A stretch of DNA of 54,717 nt. Source: Bacillota bacterium (GTDB taxonomy: Bacteria > Bacillota > UBA994 > UBA5500). The position numbers were made by a program, and so were the translations under genes. This document shows positions 1 to 54,717 of the stretch, piece by piece. The DNA is taken from positions 1 through 54,717 of the forward strand of contig JAAYHE010000031.1 in assembly GCA_012735505.1 (NCBI GenBank), given 5' to 3'. Position 1 is the first letter of the stretch, and each line of letters starts with the position of its first letter. A model generated the notes under the pieces. It did not search any database. It was not told where the DNA came from and saw only the letters and a program-made list of their open reading frames with translations.

Positions 1-312
1 CATCTCTTTGGCGCAGGTATCGCAGTAGCGCCCCCTTTTGATGCCTGCACCACAGCGTTCGCAAGGGTAGCTGAGCTGGCTCCATTCGGCCGCATAAATG
101 CGATCTTCCCGCAGGAAATTCAAGATACGTTCTTCAGGCACGCCCGTGCCGGCACTCACTTGTTGTAGCGTAGAATTAGGGTTATCGCGTAAGTACCTAT
201 ATACCTTTTCGTACATTTCTTCATCTTCTCGGGCACAGTCGGGGCAAAGGTTTTTTATGGTCATAGCAAAAATTTTACCGCACCGGGGACAGTTAGCTAC
301 GTTTAAGCTCAT
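1..312 (-). CDS. yvyF: YvyF/TIGR03826-like flagellar operon protein (3' end cut by window edge)
   Basis: The open frame starts at an ATG at 312 behind an AAGGAG site (322-327) and runs off the window edge after 104 codons, so the C-terminus is missing. The N-terminus MSLNVANCPRCGKIF plus CPDC forms a zinc-ribbon pair. It is followed by a helical segment resembling a small winged helix (VSAGTGVPEERILNFLRED) and a second Cys pair (CERCG, CDTC). This pattern and the place directly after comFC match the YvyF protein of flagellar operons, usually followed by flgM. Its role in flagellar regulation is known only by association. Confidence is high for the family and low for molecular function. Confidence 0.8.
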   Translation of the reverse strand, partial: MSLNVANCPRCGKIFAMTIKNLCPDCAREDEEMYEKVYRYLRDNPNSTLQQVSAGTGVPEERILNFLREDRIYAAEWSQLSYPCERCGAGIKRGRYCDTCAKEM

Positions 313-340
313 TCTCATCACTCCTTGTAAGAATGGCGCA

Positions 341-1078
341 TTATTGTAATTCTTTGTTGGTAATTGCCACCGTAACTACGCGCACCTCCCGACAACCTGC
401 TCGCCGCAGGGTACGCGCACAGGCATCGAGGGTGCTGCCTGTAGTCAGCACATCGTCTACCAAGAGAATGCGCTTTTGCTGGACACGATGCCAGGCTTCT
501 GGTGCTAGGCGGAAGGCTTTTTGCATGTTGAGACGCCGTTGTCTGCGGCTGAGGCCAGTTTGAGCCGGTGTCGGCTGCTGCCGTTCGAGCAAAAGCTGCA
601 TGGGGCAGCTGCTCAATAGGCTGAGCTCGTAGGCCAAGAGTTCCGCCTGATTGTATCCCCGCTGGCGGGCCCGATCGCGATGCAGAGGCACTGGCACAAT
701 GGCATCTAGCTGGGGCCACCACTCTGCCTCTATGGCCTGAAACATCAGCCGGGCTAATACGCGGGCGCTATCTTGTTGGTTGCGGAACTTGAGGCGGTGC
801 ACCGCTAGGCGCAGCTCGCCAGTGTAAGGGCCTACGCTGCGGGCTTGGGTAAAAGCCCAATCAGCACCTACGCAATGGGGGCAGTGGGTGGCTTTGTCGG
901 TTAATGGCCTCCCGCAACGCCGACAGAGCGGGCCCGGCGGATGCGAGATGGCTTGCAGGCAAGAAAAACATACCTGCCCCTTTTGTGGCAAGGGCCGCTG
1001 ACAGAAGAAGCAAGTCGGCGCCGGCGGGAAAAGCAAATCGAGGCAAAATCGCCAGAGAGACTGCAATTTTCTCCTCAT
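341..1078 (-). CDS. comFC: ComFC-like phosphoribosyltransferase-fold competence protein
   Basis: 245 aa. The N-terminus carries four Cys pairs (C23/C26, C37/C40, C52/C55, C66/C69) forming a zinc-binding region. The C-terminal half is a type I phosphoribosyltransferase fold with the PRPP-loop motif ILLVDDVLTTGST. Family knowledge: ComFC/ComF acts in the cytosol with ComFA during uptake of transforming single-stranded DNA. Start is the ATG at 1078 behind GAGAGGGTAAG. It lies 66 bp after pxpC and 28 bp before yvyF, as the last competence gene of the recD2-comFA-pxpABC-comFC run. Normal length and intact motifs. Confidence 0.93.
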   Translation of the reverse strand: MRRKLQSLWRFCLDLLFPPAPTCFFCQRPLPQKGQVCFSCLQAISHPPGPLCRRCGRPLTDKATHCPHCVGADWAFTQARSVGPYTGELRLAVHRLKFRNQQDSARVLARLMFQAIEAEWWPQLDAIVPVPLHRDRARQRGYNQAELLAYELSLLSSCPMQLLLERQQPTPAQTGLSRRQRRLNMQKAFRLAPEAWHRVQQKRILLVDDVLTTGSTLDACARTLRRAGCREVRVVTVAITNKELQ

Positions 1079-1144
1079 CTTACCCTCTCAACCCTTATGG
1101 GAAATAATCTTAAAGCCCTGTTCCGGCCTAAGCACGGCTCAATG

Positions 1145-2161
1145 TTAGTGTAAGCGTTCAACAAAACTGTGTAAAACTTTATCCCCGATCTGCACCTGGA
1201 AGGACCTACCTGCAATCTCTTTGTTGATCACCTGCTGCATCCTGTAGAGTTGATCCACATAGGCTTTGGCCAGTTCCTGGGCTTCTGCGACCGTTACTGC
1301 CTGCCAGGTAATTTTTGTTCCCGGGCGGGCTTGGGCTAGGCGGACTATATCGGCAGTAATGACCGTGCCGATTTTAGGATAACCGCCGGTGGTTTGTCGG
1401 TCGGGTCCCATGACGATCGGCTGCCCGTCTCTAGGCACTTGCATAGAGCCGAGGGCGATAGCATCGGAAATGATGTCGGGCTTGAGGGGCACAATGCTCG
1501 GCCCCTGCAGGCGTAAGCCCATGCGATCGGAGGCTTGGCTAACGGTGTAAGTGCTAGCACAAAGCTTTTCTACAGCGTCGGGCTCGAAATGATCGGTTTG
1601 GGGGCCAGGAACGAAACGCAAGCAAATTTCATCGGCTACAATGGGCCAGAAGGCTTGTGGTAAGTAACGGTGGGTGTAGGGTGGATGCTCCGAGCTGACA
1701 GGGAGTTGATCGCCAGCCTGTAGCTGCCGCCCCTCCAGACCGCCAATGGCTGCCCGCACATAGGTAGAGCGGCTATCCATCACCACGGGCACCTGCCAGC
1801 CTTCGCCGCTAACAGCTAAATAGGCCCGAGCCCCGGCTGTAATGTTGCCTATGGCAAGAGTTTGGCCAGCTTGCCAGGTAAATGATTGCCACATAGGCAC
1901 CGGCTTGCCATCAAGGGTTGCCTGTAGTTGCCCGCCGGTGATGGCCGCCTGCAGGGTAACTTCAGTGCGCAAAGTCGGGCCAGCAAAGGTAATTTCTAAC
2001 ACTGCCGCATCTCCCTTGTTGCCGACCAGCCAGTTGGCCACTTGGGCTGATACTGTATCGAAAACGCCAGCCACGGGCACGCCAAAACGTTGGTAACCCA
2101 CACGGCCTAAGTCTTGTACGGTAGTAAAGAGGCCGGGCGTAATAACATGCACATGCTGCAT
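1145..2161 (-). CDS. pxpC: 5-oxoprolinase subunit C (KipA-like)
   Basis: 338 aa biotin-dependent-carboxyltransferase-like protein (KipA/PxpC). Family features seen are an N-terminal VHVITPGLFTTVQDLGR, an internal QVPRDGQPIVMGPDRQT and the late GYPKIGTV segment. PxpABC together convert 5-oxoproline to glutamate with ATP, a housekeeping damage-clearing reaction. The frame stays open upstream to 2323, but an AAGGAGG site at 2170-2176 fits the ATG at 2161, and the 54-codon extension has no ribosome site and no family resemblance. A 171-bp gap separates it from pxpB. Last of the three pxp genes, followed by comFC. Confidence 0.9.
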   Translation of the reverse strand: MQHVHVITPGLFTTVQDLGRVGYQRFGVPVAGVFDTVSAQVANWLVGNKGDAAVLEITFAGPTLRTEVTLQAAITGGQLQATLDGKPVPMWQSFTWQAGQTLAIGNITAGARAYLAVSGEGWQVPVVMDSRSTYVRAAIGGLEGRQLQAGDQLPVSSEHPPYTHRYLPQAFWPIVADEICLRFVPGPQTDHFEPDAVEKLCASTYTVSQASDRMGLRLQGPSIVPLKPDIISDAIALGSMQVPRDGQPIVMGPDRQTTGGYPKIGTVITADIVRLAQARPGTKITWQAVTVAEAQELAKAYVDQLYRMQQVINKEIAGRSFQVQIGDKVLHSFVERLH

Positions 2162-2332
2162 ACTGCATACCTCCTTGAAAACAGAATTCTGCGGGAAGGT
2201 CAGTTGGTCGCTTAGAGCGCCTGTGCAGGGCGGAAAAAGACCTTTCCCTTCAGGTATTGGTAATTTCGAGCCAATGGCGAATTGCAGAAGCACCTGCTTG
2301 CGCCCGTTAGGTGCTATCTCCAACCCGCAAGC

Positions 2333-3073
2333 TTATGACCCGGCTTGGTAGTCGGGCTCTATTGCGGTAAACTCATAGGTCCCGGCAGCAACGGCAGCAG
2401 CTATGCTATCGTATTCATTCTGATCTATAGCCCGGAAACGCAAGATATCACCAGCTGCCAAGAGAAAAGGCTCCTCCCGCTCTGGATCAAAGAGCTTAAC
2501 CGGGGTGCGGCCGATCAACTGCCAGCCTCCTGGGCTAGTCAGGGGGTAAATACCGGTTTGGGCATCGGCGATACCTACCGACCCGGCTGGCACCTGGGTG
2601 CGCGGGGTGGCCAAACGGGGCGTAACTAAGCGCGGATCCAGACCACCCAGGTAAGGAAATCCTGGCAGGAATCCTAGCATATAGACCAAATAGTCGGGCT
2701 CCTGATGGAGAGCAATTATTTCATCGGGGCTAAGTTTGGTATGGGCCGCTACCGCATCTAAATCGGGGCCCATTTCACCGCCATACAAGACCGGGATGGT
2801 CACCCGGCGGCGGCTAACAGCCTGTTGCCCCCTTGCCATCTGGATACGATCATGCAGCCAAGCAGCTAACCCCTCATAGGGAGCTAACGATGGGTAGTAA
2901 TGGATCATAATAGATCGATAGGTCGGCACCCATTCGCGAATGACAGGGTGACGTGCCTCCTCCAAAATTTGAGCGAGGGCGGCCACCTGAGCCTGTATTG
3001 CAGGATCAATGTCTTGTCCGAACTCAACTAGAATTGCCGCATCGCCGACAGGCACGATACGAGGACTAGACAC
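2333..3073 (-). CDS. pxpB: 5-oxoprolinase subunit B (KipI-like)
   Basis: About 246 aa with the PxpB/KipI pattern: PRIVPVGDAAILVEFG near the start, PVLYGGEMGPDL in the middle, and YMLGFLPGFPYLGGL with the conserved TPRLATPRTQVPAGSVGI stretch towards the C-terminus. In B. subtilis KipI also inhibits the sporulation kinase KinA, but the widespread role is the ATP-dependent 5-oxoprolinase with PxpA and PxpC. Preferred start is the GTG at 3073, placed just behind GGAGGTGAT. An earlier in-frame GTG at 3094 lies upstream of that ribosome site. The start overlaps the end of pxpA by 8 bp, indicating translational coupling. Confidence 0.92.
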   Translation of the reverse strand: MSSPRIVPVGDAAILVEFGQDIDPAIQAQVAALAQILEEARHPVIREWVPTYRSIMIHYYPSLAPYEGLAAWLHDRIQMARGQQAVSRRRVTIPVLYGGEMGPDLDAVAAHTKLSPDEIIALHQEPDYLVYMLGFLPGFPYLGGLDPRLVTPRLATPRTQVPAGSVGIADAQTGIYPLTSPGGWQLIGRTPVKLFDPEREEPFLLAAGDILRFRAIDQNEYDSIAAAVAAGTYEFTAIEPDYQAGS

Positions 3074-3842
3074 GACTATCACCTCCACTAACACGAGTTA
3101 TTTTAATTTGGGCAGCAGCTAAGGCTTGGCGCAAAGCCTTTAGATGAGCAAGGGCCTCGGGGGTGTCACCATGGACACATATGGTATCGGCTCTAAGCTG
3201 AATAATGCTACCGTCTTTAGCCTGCACAGTTCCTTCTTTCACCATGGTCAGCACGCGGCTGACCACTAGGTCTGGGTCATGCAAAACAGCTCCGGGCAAA
3301 TGGCGGGGCATAAGAGCGCCGTTGGGCAAATAACCCCTATCAGCAAAAACTTCGCTGGCCACAGACAAGCCTAGCTTTTTAGCTTCGCTCAACAGATGGG
3401 AATTAGCTAAGCCTACCACGATTAAATCTTCATCGCAGGCAGCAATAGCCTCGGCAAAGGCGCGAGCCAAATTGGGGTCGGCAGCCGCCTGATTATACAT
3501 GGCACCGTGCGCTTTAACGTGGTGGAGGCGACCACCGGCTGCTTTCACAAAAGCAGCCAGAGCCCCCACTTGGTATGTAACATAGTCCTTTAATTCGGCC
3601 GGAGTAAGGCTCAGGTTACGCCGGCCAAATCCCAGTAAATCGGGATAGCCTGGATGGGCACCGATGGCCACATCGTGTTCTAGAGCCAACTCGACGCTGC
3701 GACGCATGACGTGCGGGTCTCCGGCGTGCCAGCCGCAGGCGATATTGGCCGAAGAAATGAGGGGCATGATGTCAGCATCAGGAGCAATGGTGTAAACACC
3801 AAAAGCCTCTCCCATATCACAGTTGAGATCAACTTTCCACAT
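3066..3842 (-). CDS. pxpA: 5-oxoprolinase subunit A (LamB/YcsF family)
   Basis: 258 aa LamB/YcsF-family protein. It has the typical opening VDLNCDMGEAFG, then SSANIACGWHAGDP, GAHPGYPD, HVKAHGAMYN and the late EVFADRGYLPNG and CVHGDTP segments, which hold the likely catalytic acidic and histidine residues. With PxpB and PxpC it forms the ATP-dependent 5-oxoprolinase. The ATG at 3842 has AAGGAGG 7 bases upstream and lies 14 bp inside the 3' end of comFA, so it is translationally coupled to a competence gene. An alternative upstream start at 3869 lacks a ribosome site. Confidence 0.94.
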   Translation of the reverse strand: MWKVDLNCDMGEAFGVYTIAPDADIMPLISSANIACGWHAGDPHVMRRSVELALEHDVAIGAHPGYPDLLGFGRRNLSLTPAELKDYVTYQVGALAAFVKAAGGRLHHVKAHGAMYNQAAADPNLARAFAEAIAACDEDLIVVGLANSHLLSEAKKLGLSVASEVFADRGYLPNGALMPRHLPGAVLHDPDLVVSRVLTMVKEGTVQAKDGSIIQLRADTICVHGDTPEALAHLKALRQALAAAQIKITRVSGGDSRV

Positions 3843-5577
3843 GCTTACTTGCCTCCTTGGCAGCAGCAACGGCCACCTGCCGTGCCGCTAGGTTCAGTTG
3901 TTGAATTTGCTTTATGGCTTGCCGCATCTCGCGGCTAGGTCGCTCAGCCAGATAGTAGACCTTGCCGGTAGGGTAAGCTGCCGCTCTGCCGGCCCGGCCG
4001 GCAATTTGCATTAATACGGGGGTCGAGAAGATGGTGGCATGGTCGGCATACAAAACCACAATATTGACCCGCGGTATGGTAACAGCCCGTTCGAGCAAAG
4101 TGGTTGTCACTAAAATAGGGAATTCGCCGGCAAAAAAGCTTGCGCGTTTTACATCCCGCTGGGGATCCCGAGCATGTATATATTCTGCTTGTTGACTGCC
4201 AAAGTGGACCTTGAGGGCTTGCCCCACCTGCTCGGCCAATCGCACACTAGGTACATAGATTAGCAGCTGGCACGAGTCTTCCTCCAAGCTAGCGGTGATG
4301 ATCTCGCTCAGTAAGGGAGGAATAGGCCACGCTGCCTGTCCTGGCCGTGGCAAACGCACCCGCTTGCTGACTGGCACCGGCAAGGGGTGGCCATGCCAGC
4401 GGAGGGGTAAAGTAACCTGTTGCGCTTGCCCCCGGCGCACCTGCTGCCGGAGCTGGGGGGTGGGTGTAGCCGTAAGATAGATGAGCTTGCCATCGGGCCG
4501 CAAGGCTCGTTGCACAGCTAGTTCCAACATCGGATTGGCGCTATAAGGAAAAGCATCTACTTCATCGAGAATGACTAAATCAAAAGCTGAGAAGAAACGG
4601 ATGGCTTGGTGTGTAGTAGCAATCACTAAAGGGTCATCGCTAAAACGGACTGCAGCTTGCCCATGCAAGGCGGCTAGTGATATGTCAGGAAAGGCTGCTG
4701 TCAAACGGGGGGCTAACTCGGTTACCACATCGCGCCGGGGGGTAGCCCAAAGTACCCGACCTCCGGCAGCTAATACTTGCTGCACGGCGGGCATGGCTAC
4801 CTCAGTTTTACCGGCACCACAAACGGCCCAAAAGAGACAGGTTTTGTGTTGAGTCTGCCTGACAAACTGCTGTAGTGACTGAGCGGCCAAAACTTGGGGT
4901 GCTGTTAAAGGGGCGGGTAACTGGCAATTCACCGAGCGAGGCTGGGCCGACCCAATCGTTGGACAAGCATATAATGGTACGCACGACTTAGCTTGCCCCA
5001 TGTTGCCGCAGGCAGAACACACCCAGACATGAGGGGCGCCACATTCTAAACAGCTGCTAGGCTGTAGATCTACTTGGCCACAGCGCAAGCAACTGCGCCG
5101 CGGTTCTTCTGTTACGGCAGCCCGACATTCGAGTTTTTGGTCTAGGTGAAGATACTGGAGCAGATCTGCCAGCGGATAGGAAAAAATTAAGCGCCGCTCT
5201 GCCACAGCCTGCTCGACCTCGGCCAAGAGCAGAATCCGACCACTGAGCACTTTGTGCAGTTCCTTCGCCTCGTTGGCTCCTGTCCAGCCGGCTAAAGGCT
5301 GAACCGCCTCTAGCGGGGGCACCTGCTGTTGGCCGATTTGAGCCCAAAGCTCTTGAATTAAGCGCGACTCCTGCCGTGGTCTATCGATATTAGCGAGTAA
5401 GGCTTGGCACAAGGCCTCGGCCTGCGCTATGGATAAGGGCGGCGTCAGCACCTGCACTTGCCCTCCCCCCTGCTCTTGCCAATAGCTGGCATCCAGCCGC
5501 GGATTAGGGGTGTAATAGTAGCGACGGCGGCGGCTGGCACCTGTCAGCTTATAGACCCAAAACGGCAAACAGTGCAT
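3829..5577 (-). CDS. comFA: ComFA-like DNA uptake ATPase/helicase
   Basis: 582 aa. A central zinc-finger region with repeated CxxC pairs (CLRCG, CLECG, CSACG) precedes a superfamily-2 helicase core. The core has a Walker A-like CGAGKTEV, a DEVD box (ILDEVDAF), motif III TATP, and motif VI QIAGRAGR. ComFA is the cytosolic ATPase thought to power import of single-stranded DNA during transformation, working with ComFC. The ATG at 5577 follows GGAGGTGAGACG and lies 4 bp after the recD2 stop. An upstream GTG at 5598 overlaps recD2 and is less likely. In B. subtilis comFA is followed by comFB and comFC; here pxpABC occupies that place. Confidence 0.93.
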   Translation of the reverse strand: MHCLPFWVYKLTGASRRRRYYYTPNPRLDASYWQEQGGGQVQVLTPPLSIAQAEALCQALLANIDRPRQESRLIQELWAQIGQQQVPPLEAVQPLAGWTGANEAKELHKVLSGRILLLAEVEQAVAERRLIFSYPLADLLQYLHLDQKLECRAAVTEEPRRSCLRCGQVDLQPSSCLECGAPHVWVCSACGNMGQAKSCVPLYACPTIGSAQPRSVNCQLPAPLTAPQVLAAQSLQQFVRQTQHKTCLFWAVCGAGKTEVAMPAVQQVLAAGGRVLWATPRRDVVTELAPRLTAAFPDISLAALHGQAAVRFSDDPLVIATTHQAIRFFSAFDLVILDEVDAFPYSANPMLELAVQRALRPDGKLIYLTATPTPQLRQQVRRGQAQQVTLPLRWHGHPLPVPVSKRVRLPRPGQAAWPIPPLLSEIITASLEEDSCQLLIYVPSVRLAEQVGQALKVHFGSQQAEYIHARDPQRDVKRASFFAGEFPILVTTTLLERAVTIPRVNIVVLYADHATIFSTPVLMQIAGRAGRAAAYPTGKVYYLAERPSREMRQAIKQIQQLNLAARQVAVAAAKEASKHVES

Positions 5578-5581
5578 CGTC

Positions 5582-7780
5582 TCACCTCCGCTGTGCACCT
5601 GCTAGCGCCTTCTGCAAGCGCCACTGCAAGAGGGTATGGCGTTCTTCCACTTTGTTATTCTTAACCGCAAGGGCAATAGCCTTTTTGGTGCCCACCAAAA
5701 CGACCAATTTTTTGGCGCGGGTAATAGCCGTGTACAGTAGGTTGCGCTGCAACATGATATAGTGCTGCACCGAAATAGGGAGCACTACTACCGGATATTC
5801 GCTACCCTGGCTTTTATGCACCGAAATAGCGTAAGCCAAGGTCAATTCATCTAGCTCGGAAAAGTCGTAGGTGACAAGGCGCTCGTAACGCCCTTCAGGA
5901 AAGACGACGCCCACTTCATTCTCCTCGAGGTCGATAGCTTGTACGCGGCCAATATCGCCATTGAAAACTTGCTTCTTATAGTTATTGCGGGTCTGCATTA
6001 CCTTATCGCCTAGACGAAACAGCTGCCAACCTTGTTTGACTTCCGGCTTTTGTGCTGCCGGCGGGTTGAGCACCCGTTGTAGCTCGATATTTAAGTTGTC
6101 TACCCCGATGGGAGTGCGCCGCATAGGGGTAAGCACTTGAATATCTTCATACGGATGATAACCATAGGCGTTGGGCAGACGCTGTTGGCAGAGCTTGAGA
6201 ACCGTATCGAGGATTTTCATGGGTTCTTCCTCTTGGATGAAGAAGAAATCTTTACCCTTGACGTTAAGATAAGGGAATTCACCGCTGTTAACCCGGTGAG
6301 CGTTAACAACGATAAGGCTTTTGCCGGCTTGGCGGAAAATAGTTTTTAGGCGCACAGTGGGCACAGCCTCCGAATCGATAATGTCACGGAGCACATTGCC
6401 CGGCCCTACCGAAGGCAGCTGATCGATGTCTCCCACTAAGACTAGCTGGCAGTCGGGAGGAAGGGCCTTGAGGAAATGATACATGAGTAAGATATCGATC
6501 ATGGAAGCCTCGTCGAGGATGACCACGTCAGCCTCGAGGGGGTTATCTTCATTGCGCGCAAAAGCCATGCCCTGGCCTTCTACAAAGGCATATTCTAACA
6601 GACGATGGATAGTTTTCGCTTCACTGCCTGTAGTTTCCGACATGCGCTTAGCAGCCCGACCGGTAGGGGCTGCTAGCAAGACCTTGCGATTGCGATTGGC
6701 CATCAACTGGAGCAAGGAACGAACGATGGTAGTTTTACCGGTGCCGGGCCCGCCGGTAATGACGGTGACGCCGTTTTGGAGGGCCGTAACTAAAGCTTGC
6801 CGCTGCTCGGGAGCTAGGCGCAAGCGTTGCTCTTGCTCTAAGGCAGCTATCTCTGACTCCAGCCCCAGGTCTAACTCGAGCTGACGAGGCTGGCAACAGA
6901 GCTCCGCCAAACGGTTAGCCACCCCTTGCTCGGCATAAAAGAAGGGTGCTAAGTAAATTACTGTTTGGCCATCGATGTCAAGCAGAAAAACTTCCGTTTC
7001 AGCCTGTAAAATAGCGCAGGCCGCAGGTAGCAGGTCAGCATCGACTTCTAAGACTGCGGCGGCCTCCTGGTAAAATTCGGTTAGTGGGTAAGAAGTGTGG
7101 CCAGCGTCGGCCAGTTGCCCTAAAACATATTTGAGGCCAGCGATCAGCCGTGGAGCCGACTCGGGCATGAGCCCCAATGACTGGGCTAGTTTATCGGCAG
7201 TCTTGAAGCCAATGCCGAATACCTCATCGGCAAGGCGGTAAGGGTTGTCGCGAATCACTTGCGGCGCTTCGCTGCCATAGTGGCGATAAATGCGAGCAGC
7301 ATAGCCTGGCGAGACTCCATAACCCTGGAGAAAGATCATCACATCGCGAATCTCTTTCTGTTCGGCAAAAGCTTGGCCGATGGAGGCTGCTTTGGCCGGC
7401 CCGATGCCTGGAACCTCTACCAGGCGTTCGGGCTGGTTTTCTAATATATCTAAGGCTTGATGCCCAAAATGCTCGACGATACGCTGGGCTGTGACCGGGC
7501 CCACCCCTTTCACCAAGCCCGAGCCGAGATACTTGGCCAGGCCATCCAGGGTGGCAGGCACCATGGCCACGTAACTAGCTACCTTAAACTGCCGCCCATA
7601 TTCGGGGTGCACGCTCCATTCGCCCTGCATCCTCAGGGTTTCACCTACTGTGAGTTGGGGAAAGGTACCGACAGCGGTAACTAATCCTTGGTGATCGCGG
7701 CAGCGCAACCGCACTACCGAGTAAAAGGTTTCTTCGCTGCGAAAAGTAATGCGCTCGACGCTACCTTCTAGTTGTTCCAT
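5582..7780 (-). CDS. recD2: RecD2-type ATP-dependent DNA helicase
   Basis: 732 aa, the length of RecD2 helicases that lack RecB/RecC partners. The N-terminal OB-like region (VERITFRSEETFYSVVRL) is followed by helix-hairpin-helix segments around GLVKGVGPVTAQRIVEHFG and LVEVPGIGPAKA. The helicase core follows with Walker A TGGPGTGKTT, motif II DEASMID and QLVLVGDIDQLPSVG, and a UvrD-like C-terminus with YAISVHKSQGSE and LLYTAITRAK. Family role: 5'-3' unwinding in DNA repair. The ATG at 7780 has AGGAGGG upstream; the frame is open to 7855 without a better site. First gene of the competence operon, with a 4-bp gap to comFA. Confidence 0.95.
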   Translation of the reverse strand: MEQLEGSVERITFRSEETFYSVVRLRCRDHQGLVTAVGTFPQLTVGETLRMQGEWSVHPEYGRQFKVASYVAMVPATLDGLAKYLGSGLVKGVGPVTAQRIVEHFGHQALDILENQPERLVEVPGIGPAKAASIGQAFAEQKEIRDVMIFLQGYGVSPGYAARIYRHYGSEAPQVIRDNPYRLADEVFGIGFKTADKLAQSLGLMPESAPRLIAGLKYVLGQLADAGHTSYPLTEFYQEAAAVLEVDADLLPAACAILQAETEVFLLDIDGQTVIYLAPFFYAEQGVANRLAELCCQPRQLELDLGLESEIAALEQEQRLRLAPEQRQALVTALQNGVTVITGGPGTGKTTIVRSLLQLMANRNRKVLLAAPTGRAAKRMSETTGSEAKTIHRLLEYAFVEGQGMAFARNEDNPLEADVVILDEASMIDILLMYHFLKALPPDCQLVLVGDIDQLPSVGPGNVLRDIIDSEAVPTVRLKTIFRQAGKSLIVVNAHRVNSGEFPYLNVKGKDFFFIQEEEPMKILDTVLKLCQQRLPNAYGYHPYEDIQVLTPMRRTPIGVDNLNIELQRVLNPPAAQKPEVKQGWQLFRLGDKVMQTRNNYKKQVFNGDIGRVQAIDLEENEVGVVFPEGRYERLVTYDFSELDELTLAYAISVHKSQGSEYPVVVLPISVQHYIMLQRNLLYTAITRAKKLVVLVGTKKAIALAVKNNKVEERHTLLQWRLQKALAGAQRR

Positions 7781-7867
7781 GGTTACCGCCCTCCTCTCAG
7801 CAACGCTGTTAGCGCTGCGGGTAATTATGATAATCAGCAAACGCTGATATTTCACTTGTTACACGTA

Positions 7868-7876
7868 AGTATATCA
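7868..7876 (-). promoter_or_regulatory. Candidate extended -10 promoter for recD2-comF operon
   Basis: On the minus strand the bases read TGATATACT, an extended -10 (TGn plus TATACT, 5 of 6 to TATAAT), about 90 bp upstream of the recD2 start. No good -35 is visible at 17 bp, which is tolerated for extended -10 promoters. A small inverted repeat (TCAGC/GCTGA) lies at about 7832-7850 in the leader. The assignment is inference from motif and position only. Confidence 0.35.
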
Positions 7877-7959
7877 AAATCCTGCAAGCTAGAAGACGGT
7901 TCTCTATCGCTAGCAGGTGCGTTTGTTGACTTGAGGGCGGTGCGGCATCCGCGCCCCAG

Positions 7960-8045
7960 AACCCTTGCCTACGCCAAGAGCCCCGCGGGTGGGCGTGTTT
8001 CAAAATGCCCCGCGGGGCGCCATGTCCATAGACCGCCTACAACAA
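7960..8045 (-). repeat. Dispersed intergenic repeat, module A copy (7.9 kb)
   Basis: On the minus strand this stretch has GGCGCC, then GGGCATTTTGAAAC, then GCCCACCCG, the same ordered blocks as the module A copy at 12378-12460 read on the plus strand. GC-rich, lies in the noncoding space between the recD2 start and the gene ending at 8302, and has no plausible reading frame. Part of the family described under the 50.5-kb copy. Confidence 0.55.
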
Positions 8046-8050
8046 ATAAA

Positions 8051-8081
8051 TAGCCCTACTTGTGGGCCATAAGCAGGGCTA
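8051..8081 (-). terminator. Hairpin followed by T-rich tract, end of degSU-side transcript
   Basis: The minus strand forms TAGCCCT...AGGGCTA with an inner CTT/AAG and TGG/CCA helix and a short loop, followed by ATTTATTTGTTG. It lies about 220 bp after the stop of the gene ending at 8302, so it probably ends the degS-degU-8302 transcript. Bases 8082-8301 between it and that gene hold no recognisable gene. Confidence 0.55.
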
Positions 8082-8301
8082 AATTTTGGAGCTGCTACGT
8101 GTGCCCCGACGTTAGCTTGGGGGGCTTGCCGGGATTAAAAGTGCTTGGCTGTCACAAGCGTAGCAGATACTCCAGATATGAAATTTTGGTTAGGGTGTTT
8201 GGGGTTGTTTATCTGGTGTTTGCTTTTCGGATTAACAGAATACCGCAAAAATCGACAATCGTACATAATTCTTTAGACTCAAATTGGCGATTTTCTGGTT
8301 T

Positions 8302-8760
8302 TTATGTAGGACTATTGACTAGGGCTACCGTCCCAGGCGGCATAGGCCCCGTCTGAGTTAACATCCGTTCTAAGACTTTTAGCGCGGTGATGGGCGTGTT
8401 GTGTTCAATCAAGTCTAACAGCCAGATAGCTTGCCCACGAGCGGCAGACAAGTAGGTGCCCACATCAGCCACCTCGGAACGAAAGCGCAGATAGGGATGG
8501 GTACGTTGTAAGCGATGCACAATGCTGCGCGCTTCCTCCCCGTCATCAACTGCTAAAATCCAAACCTCGACCAAAGCCAAATGATTTACCTGCTTAAACA
8601 GCCAGCAGACCGTCCGCAGGAAGGGGTCTAAATAATTTTCTGCCTGCTCTACTCTAAACACCAGACTGACGGTAACCCGCCCACTCTGCGTCGTTATGTA
8701 TAACACCCACAGGATCCAGGCCATGAGCAGGCCTGCACCACCAAGTACCCACAATAACAT
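8302..8760 (-). CDS. Hypothetical membrane-anchored protein
   Basis: 152 aa, not recognised. An N-terminal hydrophobic helix (about residues 2-24, MLLWVLGGAGLLMAWILWVL) is followed by a roughly 125-residue soluble domain with alternating strands and helices (TVSLVFRVEQAEN, LVEVWILAVDDGEE, AIWLLDLIEHN), suggesting a single transmembrane anchor. It has a ribosome site AGGTGG ahead of the ATG at 8760. It follows degU by 78 bp on the same strand, so it is probably co-transcribed with degSU. The strand pattern with VDDGEEARSIV faintly resembles a nucleotide-diphospho-sugar or GT-A-like fold, but that is a guess. Confidence 0.6.
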   Translation of the reverse strand: MLLWVLGGAGLLMAWILWVLYITTQSGRVTVSLVFRVEQAENYLDPFLRTVCWLFKQVNHLALVEVWILAVDDGEEARSIVHRLQRTHPYLRFRSEVADVGTYLSAARGQAIWLLDLIEHNTPITALKVLERMLTQTGPMPPGTVALVNSPT

Positions 8761-8838
8761 AGTAGCACCACCTCTTCCTGGTCAGATTTGTGGTGCTACA
8801 TAGTATGTAATTAGGCCGCAATGTGCGATTATTTCCTG

Positions 8839-9501
8839 CTAGCTAATGGTAACAAGTTTTAGTTTTACGCCTTTGACCACGGCTTGGGTACGGTCACTGA
8901 CGTCGAGCTTGCGCAAAATGTTGCTGACGTGGTTCTTGACCGTCTTTTCGCTGATGAAGAGCTGGGCAGCAATTTCGCGGTTAGTATAGCCTCGGGCCAT
9001 CAGCTGCAATACCTCTTGCTCACGGGCACTGATGATGTTGGTATCGCTGGGTAAGACGGTCGCTGCCGGCTGCTCAACCAAGCGGGCAAATTCCTGTACA
9101 AGCTTATCCCCTCAGCCAGGGTTGACTACCGCCCCTCCTAAAGCGACGGTACGAATCGCTTCACATAGCCGCAGCGGTTCGACATCTTTCAACAGATAGC
9201 CAGCAGCCCCGGCCCGCACTACTTCAAAAAGGTATTCGGTATCGTCGTGGATGGTGAGAACTAGGATGCTAATCTCCGGATACAATGATTTGATGTGCCG
9301 GGTAGCGTCGATGCCACTACAACCTGGCATATTTATATCCATCAGAACTACGTCTGGAGTAACTTGGCGCAAGACGGCTAACGCTTCTTCACAATTTCCT
9401 GCCTCACCTACAACGGTAAAATCCGATTCGAGCTCCAGAATGCGGCGAAGCCCTTTCCGAAATAGTTTGTGGTCGTCTACTAGTACTAAATCAATAGCCA
9501 T
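8839..9501 (-). pseudogene. degU: DegU-like response regulator split by an in-frame TGA
   Basis: Reading through one stop codon gives 220 codons of a complete NarL/FixJ response regulator. Residues 1-129 are a receiver domain with D10/D11, phospho-acceptor D55 (VVLMDINMPG) and K in YLLKDVEP. Codon 130 is TGA (9112-9114). After it the same frame continues [11 protein letters not shown] and a complete LuxR-type HTH ([26 protein letters not shown]...[10 protein letters not shown]). No length change is needed, so the lesion is a single substitution, a sequencing error or readthrough. It follows degS with an 11-bp overlap, as in degSU operons. Other genes here use TGA as a true stop (recD2, comFA). 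Without readthrough only the DNA-less receiver is made. Confidence 0.85.
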
Positions 9502-10642
9502 CGTCTTCCACCTCCTGGAGGGGTATGCGTATCAGTAGTTTAGTACCTTGGTCAGGTGCCGAGTGGAGATGCCATGTGCCTTGCAACAGCTCTGTTCTCT
9601 CGCGCATACTCAACAAGCCAAAATGGTCGCCGTCGCGCTGCATAACCTCGTTTACATCAAAAACGCAACCATCATCCTTCACCAGCAGCCCCAAATTCGT
9701 GTCCCCGAAATCTAAGCGAACTAGAGCAGAGCTCGCTTGAGCATGTTGGCCTACGTTATTTAGTGCCTCTTGCACTATGCGAAAAAGGCCAACCTCCAGA
9801 TGCGCTGGCAAGCGGCGCTCGCTTCCGGTTACAACAAAATCAGCTATTACCTTATATTGGTGCTGAAATTCGGTAACAAAGCGCCTCAGGGTAGGCACCA
9901 GGCCGAGATCGTCGAGAGTCATGGGACGCAGATCGTAAATAACCTTACGAATATCTTTTAAGCCAGCCCGCACCGATTCTTTTAGCTGACGCAATTCGCA
10001 ACGAACCTGCTCCATGTCGGTTTCCAGCAGCTTTTCGCAAATTTCGGCCCGCAAGATCACGTTGGCTAAGGTTTGCGCCGGGCCATCATGGATGTCCCGA
10101 GCGATGCGTCGCCTTTCCTCCTCTTGCGCTTTGATCACGCGCACGCCAAGCAGATGGCGCTGTTTCATGCCACCCAGCTTGCCACCTAGGTCTTCCAGAT
10201 TGCCACGCAAATATTCCATAGCCACGCCTACTTGCATGGTCAACCTTTCGGCCTTTTTGACGGTAGCCAGCAGGGTACGCAAAGAGCGTTCTAATTCGTC
10301 ACGCTGCGACCGCAATTGAACTTCGCGCTCTCTCAGCACTACTAGTTCTAGCTGGACTGCCTGCGCCTCTTCATAAGCCTGTTTGATAGTTTCTTCGTCG
10401 TGACGGTCAAAATCGCGGCTGACTTGCATGAGCCGCACTCGGGCTAGGCGGAATTCGCGCTCTTTCTGATCTACTTGCTCGATCACCTTATTGGCTAGTG
10501 CTTTCATTTCTTCTAATTGTGCTTCCACCCGGGCATATTCAGCTCTAGACATCTCGGCAATTTCAAAGATTTCATTCTTGCTTTGCTCTATGACGCTGAT
10601 AGTGTTATCAATAATTTCGTCGAGTTTTTTGCTGCTAAACAA
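9491..10642 (-). CDS. degS: DegS-like sensor histidine kinase
   Basis: 383 aa cytoplasmic histidine kinase. Residues 1-165 are an almost continuous coiled coil typical of the DegS sensor domain. The HisKA_3 segment has H185 in RRIARDIHDGPAQTLAN. The C-terminus is a HATPase with the N-box-like EALNNVGQHAQAS, LLVKDDGCVFD and FGLLSMRERTELL. No membrane segment. The start is a TTG at 10642 behind GGAGGGGCAGG; no ATG fits. DegS phosphorylates DegU to control motility, competence and exoenzymes, and the competence genes lie just downstream. Its partner gene is interrupted here. Confidence 0.9.
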   Translation of the reverse strand: MFSSKKLDEIIDNTISVIEQSKNEIFEIAEMSRAEYARVEAQLEEMKALANKVIEQVDQKEREFRLARVRLMQVSRDFDRHDEETIKQAYEEAQAVQLELVVLREREVQLRSQRDELERSLRTLLATVKKAERLTMQVGVAMEYLRGNLEDLGGKLGGMKQRHLLGVRVIKAQEEERRRIARDIHDGPAQTLANVILRAEICEKLLETDMEQVRCELRQLKESVRAGLKDIRKVIYDLRPMTLDDLGLVPTLRRFVTEFQHQYKVIADFVVTGSERRLPAHLEVGLFRIVQEALNNVGQHAQASSALVRLDFGDTNLGLLVKDDGCVFDVNEVMQRDGDHFGLLSMRERTELLQGTWHLHSAPDQGTKLLIRIPLQEVEDDGY

Positions 10643-10701
10643 AGAGCCTGCCCCTCCCTCCTTTTATCCTTCGTCTCGGGACGGTGGTAATCCTGCCCAA
10701 C

Positions 10702-10728
10702 AAAAAAGAGCGGGAACTTTCCCGCCCT
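10702..10728 (-). terminator. Intrinsic terminator after metK
   Basis: The minus strand forms GCGGGAA-AG-TTCCCGC followed by TCTTTTTTG, a compact GC-rich hairpin with a T run. It lies about 75 bp after the metK stop and just ahead of degS, so it separates the two units. Confidence 0.8.
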
Positions 10729-10736
10729 AAAATACA

Positions 10737-10764
10737 CATATGGTTAACATTCGTTAACTATATG
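10737..10764. promoter_or_regulatory. 28-bp palindrome between metK and degS
   Basis: CATATgGTTAAC, a 4-base centre ATTC, then GTTAACtATATG form an almost perfect 12-bp inverted repeat. On the minus strand it overlaps a weak promoter-like pair (TTAACG, 17 bp, TATTTT) that would read towards degS. The A/T-rich arms look more like a protein operator than a terminator. Function is inferred. Confidence 0.4.
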
Positions 10765-10803
10765 GAAGGTCACCAATCGTAAACACAACTGCGACCTTTG
10801 TAT

Positions 10804-12003
10804 TTAATTCAGCCCCGCATCAGCCCGCAAGGCAGCTACTTTATCTAGGCGCTCCCACGGCAAGTCTAAATCGCTACGACCGAAATGGCCATAGGCGGCC
10901 ACCTGCCGGTAAATCGGGCGGCGCAAGTCGAGATGTTTGATAATCGCTGCCGGCCGCAGGTCAAAGTGTTTCTTTATCAACTCAACGATCAATTCATCGC
11001 TCACCTTGCCTGTACCAAAGGTTTCAACCATGATGCTGACAGGTTGAGCTACCCCAATTGCATAAGCCAGCTGCAACTCACAACGGTCGGCAAGGCCAGC
11101 TGCCACTATGTTTTTGGCCACATAGCGGGCTGCATAGGCAGCAGAGCGGTCCACCTTAGTCGGATCCTTGCCCGAGAAGGCACCGCCGCCGTGGCGGGCT
11201 GCTCCGCCGTAGGTGTCGACAATAATCTTGCGCCCCGTCAGGCCAGCATCCCCTTGCGGGCCGCCGATCACAAAGCGCCCCGTTGGATTAATAAACATGC
11301 GGGTGCGGTCATCGAGCAATTCGGCCGGTACAACTGGCTTGATTACATGCTCGATAATGTCTGCCCGAATGGTGTCCAGCTCGATATCTGGCTTATGCTG
11401 GGCAGAAATGATGACAGTATCGACACGTATCGGCTTATAGCCTTCATACTCAATGGTAACTTGCGTTTTGCCATCGGGTCGTAGATATGGCAAAACGCGA
11501 GAACGGCGCACGTCGTCGAGGCGTTTAGCCAACTTATGGGCTAGCAACAGCGCCATAGGCATATATTCTTCGGTTTCGTTGCAGGCAAAACCGAACATCA
11601 TCCCCTGATCGCCAGCGCCAATTAAGGCTGCCTCGTCTGACTCGGCGCCAATCTTGTGTTCTAAGGCGGCATCTACCCCCATAGCAATGTCGGGGGATTG
11701 TTCGTCAATAGAAGTGATGACCGCGCAGGTGTCGCCATCGAAGCCATATTTAGCCCGTGTATAGCCTATTTCTTTCACCGTATTACGGACTAATTTTGGG
11801 ATATCTACGTAGCAGGTGGTGCTAATTTCACCTACTACTAGCACCATGCCGGTAGTGACAGTTGTTTCGCAGGCGACGCGAGCATCCGGGTCTTCAGCTA
11901 AGATAGCGTCGAGTATGGTATCAGATATCTGGTCGGCCACCTTATCCGGATGACCTGCCGTAACTGATTCAGAAGTAAAATAATGACGGCCCTTTTGCAG
12001 CAC
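10804..12003 (-). CDS. metK: S-adenosylmethionine synthetase
   Basis: 399 aa with the standard MetK signatures [32 protein letters not shown] and [19 protein letters not shown]. It makes S-adenosylmethionine from methionine and ATP in the cytosol. The frame is open to 12126, but a strong promoter lies at 12114-12142, so the upstream part is untranslated leader. The GTG at 12003 stands 9 bases after GGGAGG and gives the family length. The resulting leader is about 100 nt. I see no SAM-I riboswitch pattern in it, though it could fold. Confidence 0.95.
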
Positions 12004-12113
12004 TTGCACAACCCTCCCAACCAATATTGCTTCTGGGGCGAAAATCTCCACCTCGCTGCACTTCAAGGTAATGGGGCCGCAATAGCATAGCTTGTCTGCA
12101 GCCCATTGGGTAT

Positions 12114-12142
12114 ATAATAAAGACATTTGGTCGGAGTGTCAA
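12114..12142 (-). promoter_or_regulatory. Sigma-A type promoter of metK
   Basis: On the minus strand: TTGACA (6 of 6; plus 12137-12142), a 17-bp spacer, and TATTAT (5 of 6; plus 12114-12119). Predicted transcript start is near 12107, about 100 nt ahead of the metK GTG start. This also argues against the longer metK frame. Confidence 0.75.
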
Positions 12143-12284
12143 TGTAAGTCGAAAAAAGCTTTGTGCTTATTTTGCCGTCATTATTAAATGTCTAATCACC
12201 GATTAAAGTGGTCGCTGGGAAGCACCTGAAGATGTTCAGTCCGCGCTTTCCCCCAGCAACCGCTGCAGCAAATCAATTACCGCC

Positions 12285-12470
12285 ATATCGAGCAAAAGCA
12301 ACAGGCGCACCTTGGCCTCTTGCCTACGGCAAGAGGCCCGCGGGCTACCCCTATAAGCATCATGTTAGCGAGATGCGTAGGGGCGCCATGAAAAATGAAC
12401 AGCCCCCCCTGGGCCGGGCATTTTGAACCGTGCCCACCCCGGGAGGCCGTAGACCGACTGGGGAACAGCA
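12285..12470 (+). repeat. Dispersed intergenic repeat with stem-loops, module A copy (12.3 kb)
   Basis: Ordered blocks on the plus strand: GGCGCACCTTGG; a perfect stem-loop GCCTCTTGCC-TAC-GGCAAGAGGC (about 12314-12336); a weaker palindrome from CTACCCCTA to GTAGGGGCG; then GAAAAATGAACAGCC, GGGCATTTTGAA and GCCCACCCCGGGAGGCC (12378-12450). The last part is a near-perfect inverted copy of 50529-50606, and the front half corresponds to 51888-51997. No coding frame. Fills the metK upstream/degV downstream gap. Confidence 0.75.
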
Positions 12471-12490
12471 TATATGCAACTGTAACGAGC

Positions 12491-13345
12491 TTAGCTCGGC
12501 AACAGACGAGCCGGGAAATAGACGACGCCTAACATGCCCGGGCCGCCGTGCACACCTAGAGCGGCGCTCAGCTCGGTAATGTAACCACGGGCGATTTCGA
12601 CGCGCGAGTGTAGCTTGGCGTAGAAATCTGCTGCAGCCTGCGGGGCATCAGTATGATGCACCGCCACCGCTAGAGGTTCTGCTGCAGCTGCCGCCTGCAC
12701 TGCGTCTACCATGCGGGTGACTGCCCCCTGCCAGCTACGCACCTTGTCATGGGGTAGCACTTCTCCATTTTCGATGCTCAAGATAACTTTGATATTCAGC
12801 AAGCCACCCAACAAGGCTTGGGCTAAATTGACGCGCCCACTGCGTTGCAGATACTTTAGGGTTGGCAAGGCTACCCGCACCTGCGTGTGGGAGCGTATTG
12901 CTTCCAGCCGCGAGACTATTTCTGGCAGAGGTCTACCTGCTAGGGCAGCTTCGGCCGCGGCGATTGCCTGCCAACCGGTACCCATGCCGGTACTAGCGCT
13001 ATCAAAAATCGTTACAGCCCCTTTAGGCAACATGTCGGCAGCAATACGGGCGCTGTCGCAAGTGCCACTAGCCTTGGAGGTCACCAAGATGGCTAGTACC
13101 TGCTTACCCTGCTCTACCAGGGGTTGAAAAATCTCCAGAAAATCGCCAGGAGCAGGTTGAGAAGTGGAAGGCAAAATTCCACGCCTAAATAAGTCGTAAA
13201 GGCCGGCACTATCAATATTTACTCCCTCTCGCAGGCTCTGCTTGTCTGCCTGCACGTACATAGGCACGATACTGATAGGCAGATGCTCGATAGCCGCGAT
13301 GGGCAAGCTAGCAGCTGAGTCGGTTACTATATGTATCTGACTCAA
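12491..13345 (-). CDS. DegV family fatty-acid-binding protein
   Basis: 284 aa DegV/EDD-fold protein: IHIVTDSAASLP at the start, GTCDSARIAA and SASTGMGTGWQAI in the middle, YLQRSGRVNLAQALLGGLLNIKVIL and a late HTDAPQAA. Members bind acyl chains and some deliver fatty acids to the FakA kinase. No fakA is seen nearby, so the exact partner is unknown. The TTG at 13345 is preferred because GGGGGG lies 7 bases upstream; the longer frame to 13375 would start before that site. Confidence 0.9.
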   Translation of the reverse strand: MSQIHIVTDSAASLPIAAIEHLPISIVPMYVQADKQSLREGVNIDSAGLYDLFRRGILPSTSQPAPGDFLEIFQPLVEQGKQVLAILVTSKASGTCDSARIAADMLPKGAVTIFDSASTGMGTGWQAIAAAEAALAGRPLPEIVSRLEAIRSHTQVRVALPTLKYLQRSGRVNLAQALLGGLLNIKVILSIENGEVLPHDKVRSWQGAVTRMVDAVQAAAAAEPLAVAVHHTDAPQAAADFYAKLHSRVEIARGYITELSAALGVHGGPGMLGVVYFPARLLPS

Positions 13346-13495
13346 GAAAATTCCCCCCTTTTGGCTAAGCAACAAAAGCGTTTACATGCTTTTTATTCTA
13401 GACGCAGGTCCAGATAGAAAGTGTTGCGCTTTCGGTTAGTAGTATTAGCCAAAAGAGGGGGAAGGATTTAGGCAAAATCATGAGTGTCTCCGGAA

Positions 13496-14350
13496 TTATG
13501 CCCCAGTGTCAGCGCAGGCTACATCTCTAACTTGGTTGATCAACTGGGCTAAGTCTTTCAGCGCCTCATGTACTTCGGCAGTAGCAGTCGCTTGCGATTC
13601 GGCCACCCGATGCGATTCCACCACACCGTCGAGAATTTGTTTCACAGCGTCTAAAGTTTGCTGTAAGGAGCGGCTAATATTCTCGGCTGATTCGTTGCTA
13701 GTTTGGGCCAATTTACGCACCTCGCTAGCTACTACAGCAAATCCTTGCCCTTGCTCGCCCACACGGGCCGCTTCGATAGCGGCGTTGAGGCCGATCATGC
13801 GGGTTTTGTTGGCAACCTGCCTGATGAAGCCTAATACTTCTTCTACCTCCCCCAAGGAGGTCTCGGTCTGGGTAGCGGCCGTAGAAAGATGCTGGCCCGA
13901 AGCTGCCAGTTGTACCGAGGTCGCTTGTAGAGTCTCCATAGCGCTATTGATCCGCTGGCTCACCTCGATCGCTTGTTTGGACAAGTACTCTACCTCGGCC
14001 GCCCGCGTCTTGATGATGTTATTTAGTTCGTCACGAGACGTGACTAACTGCATCATAATATCGGCTGCCTCTGCCCCGACCAATTGGGTCGTCGGAGCCT
14101 TGACCTGCTCGAGGCGCTGTAAAACTTCGGGACGTCCGGTAGCCTCAATGATAACGTTTAGATCAGGCTGTGCCGCTAATGAGTAGGCATCATGGGTAGT
14201 CGGAATGTTAAGCTGGCGGGCTAAAACCATAGCTGGCGCCTCCGGCTGGATATCGGCCACCCCTACTACCTGCACCGATTCAAGATCAGCTAAAGCAGCT
14301 AAGATGGCATGTCCGCCTTTACCACCGCCTATGATGGCAACTTTACGCAT
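13496..14350 (-). CDS. Soluble chemoreceptor-like protein with N-terminal NAD-binding-type Rossmann domain
   Basis: 284 aa. Residues 1-105 look like a dinucleotide-binding Rossmann domain of the Gfo/Idh/homoserine-dehydrogenase type: [20 protein letters not shown] with the glycine loop, an acidic residue after strand 2 (VVGVADIQ), then [13 protein letters not shown]. Residues 120-280 are a methyl-accepting signalling domain with the hairpin tip [21 protein letters not shown]. There is no transmembrane segment, so it should be cytoplasmic. It might report a bound nucleotide or redox state to CheA/CheW; that is inference. The ATG at 14350 has GGGAGG upstream; the frame to 14443 lacks a site. 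Confidence 0.85.
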
Positions 14351-14494
14351 TACAAATACCTCCCGAAATGACGGTCCCGCGCCTTTGCCACCGGCGTTGA
14401 ACTTTTTCTGTTCTATTAGACAACTCCATATCTTTCTAAACATATTTCGGCAAGCAGCTGTTTTTTCCTTGTCGAATCCTGTAGGTAAGGAGAA

Positions 14495-14524
14495 AATATA
14501 AAGGCGCTCTCACGAGCGCCTTTA
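14495..14524 (-). terminator. Intrinsic terminator after M20 amidohydrolase gene
   Basis: The minus strand forms AAAGGCGCTC-GTGA-GAGCGCCTTT followed by ATATTTTCT. It is 13 bp after the stop of the gene at 14537. Confidence 0.8.
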
Positions 14525-14536
14525 ACATGTAAGTCC

Positions 14537-15841
14537 TTAGCTGTTAAGTAGTTCTTCCCACATCTGCAGGTAGCTTTCCTTGGTATAGACAGGCTCGAAG
14601 TCGGCTTGGCAGCCAGCAACCCCAGCGGCACCATCGGCCAGGAGATCTACTAGGCTCATAGCCATCAGCTTCGTGGGGACGATATATGCCAACTCTGGAT
14701 CGGCAATGGCGTAGTCGCTCGCATGGCCACGACCACTGATACCGCCTACGTAAGGATGGATGGTAGGCATCAAGGCGCTCACGTCGCCAATGTCACTAGA
14801 ACCACTGCCGTGCCCGCCGCGAGCAACTTCATCTTCGCCTACGAGCGCTACAGCGTTCTGATAGAAGATGTCATTGAGGGCTTCGGCGTTGTAGCGAGGT
14901 AAGTAACCAGGCAGCTGCACGATCTCCACTTCTGCACCAACAGCTTCAGCTCCGGCGCGCAGAGCCCGATCAACCTTCTTGCTAGCGTCGATAATAGCGT
15001 CCATTTCTGCTCCCCGCACGTAAGTTTCCATACGCACATCGGCAGGCACGATATTTACCAGATCGCCACCTTTGGTGATAATCGGGTGCACCCGAATATG
15101 ATCACTATCTCGGAATGTTTCCCGCTGAGCATGAATGCCCATCAGGCCCAACATAGCCGCATTTAAGGCGTTGACGCCTAGATGCGGGGCACCGCCAGCG
15201 TGAGCTTCTTTGCCGATGTAGCGAATCAGCTTGCCGATGAAACCATTGCTGGTACCGCCGATACCGATTTTCTTCTCGGAGTTAGACGAATGGAACATCA
15301 TGGTGACGTCGATATCGTCAAATTCGCCTAGGGCAATAAACTCTTGCTTACCGCCTAGGAACTTGATCTTGCCCTCGTTGCGCAGTTTGTTACGGTATTC
15401 TAGCTCAACAAATTCTTCGGCTGGAACAGCCATAAAAGCAACATCGCCATCTAACTCGGCCATCAAGCCGGTATCTTTCAGAGCCATAGCCACGCCCAAC
15501 ATGGCTGCAACCTGGACGTTGTGTCCACAGCTGTGGGCAGCGCCCGTTTGCGGATCGGCATGGGGGTGTTCGGGACACACGACGGCATCTAGCTCGCCTA
15601 AGACGGCTACTTTAGCCTTGCTCTCTCTGCCCTTCATTTCTGCCCTTACGCCGGTGATGGCAATTTCAGAGCGGTATTCTAGGCCGAGGTCAGCAAACAC
15701 CTGCTGTACTAAACTAGAAGCATAGTGTTCTTTGTAGCCTAGCTCGGGTTTTTCAAATATCTTGGTGCCAATGGCGATAATATCGTCCCTACGAGCGTCG
15801 ATAGCAGCACAGAGTTTTTCTTTCATAGCTTGTTTGTTCAT
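14537..15841 (-). CDS. M20 family amidohydrolase (AbgB-like)
   Basis: 434 aa zinc-dependent amidohydrolase of the M20 family. Visible metal-site motifs are VLGELDAV, AHSCGHNVQVAAMLG, VPAEEF and GGHGSGSSDIGDVS. The lid domain follows AHAGGAPHLGVNALNAA. The closest described type by eye is the p-aminobenzoyl-glutamate/indole-acetyl-amide group, which cleaves amide-linked amino acids; the substrate cannot be fixed from sequence. Start ATG at 15841 behind GAGGAGG. Single-gene unit with its own terminator at 14495-14524. Confidence 0.88.
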   Translation of the reverse strand: MNKQAMKEKLCAAIDARRDDIIAIGTKIFEKPELGYKEHYASSLVQQVFADLGLEYRSEIAITGVRAEMKGRESKAKVAVLGELDAVVCPEHPHADPQTGAAHSCGHNVQVAAMLGVAMALKDTGLMAELDGDVAFMAVPAEEFVELEYRNKLRNEGKIKFLGGKQEFIALGEFDDIDVTMMFHSSNSEKKIGIGGTSNGFIGKLIRYIGKEAHAGGAPHLGVNALNAAMLGLMGIHAQRETFRDSDHIRVHPIITKGGDLVNIVPADVRMETYVRGAEMDAIIDASKKVDRALRAGAEAVGAEVEIVQLPGYLPRYNAEALNDIFYQNAVALVGEDEVARGGHGSGSSDIGDVSALMPTIHPYVGGISGRGHASDYAIADPELAYIVPTKLMAMSLVDLLADGAAGVAGCQADFEPVYTKESYLQMWEELLNS

Positions 15842-15877
15842 ACGTCTGCCTCCTCTTTTTAAATAGATATGAGTGGA

Positions 15878-16657
15878 CTAGCACCAACGGGCAATTTCTA
15901 TATGCCTCCGTCCGCTCCTACTCTGCCCACCTACCTCTAGCAGCTGGGCACGCCCTTTACCAGCTAAAGATAGCATATCTGCAGGCTCCACCAGTTTATC
16001 ACAGCGAGTTTCAGGGCGAAAGTTGTGTTTCAGTTTGCCAGCTCGAATTAGACGGGCTGCCTGGGTGCGCGATATGCCGTAAGCAGCCGCCACTACCGCG
16101 TCTAAACGCAAGGTAGCCACCGTAGCCCGGTGCCTTCGAATTTGGGGCGAGGGTGGTTGCAGCTCGTCCCACCCTATGGGCCTCACGTCAACAGAAACAC
16201 GCCCTACTGCTTGCCAGTTGGCGAGCACATAGTTGAGCATGTTTTCATGCAGCACCAGTTGGCAGCCATCTGGTTTGACCAAAATGTCTCCGATAGTATC
16301 GCGTTTCATCCCCAGGGCCATGAGCGAGCCTAAGTAGTCGCGGTGCGTCGCTGGAGCAAAGCTAAAATTGCCTTTGGCTTCGAGGGCAACTAAAGGATAA
16401 TCGGCTTCAGGCACTGCTTCTTCCCCGGGATTAAAAGCAACCAAGCAGCGTTCTGCCTCGTCATAGCCACCCCAACTGTCTAAATTAACATCCCATAGGT
16501 AGGCGTACTGGTCTAGGAGGGCACGTTGCCCGGGGTCAAGGAAGCTAGTAAAGATAACCTGGTAGCGGCGTCGAGCCTGTTCTGCTTTATCCCAGGCCGC
16601 CGCCACCAGGCTGCGCTCATCTTTAGCTAAGCTATCTAGAATTGTTTTGCGTTTCAT
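15878..16657 (-). CDS. ylmH: YlmH-family S4-domain RNA-binding protein
   Basis: 259 aa. The N-terminal two thirds match the YlmH fold (QVIFTSFLDPGQRALL, LVALEAKGNFSF, HRDYLGSLMALGMKRDTIGDILV). The C-terminus is an S4 RNA-binding domain (ISRTQAARLIRAGKLKHNF...DMLSLAGKGRAQLLEV). YlmH has been linked to ribosome-associated rescue. It usually sits in the sepF/divIVA division cluster; here it follows the hypothetical gene at 16670 with a 12-bp gap. The ATG at 16657 lies behind GGGGAG; a TTG 12 bases earlier is possible. Confidence 0.9.
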   Translation of the reverse strand: MKRKTILDSLAKDERSLVAAAWDKAEQARRRYQVIFTSFLDPGQRALLDQYAYLWDVNLDSWGGYDEAERCLVAFNPGEEAVPEADYPLVALEAKGNFSFAPATHRDYLGSLMALGMKRDTIGDILVKPDGCQLVLHENMLNYVLANWQAVGRVSVDVRPIGWDELQPPSPQIRRHRATVATLRLDAVVAAAYGISRTQAARLIRAGKLKHNFRPETRCDKLVEPADMLSLAGKGRAQLLEVGGQSRSGRRHIEIARWC

Positions 16658-16669
16658 AGATCTCCCCAA

Positions 16670-17743
16670 TCAATTTTCGCGCGTGATGACCCGCAGCCGC
16701 GGTCGCGACTGCAATTCTTCCATTTCTGCTGGCGTATAGCCAAGGTTCTGCCAGAGGCGTGTATGTTTATGGGTTTTCTCTAGTAAGGTTAAGAACTCGA
16801 TGGCATTTGTAAAACTGGGCAATTTAATGCCCCTTTCCCATAAACGCTGTAAGAGACTAGGGATAGGTACATGGTTGTTAATGGCAAAAATGAGGAACAT
16901 CAACTCTTCGGCCGCTTCTTCATCGTCCAAACCGTGTACTGCTTGCAGATAAGCGAAAAGCTCGCGATGGCAATCGGTCCAATCGATATACATCTGCTGG
17001 GCTGCCAGCAAGGCTTCTTCTAAGCTCACCGGCAAATAGCCATACTCTTGCTTAGCTATATGATGCCGCAATACCTCTTCGTAAAAAACTACCCGTTTGT
17101 CGCACAGGAAATCCCCAACATGGTCGAAATAGCCGTTGCCGACACCGATAGTGGTTACTAAGCGCGAGAAGTGGGGCTCGCTCGTCGGCAGGCCCATCTC
17201 CTGCAGCCTGTCGCGCATATCGGCTAGAGGCATGATACCGTAATAGGCCAAAAGGCCGCGACAAACTAGGAGCACCTTCTGGTTGGTAAAGATCGTCTGC
17301 CGCAGTTCTTCGCTTTTTAATAGTTCCTGACAGGGCGCTACTAATTCACGTGGCATGATGAGTATGAGGCCATGGTTTTCTAAAACGCCGGTGAAGCCTA
17401 GCCCCATTTTTCTTAACATGAGCAAGGTTTCGGGAGGAATATCTGTAGGGTTCTTAAGCAGGCCTTTCTTTTTTACTAAAGCCCGCAGATCATCAAAAGT
17501 GATTTCGTCTAATAACTGTAACTGGCTAGGCAGGGAGTCGATAATAGCGCCATGCAACACTTCAGCTAACTCCTGCTTGGGCAGGCTGCTAACGCCCTTG
17601 ACGGCGAGCTGCCGTCGGATTTCGGTCAACTCTGCCTTGGTGAGCCGGTGTAAATGATAACTGAGGCTAGCGTCGGCCCGCATTGAACGCAGCAGGCCCG
17701 ACTTTGCTAATTCTTGCCGAACTTCTTGATCAAGTAACTCCAT
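16670..17743 (-). CDS. Hypothetical protein with SAP/Rho-N-like helices
   Basis: 357 aa, mostly helical, with no membrane segment and no function I can name. Two N-terminal segments (LTKAELTEIRRQLAVKGVSSLPKQELAEVL and ITFDDLRALVKKKGLLKN) look like the SAP or Rho N-terminal helix-extended-helix nucleic-acid-binding fold. The C-terminus ends HTRLWQNLGYTPAEMEELQSR, similar to the tail of some SEC-C-type hypothetical proteins (NTRxWxNxGxTPxE). It is followed closely by ylmH, an RNA-binding protein, which fits a nucleic-acid role but does not prove one. ATG at 17743. Confidence 0.75.
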   Translation of the reverse strand: MELLDQEVRQELAKSGLLRSMRADASLSYHLHRLTKAELTEIRRQLAVKGVSSLPKQELAEVLHGAIIDSLPSQLQLLDEITFDDLRALVKKKGLLKNPTDIPPETLLMLRKMGLGFTGVLENHGLILIMPRELVAPCQELLKSEELRQTIFTNQKVLLVCRGLLAYYGIMPLADMRDRLQEMGLPTSEPHFSRLVTTIGVGNGYFDHVGDFLCDKRVVFYEEVLRHHIAKQEYGYLPVSLEEALLAAQQMYIDWTDCHRELFAYLQAVHGLDDEEAAEELMFLIFAINNHVPIPSLLQRLWERGIKLPSFTNAIEFLTLLEKTHKHTRLWQNLGYTPAEMEELQSRPRLRVITREN

Positions 17744-17811
17744 TGTAGCCTCCTAACTAGATATCTATTTATAGTGTAATATTCACAACCAACCTTGTCT
17801 ACAAGTGGCAA

Positions 17812-17862
17812 GGCCCCACTCCTAGCTCGGTAACAATAAATTACCAAACTAGAAATGGGGCC
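17812..17862 (-). other. 22-bp RNA-type hairpin, paired fully only on the minus strand
   Basis: Arms 17812-17833 and 17841-17862 with a 7-base loop. On the minus strand all 22 positions pair: 18 Watson-Crick and 4 G-U wobbles. On the plus strand those four become A-C mismatches. This strand bias suggests selection on a minus-strand transcript. There is no T run after it. It lies between the TetR gene and the gene at 16670-17743, in the leader of the latter. Confidence 0.65.
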
Positions 17863-17879
17863 TATGAAAAGCCCTTCTG

Positions 17880-17998
17880 GGGGTGCACGCCTGGATGGTG
17901 AGGTCTGCAGGGCGTATATATCGGCCGGGGCTACCAGCGCGCAAGGATGACCGCAACGCCAGCGGCAAATAAAGCGCCCGAGCATGACTGCGACCTAG
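17880..17998 (+). repeat. Dispersed repeat, module B copy (17.9 kb)
   Basis: From 17929 the plus strand reads GGCTACCAGCGCGC, then AAGGATGACCGCAACGCC, then GGCAAATAAAGCGC. These blocks recur in order at 50793-50850 and, inverted, at 46065-46118. The upstream half (17880-17928) is weakly related to module A. Noncoding gap after the TetR gene. Confidence 0.6.
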
Positions 17999-18001
17999 CC
18001 A

Positions 18002-18583
18002 CTAACCTTTCTGTAAACCGACGATAAACATTTGCAGCAGCTCTTGTTCGCAGTCAGCTAAGCTGATATCGAGGCGGCCGTTGTTCAAGTTAGCTCCGAT
18101 TTGGCTGAGGGCCCCGATCAGTGCCAGTGCAATTACATGGGGGTTATGCTGTCGCAGGTGACCTGAAGCTATGCCCTCTTCCAGAACCAAGGCAAAGAGG
18201 GCCTGATATTCGCGCACACGCTGCCCTAACTCGGGGCGCAATTCTTTCAGTTTGCCGGGTGTAAACTCCTGTATAATCATCCGCATGAGGGGATGGTTAC
18301 GCTTAATAATTTGTAAATGCAGCTGAATGAGCATGCGGATTCGCTCTAAAGGATCATCGCTCTTGCTCAACACTTCCCGACTACTCTTCAGCATCCACTC
18401 GGAGCCTTCTAACAGTAAGGCATCGAAAAGGCCTTGCTTACTCTTAAAGTACAAATAGACAGTACCTTTACCTACGCCTGCTTTCTCGGCGATCTGTTCA
18501 ATAGTAGCCCGATGGTATCCCTGAGTAGCAAAAACGTCCCCTGCAGCCGCTAGAATAAGTTGTCGTTTATCGAGTTGTTCCAT
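18002..18583 (-). CDS. TetR family transcriptional regulator
   Basis: 193 aa. The N-terminal HTH is typical (ATIEQIAEKAGVGKGTVYLYFKSKQGLFDALL, about residues 23-55), followed by an all-helical ligand domain with a TetR_C-like end. The inducer is unknown. It stands alone: no efflux or enzyme gene is adjacent, so it likely controls itself and perhaps distant genes. A 32-bp perfect palindrome sits 16 bp upstream of the start, consistent with autoregulation. ATG at 18583 with AGGAGG. Confidence 0.92.
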   Translation of the reverse strand: MEQLDKRQLILAAAGDVFATQGYHRATIEQIAEKAGVGKGTVYLYFKSKQGLFDALLLEGSEWMLKSSREVLSKSDDPLERIRMLIQLHLQIIKRNHPLMRMIIQEFTPGKLKELRPELGQRVREYQALFALVLEEGIASGHLRQHNPHVIALALIGALSQIGANLNNGRLDISLADCEQELLQMFIVGLQKG

Positions 18584-18598
18584 AGCTTTAACCTCCTG

Positions 18599-18630
18599 CT
18601 ATACCTGACTGACTGGTCAGTCAGGTATAG
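18599..18630. promoter_or_regulatory. Palindromic operator upstream of tetR-type gene
   Basis: Arms CTATACCTGACTGA and TCAGTCAGGTATAG are exact inverse complements around CTGG. The core TGACTGACTGGTCAGTCA resembles operators of AcrR/QacR-like TetR proteins. Its place just ahead of the regulator's ribosome site points to autorepression. Confidence 0.75.
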
Positions 18631-18687
18631 TGTTAGTATAACGCCTGCTGCTTAAACACGCAAGCGTTAGACTTATGCAGGCAGGAA

Positions 18688-18867
18688 TTAGTGCTTTCTC
18701 TGGCTGCGGCGGCTCAGATAGCGACTACATGCTTCGCTACTTTTATCCATCGACTTGTCCTGCAATTCGCACCAGCTTTGCTGCCAAAATAGGCAGGCTT
18801 GACAAGTTAGGTTGCGGCCCCCACCAAAGTATTGCAGGTGAATAGTTCTTAGCCTCTCCTCTCGCAT
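18688..18867 (-). CDS. Small Cys-rich hypothetical protein
   Basis: 59 aa, start ATG at 18867 behind AAGGAG, 2 bp after the stop of the GNAT gene, so translationally coupled. Four cysteines in the pattern CQAC-x8-C-x14-C (CQACLFWQQSWCELQ...EACSRYL) suggest a metal site, zinc or iron-sulphur. The C-terminus is basic (SRRSQRKH). No named family is recognised. Its tight link to an acetyltransferase gene suggests a shared process. Confidence 0.6.
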   Translation of the reverse strand: MREERLRTIHLQYFGGGRNLTCQACLFWQQSWCELQDKSMDKSSEACSRYLSRRSQRKH

Positions 18868-18869
18868 AC

Positions 18870-19379
18870 TTAGTCTCCTTTCTCCCACACCGGGGCGTAA
18901 ACAGGCAAAGGCCGGAAACGCCTGCTAGCTTTACCGCGGATAATGGGGCTCTCGGCTTGCAGGTAGACACCCTGTGGCGTTGACTCGACGGGAATGAAAC
19001 CGCAGGCTAGACAGGTCTGCAGCGATGTTGTGTTGCGGGCGGGCACAAAACAACGCACAACCCGGCAGCCACGGGCTCCAGCTATGGTATCTAGGGTCAG
19101 TAGAGCTCGCACTACCAGGGTGGAAGAGCGGTACTCGGTATGGAGGAAGGCGATGTGAATAAAACAAACATCGCTAGCGACGGAAAAAACGAGGCAGCCG
19201 GCTAAAATATGCTGGGGTGCCTCTAGGATTAAGACTTCCGCATTGGCCAGGGAACGATGCCAAGGTTCTTCCCAAGCCTCTGTATACTGTTCCGCTAAAT
19301 AGCACGAAAGGTAAGATCGCACTCCGGGCAGGATGTGGTCATACCCGAGGGAGATAGGCATGAGATGGCAGTGATACAT
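18870..19379 (-). CDS. GNAT-like N-acetyltransferase
   Basis: 169 aa. The central strands (AEVLILEAPQHILAGCLVFSV, CFIHIAFLHTEYRSSTLVVRALLTLDTIAGARGC) and the late ARNTTSLQTCLACGFIPVES fit the GNAT fold, where the last segment is the usual motif B (N..A...Y/C..GF). The acetyl-CoA loop (Q/RxxGxG/A) is not clear, replaced by EYRSSTLVV, so activity is uncertain. It is followed at 2 bp by the small Cys protein gene. The ribosome site ahead of 19379 is weak (AGCGAGG). Confidence 0.6.
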   Translation of the reverse strand: MYHCHLMPISLGYDHILPGVRSYLSCYLAEQYTEAWEEPWHRSLANAEVLILEAPQHILAGCLVFSVASDVCFIHIAFLHTEYRSSTLVVRALLTLDTIAGARGCRVVRCFVPARNTTSLQTCLACGFIPVESTPQGVYLQAESPIIRGKASRRFRPLPVYAPVWEKGD

Positions 19380-19468
19380 GCGCCTACACCTCGCTGTTGC
19401 TAGTTTAGTTAATTATTAAGCCTTTTGCACGCCAATTAGAACGGAGGACAAATTGGCAAACAAGAAAT

Positions 19469-19492
19469 CCCACCCAGAAAGATTCTGGGTGG
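19469..19492 (-). terminator. Hairpin terminator downstream of flgJ region
   Basis: CCCACCCAGAA and TTCTGGGTGGG form an 11-bp stem with a 2-base loop; the minus strand continues ATTTCTTGTTT. It lies on the 3' side of the flagellar genes, beyond a repeat element, and upstream of the GNAT gene. Confidence 0.7.
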
Positions 19493-19504
19493 GGTAAGCC
19501 GCTA

Positions 19505-19805
19505 TGACACCATGCACTTTACGGATGATACGCACCGCTGCTTACGTTTAGGCGGTGTGTACCCTAGGTGTTCCATTGCGGGCGCTCCGTATCTGTTGAA
19601 GTGACACAGAAGATGCCACTATGGTAGATGAACCTTTAAAAAAGGTTTGGTCAGGCAAGGTGATGATGCTACTCGCGTGACTACCTTCTACATAGAAGGT
19701 CTTCAGAAATAGCAGCATGTTGGCGATATCGTAGGGGCGTCTTGAAAAATGCACAGCCTCCAGCAGGGCATTATGAAACACGCCCGTCCGGGAGGCAGCA
19801 AGATG
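19505..19805 (+). repeat. Dispersed composite repeat, B-A copy (19.5 kb)
   Basis: GCACTTTACGGATGA (19514-19528) is identical to 46240-46254 (module B side). Bases 19561-19585 are an exact 25-bp inverted match to 51993-52017. Bases 19731-19798 hold GTAGGGGCG, GAAAAATG, AGGGCAT and CGTCCGGGAGGC, the module A core in the orientation of the 12.3-kb copy. Between them are small stem-loops (AACCTTT/AAAGGTT; ACCTTCTA/TAGAAGGT). No coding frame. Fills the gap between flgJ and the GNAT gene. Confidence 0.75.
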
Positions 19806-19826
19806 CTACATGCACGCAGAGGATGG

Positions 19827-20090
19827 TCAGTTTTGCACCTTGTCAATGGGCACCGCCTCGAGCTGGCGGCTGAGCTGGCGGTAAAGCATGGCAGCCAAGC
19901 CAACATCCCCCGATTTGGCCATTTGCTCGGCTAGAGCTTCCCGCTGCATGTCTTCATAAATCTCACGTTGCATAGTCCGCGGAAAAACGCCGGTAGTAAT
20001 GCTCGATTGCATTTGTCGGAGCAAGATCTGCAGGAAAACTTGCTCCATGTCCTGACAACTTTTCCACAGCTGCCGCTGCTCGGCAGTCAT
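19827..20090 (-). CDS. flgJ: Rod-binding protein, FlgJ N-terminal domain (re-started frame)
   Basis: 87 aa: EQRQLWKSCQDMEQVFLQILLRQMQSSI and the following GDVGLAAMLYRQLSRQLEA match the rod-binding (FlgJ N-terminal) domain; no muramidase domain, as usual in Firmicutes. It helps assemble the flagellar rod formed by FlhO/FlhP. The original start is probably the ATG at 20155 (MRINPLRPQVAE), behind GGGAGG, but a 29-bp tandem duplication shifts that frame into a TGA at 20087-20089. That TGA overlaps the ATG at 20090 (ATGA), so translation may restart and give the protein without its first 12 residues. Confidence 0.8.
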   Translation of the reverse strand: MTAEQRQLWKSCQDMEQVFLQILLRQMQSSITTGVFPRTMQREIYEDMQREALAEQMAKSGDVGLAAMLYRQLSRQLEAVPIDKVQN

Positions 20091-20124
20091 TTCCGCAGCT
20101 GCCGCTGCTCGGCAGTCATTTCCG
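20067..20124. repeat. Perfect 29-bp tandem duplication inside flgJ
   Basis: Units 20067-20095 and 20096-20124 are identical, beginning CAGCTGCCGCTGCTCGG on the plus strand. 29 is not a multiple of three, so the copy number decides the reading frame of flgJ. Such repeats can gain or lose a copy by replication slippage. Confidence 0.95.
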
Positions 20125-20155
20125 CTACTTGCGGGCGCAAGGGGTTAATTCTCAT
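20087..20155 (-). pseudogene. Detached 5' end of flgJ, now a 22-codon leader frame
   Basis: From the ATG at 20155, behind GGGAGGTGCGGG, the frame reads MRINPLRPQVAEMTAEQRQLRK and stops. Its last 10 residues repeat the start of the downstream flgJ frame, because the DNA is duplicated. Removing one 29-bp copy would fuse both into a single frame of about 99 residues. Confidence 0.8.
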
Positions 20156-20199
20156 CCCGCACCTCCCTCACTGCACCTAGCGCAATCTAAAGTCAGCGC

Positions 20200-20970
20200 C
20201 TACCGGCGCAGGTTGTTAGCTTGCGCTAGCATCTCGTCAGAAGCTTGAATAGCCTTGGAGCCAACCTCGTAAGCCCGCTGCGCTGTAATCAAATTGACCA
20301 TCTCTTCTACTACCTGTACGTTGGCCATTTCGAGGAATCCCGGCATCAGCAAGGCCCGTTGGTTTTGACCAGGCGCCCCGATATCTAGGCTTTCATTGCT
20401 AATAAAGAGGTTGCCGCCGATGGCGACCATGGCGTGCTGGTTAGCAACCCTAGCCACACCTATTTGCCCTAGGGTGATCATATCGTCGCGATTCCCTCGC
20501 ATACCTAACACGTAGCCCTTTTCGTCAATCTGGACATGGCTAATATCTCTATTGATCAGGATTTCGCGACCACGAGTATCTAAAACGGGGTGCCCCGCAG
20601 TAGTGACCAACCTACCGTTAGAAACCTGTAAAGAACCCGAGCGGGTGTAGGCAATGCCCCTGTCGGTAGATACGCCTAAAAAGCCGTTACCGTTTAAAGC
20701 TACGTCCAACATCTGATCGGTATGTAAAACAGCACCATCACTAAAGTCACGCACGGTAGCCGCTACCCGTACACCGCTGCCTAGCTGCAGCGTGGTGTGA
20801 TCGGGCCCCGTTCTGGGTGCTGGCAAGCGCGTATATAACAGATCTTCAAAAGCAACCCGGGCCTTCTTATAGCCCGTGGTATTAACATTGCTGATGTTGT
20901 GAGCGATGTTATCCATGTTGATCTGCTGAGCAAACATACCAGTACTCGCCGTATAAAGCGACCGGATCAT
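20200..20970 (-). CDS. flhP: Flagellar basal-body rod protein (FlhP/FlgG type)
   Basis: 256 aa. It opens with MIRSLYTASTGMFAQQINMDNIAHNISNVNTTGYKK, the flagellar rod N-terminal motif, and ends with ANVQVVEEMVNLITAQRAYEVGSKAIQASDEML, the matching C-terminal coiled segment. Between them is the FlgG-type central domain. It forms part of the distal rod, exported by the flagellar type III system. Order mbl-flhO-flhP is that of B. subtilis. ATG at 20970 with AAAGGAGGG. Confidence 0.93.
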   Translation of the reverse strand: MIRSLYTASTGMFAQQINMDNIAHNISNVNTTGYKKARVAFEDLLYTRLPAPRTGPDHTTLQLGSGVRVAATVRDFSDGAVLHTDQMLDVALNGNGFLGVSTDRGIAYTRSGSLQVSNGRLVTTAGHPVLDTRGREILINRDISHVQIDEKGYVLGMRGNRDDMITLGQIGVARVANQHAMVAIGGNLFISNESLDIGAPGQNQRALLMPGFLEMANVQVVEEMVNLITAQRAYEVGSKAIQASDEMLAQANNLRR

Positions 20971-21066
20971 GTATAAGCCCTCCTTTGCTTGGGTTTAGCT
21001 ACTACTGCCGCTGGCGGTTGGCAGTAGTTAGGGCCTCTGCTAAGCAGTCCAGCCCTAGATCAAAAA

Positions 21067-21840
21067 CTAAACGCGCCCTGCTTCATTCACGGCTTTGTTT
21101 AAGGTTTCATCTTGAATTTGAATGATCTTGGCATGGGTTTCGTAGTTACGCATGGCGGCGATTAGGTTTACCATCTCTTTCACTACCTGCACGTTGGCTT
21201 GTTCGATGTAGCCTTGCTCTACGTGAGGATCAACTACGGCTTGCACCTGGCCGTCGATCTGCCAGAGACTATCTCCCCTGCGAGTTAATGTCGCATCGGC
21301 AGCAGGATTGACCAGATATAACTGCCCCAGCCTAGCGCCGCCTACGCTAAGGGTGCCGTCGGTAGCGATGCGCAGCTCGTCGGGGTTAGATACGCGCAAG
21401 CGCTCGGCCCCTCCAGCCCAAGTACGCCCTAGGACGTAAGCTCCAGCAATAGTGCGTAAATATCCATTGCCATCGACCAGCATCTGCCCGTTACGGGTAT
21501 AGGCGCGCTGACCTTGGGCGTCTTCCACAGCTAAAAAGGTTGTTGCTTGTCCACTATCTATGAGGGCGATATCGAGAGGACTATCGGTACGCAAGGGCAT
21601 GCCAGCGCTCATGTCGGGCGCGCCTAGAGTGTAGTTAACTCCAGCACCTATTAAGCCCAGATATGCCGGAGGTGCGCTGCTGCTATAACGGTAGATTTCT
21701 CGATCAAGCATGCTCTGAAAAAGAACTTGTTCGCGCTTGAAGCCAGCCGTGCCTACATTAGCCAGGTTGTGACTGATAGCATCTTGCCGCCTCAGCCCGG
21801 CGTCCATGCCGGTAGCTGCAGTATAAAGCCCGCGAATCAT
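21067..21840 (-). CDS. flhO: Flagellar basal-body rod protein (FlhO/FlgF type)
   Basis: 257 aa with the rod N-terminal motif IRGLYTAATGMDAGLRRQDAISHNLANVGTAGFKR and C-terminal EQANVQVVKEMVNLIAAMRNYETHAKIIQIQDE. Forms the proximal/distal rod with FlhP. The ATG at 21840 follows AAGGAGGTGAGCGACAA; the longer frame to 21912 is rejected. It sits 71 bp after mbl and 96 bp before flhP. The protein is paralogous to its neighbour. Confidence 0.92.
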   Translation of the reverse strand: MIRGLYTAATGMDAGLRRQDAISHNLANVGTAGFKREQVLFQSMLDREIYRYSSSAPPAYLGLIGAGVNYTLGAPDMSAGMPLRTDSPLDIALIDSGQATTFLAVEDAQGQRAYTRNGQMLVDGNGYLRTIAGAYVLGRTWAGGAERLRVSNPDELRIATDGTLSVGGARLGQLYLVNPAADATLTRRGDSLWQIDGQVQAVVDPHVEQGYIEQANVQVVKEMVNLIAAMRNYETHAKIIQIQDETLNKAVNEAGRV

Positions 21841-21911
21841 TTGTCGCTCACCTCCTTCCACCCCTGCGGAAAGCACCGCTTGGGTTAAGCACAGATAGGG
21901 CCTGCAGGCCA

Positions 21912-22949
21912 CTATCTGTGCCGACTACTCTCCCTCCGGGGCTCGTCGAAAATAGTCATGCCTTTGAGCTGATCTAGAATCTCTAAAGCTCGCCCAGTAC
22001 CTCGGGCAACACAGGTAATAGGGTCTTCTGCCAGTAATACCGGCACCTGCGTAATTTCGGCCAGAAGCTTGTCCAAGCCACAAACAAGGGCGCCTCCGCC
22101 GGTGAGGATGATCCCTTTATCCATAATATCGGCAGCTAGTTCGGGCGGGCAGTGTTCTAGCACGCTGCGTAACAAGGCTACGATAGCGTTTAAGGGTTCG
22201 GAGAAGGCTTCTAGAGTTTCCATAGAGCTAACGGTAATAGTCTTCGGGAGCCCCGAAAGCAGGTCGCGCCCGCGCACGTCCATGGTTTCGTTGCGCACTC
22301 CAGGATAAGCTACGCCGATGCGTAGCTTCATTTCTTCAGCGGTTCGTTCTCCGATCAACAAGTTATATTGTTGCTTCATATAGCGAATCAAAGCATCGTC
22401 GAAACGGTCGCCGCCCACTCGCACGCTATCTGCTAGCACGATGCCGCCTAGCGATAAAATAGCAACGTCGGTCGTACCGCCGCCGATATCAACTACTAAA
22501 CTGCCCTCGGGCTTGGTAATATCGATGCCAGCGCCTAAAGCAGCTGCCACCGGTTCTTCAATGACAGTGATGTTCATGCCGCCGGCCCGCTCGGCTGCGT
22601 CGCGCACTGCTCGCCATTCGACCGGGGTCACCCCCGAGGGGACACAGACCATAATGCGCGGCCTCACCAGCCGTCGTTTCCCTAAAGCCCGCAGAATAAA
22701 ATACTCGAGCATTTTTTGGGTCATATCAAAATCGGCGATAACACCTTCCCGCAGGGGACGAGTGGCCACGATATTGCCGGGAGTACGACCGATCATGCGG
22801 CGAGCCTCTTCGCCAATAGCCAAAACCGAGCGGGTGTTAGTATCAACCGCAACAACTGCTGGTTCGTTAATAACTACACCTTTGCCTTTTACAAATACCA
22901 AAACGGTAGCTGTACCTAAATCGATGCCGATATCCGATCCCTTGAACAT
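21912..22949 (-). CDS. mbl: Rod-shape actin homologue Mbl/MreB
   Basis: 345 aa with all actin-fold motifs: DIGIDLGTATVLVFVKGKGV (phosphate 1), VPSGVTPVEWRAVRDAAERAG, GGSLVVDIGGGTTDVAILSLGG-type phosphate 2 (LVVDIGGGTTDVAIL), and ILTGGGALVCGLDKLL (adenosine). It directs lateral wall synthesis at the membrane. The position after spoIIID and before flhO identifies the Mbl copy as in B. subtilis. Start ATG at 22949 behind GGGGTGGGG; the extension to 23045 has no ribosome site. Confidence 0.93.
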   Translation of the reverse strand: MFKGSDIGIDLGTATVLVFVKGKGVVINEPAVVAVDTNTRSVLAIGEEARRMIGRTPGNIVATRPLREGVIADFDMTQKMLEYFILRALGKRRLVRPRIMVCVPSGVTPVEWRAVRDAAERAGGMNITVIEEPVAAALGAGIDITKPEGSLVVDIGGGTTDVAILSLGGIVLADSVRVGGDRFDDALIRYMKQQYNLLIGERTAEEMKLRIGVAYPGVRNETMDVRGRDLLSGLPKTITVSSMETLEAFSEPLNAIVALLRSVLEHCPPELAADIMDKGIILTGGGALVCGLDKLLAEITQVPVLLAEDPITCVARGTGRALEILDQLKGMTIFDEPRRESSRHR

Positions 22950-23174
22950 TTCCCCACCCCATTTACCAAAGCTTGTCCACCAGATACCCCTAAGAGAAGG
23001 CAGTCTTGCTAGCTGCCTTCTGGTCTGATACGTATGTAAAGGCAAAACAAAGCATCAACTGCTCCGTAGCCCTAGTATGTAGCTCATAATACGCTAGAAT
23101 AGCCAAAAAATAGCCCTAGCTGTATCATTGTTCGACATTAGCTTTGGTATCTCCTGTCTTATTTGAACGCAAAA

Positions 23175-23420
23175 TTAACCTTTGTACTTGCGTCTTGTAG
23201 CGTCGCCTCCGCGCAGATGTCTAACTTCTTTGTTGTATTGCAATACTTCCTGCACTTCAGCGTAGAGTCCGGCATTAATGGCCTGCAGGCGTTCGGTAAC
23301 ATCCTTGTGCACCGTACTTTTGCTCACACCGAATTTCTCAGCTGCCGCGCGCACAGTGGCCTTAGTACTGGCGATGTAACGAGCAATGTCGAGCACCCGC
23401 TGATAGATATGATCGTTCAC
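23175..23420 (-). CDS. spoIIID: Sporulation transcription factor SpoIIID
   Basis: 81 aa, almost full family length. The HTH is highly conserved (VRAAAEKFGVSKSTVHKDVTERL), and the C-terminus ends with the basic RHLRGGDATRRKYK segment that also contacts DNA. SpoIIID tunes sigma-E genes in the mother cell. The GTG at 23420 lies 8 bases after GGGGGGAGG; the frame extends to 23495 but through a promoter-like region. It follows spoIIQ and precedes mbl, as in B. subtilis. Confidence 0.96.
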   Translation of the reverse strand: MNDHIYQRVLDIARYIASTKATVRAAAEKFGVSKSTVHKDVTERLQAINAGLYAEVQEVLQYNKEVRHLRGGDATRRKYKG

Positions 23421-23457
23421 ACTGCCGCCTCCCCCCGTAGCTACAAACTTCAGTAAA

Positions 23458-23485
23458 TGTATATGAGACAGGGGAAGGGATATGC
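23458..23485 (-). promoter_or_regulatory. Candidate sigma-E promoter of spoIIID
   Basis: On the minus strand GCATATC (plus 23479-23485) and CATATACA (plus 23458-23465) resemble the sigma-E pair ATA and CATACAnT with about 15 bp between. This is where spoIIID is known to be driven by sigma-E in relatives. Motif match is partial. Confidence 0.4.
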
Positions 23486-23499
23486 CCAAAAACAAGAAA

Positions 23500-23517
23500 G
23501 CTGCCCTTCTGGGCAGC
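23500..23517 (-). terminator. Hairpin after spoIIQ
   Basis: GCTGCCC-AGAA-GGGCAGC on the minus strand followed by TTTCTTGTTTTTGGG. It lies 25 bp after the spoIIQ stop and ahead of the spoIIID promoter region. Confidence 0.75.
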
Positions 23518-23541
23518 CTACTTTTACAAAAATTTTAAAGG

Positions 23542-24438
23542 TTAACGCCATTTGCTGGTAGGATCGACAGCTTGCTCATTATGTAAAAGGATAAAGTGTA
23601 GGTGGAGCGGCTCGAGCATTTCTAGCGGCGGGTTTTCATGCAACCAGCCGATAAGTTGGCCAGCGCCCACCTGTTCACCTACCGCCACCTCGGGACTGCT
23701 AACATTGCTATAGCTGCTAGACCAGCCACCGCCATGGGCGATAACAACAATCGTTCCCCAATACGGATCGTCGGTCAAGATTTGACGCACCGTACCGGCA
23801 GCAGCAGCTTGCACCGAGGCCCCTGCATTAGCTGCAAAGTCGACGGCAAGGTGTGGCCGCCAATCGCCCAAGGTTAGCCATTTGGTGCTTAGGGTGTACC
23901 CGGTGGCAATGGTAGCTGCCGGCACCGGATATTCTAGGTGCTCTAATGTTATCGAAGCTACTGTCGGCCTTGACGGTTGGGGCGCCGCCCCAGCCTGCGA
24001 CTCGTCGACCGGCGCTGTGCTGGCTTGGGACTCCGCAGGAGTGGTAATAGGCTCCTCTACGACCTGACTAGTCGGTTCGTCAGCAACGGTACCCGGCTCG
24101 GTTTCGTCAACGGCATCTAAACTATAGTCCCAGAGGGACCCCAGATAAGGCTTATCAAGGGCCGGCTCACCCCAAGTAGAATCGCTGTCGCCCGTGTAAG
24201 TAAAGGGGAAAGGGTCTTCTAGCCCCGATGACAAAGGCACTTGGCTGGGGCTACGATAGCGCATCACCCAAATCATGCCAACGGCTATAACGAATAGTAT
24301 ATATGCCCCTAGAAGCCGACGGCCTGTGTTAACAATGGGTTTACCGAATCTACCCCACCATTTTCTCCAATTATTCCATCTATCGCAGCTCCAAAGCGAC
24401 AACTTCAGACGCAATCTATGAAACCTAGTTTTTAACAT
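23542..24438 (-). CDS. spoIIQ: SpoIIQ-like M23/LytM peptidase-fold protein
   Basis: 298 aa. A basic cytoplasmic head, one transmembrane helix (about residues 42-59), an acidic, Pro/Ser/Thr-rich linker (about 65-165), then an M23/LytM domain. The zinc ligands H196 and D200 (HLAVD) and H279/H281 (LHLHF) are present, as in clostridial SpoIIQ but not in B. subtilis SpoIIQ. SpoIIQ spans the forespore-mother cell gap with SpoIIIAH. Position ahead of spoIIID supports the name. The ATG at 24438 has GGAGGTG, which lies inside an inverted repeat (24445-24493). Confidence 0.85.
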   Translation of the reverse strand: MLKTRFHRLRLKLSLWSCDRWNNWRKWWGRFGKPIVNTGRRLLGAYILFVIAVGMIWVMRYRSPSQVPLSSGLEDPFPFTYTGDSDSTWGEPALDKPYLGSLWDYSLDAVDETEPGTVADEPTSQVVEEPITTPAESQASTAPVDESQAGAAPQPSRPTVASITLEHLEYPVPAATIATGYTLSTKWLTLGDWRPHLAVDFAANAGASVQAAAAGTVRQILTDDPYWGTIVVIAHGGGWSSSYSNVSSPEVAVGEQVGAGQLIGWLHENPPLEMLEPLHLHFILLHNEQAVDPTSKWR

Positions 24439-24444
24439 AGTTTC

Positions 24445-24493
24445 ACCTCCAGGTAAGAGTCTAGCCAGATTAAGGCAGTCTATACCTGGAGGT
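24445..24493 (-). promoter_or_regulatory. Inverted repeat that can mask the spoIIQ ribosome site
   Basis: In the minus-strand transcript ACCTCCAGGTA (plus 24483-24493) can pair over 11 perfect base pairs, plus one G-U, with TACCTGGAGGT (plus 24445-24455). The latter contains the GGAGG ribosome site of spoIIQ. The loop is 27 nt. Such a structure would block initiation unless opened. Function is inference from pairing alone. Confidence 0.6.
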
Positions 24494-24507
24494 AGAAATA
24501 CGAATAT

Positions 24508-25227
24508 TTAATCAACCTGGATGGCTTTAGCGGGGCAACGTTCGGCAGTTGCTTGGGCCTTTTGTTTTTGTTTCGGGTTCGGGGTCTCTAGTATCACCCT
24601 CGCCTTACCGTCAGACATAGTAAAAATCATAGGGCTGAGCTTAGCGCATACCCCACAGCCAGCGCAGCATTCAGCAGCAATCCGAACGCCTTTTCCTGTT
24701 TCCGCAGTTTCTTCCACCATAGGCATATCTTTTCGCTTCACCTGTTTAGCGACAATATAAGCCATGATAAAAATGGAAACAGTGGTGAGAGCCCACCGCG
24801 TGGCCATGAATTTCGGACCGAGGAATTTAGCTTCGTTGGCCAACATGGGAACCTTGACGACAGCCCAAGTGCTCAGCACAATCACCACATTGGCTATGCC
24901 GGCGCCCTTTGCCAACAGCATTTTGCACACGGGAAAAGCGGCATAGATAGGGCCGGCTGAAAAACTGCCAAGCAGAAAGGCTAGGATATTGCCTTTGATA
25001 CCTGAACCTTCACCAAAGCCACTAATAATAGCTTTCTTGGGGATCCAGCCTTCGATAATAGAGGTGAGAATAAACACTACCGGCATGATCATTAACATTT
25101 CCATGACGTAGTACATGCTGTTTTGCACCGCTTCGATTGCTTTTCCCGGCAAGGTAATGAGCAAAACAATATAGATGGTAGCTACCAGTGACAACAACTT
25201 GTTCTTACGCAAAAAGCCAGCTAGCAT
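24508..25227 (-). CDS. Permease subunit with C-terminal mono-cluster ferredoxin domain
   Basis: 239 aa. Residues 10-165 hold about four membrane helices of the DUF318/UPF0718 (ArsP-like) permease type, with the loop LLGSFSAGPIYAAFPVCKMLL and STWAVVKVPMLANEAKFLG. Residues 180-239 are a ferredoxin-like tail: C188, C191, C194 and C231-Pro, with MSDGKARV between, the pattern of single [4Fe-4S] ferredoxins. Its ATG at 25227 overlaps the stop of the partner permease gene (TAATG). The cargo is unknown. The electron-carrier tail suggests redox-linked transport or sensing, which is inference. Confidence 0.85.
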   Translation of the reverse strand: MLAGFLRKNKLLSLVATIYIVLLITLPGKAIEAVQNSMYYVMEMLMIMPVVFILTSIIEGWIPKKAIISGFGEGSGIKGNILAFLLGSFSAGPIYAAFPVCKMLLAKGAGIANVVIVLSTWAVVKVPMLANEAKFLGPKFMATRWALTTVSIFIMAYIVAKQVKRKDMPMVEETAETGKGVRIAAECCAGCGVCAKLSPMIFTMSDGKARVILETPNPKQKQKAQATAERCPAKAIQVD

Positions 25228-25724
25228 TATTTCAACACCCCCATTATCCAAGCAATCACTAAAGCAAAGACAAAGCTGAGCCCGTTACGATATAGAGCAA
25301 ATTTCTGGCCAAACTCCCGTTTTTCTAGCGGAAAGGTGACCAAACCTACCATCGTTAGTGTAGTCAGGAATGCTACTGCTGGTACGATGCTAGCACCAAC
25401 ATTAACTAACGATCCGACCAAAGGGAAAGCCACAAAAGCCGGTATTAGCGTCACACTGCCAGCAACAGCAGCTAAAATACTAGCTAATACCACGTTCGAC
25501 TGCCCCAGACCGGCTTTAATCGTCTCTGGTGGAACAAAGGTCAATATTAAACCGATCAGAAATAAGATACCCGTTAGCTCACCCAATAGCCCGCCCATCA
25601 TACCTTTTGTCATCTGCATGGAACCAAGGGTCCGCTTCCTATCTTTCGCCAAGAAAAACAACAAAGCAATAAGTGCGATAACCCAAAGAGACAAAGTAAA
25701 AGGATCCATTTTCGGTAGCCTCAT
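25227..25724 (-). CDS. Permease subunit, first half of split DUF318-like transporter
   Basis: 165 aa, about five membrane helices (LSLWVIALIALLFFLA, LLGELTGILFLIGLILTFV, VVLASILAAVAGSVTLIPAFVAFPLVGSLV, IVPAVAFLTTLTMVGLVTFPL, GLSFVFALVIAWIMGVL). The segment TLIPAFVAFPLVGSLVNVGA resembles the pore-type loop of DUF318 permeases and mirrors GPIYAAFP in the second protein, so the two form a split transporter. ATG at 25724 behind AGGAGGGGG; the frame to 25793 overlaps operator sequence. Divergent from a Crp/Fnr gene 96 bp away. Confidence 0.82.
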   Translation of the reverse strand: MRLPKMDPFTLSLWVIALIALLFFLAKDRKRTLGSMQMTKGMMGGLLGELTGILFLIGLILTFVPPETIKAGLGQSNVVLASILAAVAGSVTLIPAFVAFPLVGSLVNVGASIVPAVAFLTTLTMVGLVTFPLEKREFGQKFALYRNGLSFVFALVIAWIMGVLK

Positions 25725-25771
25725 TGTCAAGCCCCCTCCTACAAACATTCTAGGGCTATGATAAGCTAATC

Positions 25772-25799
25772 CATGGATCCATGCAGTTACCAAGGTAAC
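25772..25799. promoter_or_regulatory. Two palindromes in the permease-Crp/Fnr divergent region
   Basis: CATGGATCCATG (25772-25783) is a perfect 12-bp palindrome and GTTACC-AA-GGTAAC (25786-25799) a perfect 6-2-6 inverted repeat. They sit between the divergent starts at 25724 and 25821, where the Crp/Fnr-type regulator would be expected to bind. Confidence 0.45.
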
Positions 25800-25820
25800 A
25801 CTTAGCGAAAGGAACTAACT

Positions 25821-26504
25821 ATGAGCAAAAAAATAACCCCGGCACGCCAAATGTTAATACGTAAGATCTTATTCGGATGCTTAACACCTCAGGAAATCGA
25901 TGATTTACTACTAGCCCAGGACTATCGCCTCAGCGAGCACGCTCGCGGCGCTATCGTATACTTACAAAACGAACGCTGCAATACGTTAGATCTAATCCTA
26001 CAGGGTAACTTAGTGGTGCAAAACAGCGATGAAGAAGGTAATGTCTTGACTATGTCGGAGTTTGGCGCCGGCGATATCATTGGTGTGAATCTGCTCTTTT
26101 CCCAAAGGAACTACTATCCAATGGTTATCACTGCCAAAGCCAAGACAACTGTTTTGCATCTGCCCAAAGCCTGCGTTACCAAGCTATGCATGTCTAACGA
26201 ATTTTTTTTGCAACGCTTATTGCAGTATCTTTCTGACCGCTCCGTATTCCTGACAGATAAAATCAAACTAATCGCGACCAAAACCATCCGCCAGTTGATT
26301 ACCGAGTTTTTGATTCATGAGTACCATCAACAAGGCAGCACTGAGATTAAACTGGTGATGACTAAGAAAGAACTGGCGGAACGTTTTGGTATTTCCCGCA
26401 CATCGTTATCGCGGGAGCTGCAAAAAATGCGCCAGGACGGCCTGCTTACCTACGACCGCGGCCATATTTACATTAGAGATCTTAGTTTAGTTAAGGGTAG
26501 ATGA
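25821..26504 (+). CDS. Crp/Fnr family transcriptional regulator
   Basis: 227 aa. Residues 25-130 form the cyclic-nucleotide-binding-like beta-barrel (ARGAIVYLQNERCNTLDLILQGNLVVQ...EFGAGDIIGVNLLFSQ), then a long helix, then a Crp-type winged helix (VMTKKELAERFGISRTSLSRELQKMRQDGLLTYDRGHIYIRD). The N-terminal Cys cluster of Fnr is missing, and the typical cAMP-binding RTA motif is not seen, so the ligand is unknown. It is divergent from the split permease genes and likely regulates them. ATG at 25821 behind AAAGGA. One of only three plus-strand genes. Confidence 0.9.
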   Translation: MSKKITPARQMLIRKILFGCLTPQEIDDLLLAQDYRLSEHARGAIVYLQNERCNTLDLILQGNLVVQNSDEEGNVLTMSEFGAGDIIGVNLLFSQRNYYPMVITAKAKTTVLHLPKACVTKLCMSNEFFLQRLLQYLSDRSVFLTDKIKLIATKTIRQLITEFLIHEYHQQGSTEIKLVMTKKELAERFGISRTSLSRELQKMRQDGLLTYDRGHIYIRDLSLVKGR

Positions 26505-26542
26505 CGCACTAGGTCTCACAATGTCCGCAATGACCTAGCGTC
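26503..26542. other. Hairpin spanning the convergent stops of crp/fnr and pyrF
   Basis: GACGCaCTAGGTC (26503-26515) and GACCTAGCGTC (26532-26542) pair with one bulged base. The structure covers both stop codons of the convergent genes. No T run on either side, so a weak bidirectional end point at best. Confidence 0.4.
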
Positions 26543-27467
26543 GCTGGGCTAAAGCCTGGTTTATATCATCACGCATAGCGATAGCAGCCGCGCGGGCTGC
26601 GTCGGCGTAACGCTCAGCCCCATACTGGGCATCCTTTTGGTAAGCAAAAATTATACCACGAGAGGAATTGACAACAGCACCCAAACCATCGGGATTAAAA
26701 GCAGGCAGCACATCTTCGGCGCTCCCGCCTTGGGCACCATAGCCGGGCACAAGAAAGATAGCCTGGGGCATTAACCGGCGCAATAGGGCAGCGTCTTCTG
26801 GATAAGTAGCCCCAACGACAGCGCCGATACTGGAGTAGCCTTGCTGGCCCACCAAGTCCTTTCCCCATGTATGCACCATGCGGGCCATAAGGGCATAGAC
26901 CGGCTCACCGTCTACCTGCTGGTCTTGCAATTCGCCCGCCGACGGGTTAGATGTTTTCACTAACGCGAAGATACCGCCGCCCGTGGCGGCGCTGGCCTCT
27001 ATAAAAGGCTTAATCCCATCGCTGCCAAGATAGGCGTTCACGGTAAGGGCATCAGCCTGGAGTGACCAACTAGGCTCGTCCTCCCCAGCCAAGCCCCCTA
27101 AGTAGGCTTGAGCATAAGCCGTAGCCGTGCTGCCAATATCACCTCGCTTGGCATCAGCTATAACTAGGAGCCCTTGTTCTCGGGCATATTCAATCGTCTG
27201 CACTAAGGCATGCATACCCCAAGGCCCGTATTGCTCGTAAAAGGCAAACTGGGGCTTAATCGCTACCGCGATATCGGCTACAGCATCGATGATTGCTCGT
27301 CCAAATTGAAAAAAGGCCAAAGCGGCAGCTTGGGGGCTGAAATCATTATGTTTGGTGGCCATGGCCTGCAGCTGGGGCGGCAAAGCCGACCAACGCGGGT
27401 CGAGACCAACCACAACGCAACTGTTCTTGGCCTTGACGGCAGCCAGCAAACGATCTGCAAAATTCAT
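26535..27467 (-). CDS. pyrF: Orotidine 5'-phosphate decarboxylase, type 2
   Basis: 310 aa, the longer PyrF2 family. Seen are VVVGLDPRW near the start, the catalytic VIADAKRGDIGSTA, DALTVNAYLGSDG and FLVPGYGAQGGSAEDV. It makes UMP from OMP, the last step of pyrimidine synthesis. It stands apart from other pyr genes here; upp (pyrimidine salvage) is at 41.7 kb. ATG at 27467 with GAGGAGG. Confidence 0.93.
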   Translation of the reverse strand: MNFADRLLAAVKAKNSCVVVGLDPRWSALPPQLQAMATKHNDFSPQAAALAFFQFGRAIIDAVADIAVAIKPQFAFYEQYGPWGMHALVQTIEYAREQGLLVIADAKRGDIGSTATAYAQAYLGGLAGEDEPSWSLQADALTVNAYLGSDGIKPFIEASAATGGGIFALVKTSNPSAGELQDQQVDGEPVYALMARMVHTWGKDLVGQQGYSSIGAVVGATYPEDAALLRRLMPQAIFLVPGYGAQGGSAEDVLPAFNPDGLGAVVNSSRGIIFAYQKDAQYGAERYADAARAAAIAMRDDINQALAQRR

Positions 27468-27559
27468 CGTTGAACCTCCTCATTGGCTAGCTAGGCGGTG
27501 TAGTATCAGTGTTAGCGTATCCTAAAACGTCACCCAATCCAAGACCAACCGTGGGGAAA

Positions 27560-28909
27560 TCATGCTTCACATGCCGGAAAAGTTACCTGAACAAGGGTGC
27601 CTTGGTTGGGGGTTGAATCTATAGCCAGCTCTGCCCCATATGAGCGTGCGATATTGAGGCAATGGGGTAAACCGAGGCCGGTTCCCTGAGGTTTGGTGGT
27701 GACGAAAGGTGCATAGACCGCCTGCAATAGCTCAGCCGACATGCCACAGCCACTATCAACTACGCGCAGATAAGGTTGGTTTGCTGGAGTCGTGCCAGTA
27801 GCGATTGTTACTTGCCCGCCCGCCGGCGTAGCTTCAAGGGCATTCCGATAGAGATTAAGCAACAATTGCTGTATTTCATTGGCGTTTAACGAAAAACTAG
27901 GCACCGCTTCTAGCTCCAATTGCAGGCTAACCCCAGCTAGCTGCGCCTCACTCTCTAACATGGGCTGCAGCCTTCTTACAAGAGCAGTCAACGAGGCAGG
28001 TACTTTTGGCTCCGAGCCTTCTTTGGCTTTACCTAAGAAATCTTGCAACATGTTGTTCACTCGCTCTAACTGCTCGATCATCAGGGCAAACTGCTCACGG
28101 AAAGGCTCTTGTTGTTCATCCGCTTGCAAAAGCTGCAGATATCCCTTTACTAACGCTAGCGGATTGCGAATTTCATGGGTGAGACTAGCAGCCAGCTGCC
28201 CTACCCGCTGGGCTTTTTCCAGACTTTTTAGTTCCCGCTCCTGCTCGACCCGGTGGGTAACATCGACGAACAAGCAAACTGCCCCTAGCACCTCTCCCCT
28301 GGGCCCGGTCAAAGGGCTGTTGAAAGCCTCAAAGTAGCGCCCCAGCCGATAGCTAACTCGCCGCGATGCCGACCCATTATGTAAAGCCTCGAGCAAAGGC
28401 GAATCATGGGCCGGTGCGTTGGGAAAACGATAAAAGGCGCTGATGTGCTGGCCCAACAAGCTGTCTGGCTCGCAGCCCAATTCGTCAAAGGCAGGGCAGT
28501 TGAGAATGATTATATTTTCGTTGCGATCGATTACAATGAACCCGCCGAAGATGTTATGCATCACCCAATTCACATAGCTTTCTTCTAACTGGGTCTCGAG
28601 AACAGAAGCGCAAGCCACGTCGAACCCCCAGTTATGGCCGGCGGGCAGCCCTGTTTTCTCTTGGGGTTCTTCTATCTGGTTTGGAAAGGTTCGCTTGAGT
28701 AGAACATAGCTTCCGGCCAAACTCAGTACGGCATAGACAGTTGCTGGCAACCGATGGCGTTTGAGATAGCTGCTAAGATCGGCAACTGCCACTTCCATGC
28801 CTAGCGCCGACCGAGTAATATTGACTATCATGCTGACGATAATTGGCAAAGCCAACAGTGATAGAATCGTTTTCGCTAATAGTGTCCGCCACCGCCAATG
28901 TGCTTGCAT
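27560..28909 (-). CDS. PAS-domain sensor histidine kinase (sporulation-kinase-like)
   Basis: 449 aa. Two N-terminal hydrophobic helices (about 11-30 and 56-71) with a short loop; a PAS domain (about 110-218, FGGFIVIDRNENIIILNCPAF...); dimerisation helix with H245 in SLTHEIRNPLALVKGYLQLL; HATPase with NLYRNALEAT, VVDSGCGM and TKPQGTGLGLPHCLNIA. The HEIRNPL motif and orphan state fit KinB/KinC-like kinases feeding Spo0A. Two candidate Spo0A boxes lie at the promoter. No response regulator is adjacent. ATG at 28909 with GAGGTG. Confidence 0.88.
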   Translation of the reverse strand: MQAHWRWRTLLAKTILSLLALPIIVSMIVNITRSALGMEVAVADLSSYLKRHRLPATVYAVLSLAGSYVLLKRTFPNQIEEPQEKTGLPAGHNWGFDVACASVLETQLEESYVNWVMHNIFGGFIVIDRNENIIILNCPAFDELGCEPDSLLGQHISAFYRFPNAPAHDSPLLEALHNGSASRRVSYRLGRYFEAFNSPLTGPRGEVLGAVCLFVDVTHRVEQERELKSLEKAQRVGQLAASLTHEIRNPLALVKGYLQLLQADEQQEPFREQFALMIEQLERVNNMLQDFLGKAKEGSEPKVPASLTALVRRLQPMLESEAQLAGVSLQLELEAVPSFSLNANEIQQLLLNLYRNALEATPAGGQVTIATGTTPANQPYLRVVDSGCGMSAELLQAVYAPFVTTKPQGTGLGLPHCLNIARSYGAELAIDSTPNQGTLVQVTFPACEA

Positions 28910-28965
28910 TGAATTATCACCTCATGCTAGTCATAATAGTCCGGCAAATTGAGCTAACCATGGTA

Positions 28966-28993
28966 ATTATATACCATTCGACATGATTCGACC
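28966..28993 (-). promoter_or_regulatory. Kinase promoter -10 with tandem Spo0A-box-like sites
   Basis: On the minus strand: GGTCGAA (plus 28987-28993, 6 of 7 to TGNCGAA), then exactly 10 bp later TGTCGAA (plus 28977-28983, 7 of 7), then TATAAT (plus 28966-28971, 6 of 6) about 50 bp ahead of the kinase ATG. No normal -35 is present; the boxes take its place. Confidence 0.5.
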
Positions 28994-29005
28994 ATAAAAG
29001 CAATA

Positions 29006-30196
29006 TTAGCGGATTTCGGTGATCTGGGTTCCTTGGTAATAGTATTGTAAAATGGCGCGATAATCGTACCCCGCTTGCCCCATCCCGTCGGCCCCATACT
29101 GGCACAATCCAACTCCATGTCCATAGCCTTGCACCGTAAACACAATTTGGTCACCTTCGATTTTATGAACGAACCGAGTTGAATTTAAGCCCAGGGCAGA
29201 ACGTAAAGTGGTGGCCTTGATATTTCTGCCGCCGATGCTAATTGAACTAACCCTCCCAGTTGCTGTCTTTTCAGCTATCGTTAAGTTAGGAGACGTAGTG
29301 CGCAGACTTTGGGCGGTGACAGTGATAGCACCGTCTAATTCGCGCATAGCACCGACGAAGGCAGTAAGACTATAGCGTTGCTCGGTTTGCAGTTTGGGCG
29401 AGTGCTGGCAATAGCTGCACTTAACCGGCACGAGGTAGGGTACCGATTGCTGCCAAACGGCACCAGCATCTTCTGTCTGGCCGCCACAAGTGGAGTGAAA
29501 TACGGGATCAATGATAATACCTTGGTAGGTAATAATCTCCCTAGCGGTCATAGCCACCGCTTCACTGATCTTGGTCCAATAGTTCTGGTATTCGAGCATG
29601 CCCCATTTTTGCTGTAGCTGGGAGACTGGAACCCAGGCCTGGCAGTGGGCAGGGTTATCACATAAATCTGCTTGCGGGTGGGCATCACAGCCTCTGCCAC
29701 CTAAAGAGCGAATCCGTTTTGCTGCGTAAGTACGGGCTGCCACTGCTTGCGCGCGCAAGGCTGCCGGATGGAAGGATGCAGGCATTTCGGCAGCGACTAC
29801 GCCACGCACATAATCCTCTAGACCGATCTTTACTAGTTGTTTGCTACTGCTGACATAGAGTTGCAGTGTAATGTCGGATGACGGTACCGGGGGATCGATA
29901 GCTGGAGACTTCCAACTTCCTACGATGATGGCGGGCATAACGAGAATAACGACTGCTATACCGACAAAAAGTCCTACTACAGGTCGCACTAGGCTTTGCC
30001 CCCTTGGTTCAAGTTTGGCCTCACCTATAATTATTGGACGTGCCCTTAGAATATAACTTGCCTTGGCCAGCTTAGGAGGCAGAAAAAAGAGCTCGGTCGC
30101 TAAGCAGCTCATCCGGCCGAAAAGCTGATATTTGCGGTCAGAATGTGCTTGGCGATGGCAGAGCTCTTTGTCTATTGTTTTACTTGGGGCAAACAA
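29006..30196 (-). CDS. spoIID: Stage II sporulation protein D
   Basis: Up to 396 aa. A hydrophobic anchor (about residues 70-92) is followed by the SpoIID domain: VRGVVAAEMPASFHPAALRAQAVAARTYA, STCGGQTEDA, VQGYGHGVGLCQYGADGMGQAGYDYRAIL. SpoIID is the lytic transglycosylase driving engulfment. The TTG at 30196 has AAGGAG 5 bases upstream, 9 bp after murA, but gives an unusually long 68-residue cytoplasmic head. A GTG at 29989 behind AAGGGGG would start just before the anchor and is a real alternative. Confidence 0.9.
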   Translation of the reverse strand: MFAPSKTIDKELCHRQAHSDRKYQLFGRMSCLATELFFLPPKLAKASYILRARPIIIGEAKLEPRGQSLVRPVVGLFVGIAVVILVMPAIIVGSWKSPAIDPPVPSSDITLQLYVSSSKQLVKIGLEDYVRGVVAAEMPASFHPAALRAQAVAARTYAAKRIRSLGGRGCDAHPQADLCDNPAHCQAWVPVSQLQQKWGMLEYQNYWTKISEAVAMTAREIITYQGIIIDPVFHSTCGGQTEDAGAVWQQSVPYLVPVKCSYCQHSPKLQTEQRYSLTAFVGAMRELDGAITVTAQSLRTTSPNLTIAEKTATGRVSSISIGGRNIKATTLRSALGLNSTRFVHKIEGDQIVFTVQGYGHGVGLCQYGADGMGQAGYDYRAILQYYYQGTQITEIR

Positions 30197-30205
30197 GGCG
30201 TCTCC

Positions 30206-31471
30206 TTAATCTGCTTCTGGTACTTGTTCAACATCTGCGCCTAGAGCCTGCAGCTTGTCTACTATCTTTACGTAGCCCCGATTGATATGGTAGGTTTCGG
30301 TAACGTAAGTTTCTCCCTCGGCCACTAAACCGGCTAGAATTAGAGCTGCTCCCGCTCGCAAGTCGGTGGCAGCAACGGTGGTTCCCGTCAACCTTGCCGG
30401 CCCTCGCACCAATGCCCGACGCTCGATAACCTTGATTTCAGCTCCCATACGACAGAGTTCGGGCACATGGAGAAAGCGATTCTCAAACACCGTCTCGGTG
30501 ATCAAGCTGGCGCCATGCGCTTGGGTCAGGAGAGCCATCAGTTGGGGTTGTAAGTCAGTAGGAAAGCCCGGATAAGGTAAGGTTTGCACGTCTATAGAGC
30601 GCAACGGCCCTGCCGGACGAACGATGAGCTGATCCTCGCCTGTTTCTATATCGGCCCCGGCCTCCCGCAGTTTGGCTATGGCGGAATGGAGGTAGCAGCT
30701 ATCGATGGGGCCGATCGTCACCTGTCCTTGCGTCATGATTGCCGCCATCAGATAGGTGGCTGCTTCGATACGGTCGGGAATGATGGTTTGGGTAGCTCCT
30801 TTTAAGTGCTCCATACCGCGGATCTCGATGCGGTCGGTGCCACAACCCCTAATGTCTACCCCCATATTATTTAAATACATGCCTAAGTTGGTTATCTCAG
30901 GCTCGGCTGCGGCATTTTCGATAATGGTTGTGCCTGTGGCTAACGATGCAGCCATCATGATATTTTCGGTTGCCCCAACTGAGGGGTAGTCGAGGTAAAT
31001 ATGCGCGCCCCGCAATTGGGGTGCTTCAGCTTCTACGAAACCATGGCCGACGGTTACATCTGCTCCCAGGGCGGTAAAACCCTTTAGATGCAAATCGATG
31101 GGACGGCTGCCGATGGCGCACCCTCCAGGTAGTGAAATGCGCGCCCGCCCCAAGCGAGCCAAGAGGGGCCCCATAATCAAGACAGAAGCGCGCATCCGAT
31201 TTACTAACTCATAGGGTGCCTCACAACCACTTAGATTCCCCGCCCGCAGATAGACGGTGTTAGCCCCGTCGGTCTCGATTTCCACGCCTAGCGTTTGCAG
31301 CAGGTCTAACATGACGACGACATCATTGAGCCAGGGGACTGAAAGGAGACGGCTCTCACCGTCTCCCGCCAATAAGGAGGCTGCCAAGATAGGTAAGGCC
31401 GCGTTTTTGGCACCGCTGACGGGAACATGCCCGACGAGCGGCCGCCCTCCGCGAATACGTAATTTGGTCAT
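30206..31471 (-). CDS. murA: UDP-N-acetylglucosamine 1-carboxyvinyltransferase
   Basis: 421 aa. Family motifs: VSGAKNAALPILAASLLA, the active-site loop LPGGCAIGSRPIDLH with the reactive Cys, EPEITNLG, and DLRAGAALILAGLVAEGET. First committed step of peptidoglycan precursor synthesis, phosphoenolpyruvate transfer to UDP-GlcNAc. The ATG at 31471 follows GGTGATTGCCG, in place of a TTG six bases earlier. Order ywmB-murA-spoIID is that of B. subtilis murAA. Confidence 0.96.
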   Translation of the reverse strand: MTKLRIRGGRPLVGHVPVSGAKNAALPILAASLLAGDGESRLLSVPWLNDVVVMLDLLQTLGVEIETDGANTVYLRAGNLSGCEAPYELVNRMRASVLIMGPLLARLGRARISLPGGCAIGSRPIDLHLKGFTALGADVTVGHGFVEAEAPQLRGAHIYLDYPSVGATENIMMAASLATGTTIIENAAAEPEITNLGMYLNNMGVDIRGCGTDRIEIRGMEHLKGATQTIIPDRIEAATYLMAAIMTQGQVTIGPIDSCYLHSAIAKLREAGADIETGEDQLIVRPAGPLRSIDVQTLPYPGFPTDLQPQLMALLTQAHGASLITETVFENRFLHVPELCRMGAEIKVIERRALVRGPARLTGTTVAATDLRAGAALILAGLVAEGETYVTETYHINRGYVKIVDKLQALGADVEQVPEAD

Positions 31472-31481
31472 CGGCAATCAC

Positions 31482-32240
31482 CTAAATCGGCTCCCAAATG
31501 CTGGGACTGCCCAAGTAGATCCATGTGTTATTCCCAACAGCGTCATAGCGCATAGCTAAATTGACATTGACAATGCCGCTAATGTTACTCGTGCTGGTGT
31601 CTAAACGCCGCGAATAGCCGCTCACGGAAACAAGGGCTTCGTCTTGGTAGATATTTTTCATTTCAGCTTCGGTGCCAGTCATTACTTGTGATATGATTTC
31701 TGCCACCTCATCCGGCGTTAATTTACCTTCTAGAATACCTACTAACTGGGTAGCATGTTCGGGGCGAGCACCCAAGGCAGCCGTACCTCGGGTAAGCAAG
31801 TCATACATCATGGGCAAATTCGGCGTAGACGTTCGGTCATAAAGGCTGAGCATTAAATAGGTATCTTGCTTCCCCTCATAATCGGTAGATTGTACCGCAG
31901 CTAAGAGAACGACGCCGGAAGGCAACTCGGCTTGCACCCTAGCTTCGCGCATGGTAATTTGCCCAAACTCTTCAGCGCTATCCATGCTCTCGAGCTGGAT
32001 GGGACCGACATCGGCTAGGCCCATCCCAGCCAAAGCCTTCTCTAGAATTTTGCCAGCATCTTCGGGCGAGTGCACCGGTTCTTTTACCTCGCACCAGGCA
32101 TCCACAGTGGCTTCTATGAGGGTGGCACCTGTACCTGTCACCACTTGAGCTAGGTCTATAACTGGCCGAAAGGCCTGCATAGCGACAGTGCTGCCGTAAA
32201 GCAACATGCCTGCAAATAGGACGGCCGCAAACTTACGCAT
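31482..32240 (-). CDS. ywmB: YwmB-like secreted protein
   Basis: 252 aa with an N-terminal signal-type hydrophobic stretch (about residues 4-20, FAAVLFAGMLLYGST). The rest is a two-repeat alpha-beta protein consistent with the YwmB family (TATA-box-binding-protein-like fold). Role unknown, linked to sporulation or envelope genes by position between the ATP synthase operon and murA. ATG at 32240 with GGAGGAG; 10 bp from murA, so co-transcribed with murA and spoIID. Confidence 0.75.
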   Translation of the reverse strand: MRKFAAVLFAGMLLYGSTVAMQAFRPVIDLAQVVTGTGATLIEATVDAWCEVKEPVHSPEDAGKILEKALAGMGLADVGPIQLESMDSAEEFGQITMREARVQAELPSGVVLLAAVQSTDYEGKQDTYLMLSLYDRTSTPNLPMMYDLLTRGTAALGARPEHATQLVGILEGKLTPDEVAEIISQVMTGTEAEMKNIYQDEALVSVSGYSRRLDTSTSNISGIVNVNLAMRYDAVGNNTWIYLGSPSIWEPI

Positions 32241-32331
32241 ATTATTTCTCCTCCGTACTTATTATTTCCAGCTACCAGTATGGCCATTTGACGGAGAATT
32301 AAACCTATAAGATGGATCTATCTTAGGACAC

Positions 32332-32360
32332 AAAAAAGCCGAGGGCTATTCCCTCGGCTT
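32332..32360 (-). terminator. Terminator of the ATP synthase operon
   Basis: AAGCCGAGGG-AATA-GCCCTCGGCTT followed by TTTTTG on the minus strand. The upstream arm holds the last codons and the TAG stop of the DUF1694 gene, so stop codon and terminator overlap. Confidence 0.9.
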
Positions 32361-32767
32361 GATAAATACATCTTCTTTATCATGAGGCTCGGAAGTGGTC
32401 AGCACGATAGCGGTGTCATTGCGAAATTCGGGAGAATGAACGACGGTAACAGGGAGATCGCACTTTTTAGCTGCCTGCAGCAAGGGCCGAGCCTGTTGTA
32501 TTAGGGCAGCCTTGATAAAAAGACGCTGACAACGCTGATCGCTTACGGCTTGGACGATTCTCTGCACTGAAGGCCGCTCGCGTAGAGCAGCCTCGGTGGC
32601 CGCATAGAGCACCTGCTCTGGGAACTGGCCTAGAAATTGGCTTCGCTCCCAGCGCCGTAACTGGGGTGCCCCGCCCAAACTAACAGCGGTAGTTTGGGCT
32701 AGCTCATCTTTCTCTAAGAAAGCTCTAGCCGCCGTCGTTTCAATCTGCTGTCTTACTTCTTTTGACA

Positions 32768-32768
<1 letters not shown>
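32346..32768 (-). CDS. DUF1694 (YueI-like) protein at end of atp operon
   Basis: 140 aa. The segment GAPQLRRWERSQFLGQFPEQVLYAATEAAL and the later LFIKAALIQQARPLLQAAKKCDLPVTVVHSPEFRND match DUF1694/YueI, a small alpha-beta fold with no settled function. Its ATG overlaps the atpC stop (TAATG) and the operon terminator overlaps its own stop, so it is a true member of the ATP synthase transcript. The link suggests, but does not show, a role near the ATPase. Confidence 0.8.
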
Positions 32769-34605
<1,837 letters not shown>

Positions 34606-35472
34606 TTATTTCAAGGCCTCGGCTCCAGCTACAATTTCACTAATCTCGTTCGTGATGCTGGCTTGCCGGGCGCGGTTAAAGCTTACTGTTAATGTCCTAA
34701 TCATCTCTTCTGCGTTGTCGGTAGCGGCTTCCATAGCCGCCATGCGAGCTCCATGCTCGCTAGCCTTTGCCTCTAGCAGGGCCCGATAAACTAGCGTAAT
34801 GATATAATGGGGCAACAGGTTATCGAGCACCTCTTGGGGCGACGGCTCGAACAAATATTCGCTCACTATTTCATTTGCAGCAGCAGTGCTAGCTGCAGGC
34901 GGTGCTAAAGGTAACAGGCGAGTTACCGTTGGCCGCTGGGTCAGGGTATTAACAAATTGGGGATAAACTAAATAGATCTCATCTAATATCTCACTCAAAT
35001 AAAACTCGGTGATGGTATTTGCGATGAGGCGTGCCTGAGAAAAAGATACATCATCCCCAAGACCCACAAAATCGCCCACAATTTCATAATCCCGTCGGCG
35101 AAAATAGTCGCGTCCTTTACTACCAACGGTAATCAGCCGCACTGTATCTGGTTCATATTTTTGCATTTCCTGTACCCCAGCCCGAATGATGTTAGCATTA
35201 AAGCCGCCCGCCAAGCCGCGGTCGGATGTAACAATGACAAACCCCCGTTGCTTGACTTCGCGCTGTGCTAAAAGGGGATGGAGTGTAGTATCTATGAGAG
35301 ATCCGAGGCGAGAGAGTACTTCTTCCATTTTGATAGCATACGGACGTCCAGCAAACAGAGCTTGTTGCGCCCGGCGCAATTTGGCCGCAGCCACCATTCT
35401 CATAGCCCGGGTAATCTGCTGCGTGCTCTTCACAGATCTGATTCGCCGCCGGATATCTTGCATAGTAGCCAA
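34606..35472 (-). CDS. atpG: ATP synthase F1 subunit gamma
   Basis: 288 aa rotor shaft. N-terminal QDIRRRIRSVKSTQQITRAMRMVAAAKLRRAQ and C-terminal EHGARMAAMEAATDNAEEMI...FNRARQASITNEISEIVAGAEAL coiled coils. Start is a TTG at 35472, giving MATMQDI, the usual gamma N-terminus; the ATG 9 bases later is the alternative. Confidence 0.97.
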   Translation of the reverse strand: MATMQDIRRRIRSVKSTQQITRAMRMVAAAKLRRAQQALFAGRPYAIKMEEVLSRLGSLIDTTLHPLLAQREVKQRGFVIVTSDRGLAGGFNANIIRAGVQEMQKYEPDTVRLITVGSKGRDYFRRRDYEIVGDFVGLGDDVSFSQARLIANTITEFYLSEILDEIYLVYPQFVNTLTQRPTVTRLLPLAPPAASTAAANEIVSEYLFEPSPQEVLDNLLPHYIITLVYRALLEAKASEHGARMAAMEAATDNAEEMIRTLTVSFNRARQASITNEISEIVAGAEALK

Positions 35473-35506
35473 TTTACCTCACCTCACCTTCCTCGGCTCT
35501 AGGGTT

Positions 35507-37573
<2,067 letters not shown>

Positions 37574-37584
<11 letters not shown>

Positions 37585-38065
37585 AAGTCTTATCCAGCTC
37601 CGTAATAAATTCTTGCACTAGACGCTGATCGGTTTCAGGGTCCATTTTCTGTTCCAGCAAGTGACCTGCTGCTAACAGCGACAATTCGCCAATTTCATCC
37701 CGCAGGGCAGCAAGTGCCTTGTCGCGCTCTAGGCTAATTGCTCTTTCTGCCCGCTTGAGCATTAGTTCAGCCTGCTCACGTGCCTCGGCCTCAATTTGGG
37801 CCCGGGTGCTAGCAGCTTGCTGACTAGCCTCTTCAATAATGCGCCGCGCCTCCTCTTTAGCATGCCGCAATTTTTCCTCATATTCTTCGACTAGCTGGGC
37901 AGCCTCTGCCCGACTTTGTTCTGCCGCTGCTATTTCATTCTTTACGTGTGCCTCTCGCTTGCTTAAGAATTCTTGTACTGGGCGAAAGAAGAACCGATAC
38001 ATAGCTGCATATAGAATCACTACGTTGACAATAACAAAAAAAATCTGGGGAATGTTTATATTCAC
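37574..38065 (-). CDS. atpF: ATP synthase Fo subunit b
   Basis: 163 aa: a membrane helix (about 5-25, IFFVIVNVVILYAAMYRFFF), then a long charged coiled coil (residues 30-150) forming the peripheral stalk. The start is a GTG at 38065, with AAGGAGG 13 bases upstream, which is a long spacing. Confidence 0.94.
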
Positions 38066-38127
38066 AGCTCAGTCCACGCCTCCTTGAATTAAAGGCTAGG
38101 GTAGCCATTCACCACTCAGTAAGGATT

Positions 38128-38155
38128 AGGGCTATTCTAGAGCAAGAATAGCCCT
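38128..38155 (-). other. Intercistronic hairpin between atpE and atpF
   Basis: AGGGCTATTC-(8)-GAATAGCCCT, 10 perfect pairs, 13 bp after the atpE stop and no T run. Such a structure between the c-subunit gene and the rest can raise atpE mRNA stability, matching the high c copy number; this role is inference. Confidence 0.6.
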
Positions 38156-38168
38156 GATAAAAATACGG

Positions 38169-38444
<276 letters not shown>

Positions 38445-38482
38445 CTACCCGCAACGCTTCGCGTTTGCTAACAGGTTATATT

Positions 38483-39148
38483 CTAATCCATTGCCATGGC
38501 TATAAAAACCATAGTCAACATGGTAAAAACCAACGTTTGTATTGCTCCGGAAAACAGATCGAAATAGATGTGTATGGGAATCGGGATAAGGAATGGGGCT
38601 GCGTTGTAAATTAACGCGCCGATGACTACGCCGCTTAACACGTTACCGAACAAACGCACACCTAGTGAAACTGGCTTAGCCAATTCACCAACTATGTTAA
38701 GGGGCGCAAGTAGGAAGATCGGGCTGAAAAACCCCTTTATATAGCCCCACAAACCGTGGGACTTGATGGCATAACCATTGATTAGCAGAAAGGAGAAAAT
38801 TCCTAGCCCTAACGTCATGTTAATGTCTGCTGTCGGCGGATCTAGTATCCCGAAAGACCATAAGCCGGCCGTGTTAGCTAAAAAAAGCAATACTATCAGC
38901 GTAGCAATGAGGGGAGTAAAGAAGCGCCGGGATTCACCCATAACAAAAGACACAGCAGAATCAATAGCTTCTACGAAGGCCTCCACTGCGTTTTGCCGCC
39001 CTGTGGGAAGCCATTTGAAATTCCGGGACAAAATAATACCAGCAACTATCATGATTCCGCCAATTACCCACAGTGCTACTATAGTCTCGTCAACAGCAAA
39101 CGGCCCCAACTGAAAATAGATTTTAGGGGTTTCCATAATACTATCCAT
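38483..39148 (-). CDS. atpB: ATP synthase Fo subunit a
   Basis: 221 aa, about five to six membrane helices. The essential arginine lies in KPVSLGVRLFGNVLSG, with IQTLVFTMLTMVFI at the C-terminus. Forms the ion path with the c-ring. The ATG at 39148 has GGGAG and overlaps the atpI gene by 8 bp. Confidence 0.95.
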   Translation of the reverse strand: MDSIMETPKIYFQLGPFAVDETIVALWVIGGIMIVAGIILSRNFKWLPTGRQNAVEAFVEAIDSAVSFVMGESRRFFTPLIATLIVLLFLANTAGLWSFGILDPPTADINMTLGLGIFSFLLINGYAIKSHGLWGYIKGFFSPIFLLAPLNIVGELAKPVSLGVRLFGNVLSGVVIGALIYNAAPFLIPIPIHIYFDLFSGAIQTLVFTMLTMVFIAMAMD

Positions 39149-39584
39149 ATTTTTCTCCCTCCCTTCGTCGTCGCTCCTGCATTAGCTGTCGCAAATGGGC
39201 TGCTCCACCATCGCGCAAAACCTGTCGTACCGCACATGCGAGGATGAAAATCTTTACCAAAAACAACCCTAAAATGGTGGCAGCAAAGTTAACTTCTGGA
39301 GTGAAGTAGACGGTTGCCAAAACTGCTGCCACTATCAAGTAGCGCCCTACATACCCCAGACTGGCGCGGGCCTGCCCAGTTTCCCTGGCCTGTTGCACCA
39401 GTCGTGTGACACATTTGGCGATGTGCCCAAATTGCCAAAGTGAAAGCACTGCCCCTATGGCCACACCGAAAGCACTGGCTAGATCTCCAGCTAACAGGGC
39501 TAGGGCGATCATAACGCTAGCAATTCTAATTACACCTAAACGCACGTCTCTAAGTAGCACAGGCACGCTAGTCCACCTATCCAT
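39141..39584 (-). CDS. atpI: ATP synthase subunit I
   Basis: About 147 aa with four hydrophobic helices (VIRIASVMIALALLAGDLASAFGVAIGAVLSLWQF, YLIVAAVLATVYFT, AATILGLFLVKIFILAC) and a basic tail, matching AtpI, which helps assemble the c-ring. The ATG at 39584 has GGAGG 8 bases upstream within the end of atpZ; a start at 39599 is the alternative. Confidence 0.85.
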   Translation of the reverse strand: MDRWTSVPVLLRDVRLGVIRIASVMIALALLAGDLASAFGVAIGAVLSLWQFGHIAKCVTRLVQQARETGQARASLGYVGRYLIVAAVLATVYFTPEVNFAATILGLFLVKIFILACAVRQVLRDGGAAHLRQLMQERRRREGEKYG

Positions 39585-39804
39585 CCTCAAAACCTCCATC
39601 TACTAAGGCTCGCCTCAGCAATTGGTAAGCGATGCTCAGGCCACTGATAAGACCAAGCACTAGCCCGATAAGAGAGAAAAACATATTCCTACCAAAACGT
39701 GCATCTAGCCATAGACCAATCCACCAACCCAGACCTGCGTTCACTGCGGTTGATAATCCTAACTGAGTTACCAAACTTAAGGCATATATGATTCGGCGCC
39801 ACAT
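39577..39804 (-). CDS. atpZ: AtpZ/AtpI family protein
   Basis: 75 aa, two membrane helices (LVTQLGLSTAVNAGLGWWIGLWLDARFG and FSLIGLVLGLISGLSIAYQLL), the AtpZ pattern known from Na+ and Mg2+/Ca2+-linked ATP synthase operons. First gene of the operon. The ATG at 39804 follows GGGTGATCTG; the frame extends to 39882 but through the promoter. Confidence 0.8.
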   Translation of the reverse strand: MWRRIIYALSLVTQLGLSTAVNAGLGWWIGLWLDARFGRNMFFSLIGLVLGLISGLSIAYQLLRRALVDGGFEDG

Positions 39805-39866
39805 CAGATCACCCTGCTTATTATTACCACCTAAGTGCGAAATAGCATAAAAAGTCTGCGCCCCTA

Positions 39867-39901
39867 TGTATACTGTATACAATGCCTCTTTCCCGCCTCA
39901 A
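39867..39901 (-). promoter_or_regulatory. Candidate atp operon promoter with 15-bp palindrome
   Basis: TGTATAC-A-GTATACA (minus strand; plus 39867-39881) is a perfect 7-1-7 inverted repeat about 65 bp ahead of atpZ. With TTGAGG at plus 39896-39901 and a 16-bp spacer, TATACA can serve as -10. The palindrome may be an operator. Bases 39902-40033 hold nothing I recognise. Confidence 0.45.
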
Positions 39902-40033
39902 GCTTTATTCCATCTCAAACTGCAACTTCCTGCATTGTGAAAAAGTTAACGGCGAGTGACGGCACTTTACACAGGCTCCGCGGCCCCCTTACCCTAGCAA
40001 GGTTTTCCCCATAGCATCTGCTTGTAAGCAACA

Positions 40034-41182
40034 CTAGAGATAGTCTGCGGGGCGCGCATCACGCAAACCAAAATAATATTCGATAGCCTGTACTATCCGC
40101 TCGGAGGCAAAGCCGTCCCCATACGGATTCTTAGCTTGGGCCATCTGCTGATAAGCCGTCTGATCAGTAAGTAAGTTTAAGGTCTCATTATAGATATTCT
40201 CTTCTTCTACGCCTACTAAGCGTACCGTGCCTGCGGCAACTGCCTCGGGCCGTTCGGTAACTGTGCGCACCACTAATACTGGCTTACCTAAGGAAGGTGC
40301 CTCTTCTTGAACCCCGCCCGAATCAGACAGCACCAAATAGGACCGCGCCACCAGATTATGATAATCGGTAGCTATTAATGGATCTACCAAGAGAACGCGC
40401 TCGAGTCCTCCCAGAATTGCATAGACCGTTTCCCTCACTACCGGGTTGAGATGCACGGCAAAGACAACCTGGGTATCAGGCACGTCCTGCAACAGGCGCT
40501 TGATAGCACGACAAGCAGCTGCAATCGGTTCTCCCCAGTTTTCGCGTCTATGTAAAGTAACCACGATGGTGCGCAAGGCAGGGTCTAGCTGGCGCAGCTC
40601 GGGACAAACAAAGCTATAGTCGTCCTTGACTGTCGTGCGCAAGGCATCTATAACCGTATTGCCGGTGACATAAATAATGTCAGGAGAAACGCCTTCAGCT
40701 ATTAGATGATCACGAGCCACGCTGGTGGGTGCAAAGTGTAAATCGGCCAGCACCCCTGTCAGGCGCCGGTTGATTTCTTCTGGATAAGGCAAGTATTTGT
40801 CAAAGGTACGCAAGCCCGCCTCAACGTGGCCGATAGGCGTTTTTTGATAAAAGGCTGCAAGAGCACCTGCAAATGTAGTGAGAGTATCGCCATGGACTAG
40901 TACTAAGTCAGGACGCTCCTCGGCAAACACTGTCTCTAACCCTGCTAAGGCCCGACGCAAAGTGCCATTGAGGCTTTGACGTTGACGCATAATGTCTAAG
41001 TCATGGTCGGGAGTGATAGCAAACAAGTCTAATACCTGATCCAGCATCTCACGGTGCTGCGCAGTCACACAGGTGACAGTGCGCAAATGCTGGCTGGCTT
41101 GCAGCGCCTTGACCAAAGGGGCCATCTTGATAGCCTCTGGTCTTGTCCCAAAGATAGTCATCACTTTAGGGGGCAAATTCAT
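40034..41182 (-). CDS. wecB: Non-hydrolysing UDP-GlcNAc 2-epimerase
   Basis: 382 aa: VMTIFGTRPEAIKMAPLVKAL, VHGDTLTTFAGALAAFYQ, HVEAGLRTFDKYLPYPEEINR, LTLHRRENWG-type VVTLHRRENWG, and LVLSDSGGVQEEAPSLGKPVLVVR. Converts UDP-GlcNAc to UDP-ManNAc for cell-surface polymers. The ATG at 41182 behind GGGAG fits the family; the frame to 41242 overlaps comEB. Confidence 0.93.
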   Translation of the reverse strand: MNLPPKVMTIFGTRPEAIKMAPLVKALQASQHLRTVTCVTAQHREMLDQVLDLFAITPDHDLDIMRQRQSLNGTLRRALAGLETVFAEERPDLVLVHGDTLTTFAGALAAFYQKTPIGHVEAGLRTFDKYLPYPEEINRRLTGVLADLHFAPTSVARDHLIAEGVSPDIIYVTGNTVIDALRTTVKDDYSFVCPELRQLDPALRTIVVTLHRRENWGEPIAAACRAIKRLLQDVPDTQVVFAVHLNPVVRETVYAILGGLERVLLVDPLIATDYHNLVARSYLVLSDSGGVQEEAPSLGKPVLVVRTVTERPEAVAAGTVRLVGVEEENIYNETLNLLTDQTAYQQMAQAKNPYGDGFASERIVQAIEYYFGLRDARPADYL

Positions 41183-41238
41183 ATTCTCCCTTCTTGTCGT
41201 CTCCTGCCCCTCATTATGACAAAAGGGGCAAACGATCG

Positions 41239-41697
41239 TCAAATCTCTGTAGTTTCTGGTATATGCCTTACCAGCTCGATGCCTGCTTCCTGCAATAAAG
41301 CATGGGATAAGGCATCGGGATAATCGGCTGAATAAACTATTCGCTGTATGCGGCTGTTAATCAGCATCTTAGCACAGAGGGAGCAGGGGAACAAATTGAC
41401 GTACAGGGTAGCGCCTTTAATAGATACCCCAGAGACGGCCGCCTGAATAATGGCGTTTTGTTCCGCATGCAGGGCACGGCACAGTTCATGCCTCTCTCCG
41501 GAAGCTATCCCCTGCTGCTCCCGCAAACAACCTACTTCAGAACAGTGGGCTAACCCGCGGGGGGCCCCGTTATAGCCGGTAGCGACAATGTGCCGGTCCT
41601 TAACGAGAATGGCACCTACCTGGCGCCGCAAGCAGGTGGAACGTGAAGCCACGACCCGAGTAATTTGCATAAAGTATTCATCCCAACTAACGCGCAT
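41239..41697 (-). CDS. comEB: dCMP deaminase (ComEB)
   Basis: 152 aa cytidine-deaminase fold: zinc-site LHAEQNAII (HAE) and [10 protein letters not shown] (PCxxC). The nucleotide clamp [12 protein letters not shown] is present. Converts dCMP to dUMP for thymidylate synthesis. ATG at 41697 with GTAGGTGG, 9 bp after upp. Confidence 0.93.
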
Positions 41698-41705
41698 CTT
41701 GCCAC

Positions 41706-42335
41706 CTACTTCGTTCCAAATAGCCGATCGCCGGCGTCACCGAGACCGGGCACGATATAGGCTTGTTCGTTGAGACATTCATCTACCGCTGCAGTATAAA
41801 TATCCACATCGGGATGGGCAGCTGTCAACTTGGCTACACCTTCTGGGGCCGCAATCAGGCACACAAACTGGATGTTGGTGGCCCCTTCCCGTTTCAAATA
41901 GTCGATAGCTGCTACAGCCGAACCGCCAGTCGCCAGCATGGGGTCCACTACGATGAGATCCCTTTCGGCAATGTCAGTTGGTAGTTTAGCATAATATTCA
42001 ACGGGCTGCAGGGTTTCCGGATCCCGATAAAGGCCGATATGACCCACTTTAGCTGCCGGTATGAGAGCTAGCATGCCGTTCACCATACCCAAGCCGGCGC
42101 GCAAAATAGGGATAATGCCTAGTTTTTTTCCGGCGATGACCCGCGCCCGCGTAGTAGTCACCGGCGTTTCTATTATTTGCTCCTCTAGAGGCAAACTGCG
42201 GGTGACCTCGTAGGCCATCAACATCGCCAGTTCCTCTACCAGTTCCCGAAATTCCTTAGAACCTGTTCGCTTATCCCGGACAAAGGTTAATTTATGCTGG
42301 ATGAGAGGGTGGTCCAAAATATGCACCTTGGCCAC
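41706..42335 (-). CDS. upp: Uracil phosphoribosyltransferase
   Basis: 209 aa: [18 protein letters not shown], the PRPP loop [16 protein letters not shown] and the C-terminal [16 protein letters not shown]. Salvages uracil to UMP. The start is a GTG at 42335 with GGGGGCGG upstream. Confidence 0.96.
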
Positions 42336-42368
42336 CGCTACCGCCCCCTTAACTGTTATTTTAGCAGG

Positions 42369-42400
42369 AAGCGCATGCTACCCGAGGGCAGCATGCGCTT
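42369..42400 (-). other. Intercistronic hairpin between glyA and upp
   Basis: On the minus strand AAGCGCATGCTGCC-CTCG-GGTAGCATGCGCTT: 14 pairs including one G-U, and a CUCG tetraloop. On the plus strand the G-U becomes an A-C mismatch, so the minus transcript is favoured. No T run; possibly an attenuator or processing site. Confidence 0.55.
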
Positions 42401-42417
42401 GTTTGTCTATAACAAGA

Positions 42418-43650
42418 CTACTTGTATAGTGGGTAGGCCTCGCAAATCTCTGCCACGCCTTTGCGCACCTTGGCCAAGACAACCTTATCGTTCGGATTCT
42501 CTAGGGCATCCGCGATCAGGTTAGCGACAGTGCCCATGGCTTCTTCAGTTAAGCCACGGGAAGTCATGGCTGGAGTACCGATACGTATGCCGCTGGTGAC
42601 AAAGGGGCTCTCGGGATCATAAGGGATCGTATTCTTGTTAACGGTGATCCTGACGCTATCGAGCACCTTTTCTGCATCTTTTCCTGTGAGATTCTTGCTT
42701 CTGAGGTCAACTAGCAAGAGGTGATTGTCGGTGCCGCCAGAGACGAGGTCAAAACCGCGCGCTAACAGCCCCTCGGCCAAGGCTTTAGCATTTTTCACCA
42801 CTTGTTCTTGGTATGTTTTAAATTCATCGCTGAGCGCTTCTTTAAAAGCGACTGCTTTCGCCGCAATAATATGCATTAGTGGACCGCCCTGCATGCCAGG
42901 GAAGACGGACTTATCGATGGCCTTGGCGTATTTTTTCTGGCAGAGAATCATGCCGCCGCGAGGGCCACGCAGAGTTTTATGTGTTGTCGTGGTCACAAAA
43001 TGGGCATGGGGTACTGGATTCGGGTGTAAGCCTGTAGCTACCAAACCAGCTATGTGCGCCATATCTACCATCAGGAGGGCACCAACCGAATCGGCAATCT
43101 CCCTGAATTTAGCGAAATCTATGGTGCGAGGATAGGCACTGGCGCCGGCTACAATCAGCTTGGGCGTATGTTCTTCTGCTAAACGCTGGACTTCGTCGTA
43201 GTCAATCAGACCTGTTTCCTTGTCGACGCCATAAGGGACGATGTTGTAGAGGATGCCCGAGAAGTTGACCGGGCTACCATGGGTTAAATGGCCACCCATG
43301 GACAAATTCATGCCTAGAATAGTGTCGCCTGGGTTGAGGACTGTGAAATAGACAGCCATGTTAGCCATAGCACCAGCATGGGGCTGCACGTTAGCATGAT
43401 CTGCACCGAATAGCTTACAGGCTCGTTCGCGAGCTAGATTCTCGGCAATGTCAACAACCTCGCAACCGCCGTAGTAGCGCCGCCCTGGGTAACCCTCTGC
43501 GTACTTGTTGGTCAGCACAGAGCCAGCTGCCTCTAATACAGCCTTGCTAACAAAGTTTTCTGAAGCGATAAGCTCTAAGTTGTTTTGCTGGCGAGTTAAT
43601 TCTTGGTCGATAACAGCCTGAATTTCTGGATCAACCAATCTCAAAGACAT
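42418..43650 (-). CDS. glyA: Serine hydroxymethyltransferase
   Basis: 410 aa: [28 protein letters not shown], the PLP-lysine segment [16 protein letters not shown], and [18 protein letters not shown]. Interconverts serine and glycine with tetrahydrofolate. ATG at 43650 with AAGGAG, overlapping the ywlG end by 10 bp. Confidence 0.97.
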
Positions 43651-44213
43651 GTTTTCAACACTCCTTCTGCTTGCTTATACACAGCACGTTCGCCACCAAT
43701 CAGTTTCGGACGGGTGCGAGCGGCAGTTACGTGAGCCTTACCTAGCTGATTCATGCTCAAGCGCAAGGGGACAACGACAGGCCGCAGATGCATGCCAATT
43801 AGGGTATCTCCTATGTCGATAGCGGCATGCCCCTGCACAGCTTCAACTAATACAGCATCTTCCATATTAGCATAAGCTACTGCTGCCATAGACCCGCCAG
43901 CCTGTGGCTGGGGAATTGCGCTCACTTCAGTCAGCTGGTAGCGCTCTAAGCATGAACGCGAGACGACGAGAGCGCGATTAAGATGTTCGCAACATTGTAC
44001 GGCTAAATAGATATTAGCTTGCTCAGCTAGTTGCTTTAGCGGCGGAAAAATGGCTCTAGCCACTTCGACATTGGAGTTAGCACCTATATGGTGCCCCAAA
44101 ATTTCACTCGTGCTACAGCCAATTACTAAAATTTGTCCGGCCTTGAGGCCTGACCTGGAGAAAAACTCATTTAAGAGAGCGGCCATTTCCTCACGCAAGT
44201 GATTCATATTCAT
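43641..44213 (-). CDS. ywlG: YwlG/TIGR01440 (UPF0340) family protein
   Basis: 190 aa: [24 protein letters not shown] near the N-terminus, then [13 protein letters not shown], and [19 protein letters not shown] at the C-terminus. Function unknown; conserved between rpiB and glyA across Bacillota. The ATG at 44213 overlaps the rpiB stop (ATGA). Confidence 0.9.
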
Positions 44214-44662
44214 TGCCCCAAAACCCTCTGTTCTATAGCACTGATCTTGTCGACACGACGCTGGTGGCGACCACCAGCAAATTCCGTATGCAGCCACACC
44301 CTGACAATTTCCTCTGCCAGTCCGCTGCCTATGACCCGCGCACCGAGACAAAGCACATTGCTATCGTTATGCTCCCGCGTCGCTCGGGCTGAAAACAGGT
44401 CGTGACAGAGAGCAGCCCGGATACCAGGATATTTGTTAGCCGCTATAGACATACCAATGCCTGTCCCACAAACTAGTATAGCCCGATCGCATTCTTGCTC
44501 CTCTAAGGCTCCTACTGCCCCGCTAGCATAATCTACGTAGTCGACCGACTCCAAGGAATGACAGCCGGCGTCATAAGTCTCGATACCCCAGTCGGCCAAC
44601 CACTCTTTGATTTGCTCCTTTAAGGCATAGCCGGCGTGATCGCTAGCCAAAGCAACTTTCAT
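44210..44662 (-). CDS. rpiB: Ribose-5-phosphate isomerase B
   Basis: 150 aa: ALASDHAGYALKEQIKEWL, VCGTGIGMSIAANKYPGIRAALCHD with the active Cys, and REHNDSNVLCLGARV. Interconverts ribose and ribulose 5-phosphates. The ATG at 44662 is 9 bases after GGGAG; the ATG at 44671 is too close to that site. Confidence 0.94.
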   Translation of the reverse strand: MKVALASDHAGYALKEQIKEWLADWGIETYDAGCHSLESVDYVDYASGAVGALEEQECDRAILVCGTGIGMSIAANKYPGIRAALCHDLFSARATREHNDSNVLCLGARVIGSGLAEEIVRVWLHTEFAGGRHQRRVDKISAIEQRVLGQ

Positions 44663-44722
44663 CTTCTTCATCTCCCGCGTTAATTCTACTGACTCGTATC
44701 TCAGCCAACGGTAGCGTTAGGG

Positions 44723-44761
44723 TTGTGAAACTGCGAGGCTAATTGCCTCGCAGTTTCACAA
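44723..44761. other. Perfect 17-bp hairpin upstream of rpiB
   Basis: TTGTGAAACTGCGAGGC, loop TAATT, GCCTCGCAGTTTCACAA. All 17 pairs are Watson-Crick, in the 160-bp gap between the broken chemoreceptor gene and rpiB. No T run on either strand, so a large operator, attenuator or transcript end is possible. Confidence 0.7.
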
Positions 44762-44819
44762 CACCTTGTTTATTATATAGTACCGTTTCGTCATTATACA
44801 AGCGCACCCGACATCTAGA

Positions 44820-45908
44820 TTAGGAAGCGCTAATATCTCCTCCGAGCACGCCAATAACGTCTCCCGCATTGCCCCTAATGGGGAAGGCCAAAGTCACACA
44901 GGGCTGGTCATTCAAGGTAGAAATATAGGGATCGGTGACAACTTCACGCCCTTGCATAGCTTCTTGGAACCAAGGACGCTCTAAGCGCTCAGCTACTCCG
45001 CGTACCGATTGTCTGATGTCATAAGCTATGCTAGCAATTTGTTCAGCCGAGCGAGACGATTCCTCCGATAGCTGGCGCACTTCCTCTGCTACCACGGCAA
45101 AACCACGCCCGTGTTCGCCTGCCCGGGCAGCCTCAATGGAAGCATTAAGGGCCAATAAGTTGGTTTGCTCAGCTATATCACTGACTGCATTGACGATCCC
45201 TTAGATGGCTTGTGCCTGGTCTGCCAAATGGCGAGCAGCCTCGGCAGCGATGAGGTTTTCGTCAGCGAGTTGTTTCATCAGGTCGATCAGATCATGTAGG
45301 ACCTGCCCCATAGTTTCTGCCTGCTCCGCCATCAGCTTAGAGGCCGACAGGGATGCACCCGATTCTTCCGCAATGGCTTGCGCTTGTGACAAAACATTTT
45401 GCATACTCACCAGGCCCTGTTCGGCAGCAACCGATTGTTCTTCTGCTCCGCCTGCTATTTGGCTGACGGTAGCAGCAATCTCCCGCGCTGCTGCAGCCGA
45501 TTCTGCGGCTGCCCTGTTCAAAGCAGTCGCCGCTCCACTCGTTTGCTGCGAAACCGACCCCATCTCCTTGATCATATCTCGCAAGCTAGCAAATAGGTCG
45601 TTGATTAAGCCACCAAGTTCCTGCAACTCATTGTTGGCCTTAATATCTATAGACTGGGCCAAGTCGCCTTGGGCGCCTAAGCGTAGAACCCTGGCCATCT
45701 TCTCTATCGGCCCCAACAACTGAGACGACAGCCGGCGTGTAACAAAGACAAGCAAAATGCAACTAGGAATTGTGGTCATCCAAAATAGGTGCAAAATAGA
45801 TTTGGCGTCGAAATAGCGCATCAGGAAAAAGGTATAAGATGCAAAGGGCACAAGCCCCGCTAAGAGGACCATTCCTAGCACCTGCGTTCGTAAATTTTTG
45901 CGTCGCAC
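44820..45908 (-). pseudogene. Broken methyl-accepting chemotaxis gene (in-frame TAA, C-terminal fusion)
   Basis: GTG start at 45908 behind GGGAGGG. Two membrane helices (about 9-29 and 38-57), a HAMP-like region, and the MCP signalling helix run to codon 235. TAA follows (45201-45203). The same frame then continues through the hairpin tip [25 protein letters not shown] to about residue 305. The returning helix is then replaced by [21 protein letters not shown]...VLGGDIS, which looks like the end of a Cache sensor domain. Both the stop and the out-of-place Cache piece point to decay by substitution plus deletion or recombination. Confidence 0.85.
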
Positions 45909-46064
45909 CTACATCGCCCTCCCGATATTTTGCTAGTAACTTTCCTTCCTATAGTTCGCCATTTTTCGCCGTCTTCCTGCCTGTTTTATCATTTGCGCCA
46001 AATGTGAGACATTAAAATAATGCAATAAACTACAAAAAAAAGCCGGTCGGCCGCGGACATGCGT

Positions 46065-46280
46065 GCGCGCTATGGTTGATACACAACGGCGTTGCGGTCA
46101 TCCTGCGCGCTGGTAGCCAACGACTGTAGGTAAGAGCTCCGTCGCCAAGGGGAGCGGCCAGAAGTCTGAGAAGCCGCAACCTACTGCTGGCTGCTCCTTT
46201 ATCCTTGGCTCCTTCGCTCTTGGGATTTATGGCTCCCAGGCACTTTACGGATGACGCGCAACGCCCTGTTTAGCCAGGCC
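46065..46280 (-). repeat. Dispersed repeat, module B long copy (46.1 kb)
   Basis: Read on the minus strand it matches 50645-50850 block for block: GCGTCATC, GGGAGCCATAAATC, GCAGCCAGCA, GACTTCTGGCCGCTCC, AGCTCTTACCTACAG, GGCTACCAGCGCGC, CCGCAACGCC. About 200 bp of similarity with small differences. Bases 45909-46064 upstream and 46281-46363 downstream hold no gene; the latter has a faint module A trace (GGTTCATTTTTC). Confidence 0.75.
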
Positions 46281-46363
46281 TGGAGCACAATTTACAACCG
46301 ACTGACTAGCATGACCCGACCTTCCCGCACCAAAGAAGGACTTTAGTTCCACCGCATGGCGGT

Positions 46364-47062
46364 TCATTTTTCACTTCCAGTTCTTACCTGCTCGATTAAA
46401 CGCATTAATACCGACTTGAGCTCGTCACGAGTTTGACGATAAACCGCTAAAGGCTGGCCAAAGGGGTCGAGAACATCAATGGCGTTGGCAGAACGCTCGA
46501 GGCGGTCTATTTCTTCTCGCTCAACCCGGGTTCGCTCCCACAGCTCAGCTTGCCGTTCTGCTAGCAACTGCTCTACATCGGCCAATTCCTGCAGCAGCAT
46601 CGCCCGCCGTGCCCTTAACTCACTGATATTGGGATGTACCTCTGCCGCGAAGGCTTCCCTCTTTGCGGCCATTGCCTGATGCAATTCGAACAGCTTTTGT
46701 TCTCGGGCCTCGTTATCTGCCTCGCTGATCAGGAACTCTTTTAGAACATATACCTTGGCCTCGGCCTCAGGAAAAGAGCGAAGCACGGCTTCCTTATGAC
46801 GACGAGTCATAGTCAGAATTAGATCAGCCCAAGCTACAAGGTCAGCATTAATGTTCTGTGCCCGGTGGTGCGATAGATCGATGTCCAACTCTTGCAGGGC
46901 CTTTTCGGCATGAACAGCCGCTTTCGCACCAGGATCTGCAGCCAAACCTGCCGATCTTACTTCTAGCTGTGTTAGGCCTTGTTCTTTAGCTAAGTGTTCT
47001 AAAAGAGCCTGCGCCATGCTGCTACGGCAGGTATTGCCAGTGCAGACAAAGAGTATCTTCAA
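46364..47062 (-). CDS. ywlE: Low-molecular-weight protein phosphatase with coiled-coil insert
   Basis: 232 aa, about 80 longer than YwlE-type phosphatases. Residues 1-110 give the P-loop VCTGNTCRSSMA and the usual fold; residues 198-228 give the general-acid loop VLDPFGQPLAVYRQTRDEL. Between them (about 112-196) lies an extra, highly charged coiled coil with Glu/Arg/Leu repeats. YwlE removes phosphate from protein arginine or tyrosine. The insert sits just before the catalytic D199, so it could gate the site. The start is a TTG at 47062 with AAGGAGG. Confidence 0.88.
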   Translation of the reverse strand: MKILFVCTGNTCRSSMAQALLEHLAKEQGLTQLEVRSAGLAADPGAKAAVHAEKALQELDIDLSHHRAQNINADLVAWADLILTMTRRHKEAVLRSFPEAEAKVYVLKEFLISEADNEAREQKLFELHQAMAAKREAFAAEVHPNISELRARRAMLLQELADVEQLLAERQAELWERTRVEREEIDRLERSANAIDVLDPFGQPLAVYRQTRDELKSVLMRLIEQVRTGSEK

Positions 47063-47092
47063 GCCGACACCTCCTTGGAAATCTCGGCCAGG

Positions 47093-48097
47093 CTAGACCC
47101 AAACTAAACGGAAACCTGCAGCCTTGATTAGTCGATTTTGCAGAGCTAACCCTAAACCGGCCTCGCTCGGGTAACCATGAGCCAAAATGACATCTACATT
47201 CAGTTCATCAAATCGGCGCAATTGCTGATAGAGCTTTTGCGCCGCCTGGGCTGGCTCGTCATACTGCCCCAACGACAGGGGGGTGTAGGCAGAAAACTTA
47301 GCGGCAAACTGATCATAGGTCAGGATGCCAACCCGTTGGTTCTGCGAGGCCAGCTCAGCCGCCTTACCTAGTTGGGCTTGTACCACAGTGCTAGGCTCGC
47401 CTAGATAGAGATAGAGGGGAGCCTGCGGGGCGTAATGGGCATATTTCATGCCCGGCGAACGCACCGGTTGTTCTGGTGCATAGCCCGCCCTAGATACGGG
47501 GCCAACTATCTTGGTCAAGTCTTCTATAGTCACTGCCCCGGGCCGTAGCAAAATGGGCTCGGAGCCAGTCATATCAACAACCGTAGACTCTAAACCGATG
47601 GCCACCATACCTGCATCTATGATAAGATCAACAGCTTCACCCAAGTCTGCGGCGACATGCTGGGCTAAGGTCGGACTAGGGCGCCCTGATCGGTTAGCGC
47701 TCGGGGCTGCCACCGGCACCTGGGCCTGTCTAATCAGAGCTTCAGCTACAGGATGGTTGGGCCAGCGCACTGCCACAGTATCCAAACCTGCTGTAACAAT
47801 GGCAGGAACTTGCTTTTTCTTGGGCAACACCAAGGAAAGAGGTCCTGGCCAGAAAGCCTGCATCAAGGCACAAGCTGCAGGCGGAATATGGTCGACCACC
47901 TGATCCAAAGTTGCATAATCAGCGATATGAACTATTAAGGGGTTATCTGCCGGTCGTCCCTTAGCTGCAAAAATCTGCCTTACGGCTGCTGCATCCCACG
48001 CGTTAGCACCGAGGCCGTAAACTGTTTCCGTAGGAAAAGCAACTAGCCGCCCCTGGCGCAAGTATTCTGCCCCTAAAGCTATTTGACGTTGATTCAA
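47093..48097 (-). CDS. Threonylcarbamoyl-AMP synthase (Sua5/YwlC)
   Basis: 334 aa: YrdC domain (GRLVAFPTETVYGLGANAWD, KGRPADNPLIVHI, WPGPLSLVL, VAVRWPNHPVA, PSANRSGRPSPT) plus the C-terminal Sua5 domain with RSPGMKYAHYAP. Makes the TC-AMP needed for tRNA t6A37. TTG start at 48097 behind AGGAGTG. 30 bp ahead of ywlE, as in B. subtilis ywlC-ywlE neighbourhoods. Confidence 0.95.
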   Translation of the reverse strand: MNQRQIALGAEYLRQGRLVAFPTETVYGLGANAWDAAAVRQIFAAKGRPADNPLIVHIADYATLDQVVDHIPPAACALMQAFWPGPLSLVLPKKKQVPAIVTAGLDTVAVRWPNHPVAEALIRQAQVPVAAPSANRSGRPSPTLAQHVAADLGEAVDLIIDAGMVAIGLESTVVDMTGSEPILLRPGAVTIEDLTKIVGPVSRAGYAPEQPVRSPGMKYAHYAPQAPLYLYLGEPSTVVQAQLGKAAELASQNQRVGILTYDQFAAKFSAYTPLSLGQYDEPAQAAQKLYQQLRRFDELNVDVILAHGYPSEAGLGLALQNRLIKAAGFRLVWV

Positions 48098-48137
48098 AAC
48101 AATTACACTCCTATGCTTGCTGCCTCTTATATTCCTT

Positions 48138-48167
48138 ATTGTACCACCCGATTGCCATCCTTAACAA
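48138..48167 (-). promoter_or_regulatory. Candidate promoter of the sua5-ywlE operon
   Basis: Minus strand TTGTTA (plus 48162-48167), an 18-bp spacer, TACAAT (plus 48138-48143, 5 of 6). About 40 bp ahead of the sua5 start. Confidence 0.5.
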
Positions 48168-48173
48168 CTAAGG

Positions 48174-48593
48174 CTAACTAAGGAAAAGCACGCCTAGGAA
48201 AACCAAGGCCGCTCCTAATACCCGCCCCGGTGTCAACCTTTCTCCCAAGCAGATGGCTGCTAGCAGGCAAGCAAACAGAGGATAAGAACCGGCTATAGGG
48301 GCCACCCGCCCCACATCGCCCATACGCAAAGCCGCGAAATAGAACACCTGCGCTAGCAGCACGCCGACAATTCCGCTCATCATGATTGCTAGCCATGTTT
48401 TGAGCGTCCAGTTCGCCAGCGGCGTCCAGCCATCTCGAGTTGTGAGAGTAATACCGGTAAAAACTGCGGTGATTAAGGCACGCACAAACACTGCAGCTGT
48501 CGGTTGCGCTTGCTGCAATCCTATTTTCTCGAAAACTGGGGCGATACCATAGCAGAGGGCAGCTAATAATGCCCATAGAGCTGACTCGTTCAC
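48174..48593 (-). CDS. EamA-domain membrane protein (single domain)
   Basis: 139 aa with about four to five membrane helices forming one EamA repeat (ALLAALCYGIAPVFEKIGL...APIAGSYPLFACLLAAICLGERLTPGRVLGAALVFLGVLFL). Full drug/metabolite transporters have two repeats, so this would act as a dimer. The GTG at 48593 lies 8 bases after GGAGG. No partner half is adjacent. Confidence 0.85.
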   Translation of the reverse strand: MNESALWALLAALCYGIAPVFEKIGLQQAQPTAAVFVRALITAVFTGITLTTRDGWTPLANWTLKTWLAIMMSGIVGVLLAQVFYFAALRMGDVGRVAPIAGSYPLFACLLAAICLGERLTPGRVLGAALVFLGVLFLS

Positions 48594-48651
48594 AGCTCTC
48601 ACCTCCGCTACAACATATGCAGTATTGGACTACCCCTAGAATAAAAACAAA

Positions 48652-48672
48652 AAAGAGGCGCGTTGCGCCTCC
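48652..48672 (-). terminator. Intrinsic terminator after the lipoprotein gene
   Basis: GAGGCGC-AAC-GCGCCTC on the minus strand, followed by TTTTTTGTTTTTAT. 17 bp after the stop of the lipoprotein gene. Confidence 0.85.
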
Positions 48673-48687
48673 CGCAGTAGAGGTAAA

Positions 48688-49089
48688 TTATTTGATAATA
48701 ATACTACCATCTACCTTCCATTTTCCTTTCTCATTAGGGAGAGTTATCCTCTTTTCTTCCTGGGTATCGCTGCCATCCTTAGACCAGGTCAAGGTGACAT
48801 TGACCAGGGCTGTTTGGCTACCTACCAGTTCGGTCTTACCAATTTCAACTTGTTTTAGCTCTCCCTTTTCCTCAAAAAGTTTTTTTACTGCTTCTTCAAA
48901 GGCTTCATAATTAGTATTCTGTTGGAAGAAGCTACTTGTAAGATCATAGGCTGCCTTGTAATCGTTTTTCTGCAATGCTTCGTAGACCTCTTGCACCACA
49001 TCTCGAGGCCTAACACTAGAACAAGCAGACAAAACGATTAAACAAGCACAAACAGCAGCTATCAACGTTAGTGTAGACTTCCTGCGCAT
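48688..49089 (-). CDS. DUF4878-like lipoprotein
   Basis: 133 aa. Signal peptide with lipobox LSAC (Cys at residue 23). The mature part has the DUF4878 pattern: RDVVQEVYEALQKNDYKAAYDLTSSFFQ, a helical middle, then a beta strand set VGSQTALVNVTLTWSKDG...GKWKVDGSIII. Likely membrane-tethered outside; role unknown. ATG at 49089 with GGAGGTG. Divergent from dinB, with its own terminator. Confidence 0.85.
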   Translation of the reverse strand: MRRKSTLTLIAAVCACLIVLSACSSVRPRDVVQEVYEALQKNDYKAAYDLTSSFFQQNTNYEAFEEAVKKLFEEKGELKQVEIGKTELVGSQTALVNVTLTWSKDGSDTQEEKRITLPNEKGKWKVDGSIIIK

Positions 49090-49252
49090 GACAACACCTC
49101 CTCTAATATTGAAATGGTCAGTTTATTACTAAGTCTTATTTGACCCACACCAAGCTGATTCCTGCCTTTTGAAAAAAATTTTTTTCGAAATATCCAACAA
49201 CTCTTACGGTGGGCGTATATTACTATATCCGGAATTTTGTGTCTCCAGCATA

Positions 49253-49279
49253 TGATATAATATACAAAACAGATGTTCG
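49253..49279 (+). promoter_or_regulatory. dinB extended -10 promoter with candidate LexA box
   Basis: TGATATAAT (49253-49261) is an extended -10 with TATAAT. Directly after it AAAAC-AGAT-GTTCG (49266-49279) resembles the Gram-positive SOS box CGAACRNRYGTTCG: right half 5 of 5, left half 3 of 5, spacer fits RNRY. It overlaps the expected start site, a repressing position. Confidence 0.5.
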
Positions 49280-49292
49280 GGGAGGTGGGCTG

Positions 49293-50489
49293 ATGCCTCA
49301 GAATAGGACTATTTTGCATGTCGACTTAGATGCATTTTTCGCCAGTATAGAGCAACGCGATCACCCCCACTTGCGCGGGTTACCTGTCATTATTGGGGGC
49401 AAACCTGACCAACGAGGCGTTGTCTCGACCTGCTCCTATGAGGCCAGAAGGTTCGGGGTTCGTTCTGCTATGCCTCTAACGGAGGCCTACCGCCGCTGCC
49501 CGCATGGTGTGTTCCTGCCTGGTGATATGGCTAAATATCGAGCAGCTTCCCGCCAGGTATTTGCTATTTTCCATCGTTTCACCCCGGCGGTAGAACCCAT
49601 TTCTATTGATGAAGCTTTCTTAGATCTGACAGGATGCACAGGACTTTTTGGCGACCCAGAAACTATCGCCCGGAAGATTAAGGAACTCATTGTTAAGGAA
49701 GTAGGGATTACCGCTTCGGCGGGAATTGCTCACAACAAGTTCTTGGCGAAAATCGCTTCCGATCTGCAAAAGCCCGACGGCTTGGTATGGATCAAACCAG
49801 AGCAGGTAGAGGAAGTATTGCACCCCTTGCCTATTGAACGCCTATGGGGAGTAGGCCCCAAGACAGCTGCTAAGCTTAATAACCTCGGTATCCGGACTAT
49901 CGGTGACCTTGCGCGTTTTGACCAACAGCTGCTAGCGCGAGCCCTCGGTGCGGTTACTGCCCAGCAGCTGCATCAGCTAGCCAACGGGATAGACCAACGC
50001 CCCGTGCTAACCCAAGACGAAATCAAATCTATGGGGCACGAACACACCTTTGCCGAGGACACAGCAGACTTAGATCAGGTGTTAGCAGTGCTACTGCGCT
50101 TGTCGGAAAAAGTAGGCAGACGATTGCGGCGGGAAAAACTACAAGGCAGGACGGTGGCGTTGAAGTTGCGCTACCACGACTTCACTACCCTCACACGGCA
50201 TGCTAGCCTGCGGGAGGCAACTTCTCTAGATCAAGATATTTATCAAGCCAGTAGAAAGTTACTACTAAAGGTTTATAACGGGCAACCCATTCGCCTTATC
50301 GGTGTATCTGTGCAAAACCTAAGCCGTGGCGCCATACGCCAGCTTTCTTTCTTAGATGATGCGACCCATGCTAAGCAAAAAAAAATGGCCCAAGCCATGG
50401 ACCAAATCAAAAATCGTTACGGTGAAAATAGCATCACCTACGCCAGCGGCATCGATCTCATATCCAACCGGCCCGACAATGAGCCTTAG
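49293..50489 (+). CDS. dinB: DNA polymerase IV
   Basis: 398 aa Y-family polymerase: ILHVDLDAFFASIEQRD (catalytic Asp), VSTCSYEARRFGV, PISIDEAFLDLTG (catalytic Asp-Glu), TASAGIAHNKFLAKIASDLQKPDG, helix-hairpin-helix RLWGVGPKTAAKLNNLGI and the little-finger domain. A translesion polymerase. ATG at 49293 with GGGGAGG. The frame is open from 49209 but starts ahead of the promoter. No beta-clamp motif is certain at the end. Confidence 0.95.
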   Translation: MPQNRTILHVDLDAFFASIEQRDHPHLRGLPVIIGGKPDQRGVVSTCSYEARRFGVRSAMPLTEAYRRCPHGVFLPGDMAKYRAASRQVFAIFHRFTPAVEPISIDEAFLDLTGCTGLFGDPETIARKIKELIVKEVGITASAGIAHNKFLAKIASDLQKPDGLVWIKPEQVEEVLHPLPIERLWGVGPKTAAKLNNLGIRTIGDLARFDQQLLARALGAVTAQQLHQLANGIDQRPVLTQDEIKSMGHEHTFAEDTADLDQVLAVLLRLSEKVGRRLRREKLQGRTVALKLRYHDFTTLTRHASLREATSLDQDIYQASRKLLLKVYNGQPIRLIGVSVQNLSRGAIRQLSFLDDATHAKQKKMAQAMDQIKNRYGENSITYASGIDLISNRPDNEP

Positions 50490-50504
50490 CGCTTATATGT
50501 TTCG

Positions 50505-50850
50505 GCCTGGGGCAACTATTCCCTGGTCGGCCTGCGGCCTCCCGGGTGGGCGCAATTCGAAATGCCCAGCCCAGGGGGGCTGTTCATTTTTCTTGGCGCC
50601 CCTCTACAATAGCAATATGCCAGCTGTACCGCCTAACGCCCCCAGCTAGCGGCGCGTCATCTGAAAAGCGCATAGGGAGCCATAAATCAAGAGAGTGAAG
50701 TAGCCAAAGATAAAGAAGCAGCCAGCAATAAAGCAGGGCTCCCCTGACTTCTGGCCGCTCCTTTGGCGACGAAGCTCTTACCTACAGCCGCTGGCTACCA
50801 GCGCGCGAGGATGGCCGCAGCGCCGCGGCAAACAAAGCGCGCAGCACGAT
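50505..50850 (+). repeat. Dispersed composite repeat, fullest A+B copy (50.5 kb)
   Basis: Module A (50529-50606) is a near-perfect inverted copy of 12378-12453: GCCTCCCGGGTGGGCG, GAAATGCCC, GGGGGGCTGTTCATTTTTC, GGCGCCCCT. Module B (50645-50850) is an inverted copy of 46065-46280 and shares GGCTACCAGCGCGC (50793-50806) with 17929-17942. Noncoding; it fills the whole gap between the convergent dinB and nadC genes. Confidence 0.8.
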
Positions 50851-50853
50851 GCA

Positions 50854-51711
50854 CTAGTCTTCAGCCACTTCTTCTATCTCAATATCGAGGCTGATATCTA
50901 GCACCGTGACACTGTGGGTAATAGCACCGATAGAGATATAGTCGACTCCTGTCTTAGCCACTTCGACAATATTTTCTTCAGTAATTCCACCCGACGCTTC
51001 TAAGATAGCCTTGCCGTGGGCCAGCTTAACTGCTTCCTTCATCATTTCGACAGGCATATTGTCTAACATGATAATATCGGCCCGACTTTCTAAGGCCTCC
51101 TGTAACTGCTCGAGGGTCTCTACCTCTACCTCGATTTTGACGGTATGCCCAACCCGCCTTCTCACGGCAGCAACAGCTTCTTTAATGCCGCCAGCAACTG
51201 CAATGTGATTATCTTTGATCAAGACGGCATCGTACAAACCAAAACGGTGGTTAAAGCCGCCCCCTACACGCACAGCATATTTCTCCAACAGGCGTAAGCC
51301 TGGTGTAGTCTTGCGCGTGTCCACGATTCTGCTCTGATAAAACTTAATGGGCTCGGTTAAACGCGAGGTGCGAGTAGCGATGCCCGACAGACGTTGCAGG
51401 AAGTTTAAAGCGAGTCGTTCTCCCATTAAGATAGAACGCGCCGGCCCGCTCACTCGGGCTAAGGTAGTCCCGGCAGTGGCCACATAGCCATCTTGCACCA
51501 ATAGCTCAACCTGAAGTGTAGGATCGACCTGTTTATAAACTAGCTCTAACACAGGTAGCCCCGCAATAATTCCATCTACTTTAGTCCACACCCGGGCAAC
51601 AGCTTGACGCTCTGCGGGTATGATGGCTTCGCTCGTGATATCACCCGTGCCTATGTCCTCAATTAGTGCACGGCTGATCAAGTCTTGAATTATAGGACTT
51701 TGCCAATTCAC
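50854..51711 (-). CDS. nadC: Nicotinate-nucleotide pyrophosphorylase
   Basis: 285 aa: EDIGTGDITSEAIIP, ERLALNFLQRLSGIAT, IVDTRKTTPGLRLLEKYAVRVGGGFNHR, LIKDNHI and EASGGITEENI. Converts quinolinate and PRPP to nicotinate mononucleotide in NAD synthesis. GTG start at 51711 behind GGGGGG. Downstream of nadA across a repeat-filled gap. Confidence 0.96.
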   Translation of the reverse strand: MNWQSPIIQDLISRALIEDIGTGDITSEAIIPAERQAVARVWTKVDGIIAGLPVLELVYKQVDPTLQVELLVQDGYVATAGTTLARVSGPARSILMGERLALNFLQRLSGIATRTSRLTEPIKFYQSRIVDTRKTTPGLRLLEKYAVRVGGGFNHRFGLYDAVLIKDNHIAVAGGIKEAVAAVRRRVGHTVKIEVEVETLEQLQEALESRADIIMLDNMPVEMMKEAVKLAHGKAILEASGGITEENIVEVAKTGVDYISIGAITHSVTVLDISLDIEIEEVAED

Positions 51712-51843
51712 CCTATTACCCCCCTTGTTCTATAAAACAGTTTATATGAGGCCCACCTAGTAATCAAATTAGGGACACTCGTGTCCCAAGTCCTCCTTTT
51801 GGATATTAACCGCTTCCCAATCTTTTAAACCCGGTCGGACTGT

Positions 51844-52050
51844 GGCCTCCGGGCAGGCGCGATTCAAAAGCCCACATGGCTGTTCATGGCGCCCCTACAA
51901 GATATTGCATAATGTTTCGCACACCACGGCTGCTTGCAATATCTGTAGGGGCGCCCTGCCAGCTAAATTGCTATAAGCAATTTAGCCAAGGTGCGCCCGC
52001 AATGGAACACCTAGGGTTTGCACCGTCCAAACGCAGCAGGCATAACCGCG
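51844..52050 (-). repeat. Dispersed intergenic repeat with two stem-loops (51.9 kb)
   Basis: Module A trace GGCCTCCGGGCAGGCGCG, GGCTGTTCATGGCGCCCC (51844-51896). Then a long inverted repeat with 21-bp arms (GGCGCCCCTACA...GATATTGCA and its complement, 51888-51956, one extra A), a perfect 11-bp stem-loop GCTAAATTGCT-ATA-AGCAATTTAGC (about 51962-51986), CCAAGGTGCGCC, and a 25-bp exact match to 19561-19585. No coding frame. Confidence 0.75.
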
Positions 52051-52078
52051 TCCGAGCTTTTTCCAGCAAGGCCCTCCC

Positions 52079-52990
52079 CTATTTTATCGCCAGCATGCGG
52101 TCTAAGGCCTGCACCGCTTTGCGCCGAATCTCTTCTGGCACTGCAATTTTAGGTTCCATCGTTTCTAAAGCCCGCACTGTTTTCTCTAGGGTGTTAGCCT
52201 TCATATTGGGGCAAATCAGATCTGGCGATGCCAAATAAAATCGTTTATCGGGGTTTTGCTTCTGCATTAGGTGTAAAATGCCGCCTTCGGTACCGATTAT
52301 AAATTCCTTGGCATCCGATTCCCTAACAAACTTCAGCATGCCGGCCGTGCTAGCAACATGGTCAGCAGCAGCGCTTACCTCTGGCCGGCACTCGGGATGT
52401 ACCACGGTCAAAGCTTGCGGATGTTCGCGCTTCTTCTGCTCGAACTGCTCCAGGGTCAGATGATCGTGGGTATGGCAATAGCCCTCCCAGACAATTACCT
52501 CTTTATCAGTGTTTCGAGCTATGTAACGACCTAGGTTGCGGTCTGGTGTAAATATAATTCGCTTTGCATCTAAAGAGTTTACTACCTTAATTGCATTAGA
52601 GGAGGTGCAACAAATATCGCTTTCCGCTTTAACGGCCGCAGAAGTATTGACATAGCTAACAACTGCAGCATCTGGGTTTTGGGCTTTGAAGGCACGTAAT
52701 GCTTCCGCGTCAATCATATCAGCCATAGGACAGCCAGCCCGTGGTTCTGGCAGAAGCACAGTCTTTTCTGGTGATAAAATTGCCGCGCTTTCAGCCATAA
52801 AATGCACACCGCAAAAGACAATGACTTCTGCATCAGTAGCTGCCGCCTGCTGGCTAAGCCCGAAAGAATCACCTACAAAATCGGCTACGTCTTGAATCTC
52901 GGCTCGTTGATAATAATGAGCTAAAATAATAGCCCGGCGTTCTTGCTTGAGCTCCTGCAGTCGACGTGCTAAATTATCTAACGTTGACAT
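52079..52990 (-). CDS. nadA: Quinolinate synthase
   Basis: 303 aa: [50 protein letters not shown] with a cluster Cys, [29 protein letters not shown] and [10 protein letters not shown]. The three [4Fe-4S] cysteines and substrate residues are present. Condenses iminoaspartate with dihydroxyacetone phosphate. The usual nadB is not next to it. ATG at 52990 with AAGGAG 13 bases upstream; ATG at 53017 is an alternative. Confidence 0.95.
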
Positions 52991-53072
52991 ACTAACCCGA
53001 CAACTCCTTTGTAGCATATTCTCGCTAGCAATTTATTACTTGCCTTTTTCCTGCTTAATAGACTTTTTTGAG

Positions 53073-53088
53073 TGTGAAATTTGTCACC
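53073..53088. promoter_or_regulatory. Crp-like inverted repeat at the nadA start region
   Basis: TGTGA-AATTTG-TCACC, a TGTGA-N6-TCACA-type inverted repeat, just downstream of the nadA -10 and overlapping the expected transcript start. It would fit a repressor of NAD synthesis or a Crp/Fnr-type site; chance is possible. Confidence 0.35.
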
Positions 53089-53092
53089 CACA

Positions 53093-53121
53093 ATTCTATA
53101 CTTCGCCCTAAGTCATGTCAA
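53093..53121 (-). promoter_or_regulatory. Sigma-A type promoter of nadA
   Basis: Minus strand TTGACA (6 of 6; plus 53116-53121), 17-bp spacer, TAGAAT (5 of 6; plus 53093-53098). About 100 bp ahead of the nadA start. Confidence 0.7.
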
Positions 53122-53236
53122 TTATAGCCCCTGTAGGTAAATTACTAACATGCAGTATACGATTAGCAACAAGCAGGATTTGTGGCAGGAGGCGTGGAAA
53201 AAGTGGAGGATGACAAACGCATAAAGGAGATGCACT

Positions 53237-54577
53237 ATGCTACCCCTTAACCGTTCTTTTCAGAACCCACTACTTCTATGGCTCTGTCTGTTGGCTGCAA
53301 TAGTTGGTTTAGCCCTCGTCGGCATGACCCTATTGTCTTTAGCACCTAACAGCCTAGGAGAAACAGCGACCGACTACGACATAATTAACGCTTTTCATTT
53401 CGACGAATGGGAAATTTGCACCCGGCATGGACAGCTAGTTTATCCTAATGGCGGAATGGCGGTAGAGGCGTACGCAAAAGAAAAGCTAGTGGCTTGGGTC
53501 ATTTGGGGAGAGGCAAACTTCCATGTCGAGACACCCGATCCAGACCATGTTATCGAACTGGAGAACATCCAGCTATCTACTTTATTTTTGTCCGAGGCAG
53601 AATTGTTGGCTGCACGCAACAAGGTCTTTATGCGCGGTACCGAGGCTCCCGCCTCCTGCGCACAGGCAGCTGCCTTGCTTAAGCAAATCCAAGCAACTCT
53701 ACCAGGCTTGCAGATATTTGGCACCGACAGAATCTACCCTTTTACTCCTGGCACGGCCAAGCTGATTCTGTATGACGAGGCTGGGCAAGAGTTCGTTTAT
53801 CAAGAAGGGTTATGGAGCCAACTACGGGGCCCTGATATCAACCATAGATTCTGGTCTGGCGGTTGGAAATCGCATCCTTCCCTTTTACAGGGAATTTGCG
53901 CCATCGTCCTTTATGCTTGTTTTATTTTATTGTTGTTAGCCGCTACCTACTTTGCTACTTTGGGATGGGAGGAGGAAACCCCCACAGCTAAGAGTCTACC
54001 GCAAATTAGACTGCTTTTGCTCATAGCTGTGGCTTATATGCTGGTCAGGGGTGTGATCAACCGCTTAGGTTTGAATCCGTTAGTTAGAGCCACCGCCGAC
54101 GGACTATTGTTGGCTAGCTTGGTGTATCTGTCAGGCTGGCAACTGACCGGTAAGAATCTTGTGCGCAAATTAGCCCTCGGCTTAGGTTTAGGCGGGTTAG
54201 CTACTTGTTTAGGCAGCTTGTCTTTCCCTACAGGCTTCTCCCACTTACCTTGGCAGGAGCTAATATCCATAACCGCTTTCGGCCTCATAGCTGCTTGGGC
54301 GCAAGAAAAACTGTGGCGCGGATTAATTCTGACAGGCTTGCAGCAGCACTACGGGATTGGGCGGGCCGTAATACTTGCCGCTGCCGTGCAAGGGGCTTAC
54401 GCCCTTGGCGTTTGGTTACTACACCCTCAGCCGGCCTTAGGATTTCTACATGCTCTCATAATAGTCCCCCTACAAGGACTGTGGCTAAACTTCACCTATT
54501 TGCGCAGTGGCGATTTAGTGGTGCCTGTCACTATTGCTGCTAGTCTAGCCATACTACCGCAACTATTGCTATTTTAG
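53237..54577 (+). CDS. Membrane protein with degenerate CPBP (CAAX protease-like) C-terminus
   Basis: 446 aa. One N-terminal membrane helix (about 13-35), an exported soluble domain of about 180 residues with no recognised family, then about seven membrane helices. Near the C-terminus WAQEKLWRGLIL resembles the CPBP motif EExxxRG but with Gln for the first Glu; a later YALGVWLLH may be the FxxxH motif. So it may be an intramembrane glutamate protease relative with a weakened site. ATG at 53237 with AAAGGAG. Divergent from nadA. Confidence 0.7.
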   Translation: MLPLNRSFQNPLLLWLCLLAAIVGLALVGMTLLSLAPNSLGETATDYDIINAFHFDEWEICTRHGQLVYPNGGMAVEAYAKEKLVAWVIWGEANFHVETPDPDHVIELENIQLSTLFLSEAELLAARNKVFMRGTEAPASCAQAAALLKQIQATLPGLQIFGTDRIYPFTPGTAKLILYDEAGQEFVYQEGLWSQLRGPDINHRFWSGGWKSHPSLLQGICAIVLYACFILLLLAATYFATLGWEEETPTAKSLPQIRLLLLIAVAYMLVRGVINRLGLNPLVRATADGLLLASLVYLSGWQLTGKNLVRKLALGLGLGGLATCLGSLSFPTGFSHLPWQELISITAFGLIAAWAQEKLWRGLILTGLQQHYGIGRAVILAAAVQGAYALGVWLLHPQPALGFLHALIIVPLQGLWLNFTYLRSGDLVVPVTIAASLAILPQLLLF

Positions 54578-54590
54578 TATTGCAAAAACC

Positions 54591-54645
54591 AAAGGGCGTG
54601 TCGCAAAACGTTTTTTATAAACGTGGCGCGACGCGCCCTTTTTCT
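54591..54645 (+). terminator. Terminator of the CPBP-like gene
   Basis: AAAGGGCGTGTCGC pairs with GCGACGCGCCCTTTTT across an inner ACGTTT/AAACGT stem, ending in a T run. 14 bp after the stop codon. Bases 54646-54717 show nothing recognisable. Confidence 0.85.
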
Positions 54646-54717
54646 GCTCTGGTAAGTCCAAAAGCGCCAGGTATTCGGCATTTTTGTTAATAACAAGGGT
54701 GTTTTTCGGTACAACAA

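Follow-up and report, generated by a model that had tools for sequence, protein, structure and literature searches.

Several families of short bacterial repeats combine palindromic structure with an intergenic location. BOX, RUP, SPRITE, ERIC and Correia elements are gene-less, present in many copies and found between genes (PMC10969869). The first three, from Streptococcus pneumoniae, are predicted to fold as RNA; BOX and RUP also have inverted termini and are associated with target duplications (PMC3049150). In IS1272 and the IS1182 family, the target is a stem-loop that may vary in both sequence and size. The published model includes a 'pathway b' by which the stem-loop would be duplicated in full; in the IS1272 insertions observed, the stem-loop is replaced and no duplication arises (PMC5678879). 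Palindromic repeats can be targets in turn, as members of the IS110 family insert in REPs (PMC1525189).

The repeat studied here, module B, lies in a 54,717-nt contig (hereafter the window) of a Bacillota genome. Its anatomy is that of a MITE: the elements are short, carry terminal inverted repeats and lack a transposase gene, and many of their relatives in a second genome, G095, are flanked by target-site duplications, none of which was seen in the window genome. They resemble BOX, RUP, SPRITE, ERIC and Correia elements in being short, gene-less, multi-copy, palindromic and intergenic. They differ, in a comparison whose sequence side was made through Rfam only, in that a loop-containing core is common to families with different inverted ends and in that a whole terminator hairpin of the host, variable in length, makes up the duplicated target. 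Two features appear to be new, as far as non-exhaustive searches of Rfam, sequence collections and the literature reach: a loop-containing core that persists across families while the inverted repeats around it change, and the duplication of terminator hairpins in their entirety. A stem-loop target, as in IS1182 and IS1272, is seen for the G095 copies only, and these duplicate the stem-loop instead of replacing it. Like REPs and BIMEs, the present elements form palindromic mosaics between genes on which insertion sequences land, but they are much longer and have the conserved loop core and, in G095, the target duplications. We consider it likely, with a probability of about 80%, that module B is a non-autonomous, MITE-like element moved in trans by a putative hairpin-recognising enzyme.

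Repeat modules of the window

A first-pass annotation had reported that seven gaps between genes share sequence blocks in both orientations. BLAST searches with module consensuses located the named blocks at all seven sites, with A and B matches on both strands (Table 1), and returned no A or B match from the reversed window. The order B then A is indeed the same at 19.5 kb as at 50.5 kb read in reverse, the B portion at 19.5 kb being a 33-nt end only. The proposal that these are partial copies of one composite element is not supported. Module B (~175 nt) and module A (about 100 nt) are mostly found apart, interleaved with hairpin repeats of two other kinds, C and D, which the first-pass annotation had not named, and the apparent composite is the focal B with the A that adjoins it, a module that is also found alone. 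A minority of copies share a recurring A-linker-B layout with a similar linker of 38-46 nt, and C adjoins 13 of 38 core-bearing host copies, 12 of the 13 agreeing in side and orientation. All four modules are independent repeats, joined into mosaics.

Table 1. Repeat features of the window, with the matches that define them.
Feature	Position	Strand	Sequence	Evidence
Module B, focal copy, complete hairpin element	50651..50825	+		Consensus match 50652-50824, E 1e-57
Focal B, outer arms			GGCGCGTCATC / GATGGCCGCAGCGCC	
Focal B, core	50675-50799			Covariance model R1, 69.3 bits
Focal B, 5' core strand	50681..50705	+	Loop AAATCAA, stem P3, loop GARGGA (focal copy GAAGTA), start of stem P4	Alignments A1-A3
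Focal B, 3' core strand	50765..50787	+	GGC-GACGAA-GCTC-TTACCTACAG	Alignments A1-A3; P4 pairs covary
Module A adjoining focal B, 47 nt off	50496..50603	-		BLAST
Module B, second complete copy	46088..46265	-		BLAST, E 3e-72
Second B copy, core	46112-46237			Covariance model, 78.9 bits
Module B fragment, right arm only	17929..17963	+		97% identity over 35 nt, E 2e-11
Module B fragment, left arm only	19510..19542	-		85% over 33 nt, E 5e-5
Module A copy	12379..12468	+		86%, E 3e-23
Module A copy, diverged	19733..19800	+		75%, E 6e-8
Module A fragment	51830..51874	-		81%, E 3e-5
Module A fragment, weakest of the seven sites	7980..8013	-		79%, E 0.004
Module D, hairpin repeat	51940..52016	+	TATCTGTAGGGGCGC...GCGCCCGCAATGGAACACCTAGGG	84%, E 2e-17
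Module D fragment	19562..19588	-		96%, E 1e-7

Searching the 1.92-Mb host genome with the 346-nt query gave 48 matches, which excludes a chance resemblance of GC-rich spacers, and a covariance model of the B core (R1) found 42 copies there. The further copies expected by the first-pass annotation are therefore present by nucleotide and covariance-model search alike. Beyond these searches, the analysis drew on the stretches of genome around individual copies. The focal copy (50.65-50.83 kb) is flanked by two convergent genes, whose ends are at 50489 and 50854. Elsewhere the window contains a 29-nt tandem pair at 20061-20118 (TTTCCACAGCTGCCGCTGCTCGGCAGTCA, 97% identical) and, between genes at 44722-44762, a perfect inverted repeat (18 nt, 5-nt loop) that is probably a terminator.

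Relatives of module B are mobile in G095

Alignment of an 8-kb G095 segment (L050) with the congener G129 revealed two element-free sites in G129, each with a single terminator hairpin. At the corresponding G095 inserts, of 216 and 218 nt, that hairpin stands on both sides of the element, in copies of 25 nt and ~23 nt. When compared with a null of mismatched left/right flank pairs, direct repeats flank 14 of 40 G095-type copies at p<=0.01, with 0.4 expected, and 20 of 40 at p<=0.05. The duplications measure 17-41 nt, most of them fold into hairpins and a T-run often follows the right duplicate; a clear duplication is absent at about half of the G095 copies. Several copies have identical flank pairs (L065, L228), a sequence pattern that suggests recent insertion, and at L224 and L080 the duplicated hairpins differ in their loops with the stems kept. 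A third candidate empty site in G129 retains a remnant of an element end, which shows that an absence can also result from loss.

In the window's own family, one copy in genome G003 (L114) is absent from the orthologous sites of G001 and G002, where a plain terminator is found. Beside the L114 element, at ~1740-1860, G003 has a C-like hairpin (GGGGCTGCGGGGCG...CACCCCGCAGCCC) where the other two genomes have the simple terminator. No target duplication above the null was detected in 45 copies from this family, including the window genome, and a hairpin split around the element is seen in a few copies only. The orthologous spacer of the focal copy in G002 contains a terminator hairpin followed by masked bases; because intergenic regions have diverged between genera, the window's own copies afford no clean empty-site reading. 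The mobile, non-autonomous element proposed at first pass is thus supported by G095 and by the element-free sites opposite L114. Of the signatures named with it, target-site duplications were seen in G095 only, and empty sites are found for G095 against G129 and for L114 but not for the copies in the window. We infer by extension that the hairpin-target rule of G095 also applies to the window genome.

A folded core shared between families

The B consensus forms one end-to-end hairpin of -105.4 kcal/mol (z -10.9), and the fold z values for three lineages are -10.9, -8.3 and -3.9. The outer arms are unrelated between lineages, with terminal inverted repeats of AATCGGTGTTAATCG / CGATTAACACCGATT in G095 and GGCGTTGCG..GTCATCC / GGATGAC..CGCAACGCC in the window genome (G000); the core and the fold are common to them. 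Within the core, stem P3 (GAGC/GCTC) is flanked by an asymmetric loop, with AATCAAA on one side and about ATYCCnACA on the other, and by a purine-rich 6x6 loop (GARGGA / GAMTGA) that the covarying stem P4 closes. Across 63 aligned sequences, hardly any change is seen in P3 or the purine loop, and the loop letters of the 5' core strand are nearly invariant between genera and families.

In the same 63 sequences, all seven P4 pairs are altered on both sides. The covariation score of P4 is 0.330, as compared with 0.138 in shuffled alignments and at most 0.131 in slid ones, and its changes occupy 67 cells, as compared with 15.7 when shuffled and no more than 38 when slid. Two biases apply: an alignment fitted to the P3/P4 structure favours that structure, and the shuffle control is inflated by the relatedness of the sequences. 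The stronger evidence is the slid control together with GC/CG, AU/UA and AU/CG pair exchanges. The signal is weak when only G095-type copies are considered. Along B, 25 host copies diverge unevenly, by 3-6% in P4/P5 and 19% at the tip, and in one loop positions with 0-8% divergence stand beside others with 44-56%. This pattern is unlike plain decay, and could reflect constraint during propagation rather than a host function.

R1 matched 9 of 398 phylum genomes in an even draw. The same core is carried by three related genomes of the window's family (G001-G003) and by a second family of the phylum, with 60 matches in G095, 4 in G055 and 1 in G129, the last genome being 81% complete; a third family has one weak occurrence. 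One of the two weakest matches, in G225 (30.6 bits), looks genuine, with the loop letters kept and the stems different. The other, in G250, lacks the loop letters and was judged a terminator-like match due to chance. The window has no match in Rfam 15 above the gathering score, and neither at that score nor at a relaxed E-value did Rfam yield a match at element positions, relatives included. Viral, plasmid and phage collections contained no match to the element; a looser pattern gave 58 viral loci, none of which was supported by the covariance model.

The first-pass annotation had named a repeated structured RNA as the alternative to a mobile element, for instance a regulatory or mRNA-stabilising hairpin that serves the host in the transcripts of flanking genes. 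The stable fold, the covarying P4 with its invariant internal loops, the uneven divergence within one genome and the position of copies next to gene ends are all in keeping with such a role. Where neighbouring genes are codirectional, however, the element is on the same strand in 11 cases and the opposite strand in 8 in the window genome, and in 9 and 12 cases, respectively, in G095; copies thus favour neither orientation relative to genes, and this tells against a role that depends on host transcripts. A rise from 1 to 60 copies between congeners, the patchy distribution in the phylum and clean insertions with target duplication likewise speak against it. We therefore regard a host-serving RNA as improbable; with the covarying stem and invariant internal loops of B, the structured-RNA reading partly merges with that of a mobile element.

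Hairpin targets and the putative enzyme

There is also a small chance that the elements are REP- or BIME-like and that a Y1 tyrosine transposase (RAYT) moves their hairpins in single-stranded DNA form. They are high-copy intergenic palindromes in mosaics, and their fold, in which unpaired positions are conserved, is similar to that of hairpins read as single-stranded DNA. Movement of REP/RAYT and IS200/IS605 elements is not known to duplicate the target, and duplications of 17-41 nt in G095 tell against this route. It is very improbable that each element is a large bidirectional terminator which arose in situ, with unrelated host terminators as its flanking hairpins. Gene ends around copies in the window genome are more often convergent (12) than divergent (5), and some flanks are terminator-like stems; in G095, however, the flanking hairpins are copies of each other and the hairpin is single at empty sites, so that this reading is contradicted there. 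A protein-coding role, prompted by an open frame in the B consensus, is dismissed since 1-nt indels between copies break the frame; consistent with the first-pass description, the copies (~175-220 nt for B-type elements) lie only between genes and have neither a gene nor a consistent reading frame.

For a MITE-like element moved in trans, the following route may be proposed. The enzyme would recognise the core in its folded form, either single-stranded DNA or RNA, and direct the element to a hairpin, usually the rho-independent terminator of a gene, as is read directly in the relatives. Staggered cuts on opposite strands at the two feet of the hairpin, followed by repair, would leave the whole target hairpin once on each side of the element, a geometry in keeping with duplications that match the hairpin in length. 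With a hairpin on each side, the host gene would keep its terminator and insertion would be cheap. The A/B/C/D mosaics of the window genome may likewise be hairpin repeats that have settled beside one another. If this proposal is right, the element inserts without breaking transcription ends, since the terminator on which it lands is copied, and dozens of copies in compact genomes would be explained; the G095 insertions would be direct examples of a stem-loop-duplicating route that had only been drawn as a model for IS1272. It is possible, though doubtful, that the elements represent a class of mobile hairpins in which the conserved, folded, loop-containing core is the recognition signal and insertion takes place at the feet of any terminator hairpin, duplicating it and so keeping the host genes punctuated. 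Were this so, both source and target would be read by shape and not by sequence.

An IS1182-type partner enzyme was considered and rejected. Unlike in the IS1182/IS1272 system, PF13751, the domain of that family, is absent from four of the carriers searched (G001, G002, G003 and G095); it is present in non-carriers, so its distribution does not track the elements. Exact arm matches in the single genome G095 revealed inverted pairs of the arm motif 2-3 kb apart: one encloses an IS110 gene inserted in the hairpin, and the other spans ordinary genes. The sole candidate for an autonomous partner among these was the IS110 gene, which had inserted into an element copy, and it was discarded. The covariance model R1 provides a means to seek further carriers and the enzyme.

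Individual G095 loci show other rearrangements. At L181 (2094-3314, G095:C82), an IS110-family transposase gene (PF01548, PF02371) lies within stem P4 of one copy, and the element hairpin is thus itself a landing site, a likeness to REPs and BIMEs. L183, L184 and L185 are palindromes of 49-57 nt that consist of the outer arms only, as internal-deletion derivatives, and at L051 (~7000-7260) and L061 (~550-800) the tips are replaced by one common unrelated sequence of ~130 nt. A TPP riboswitch (Rfam RF00059, 69.7 bits) is located at L055, positions 2823-2926.
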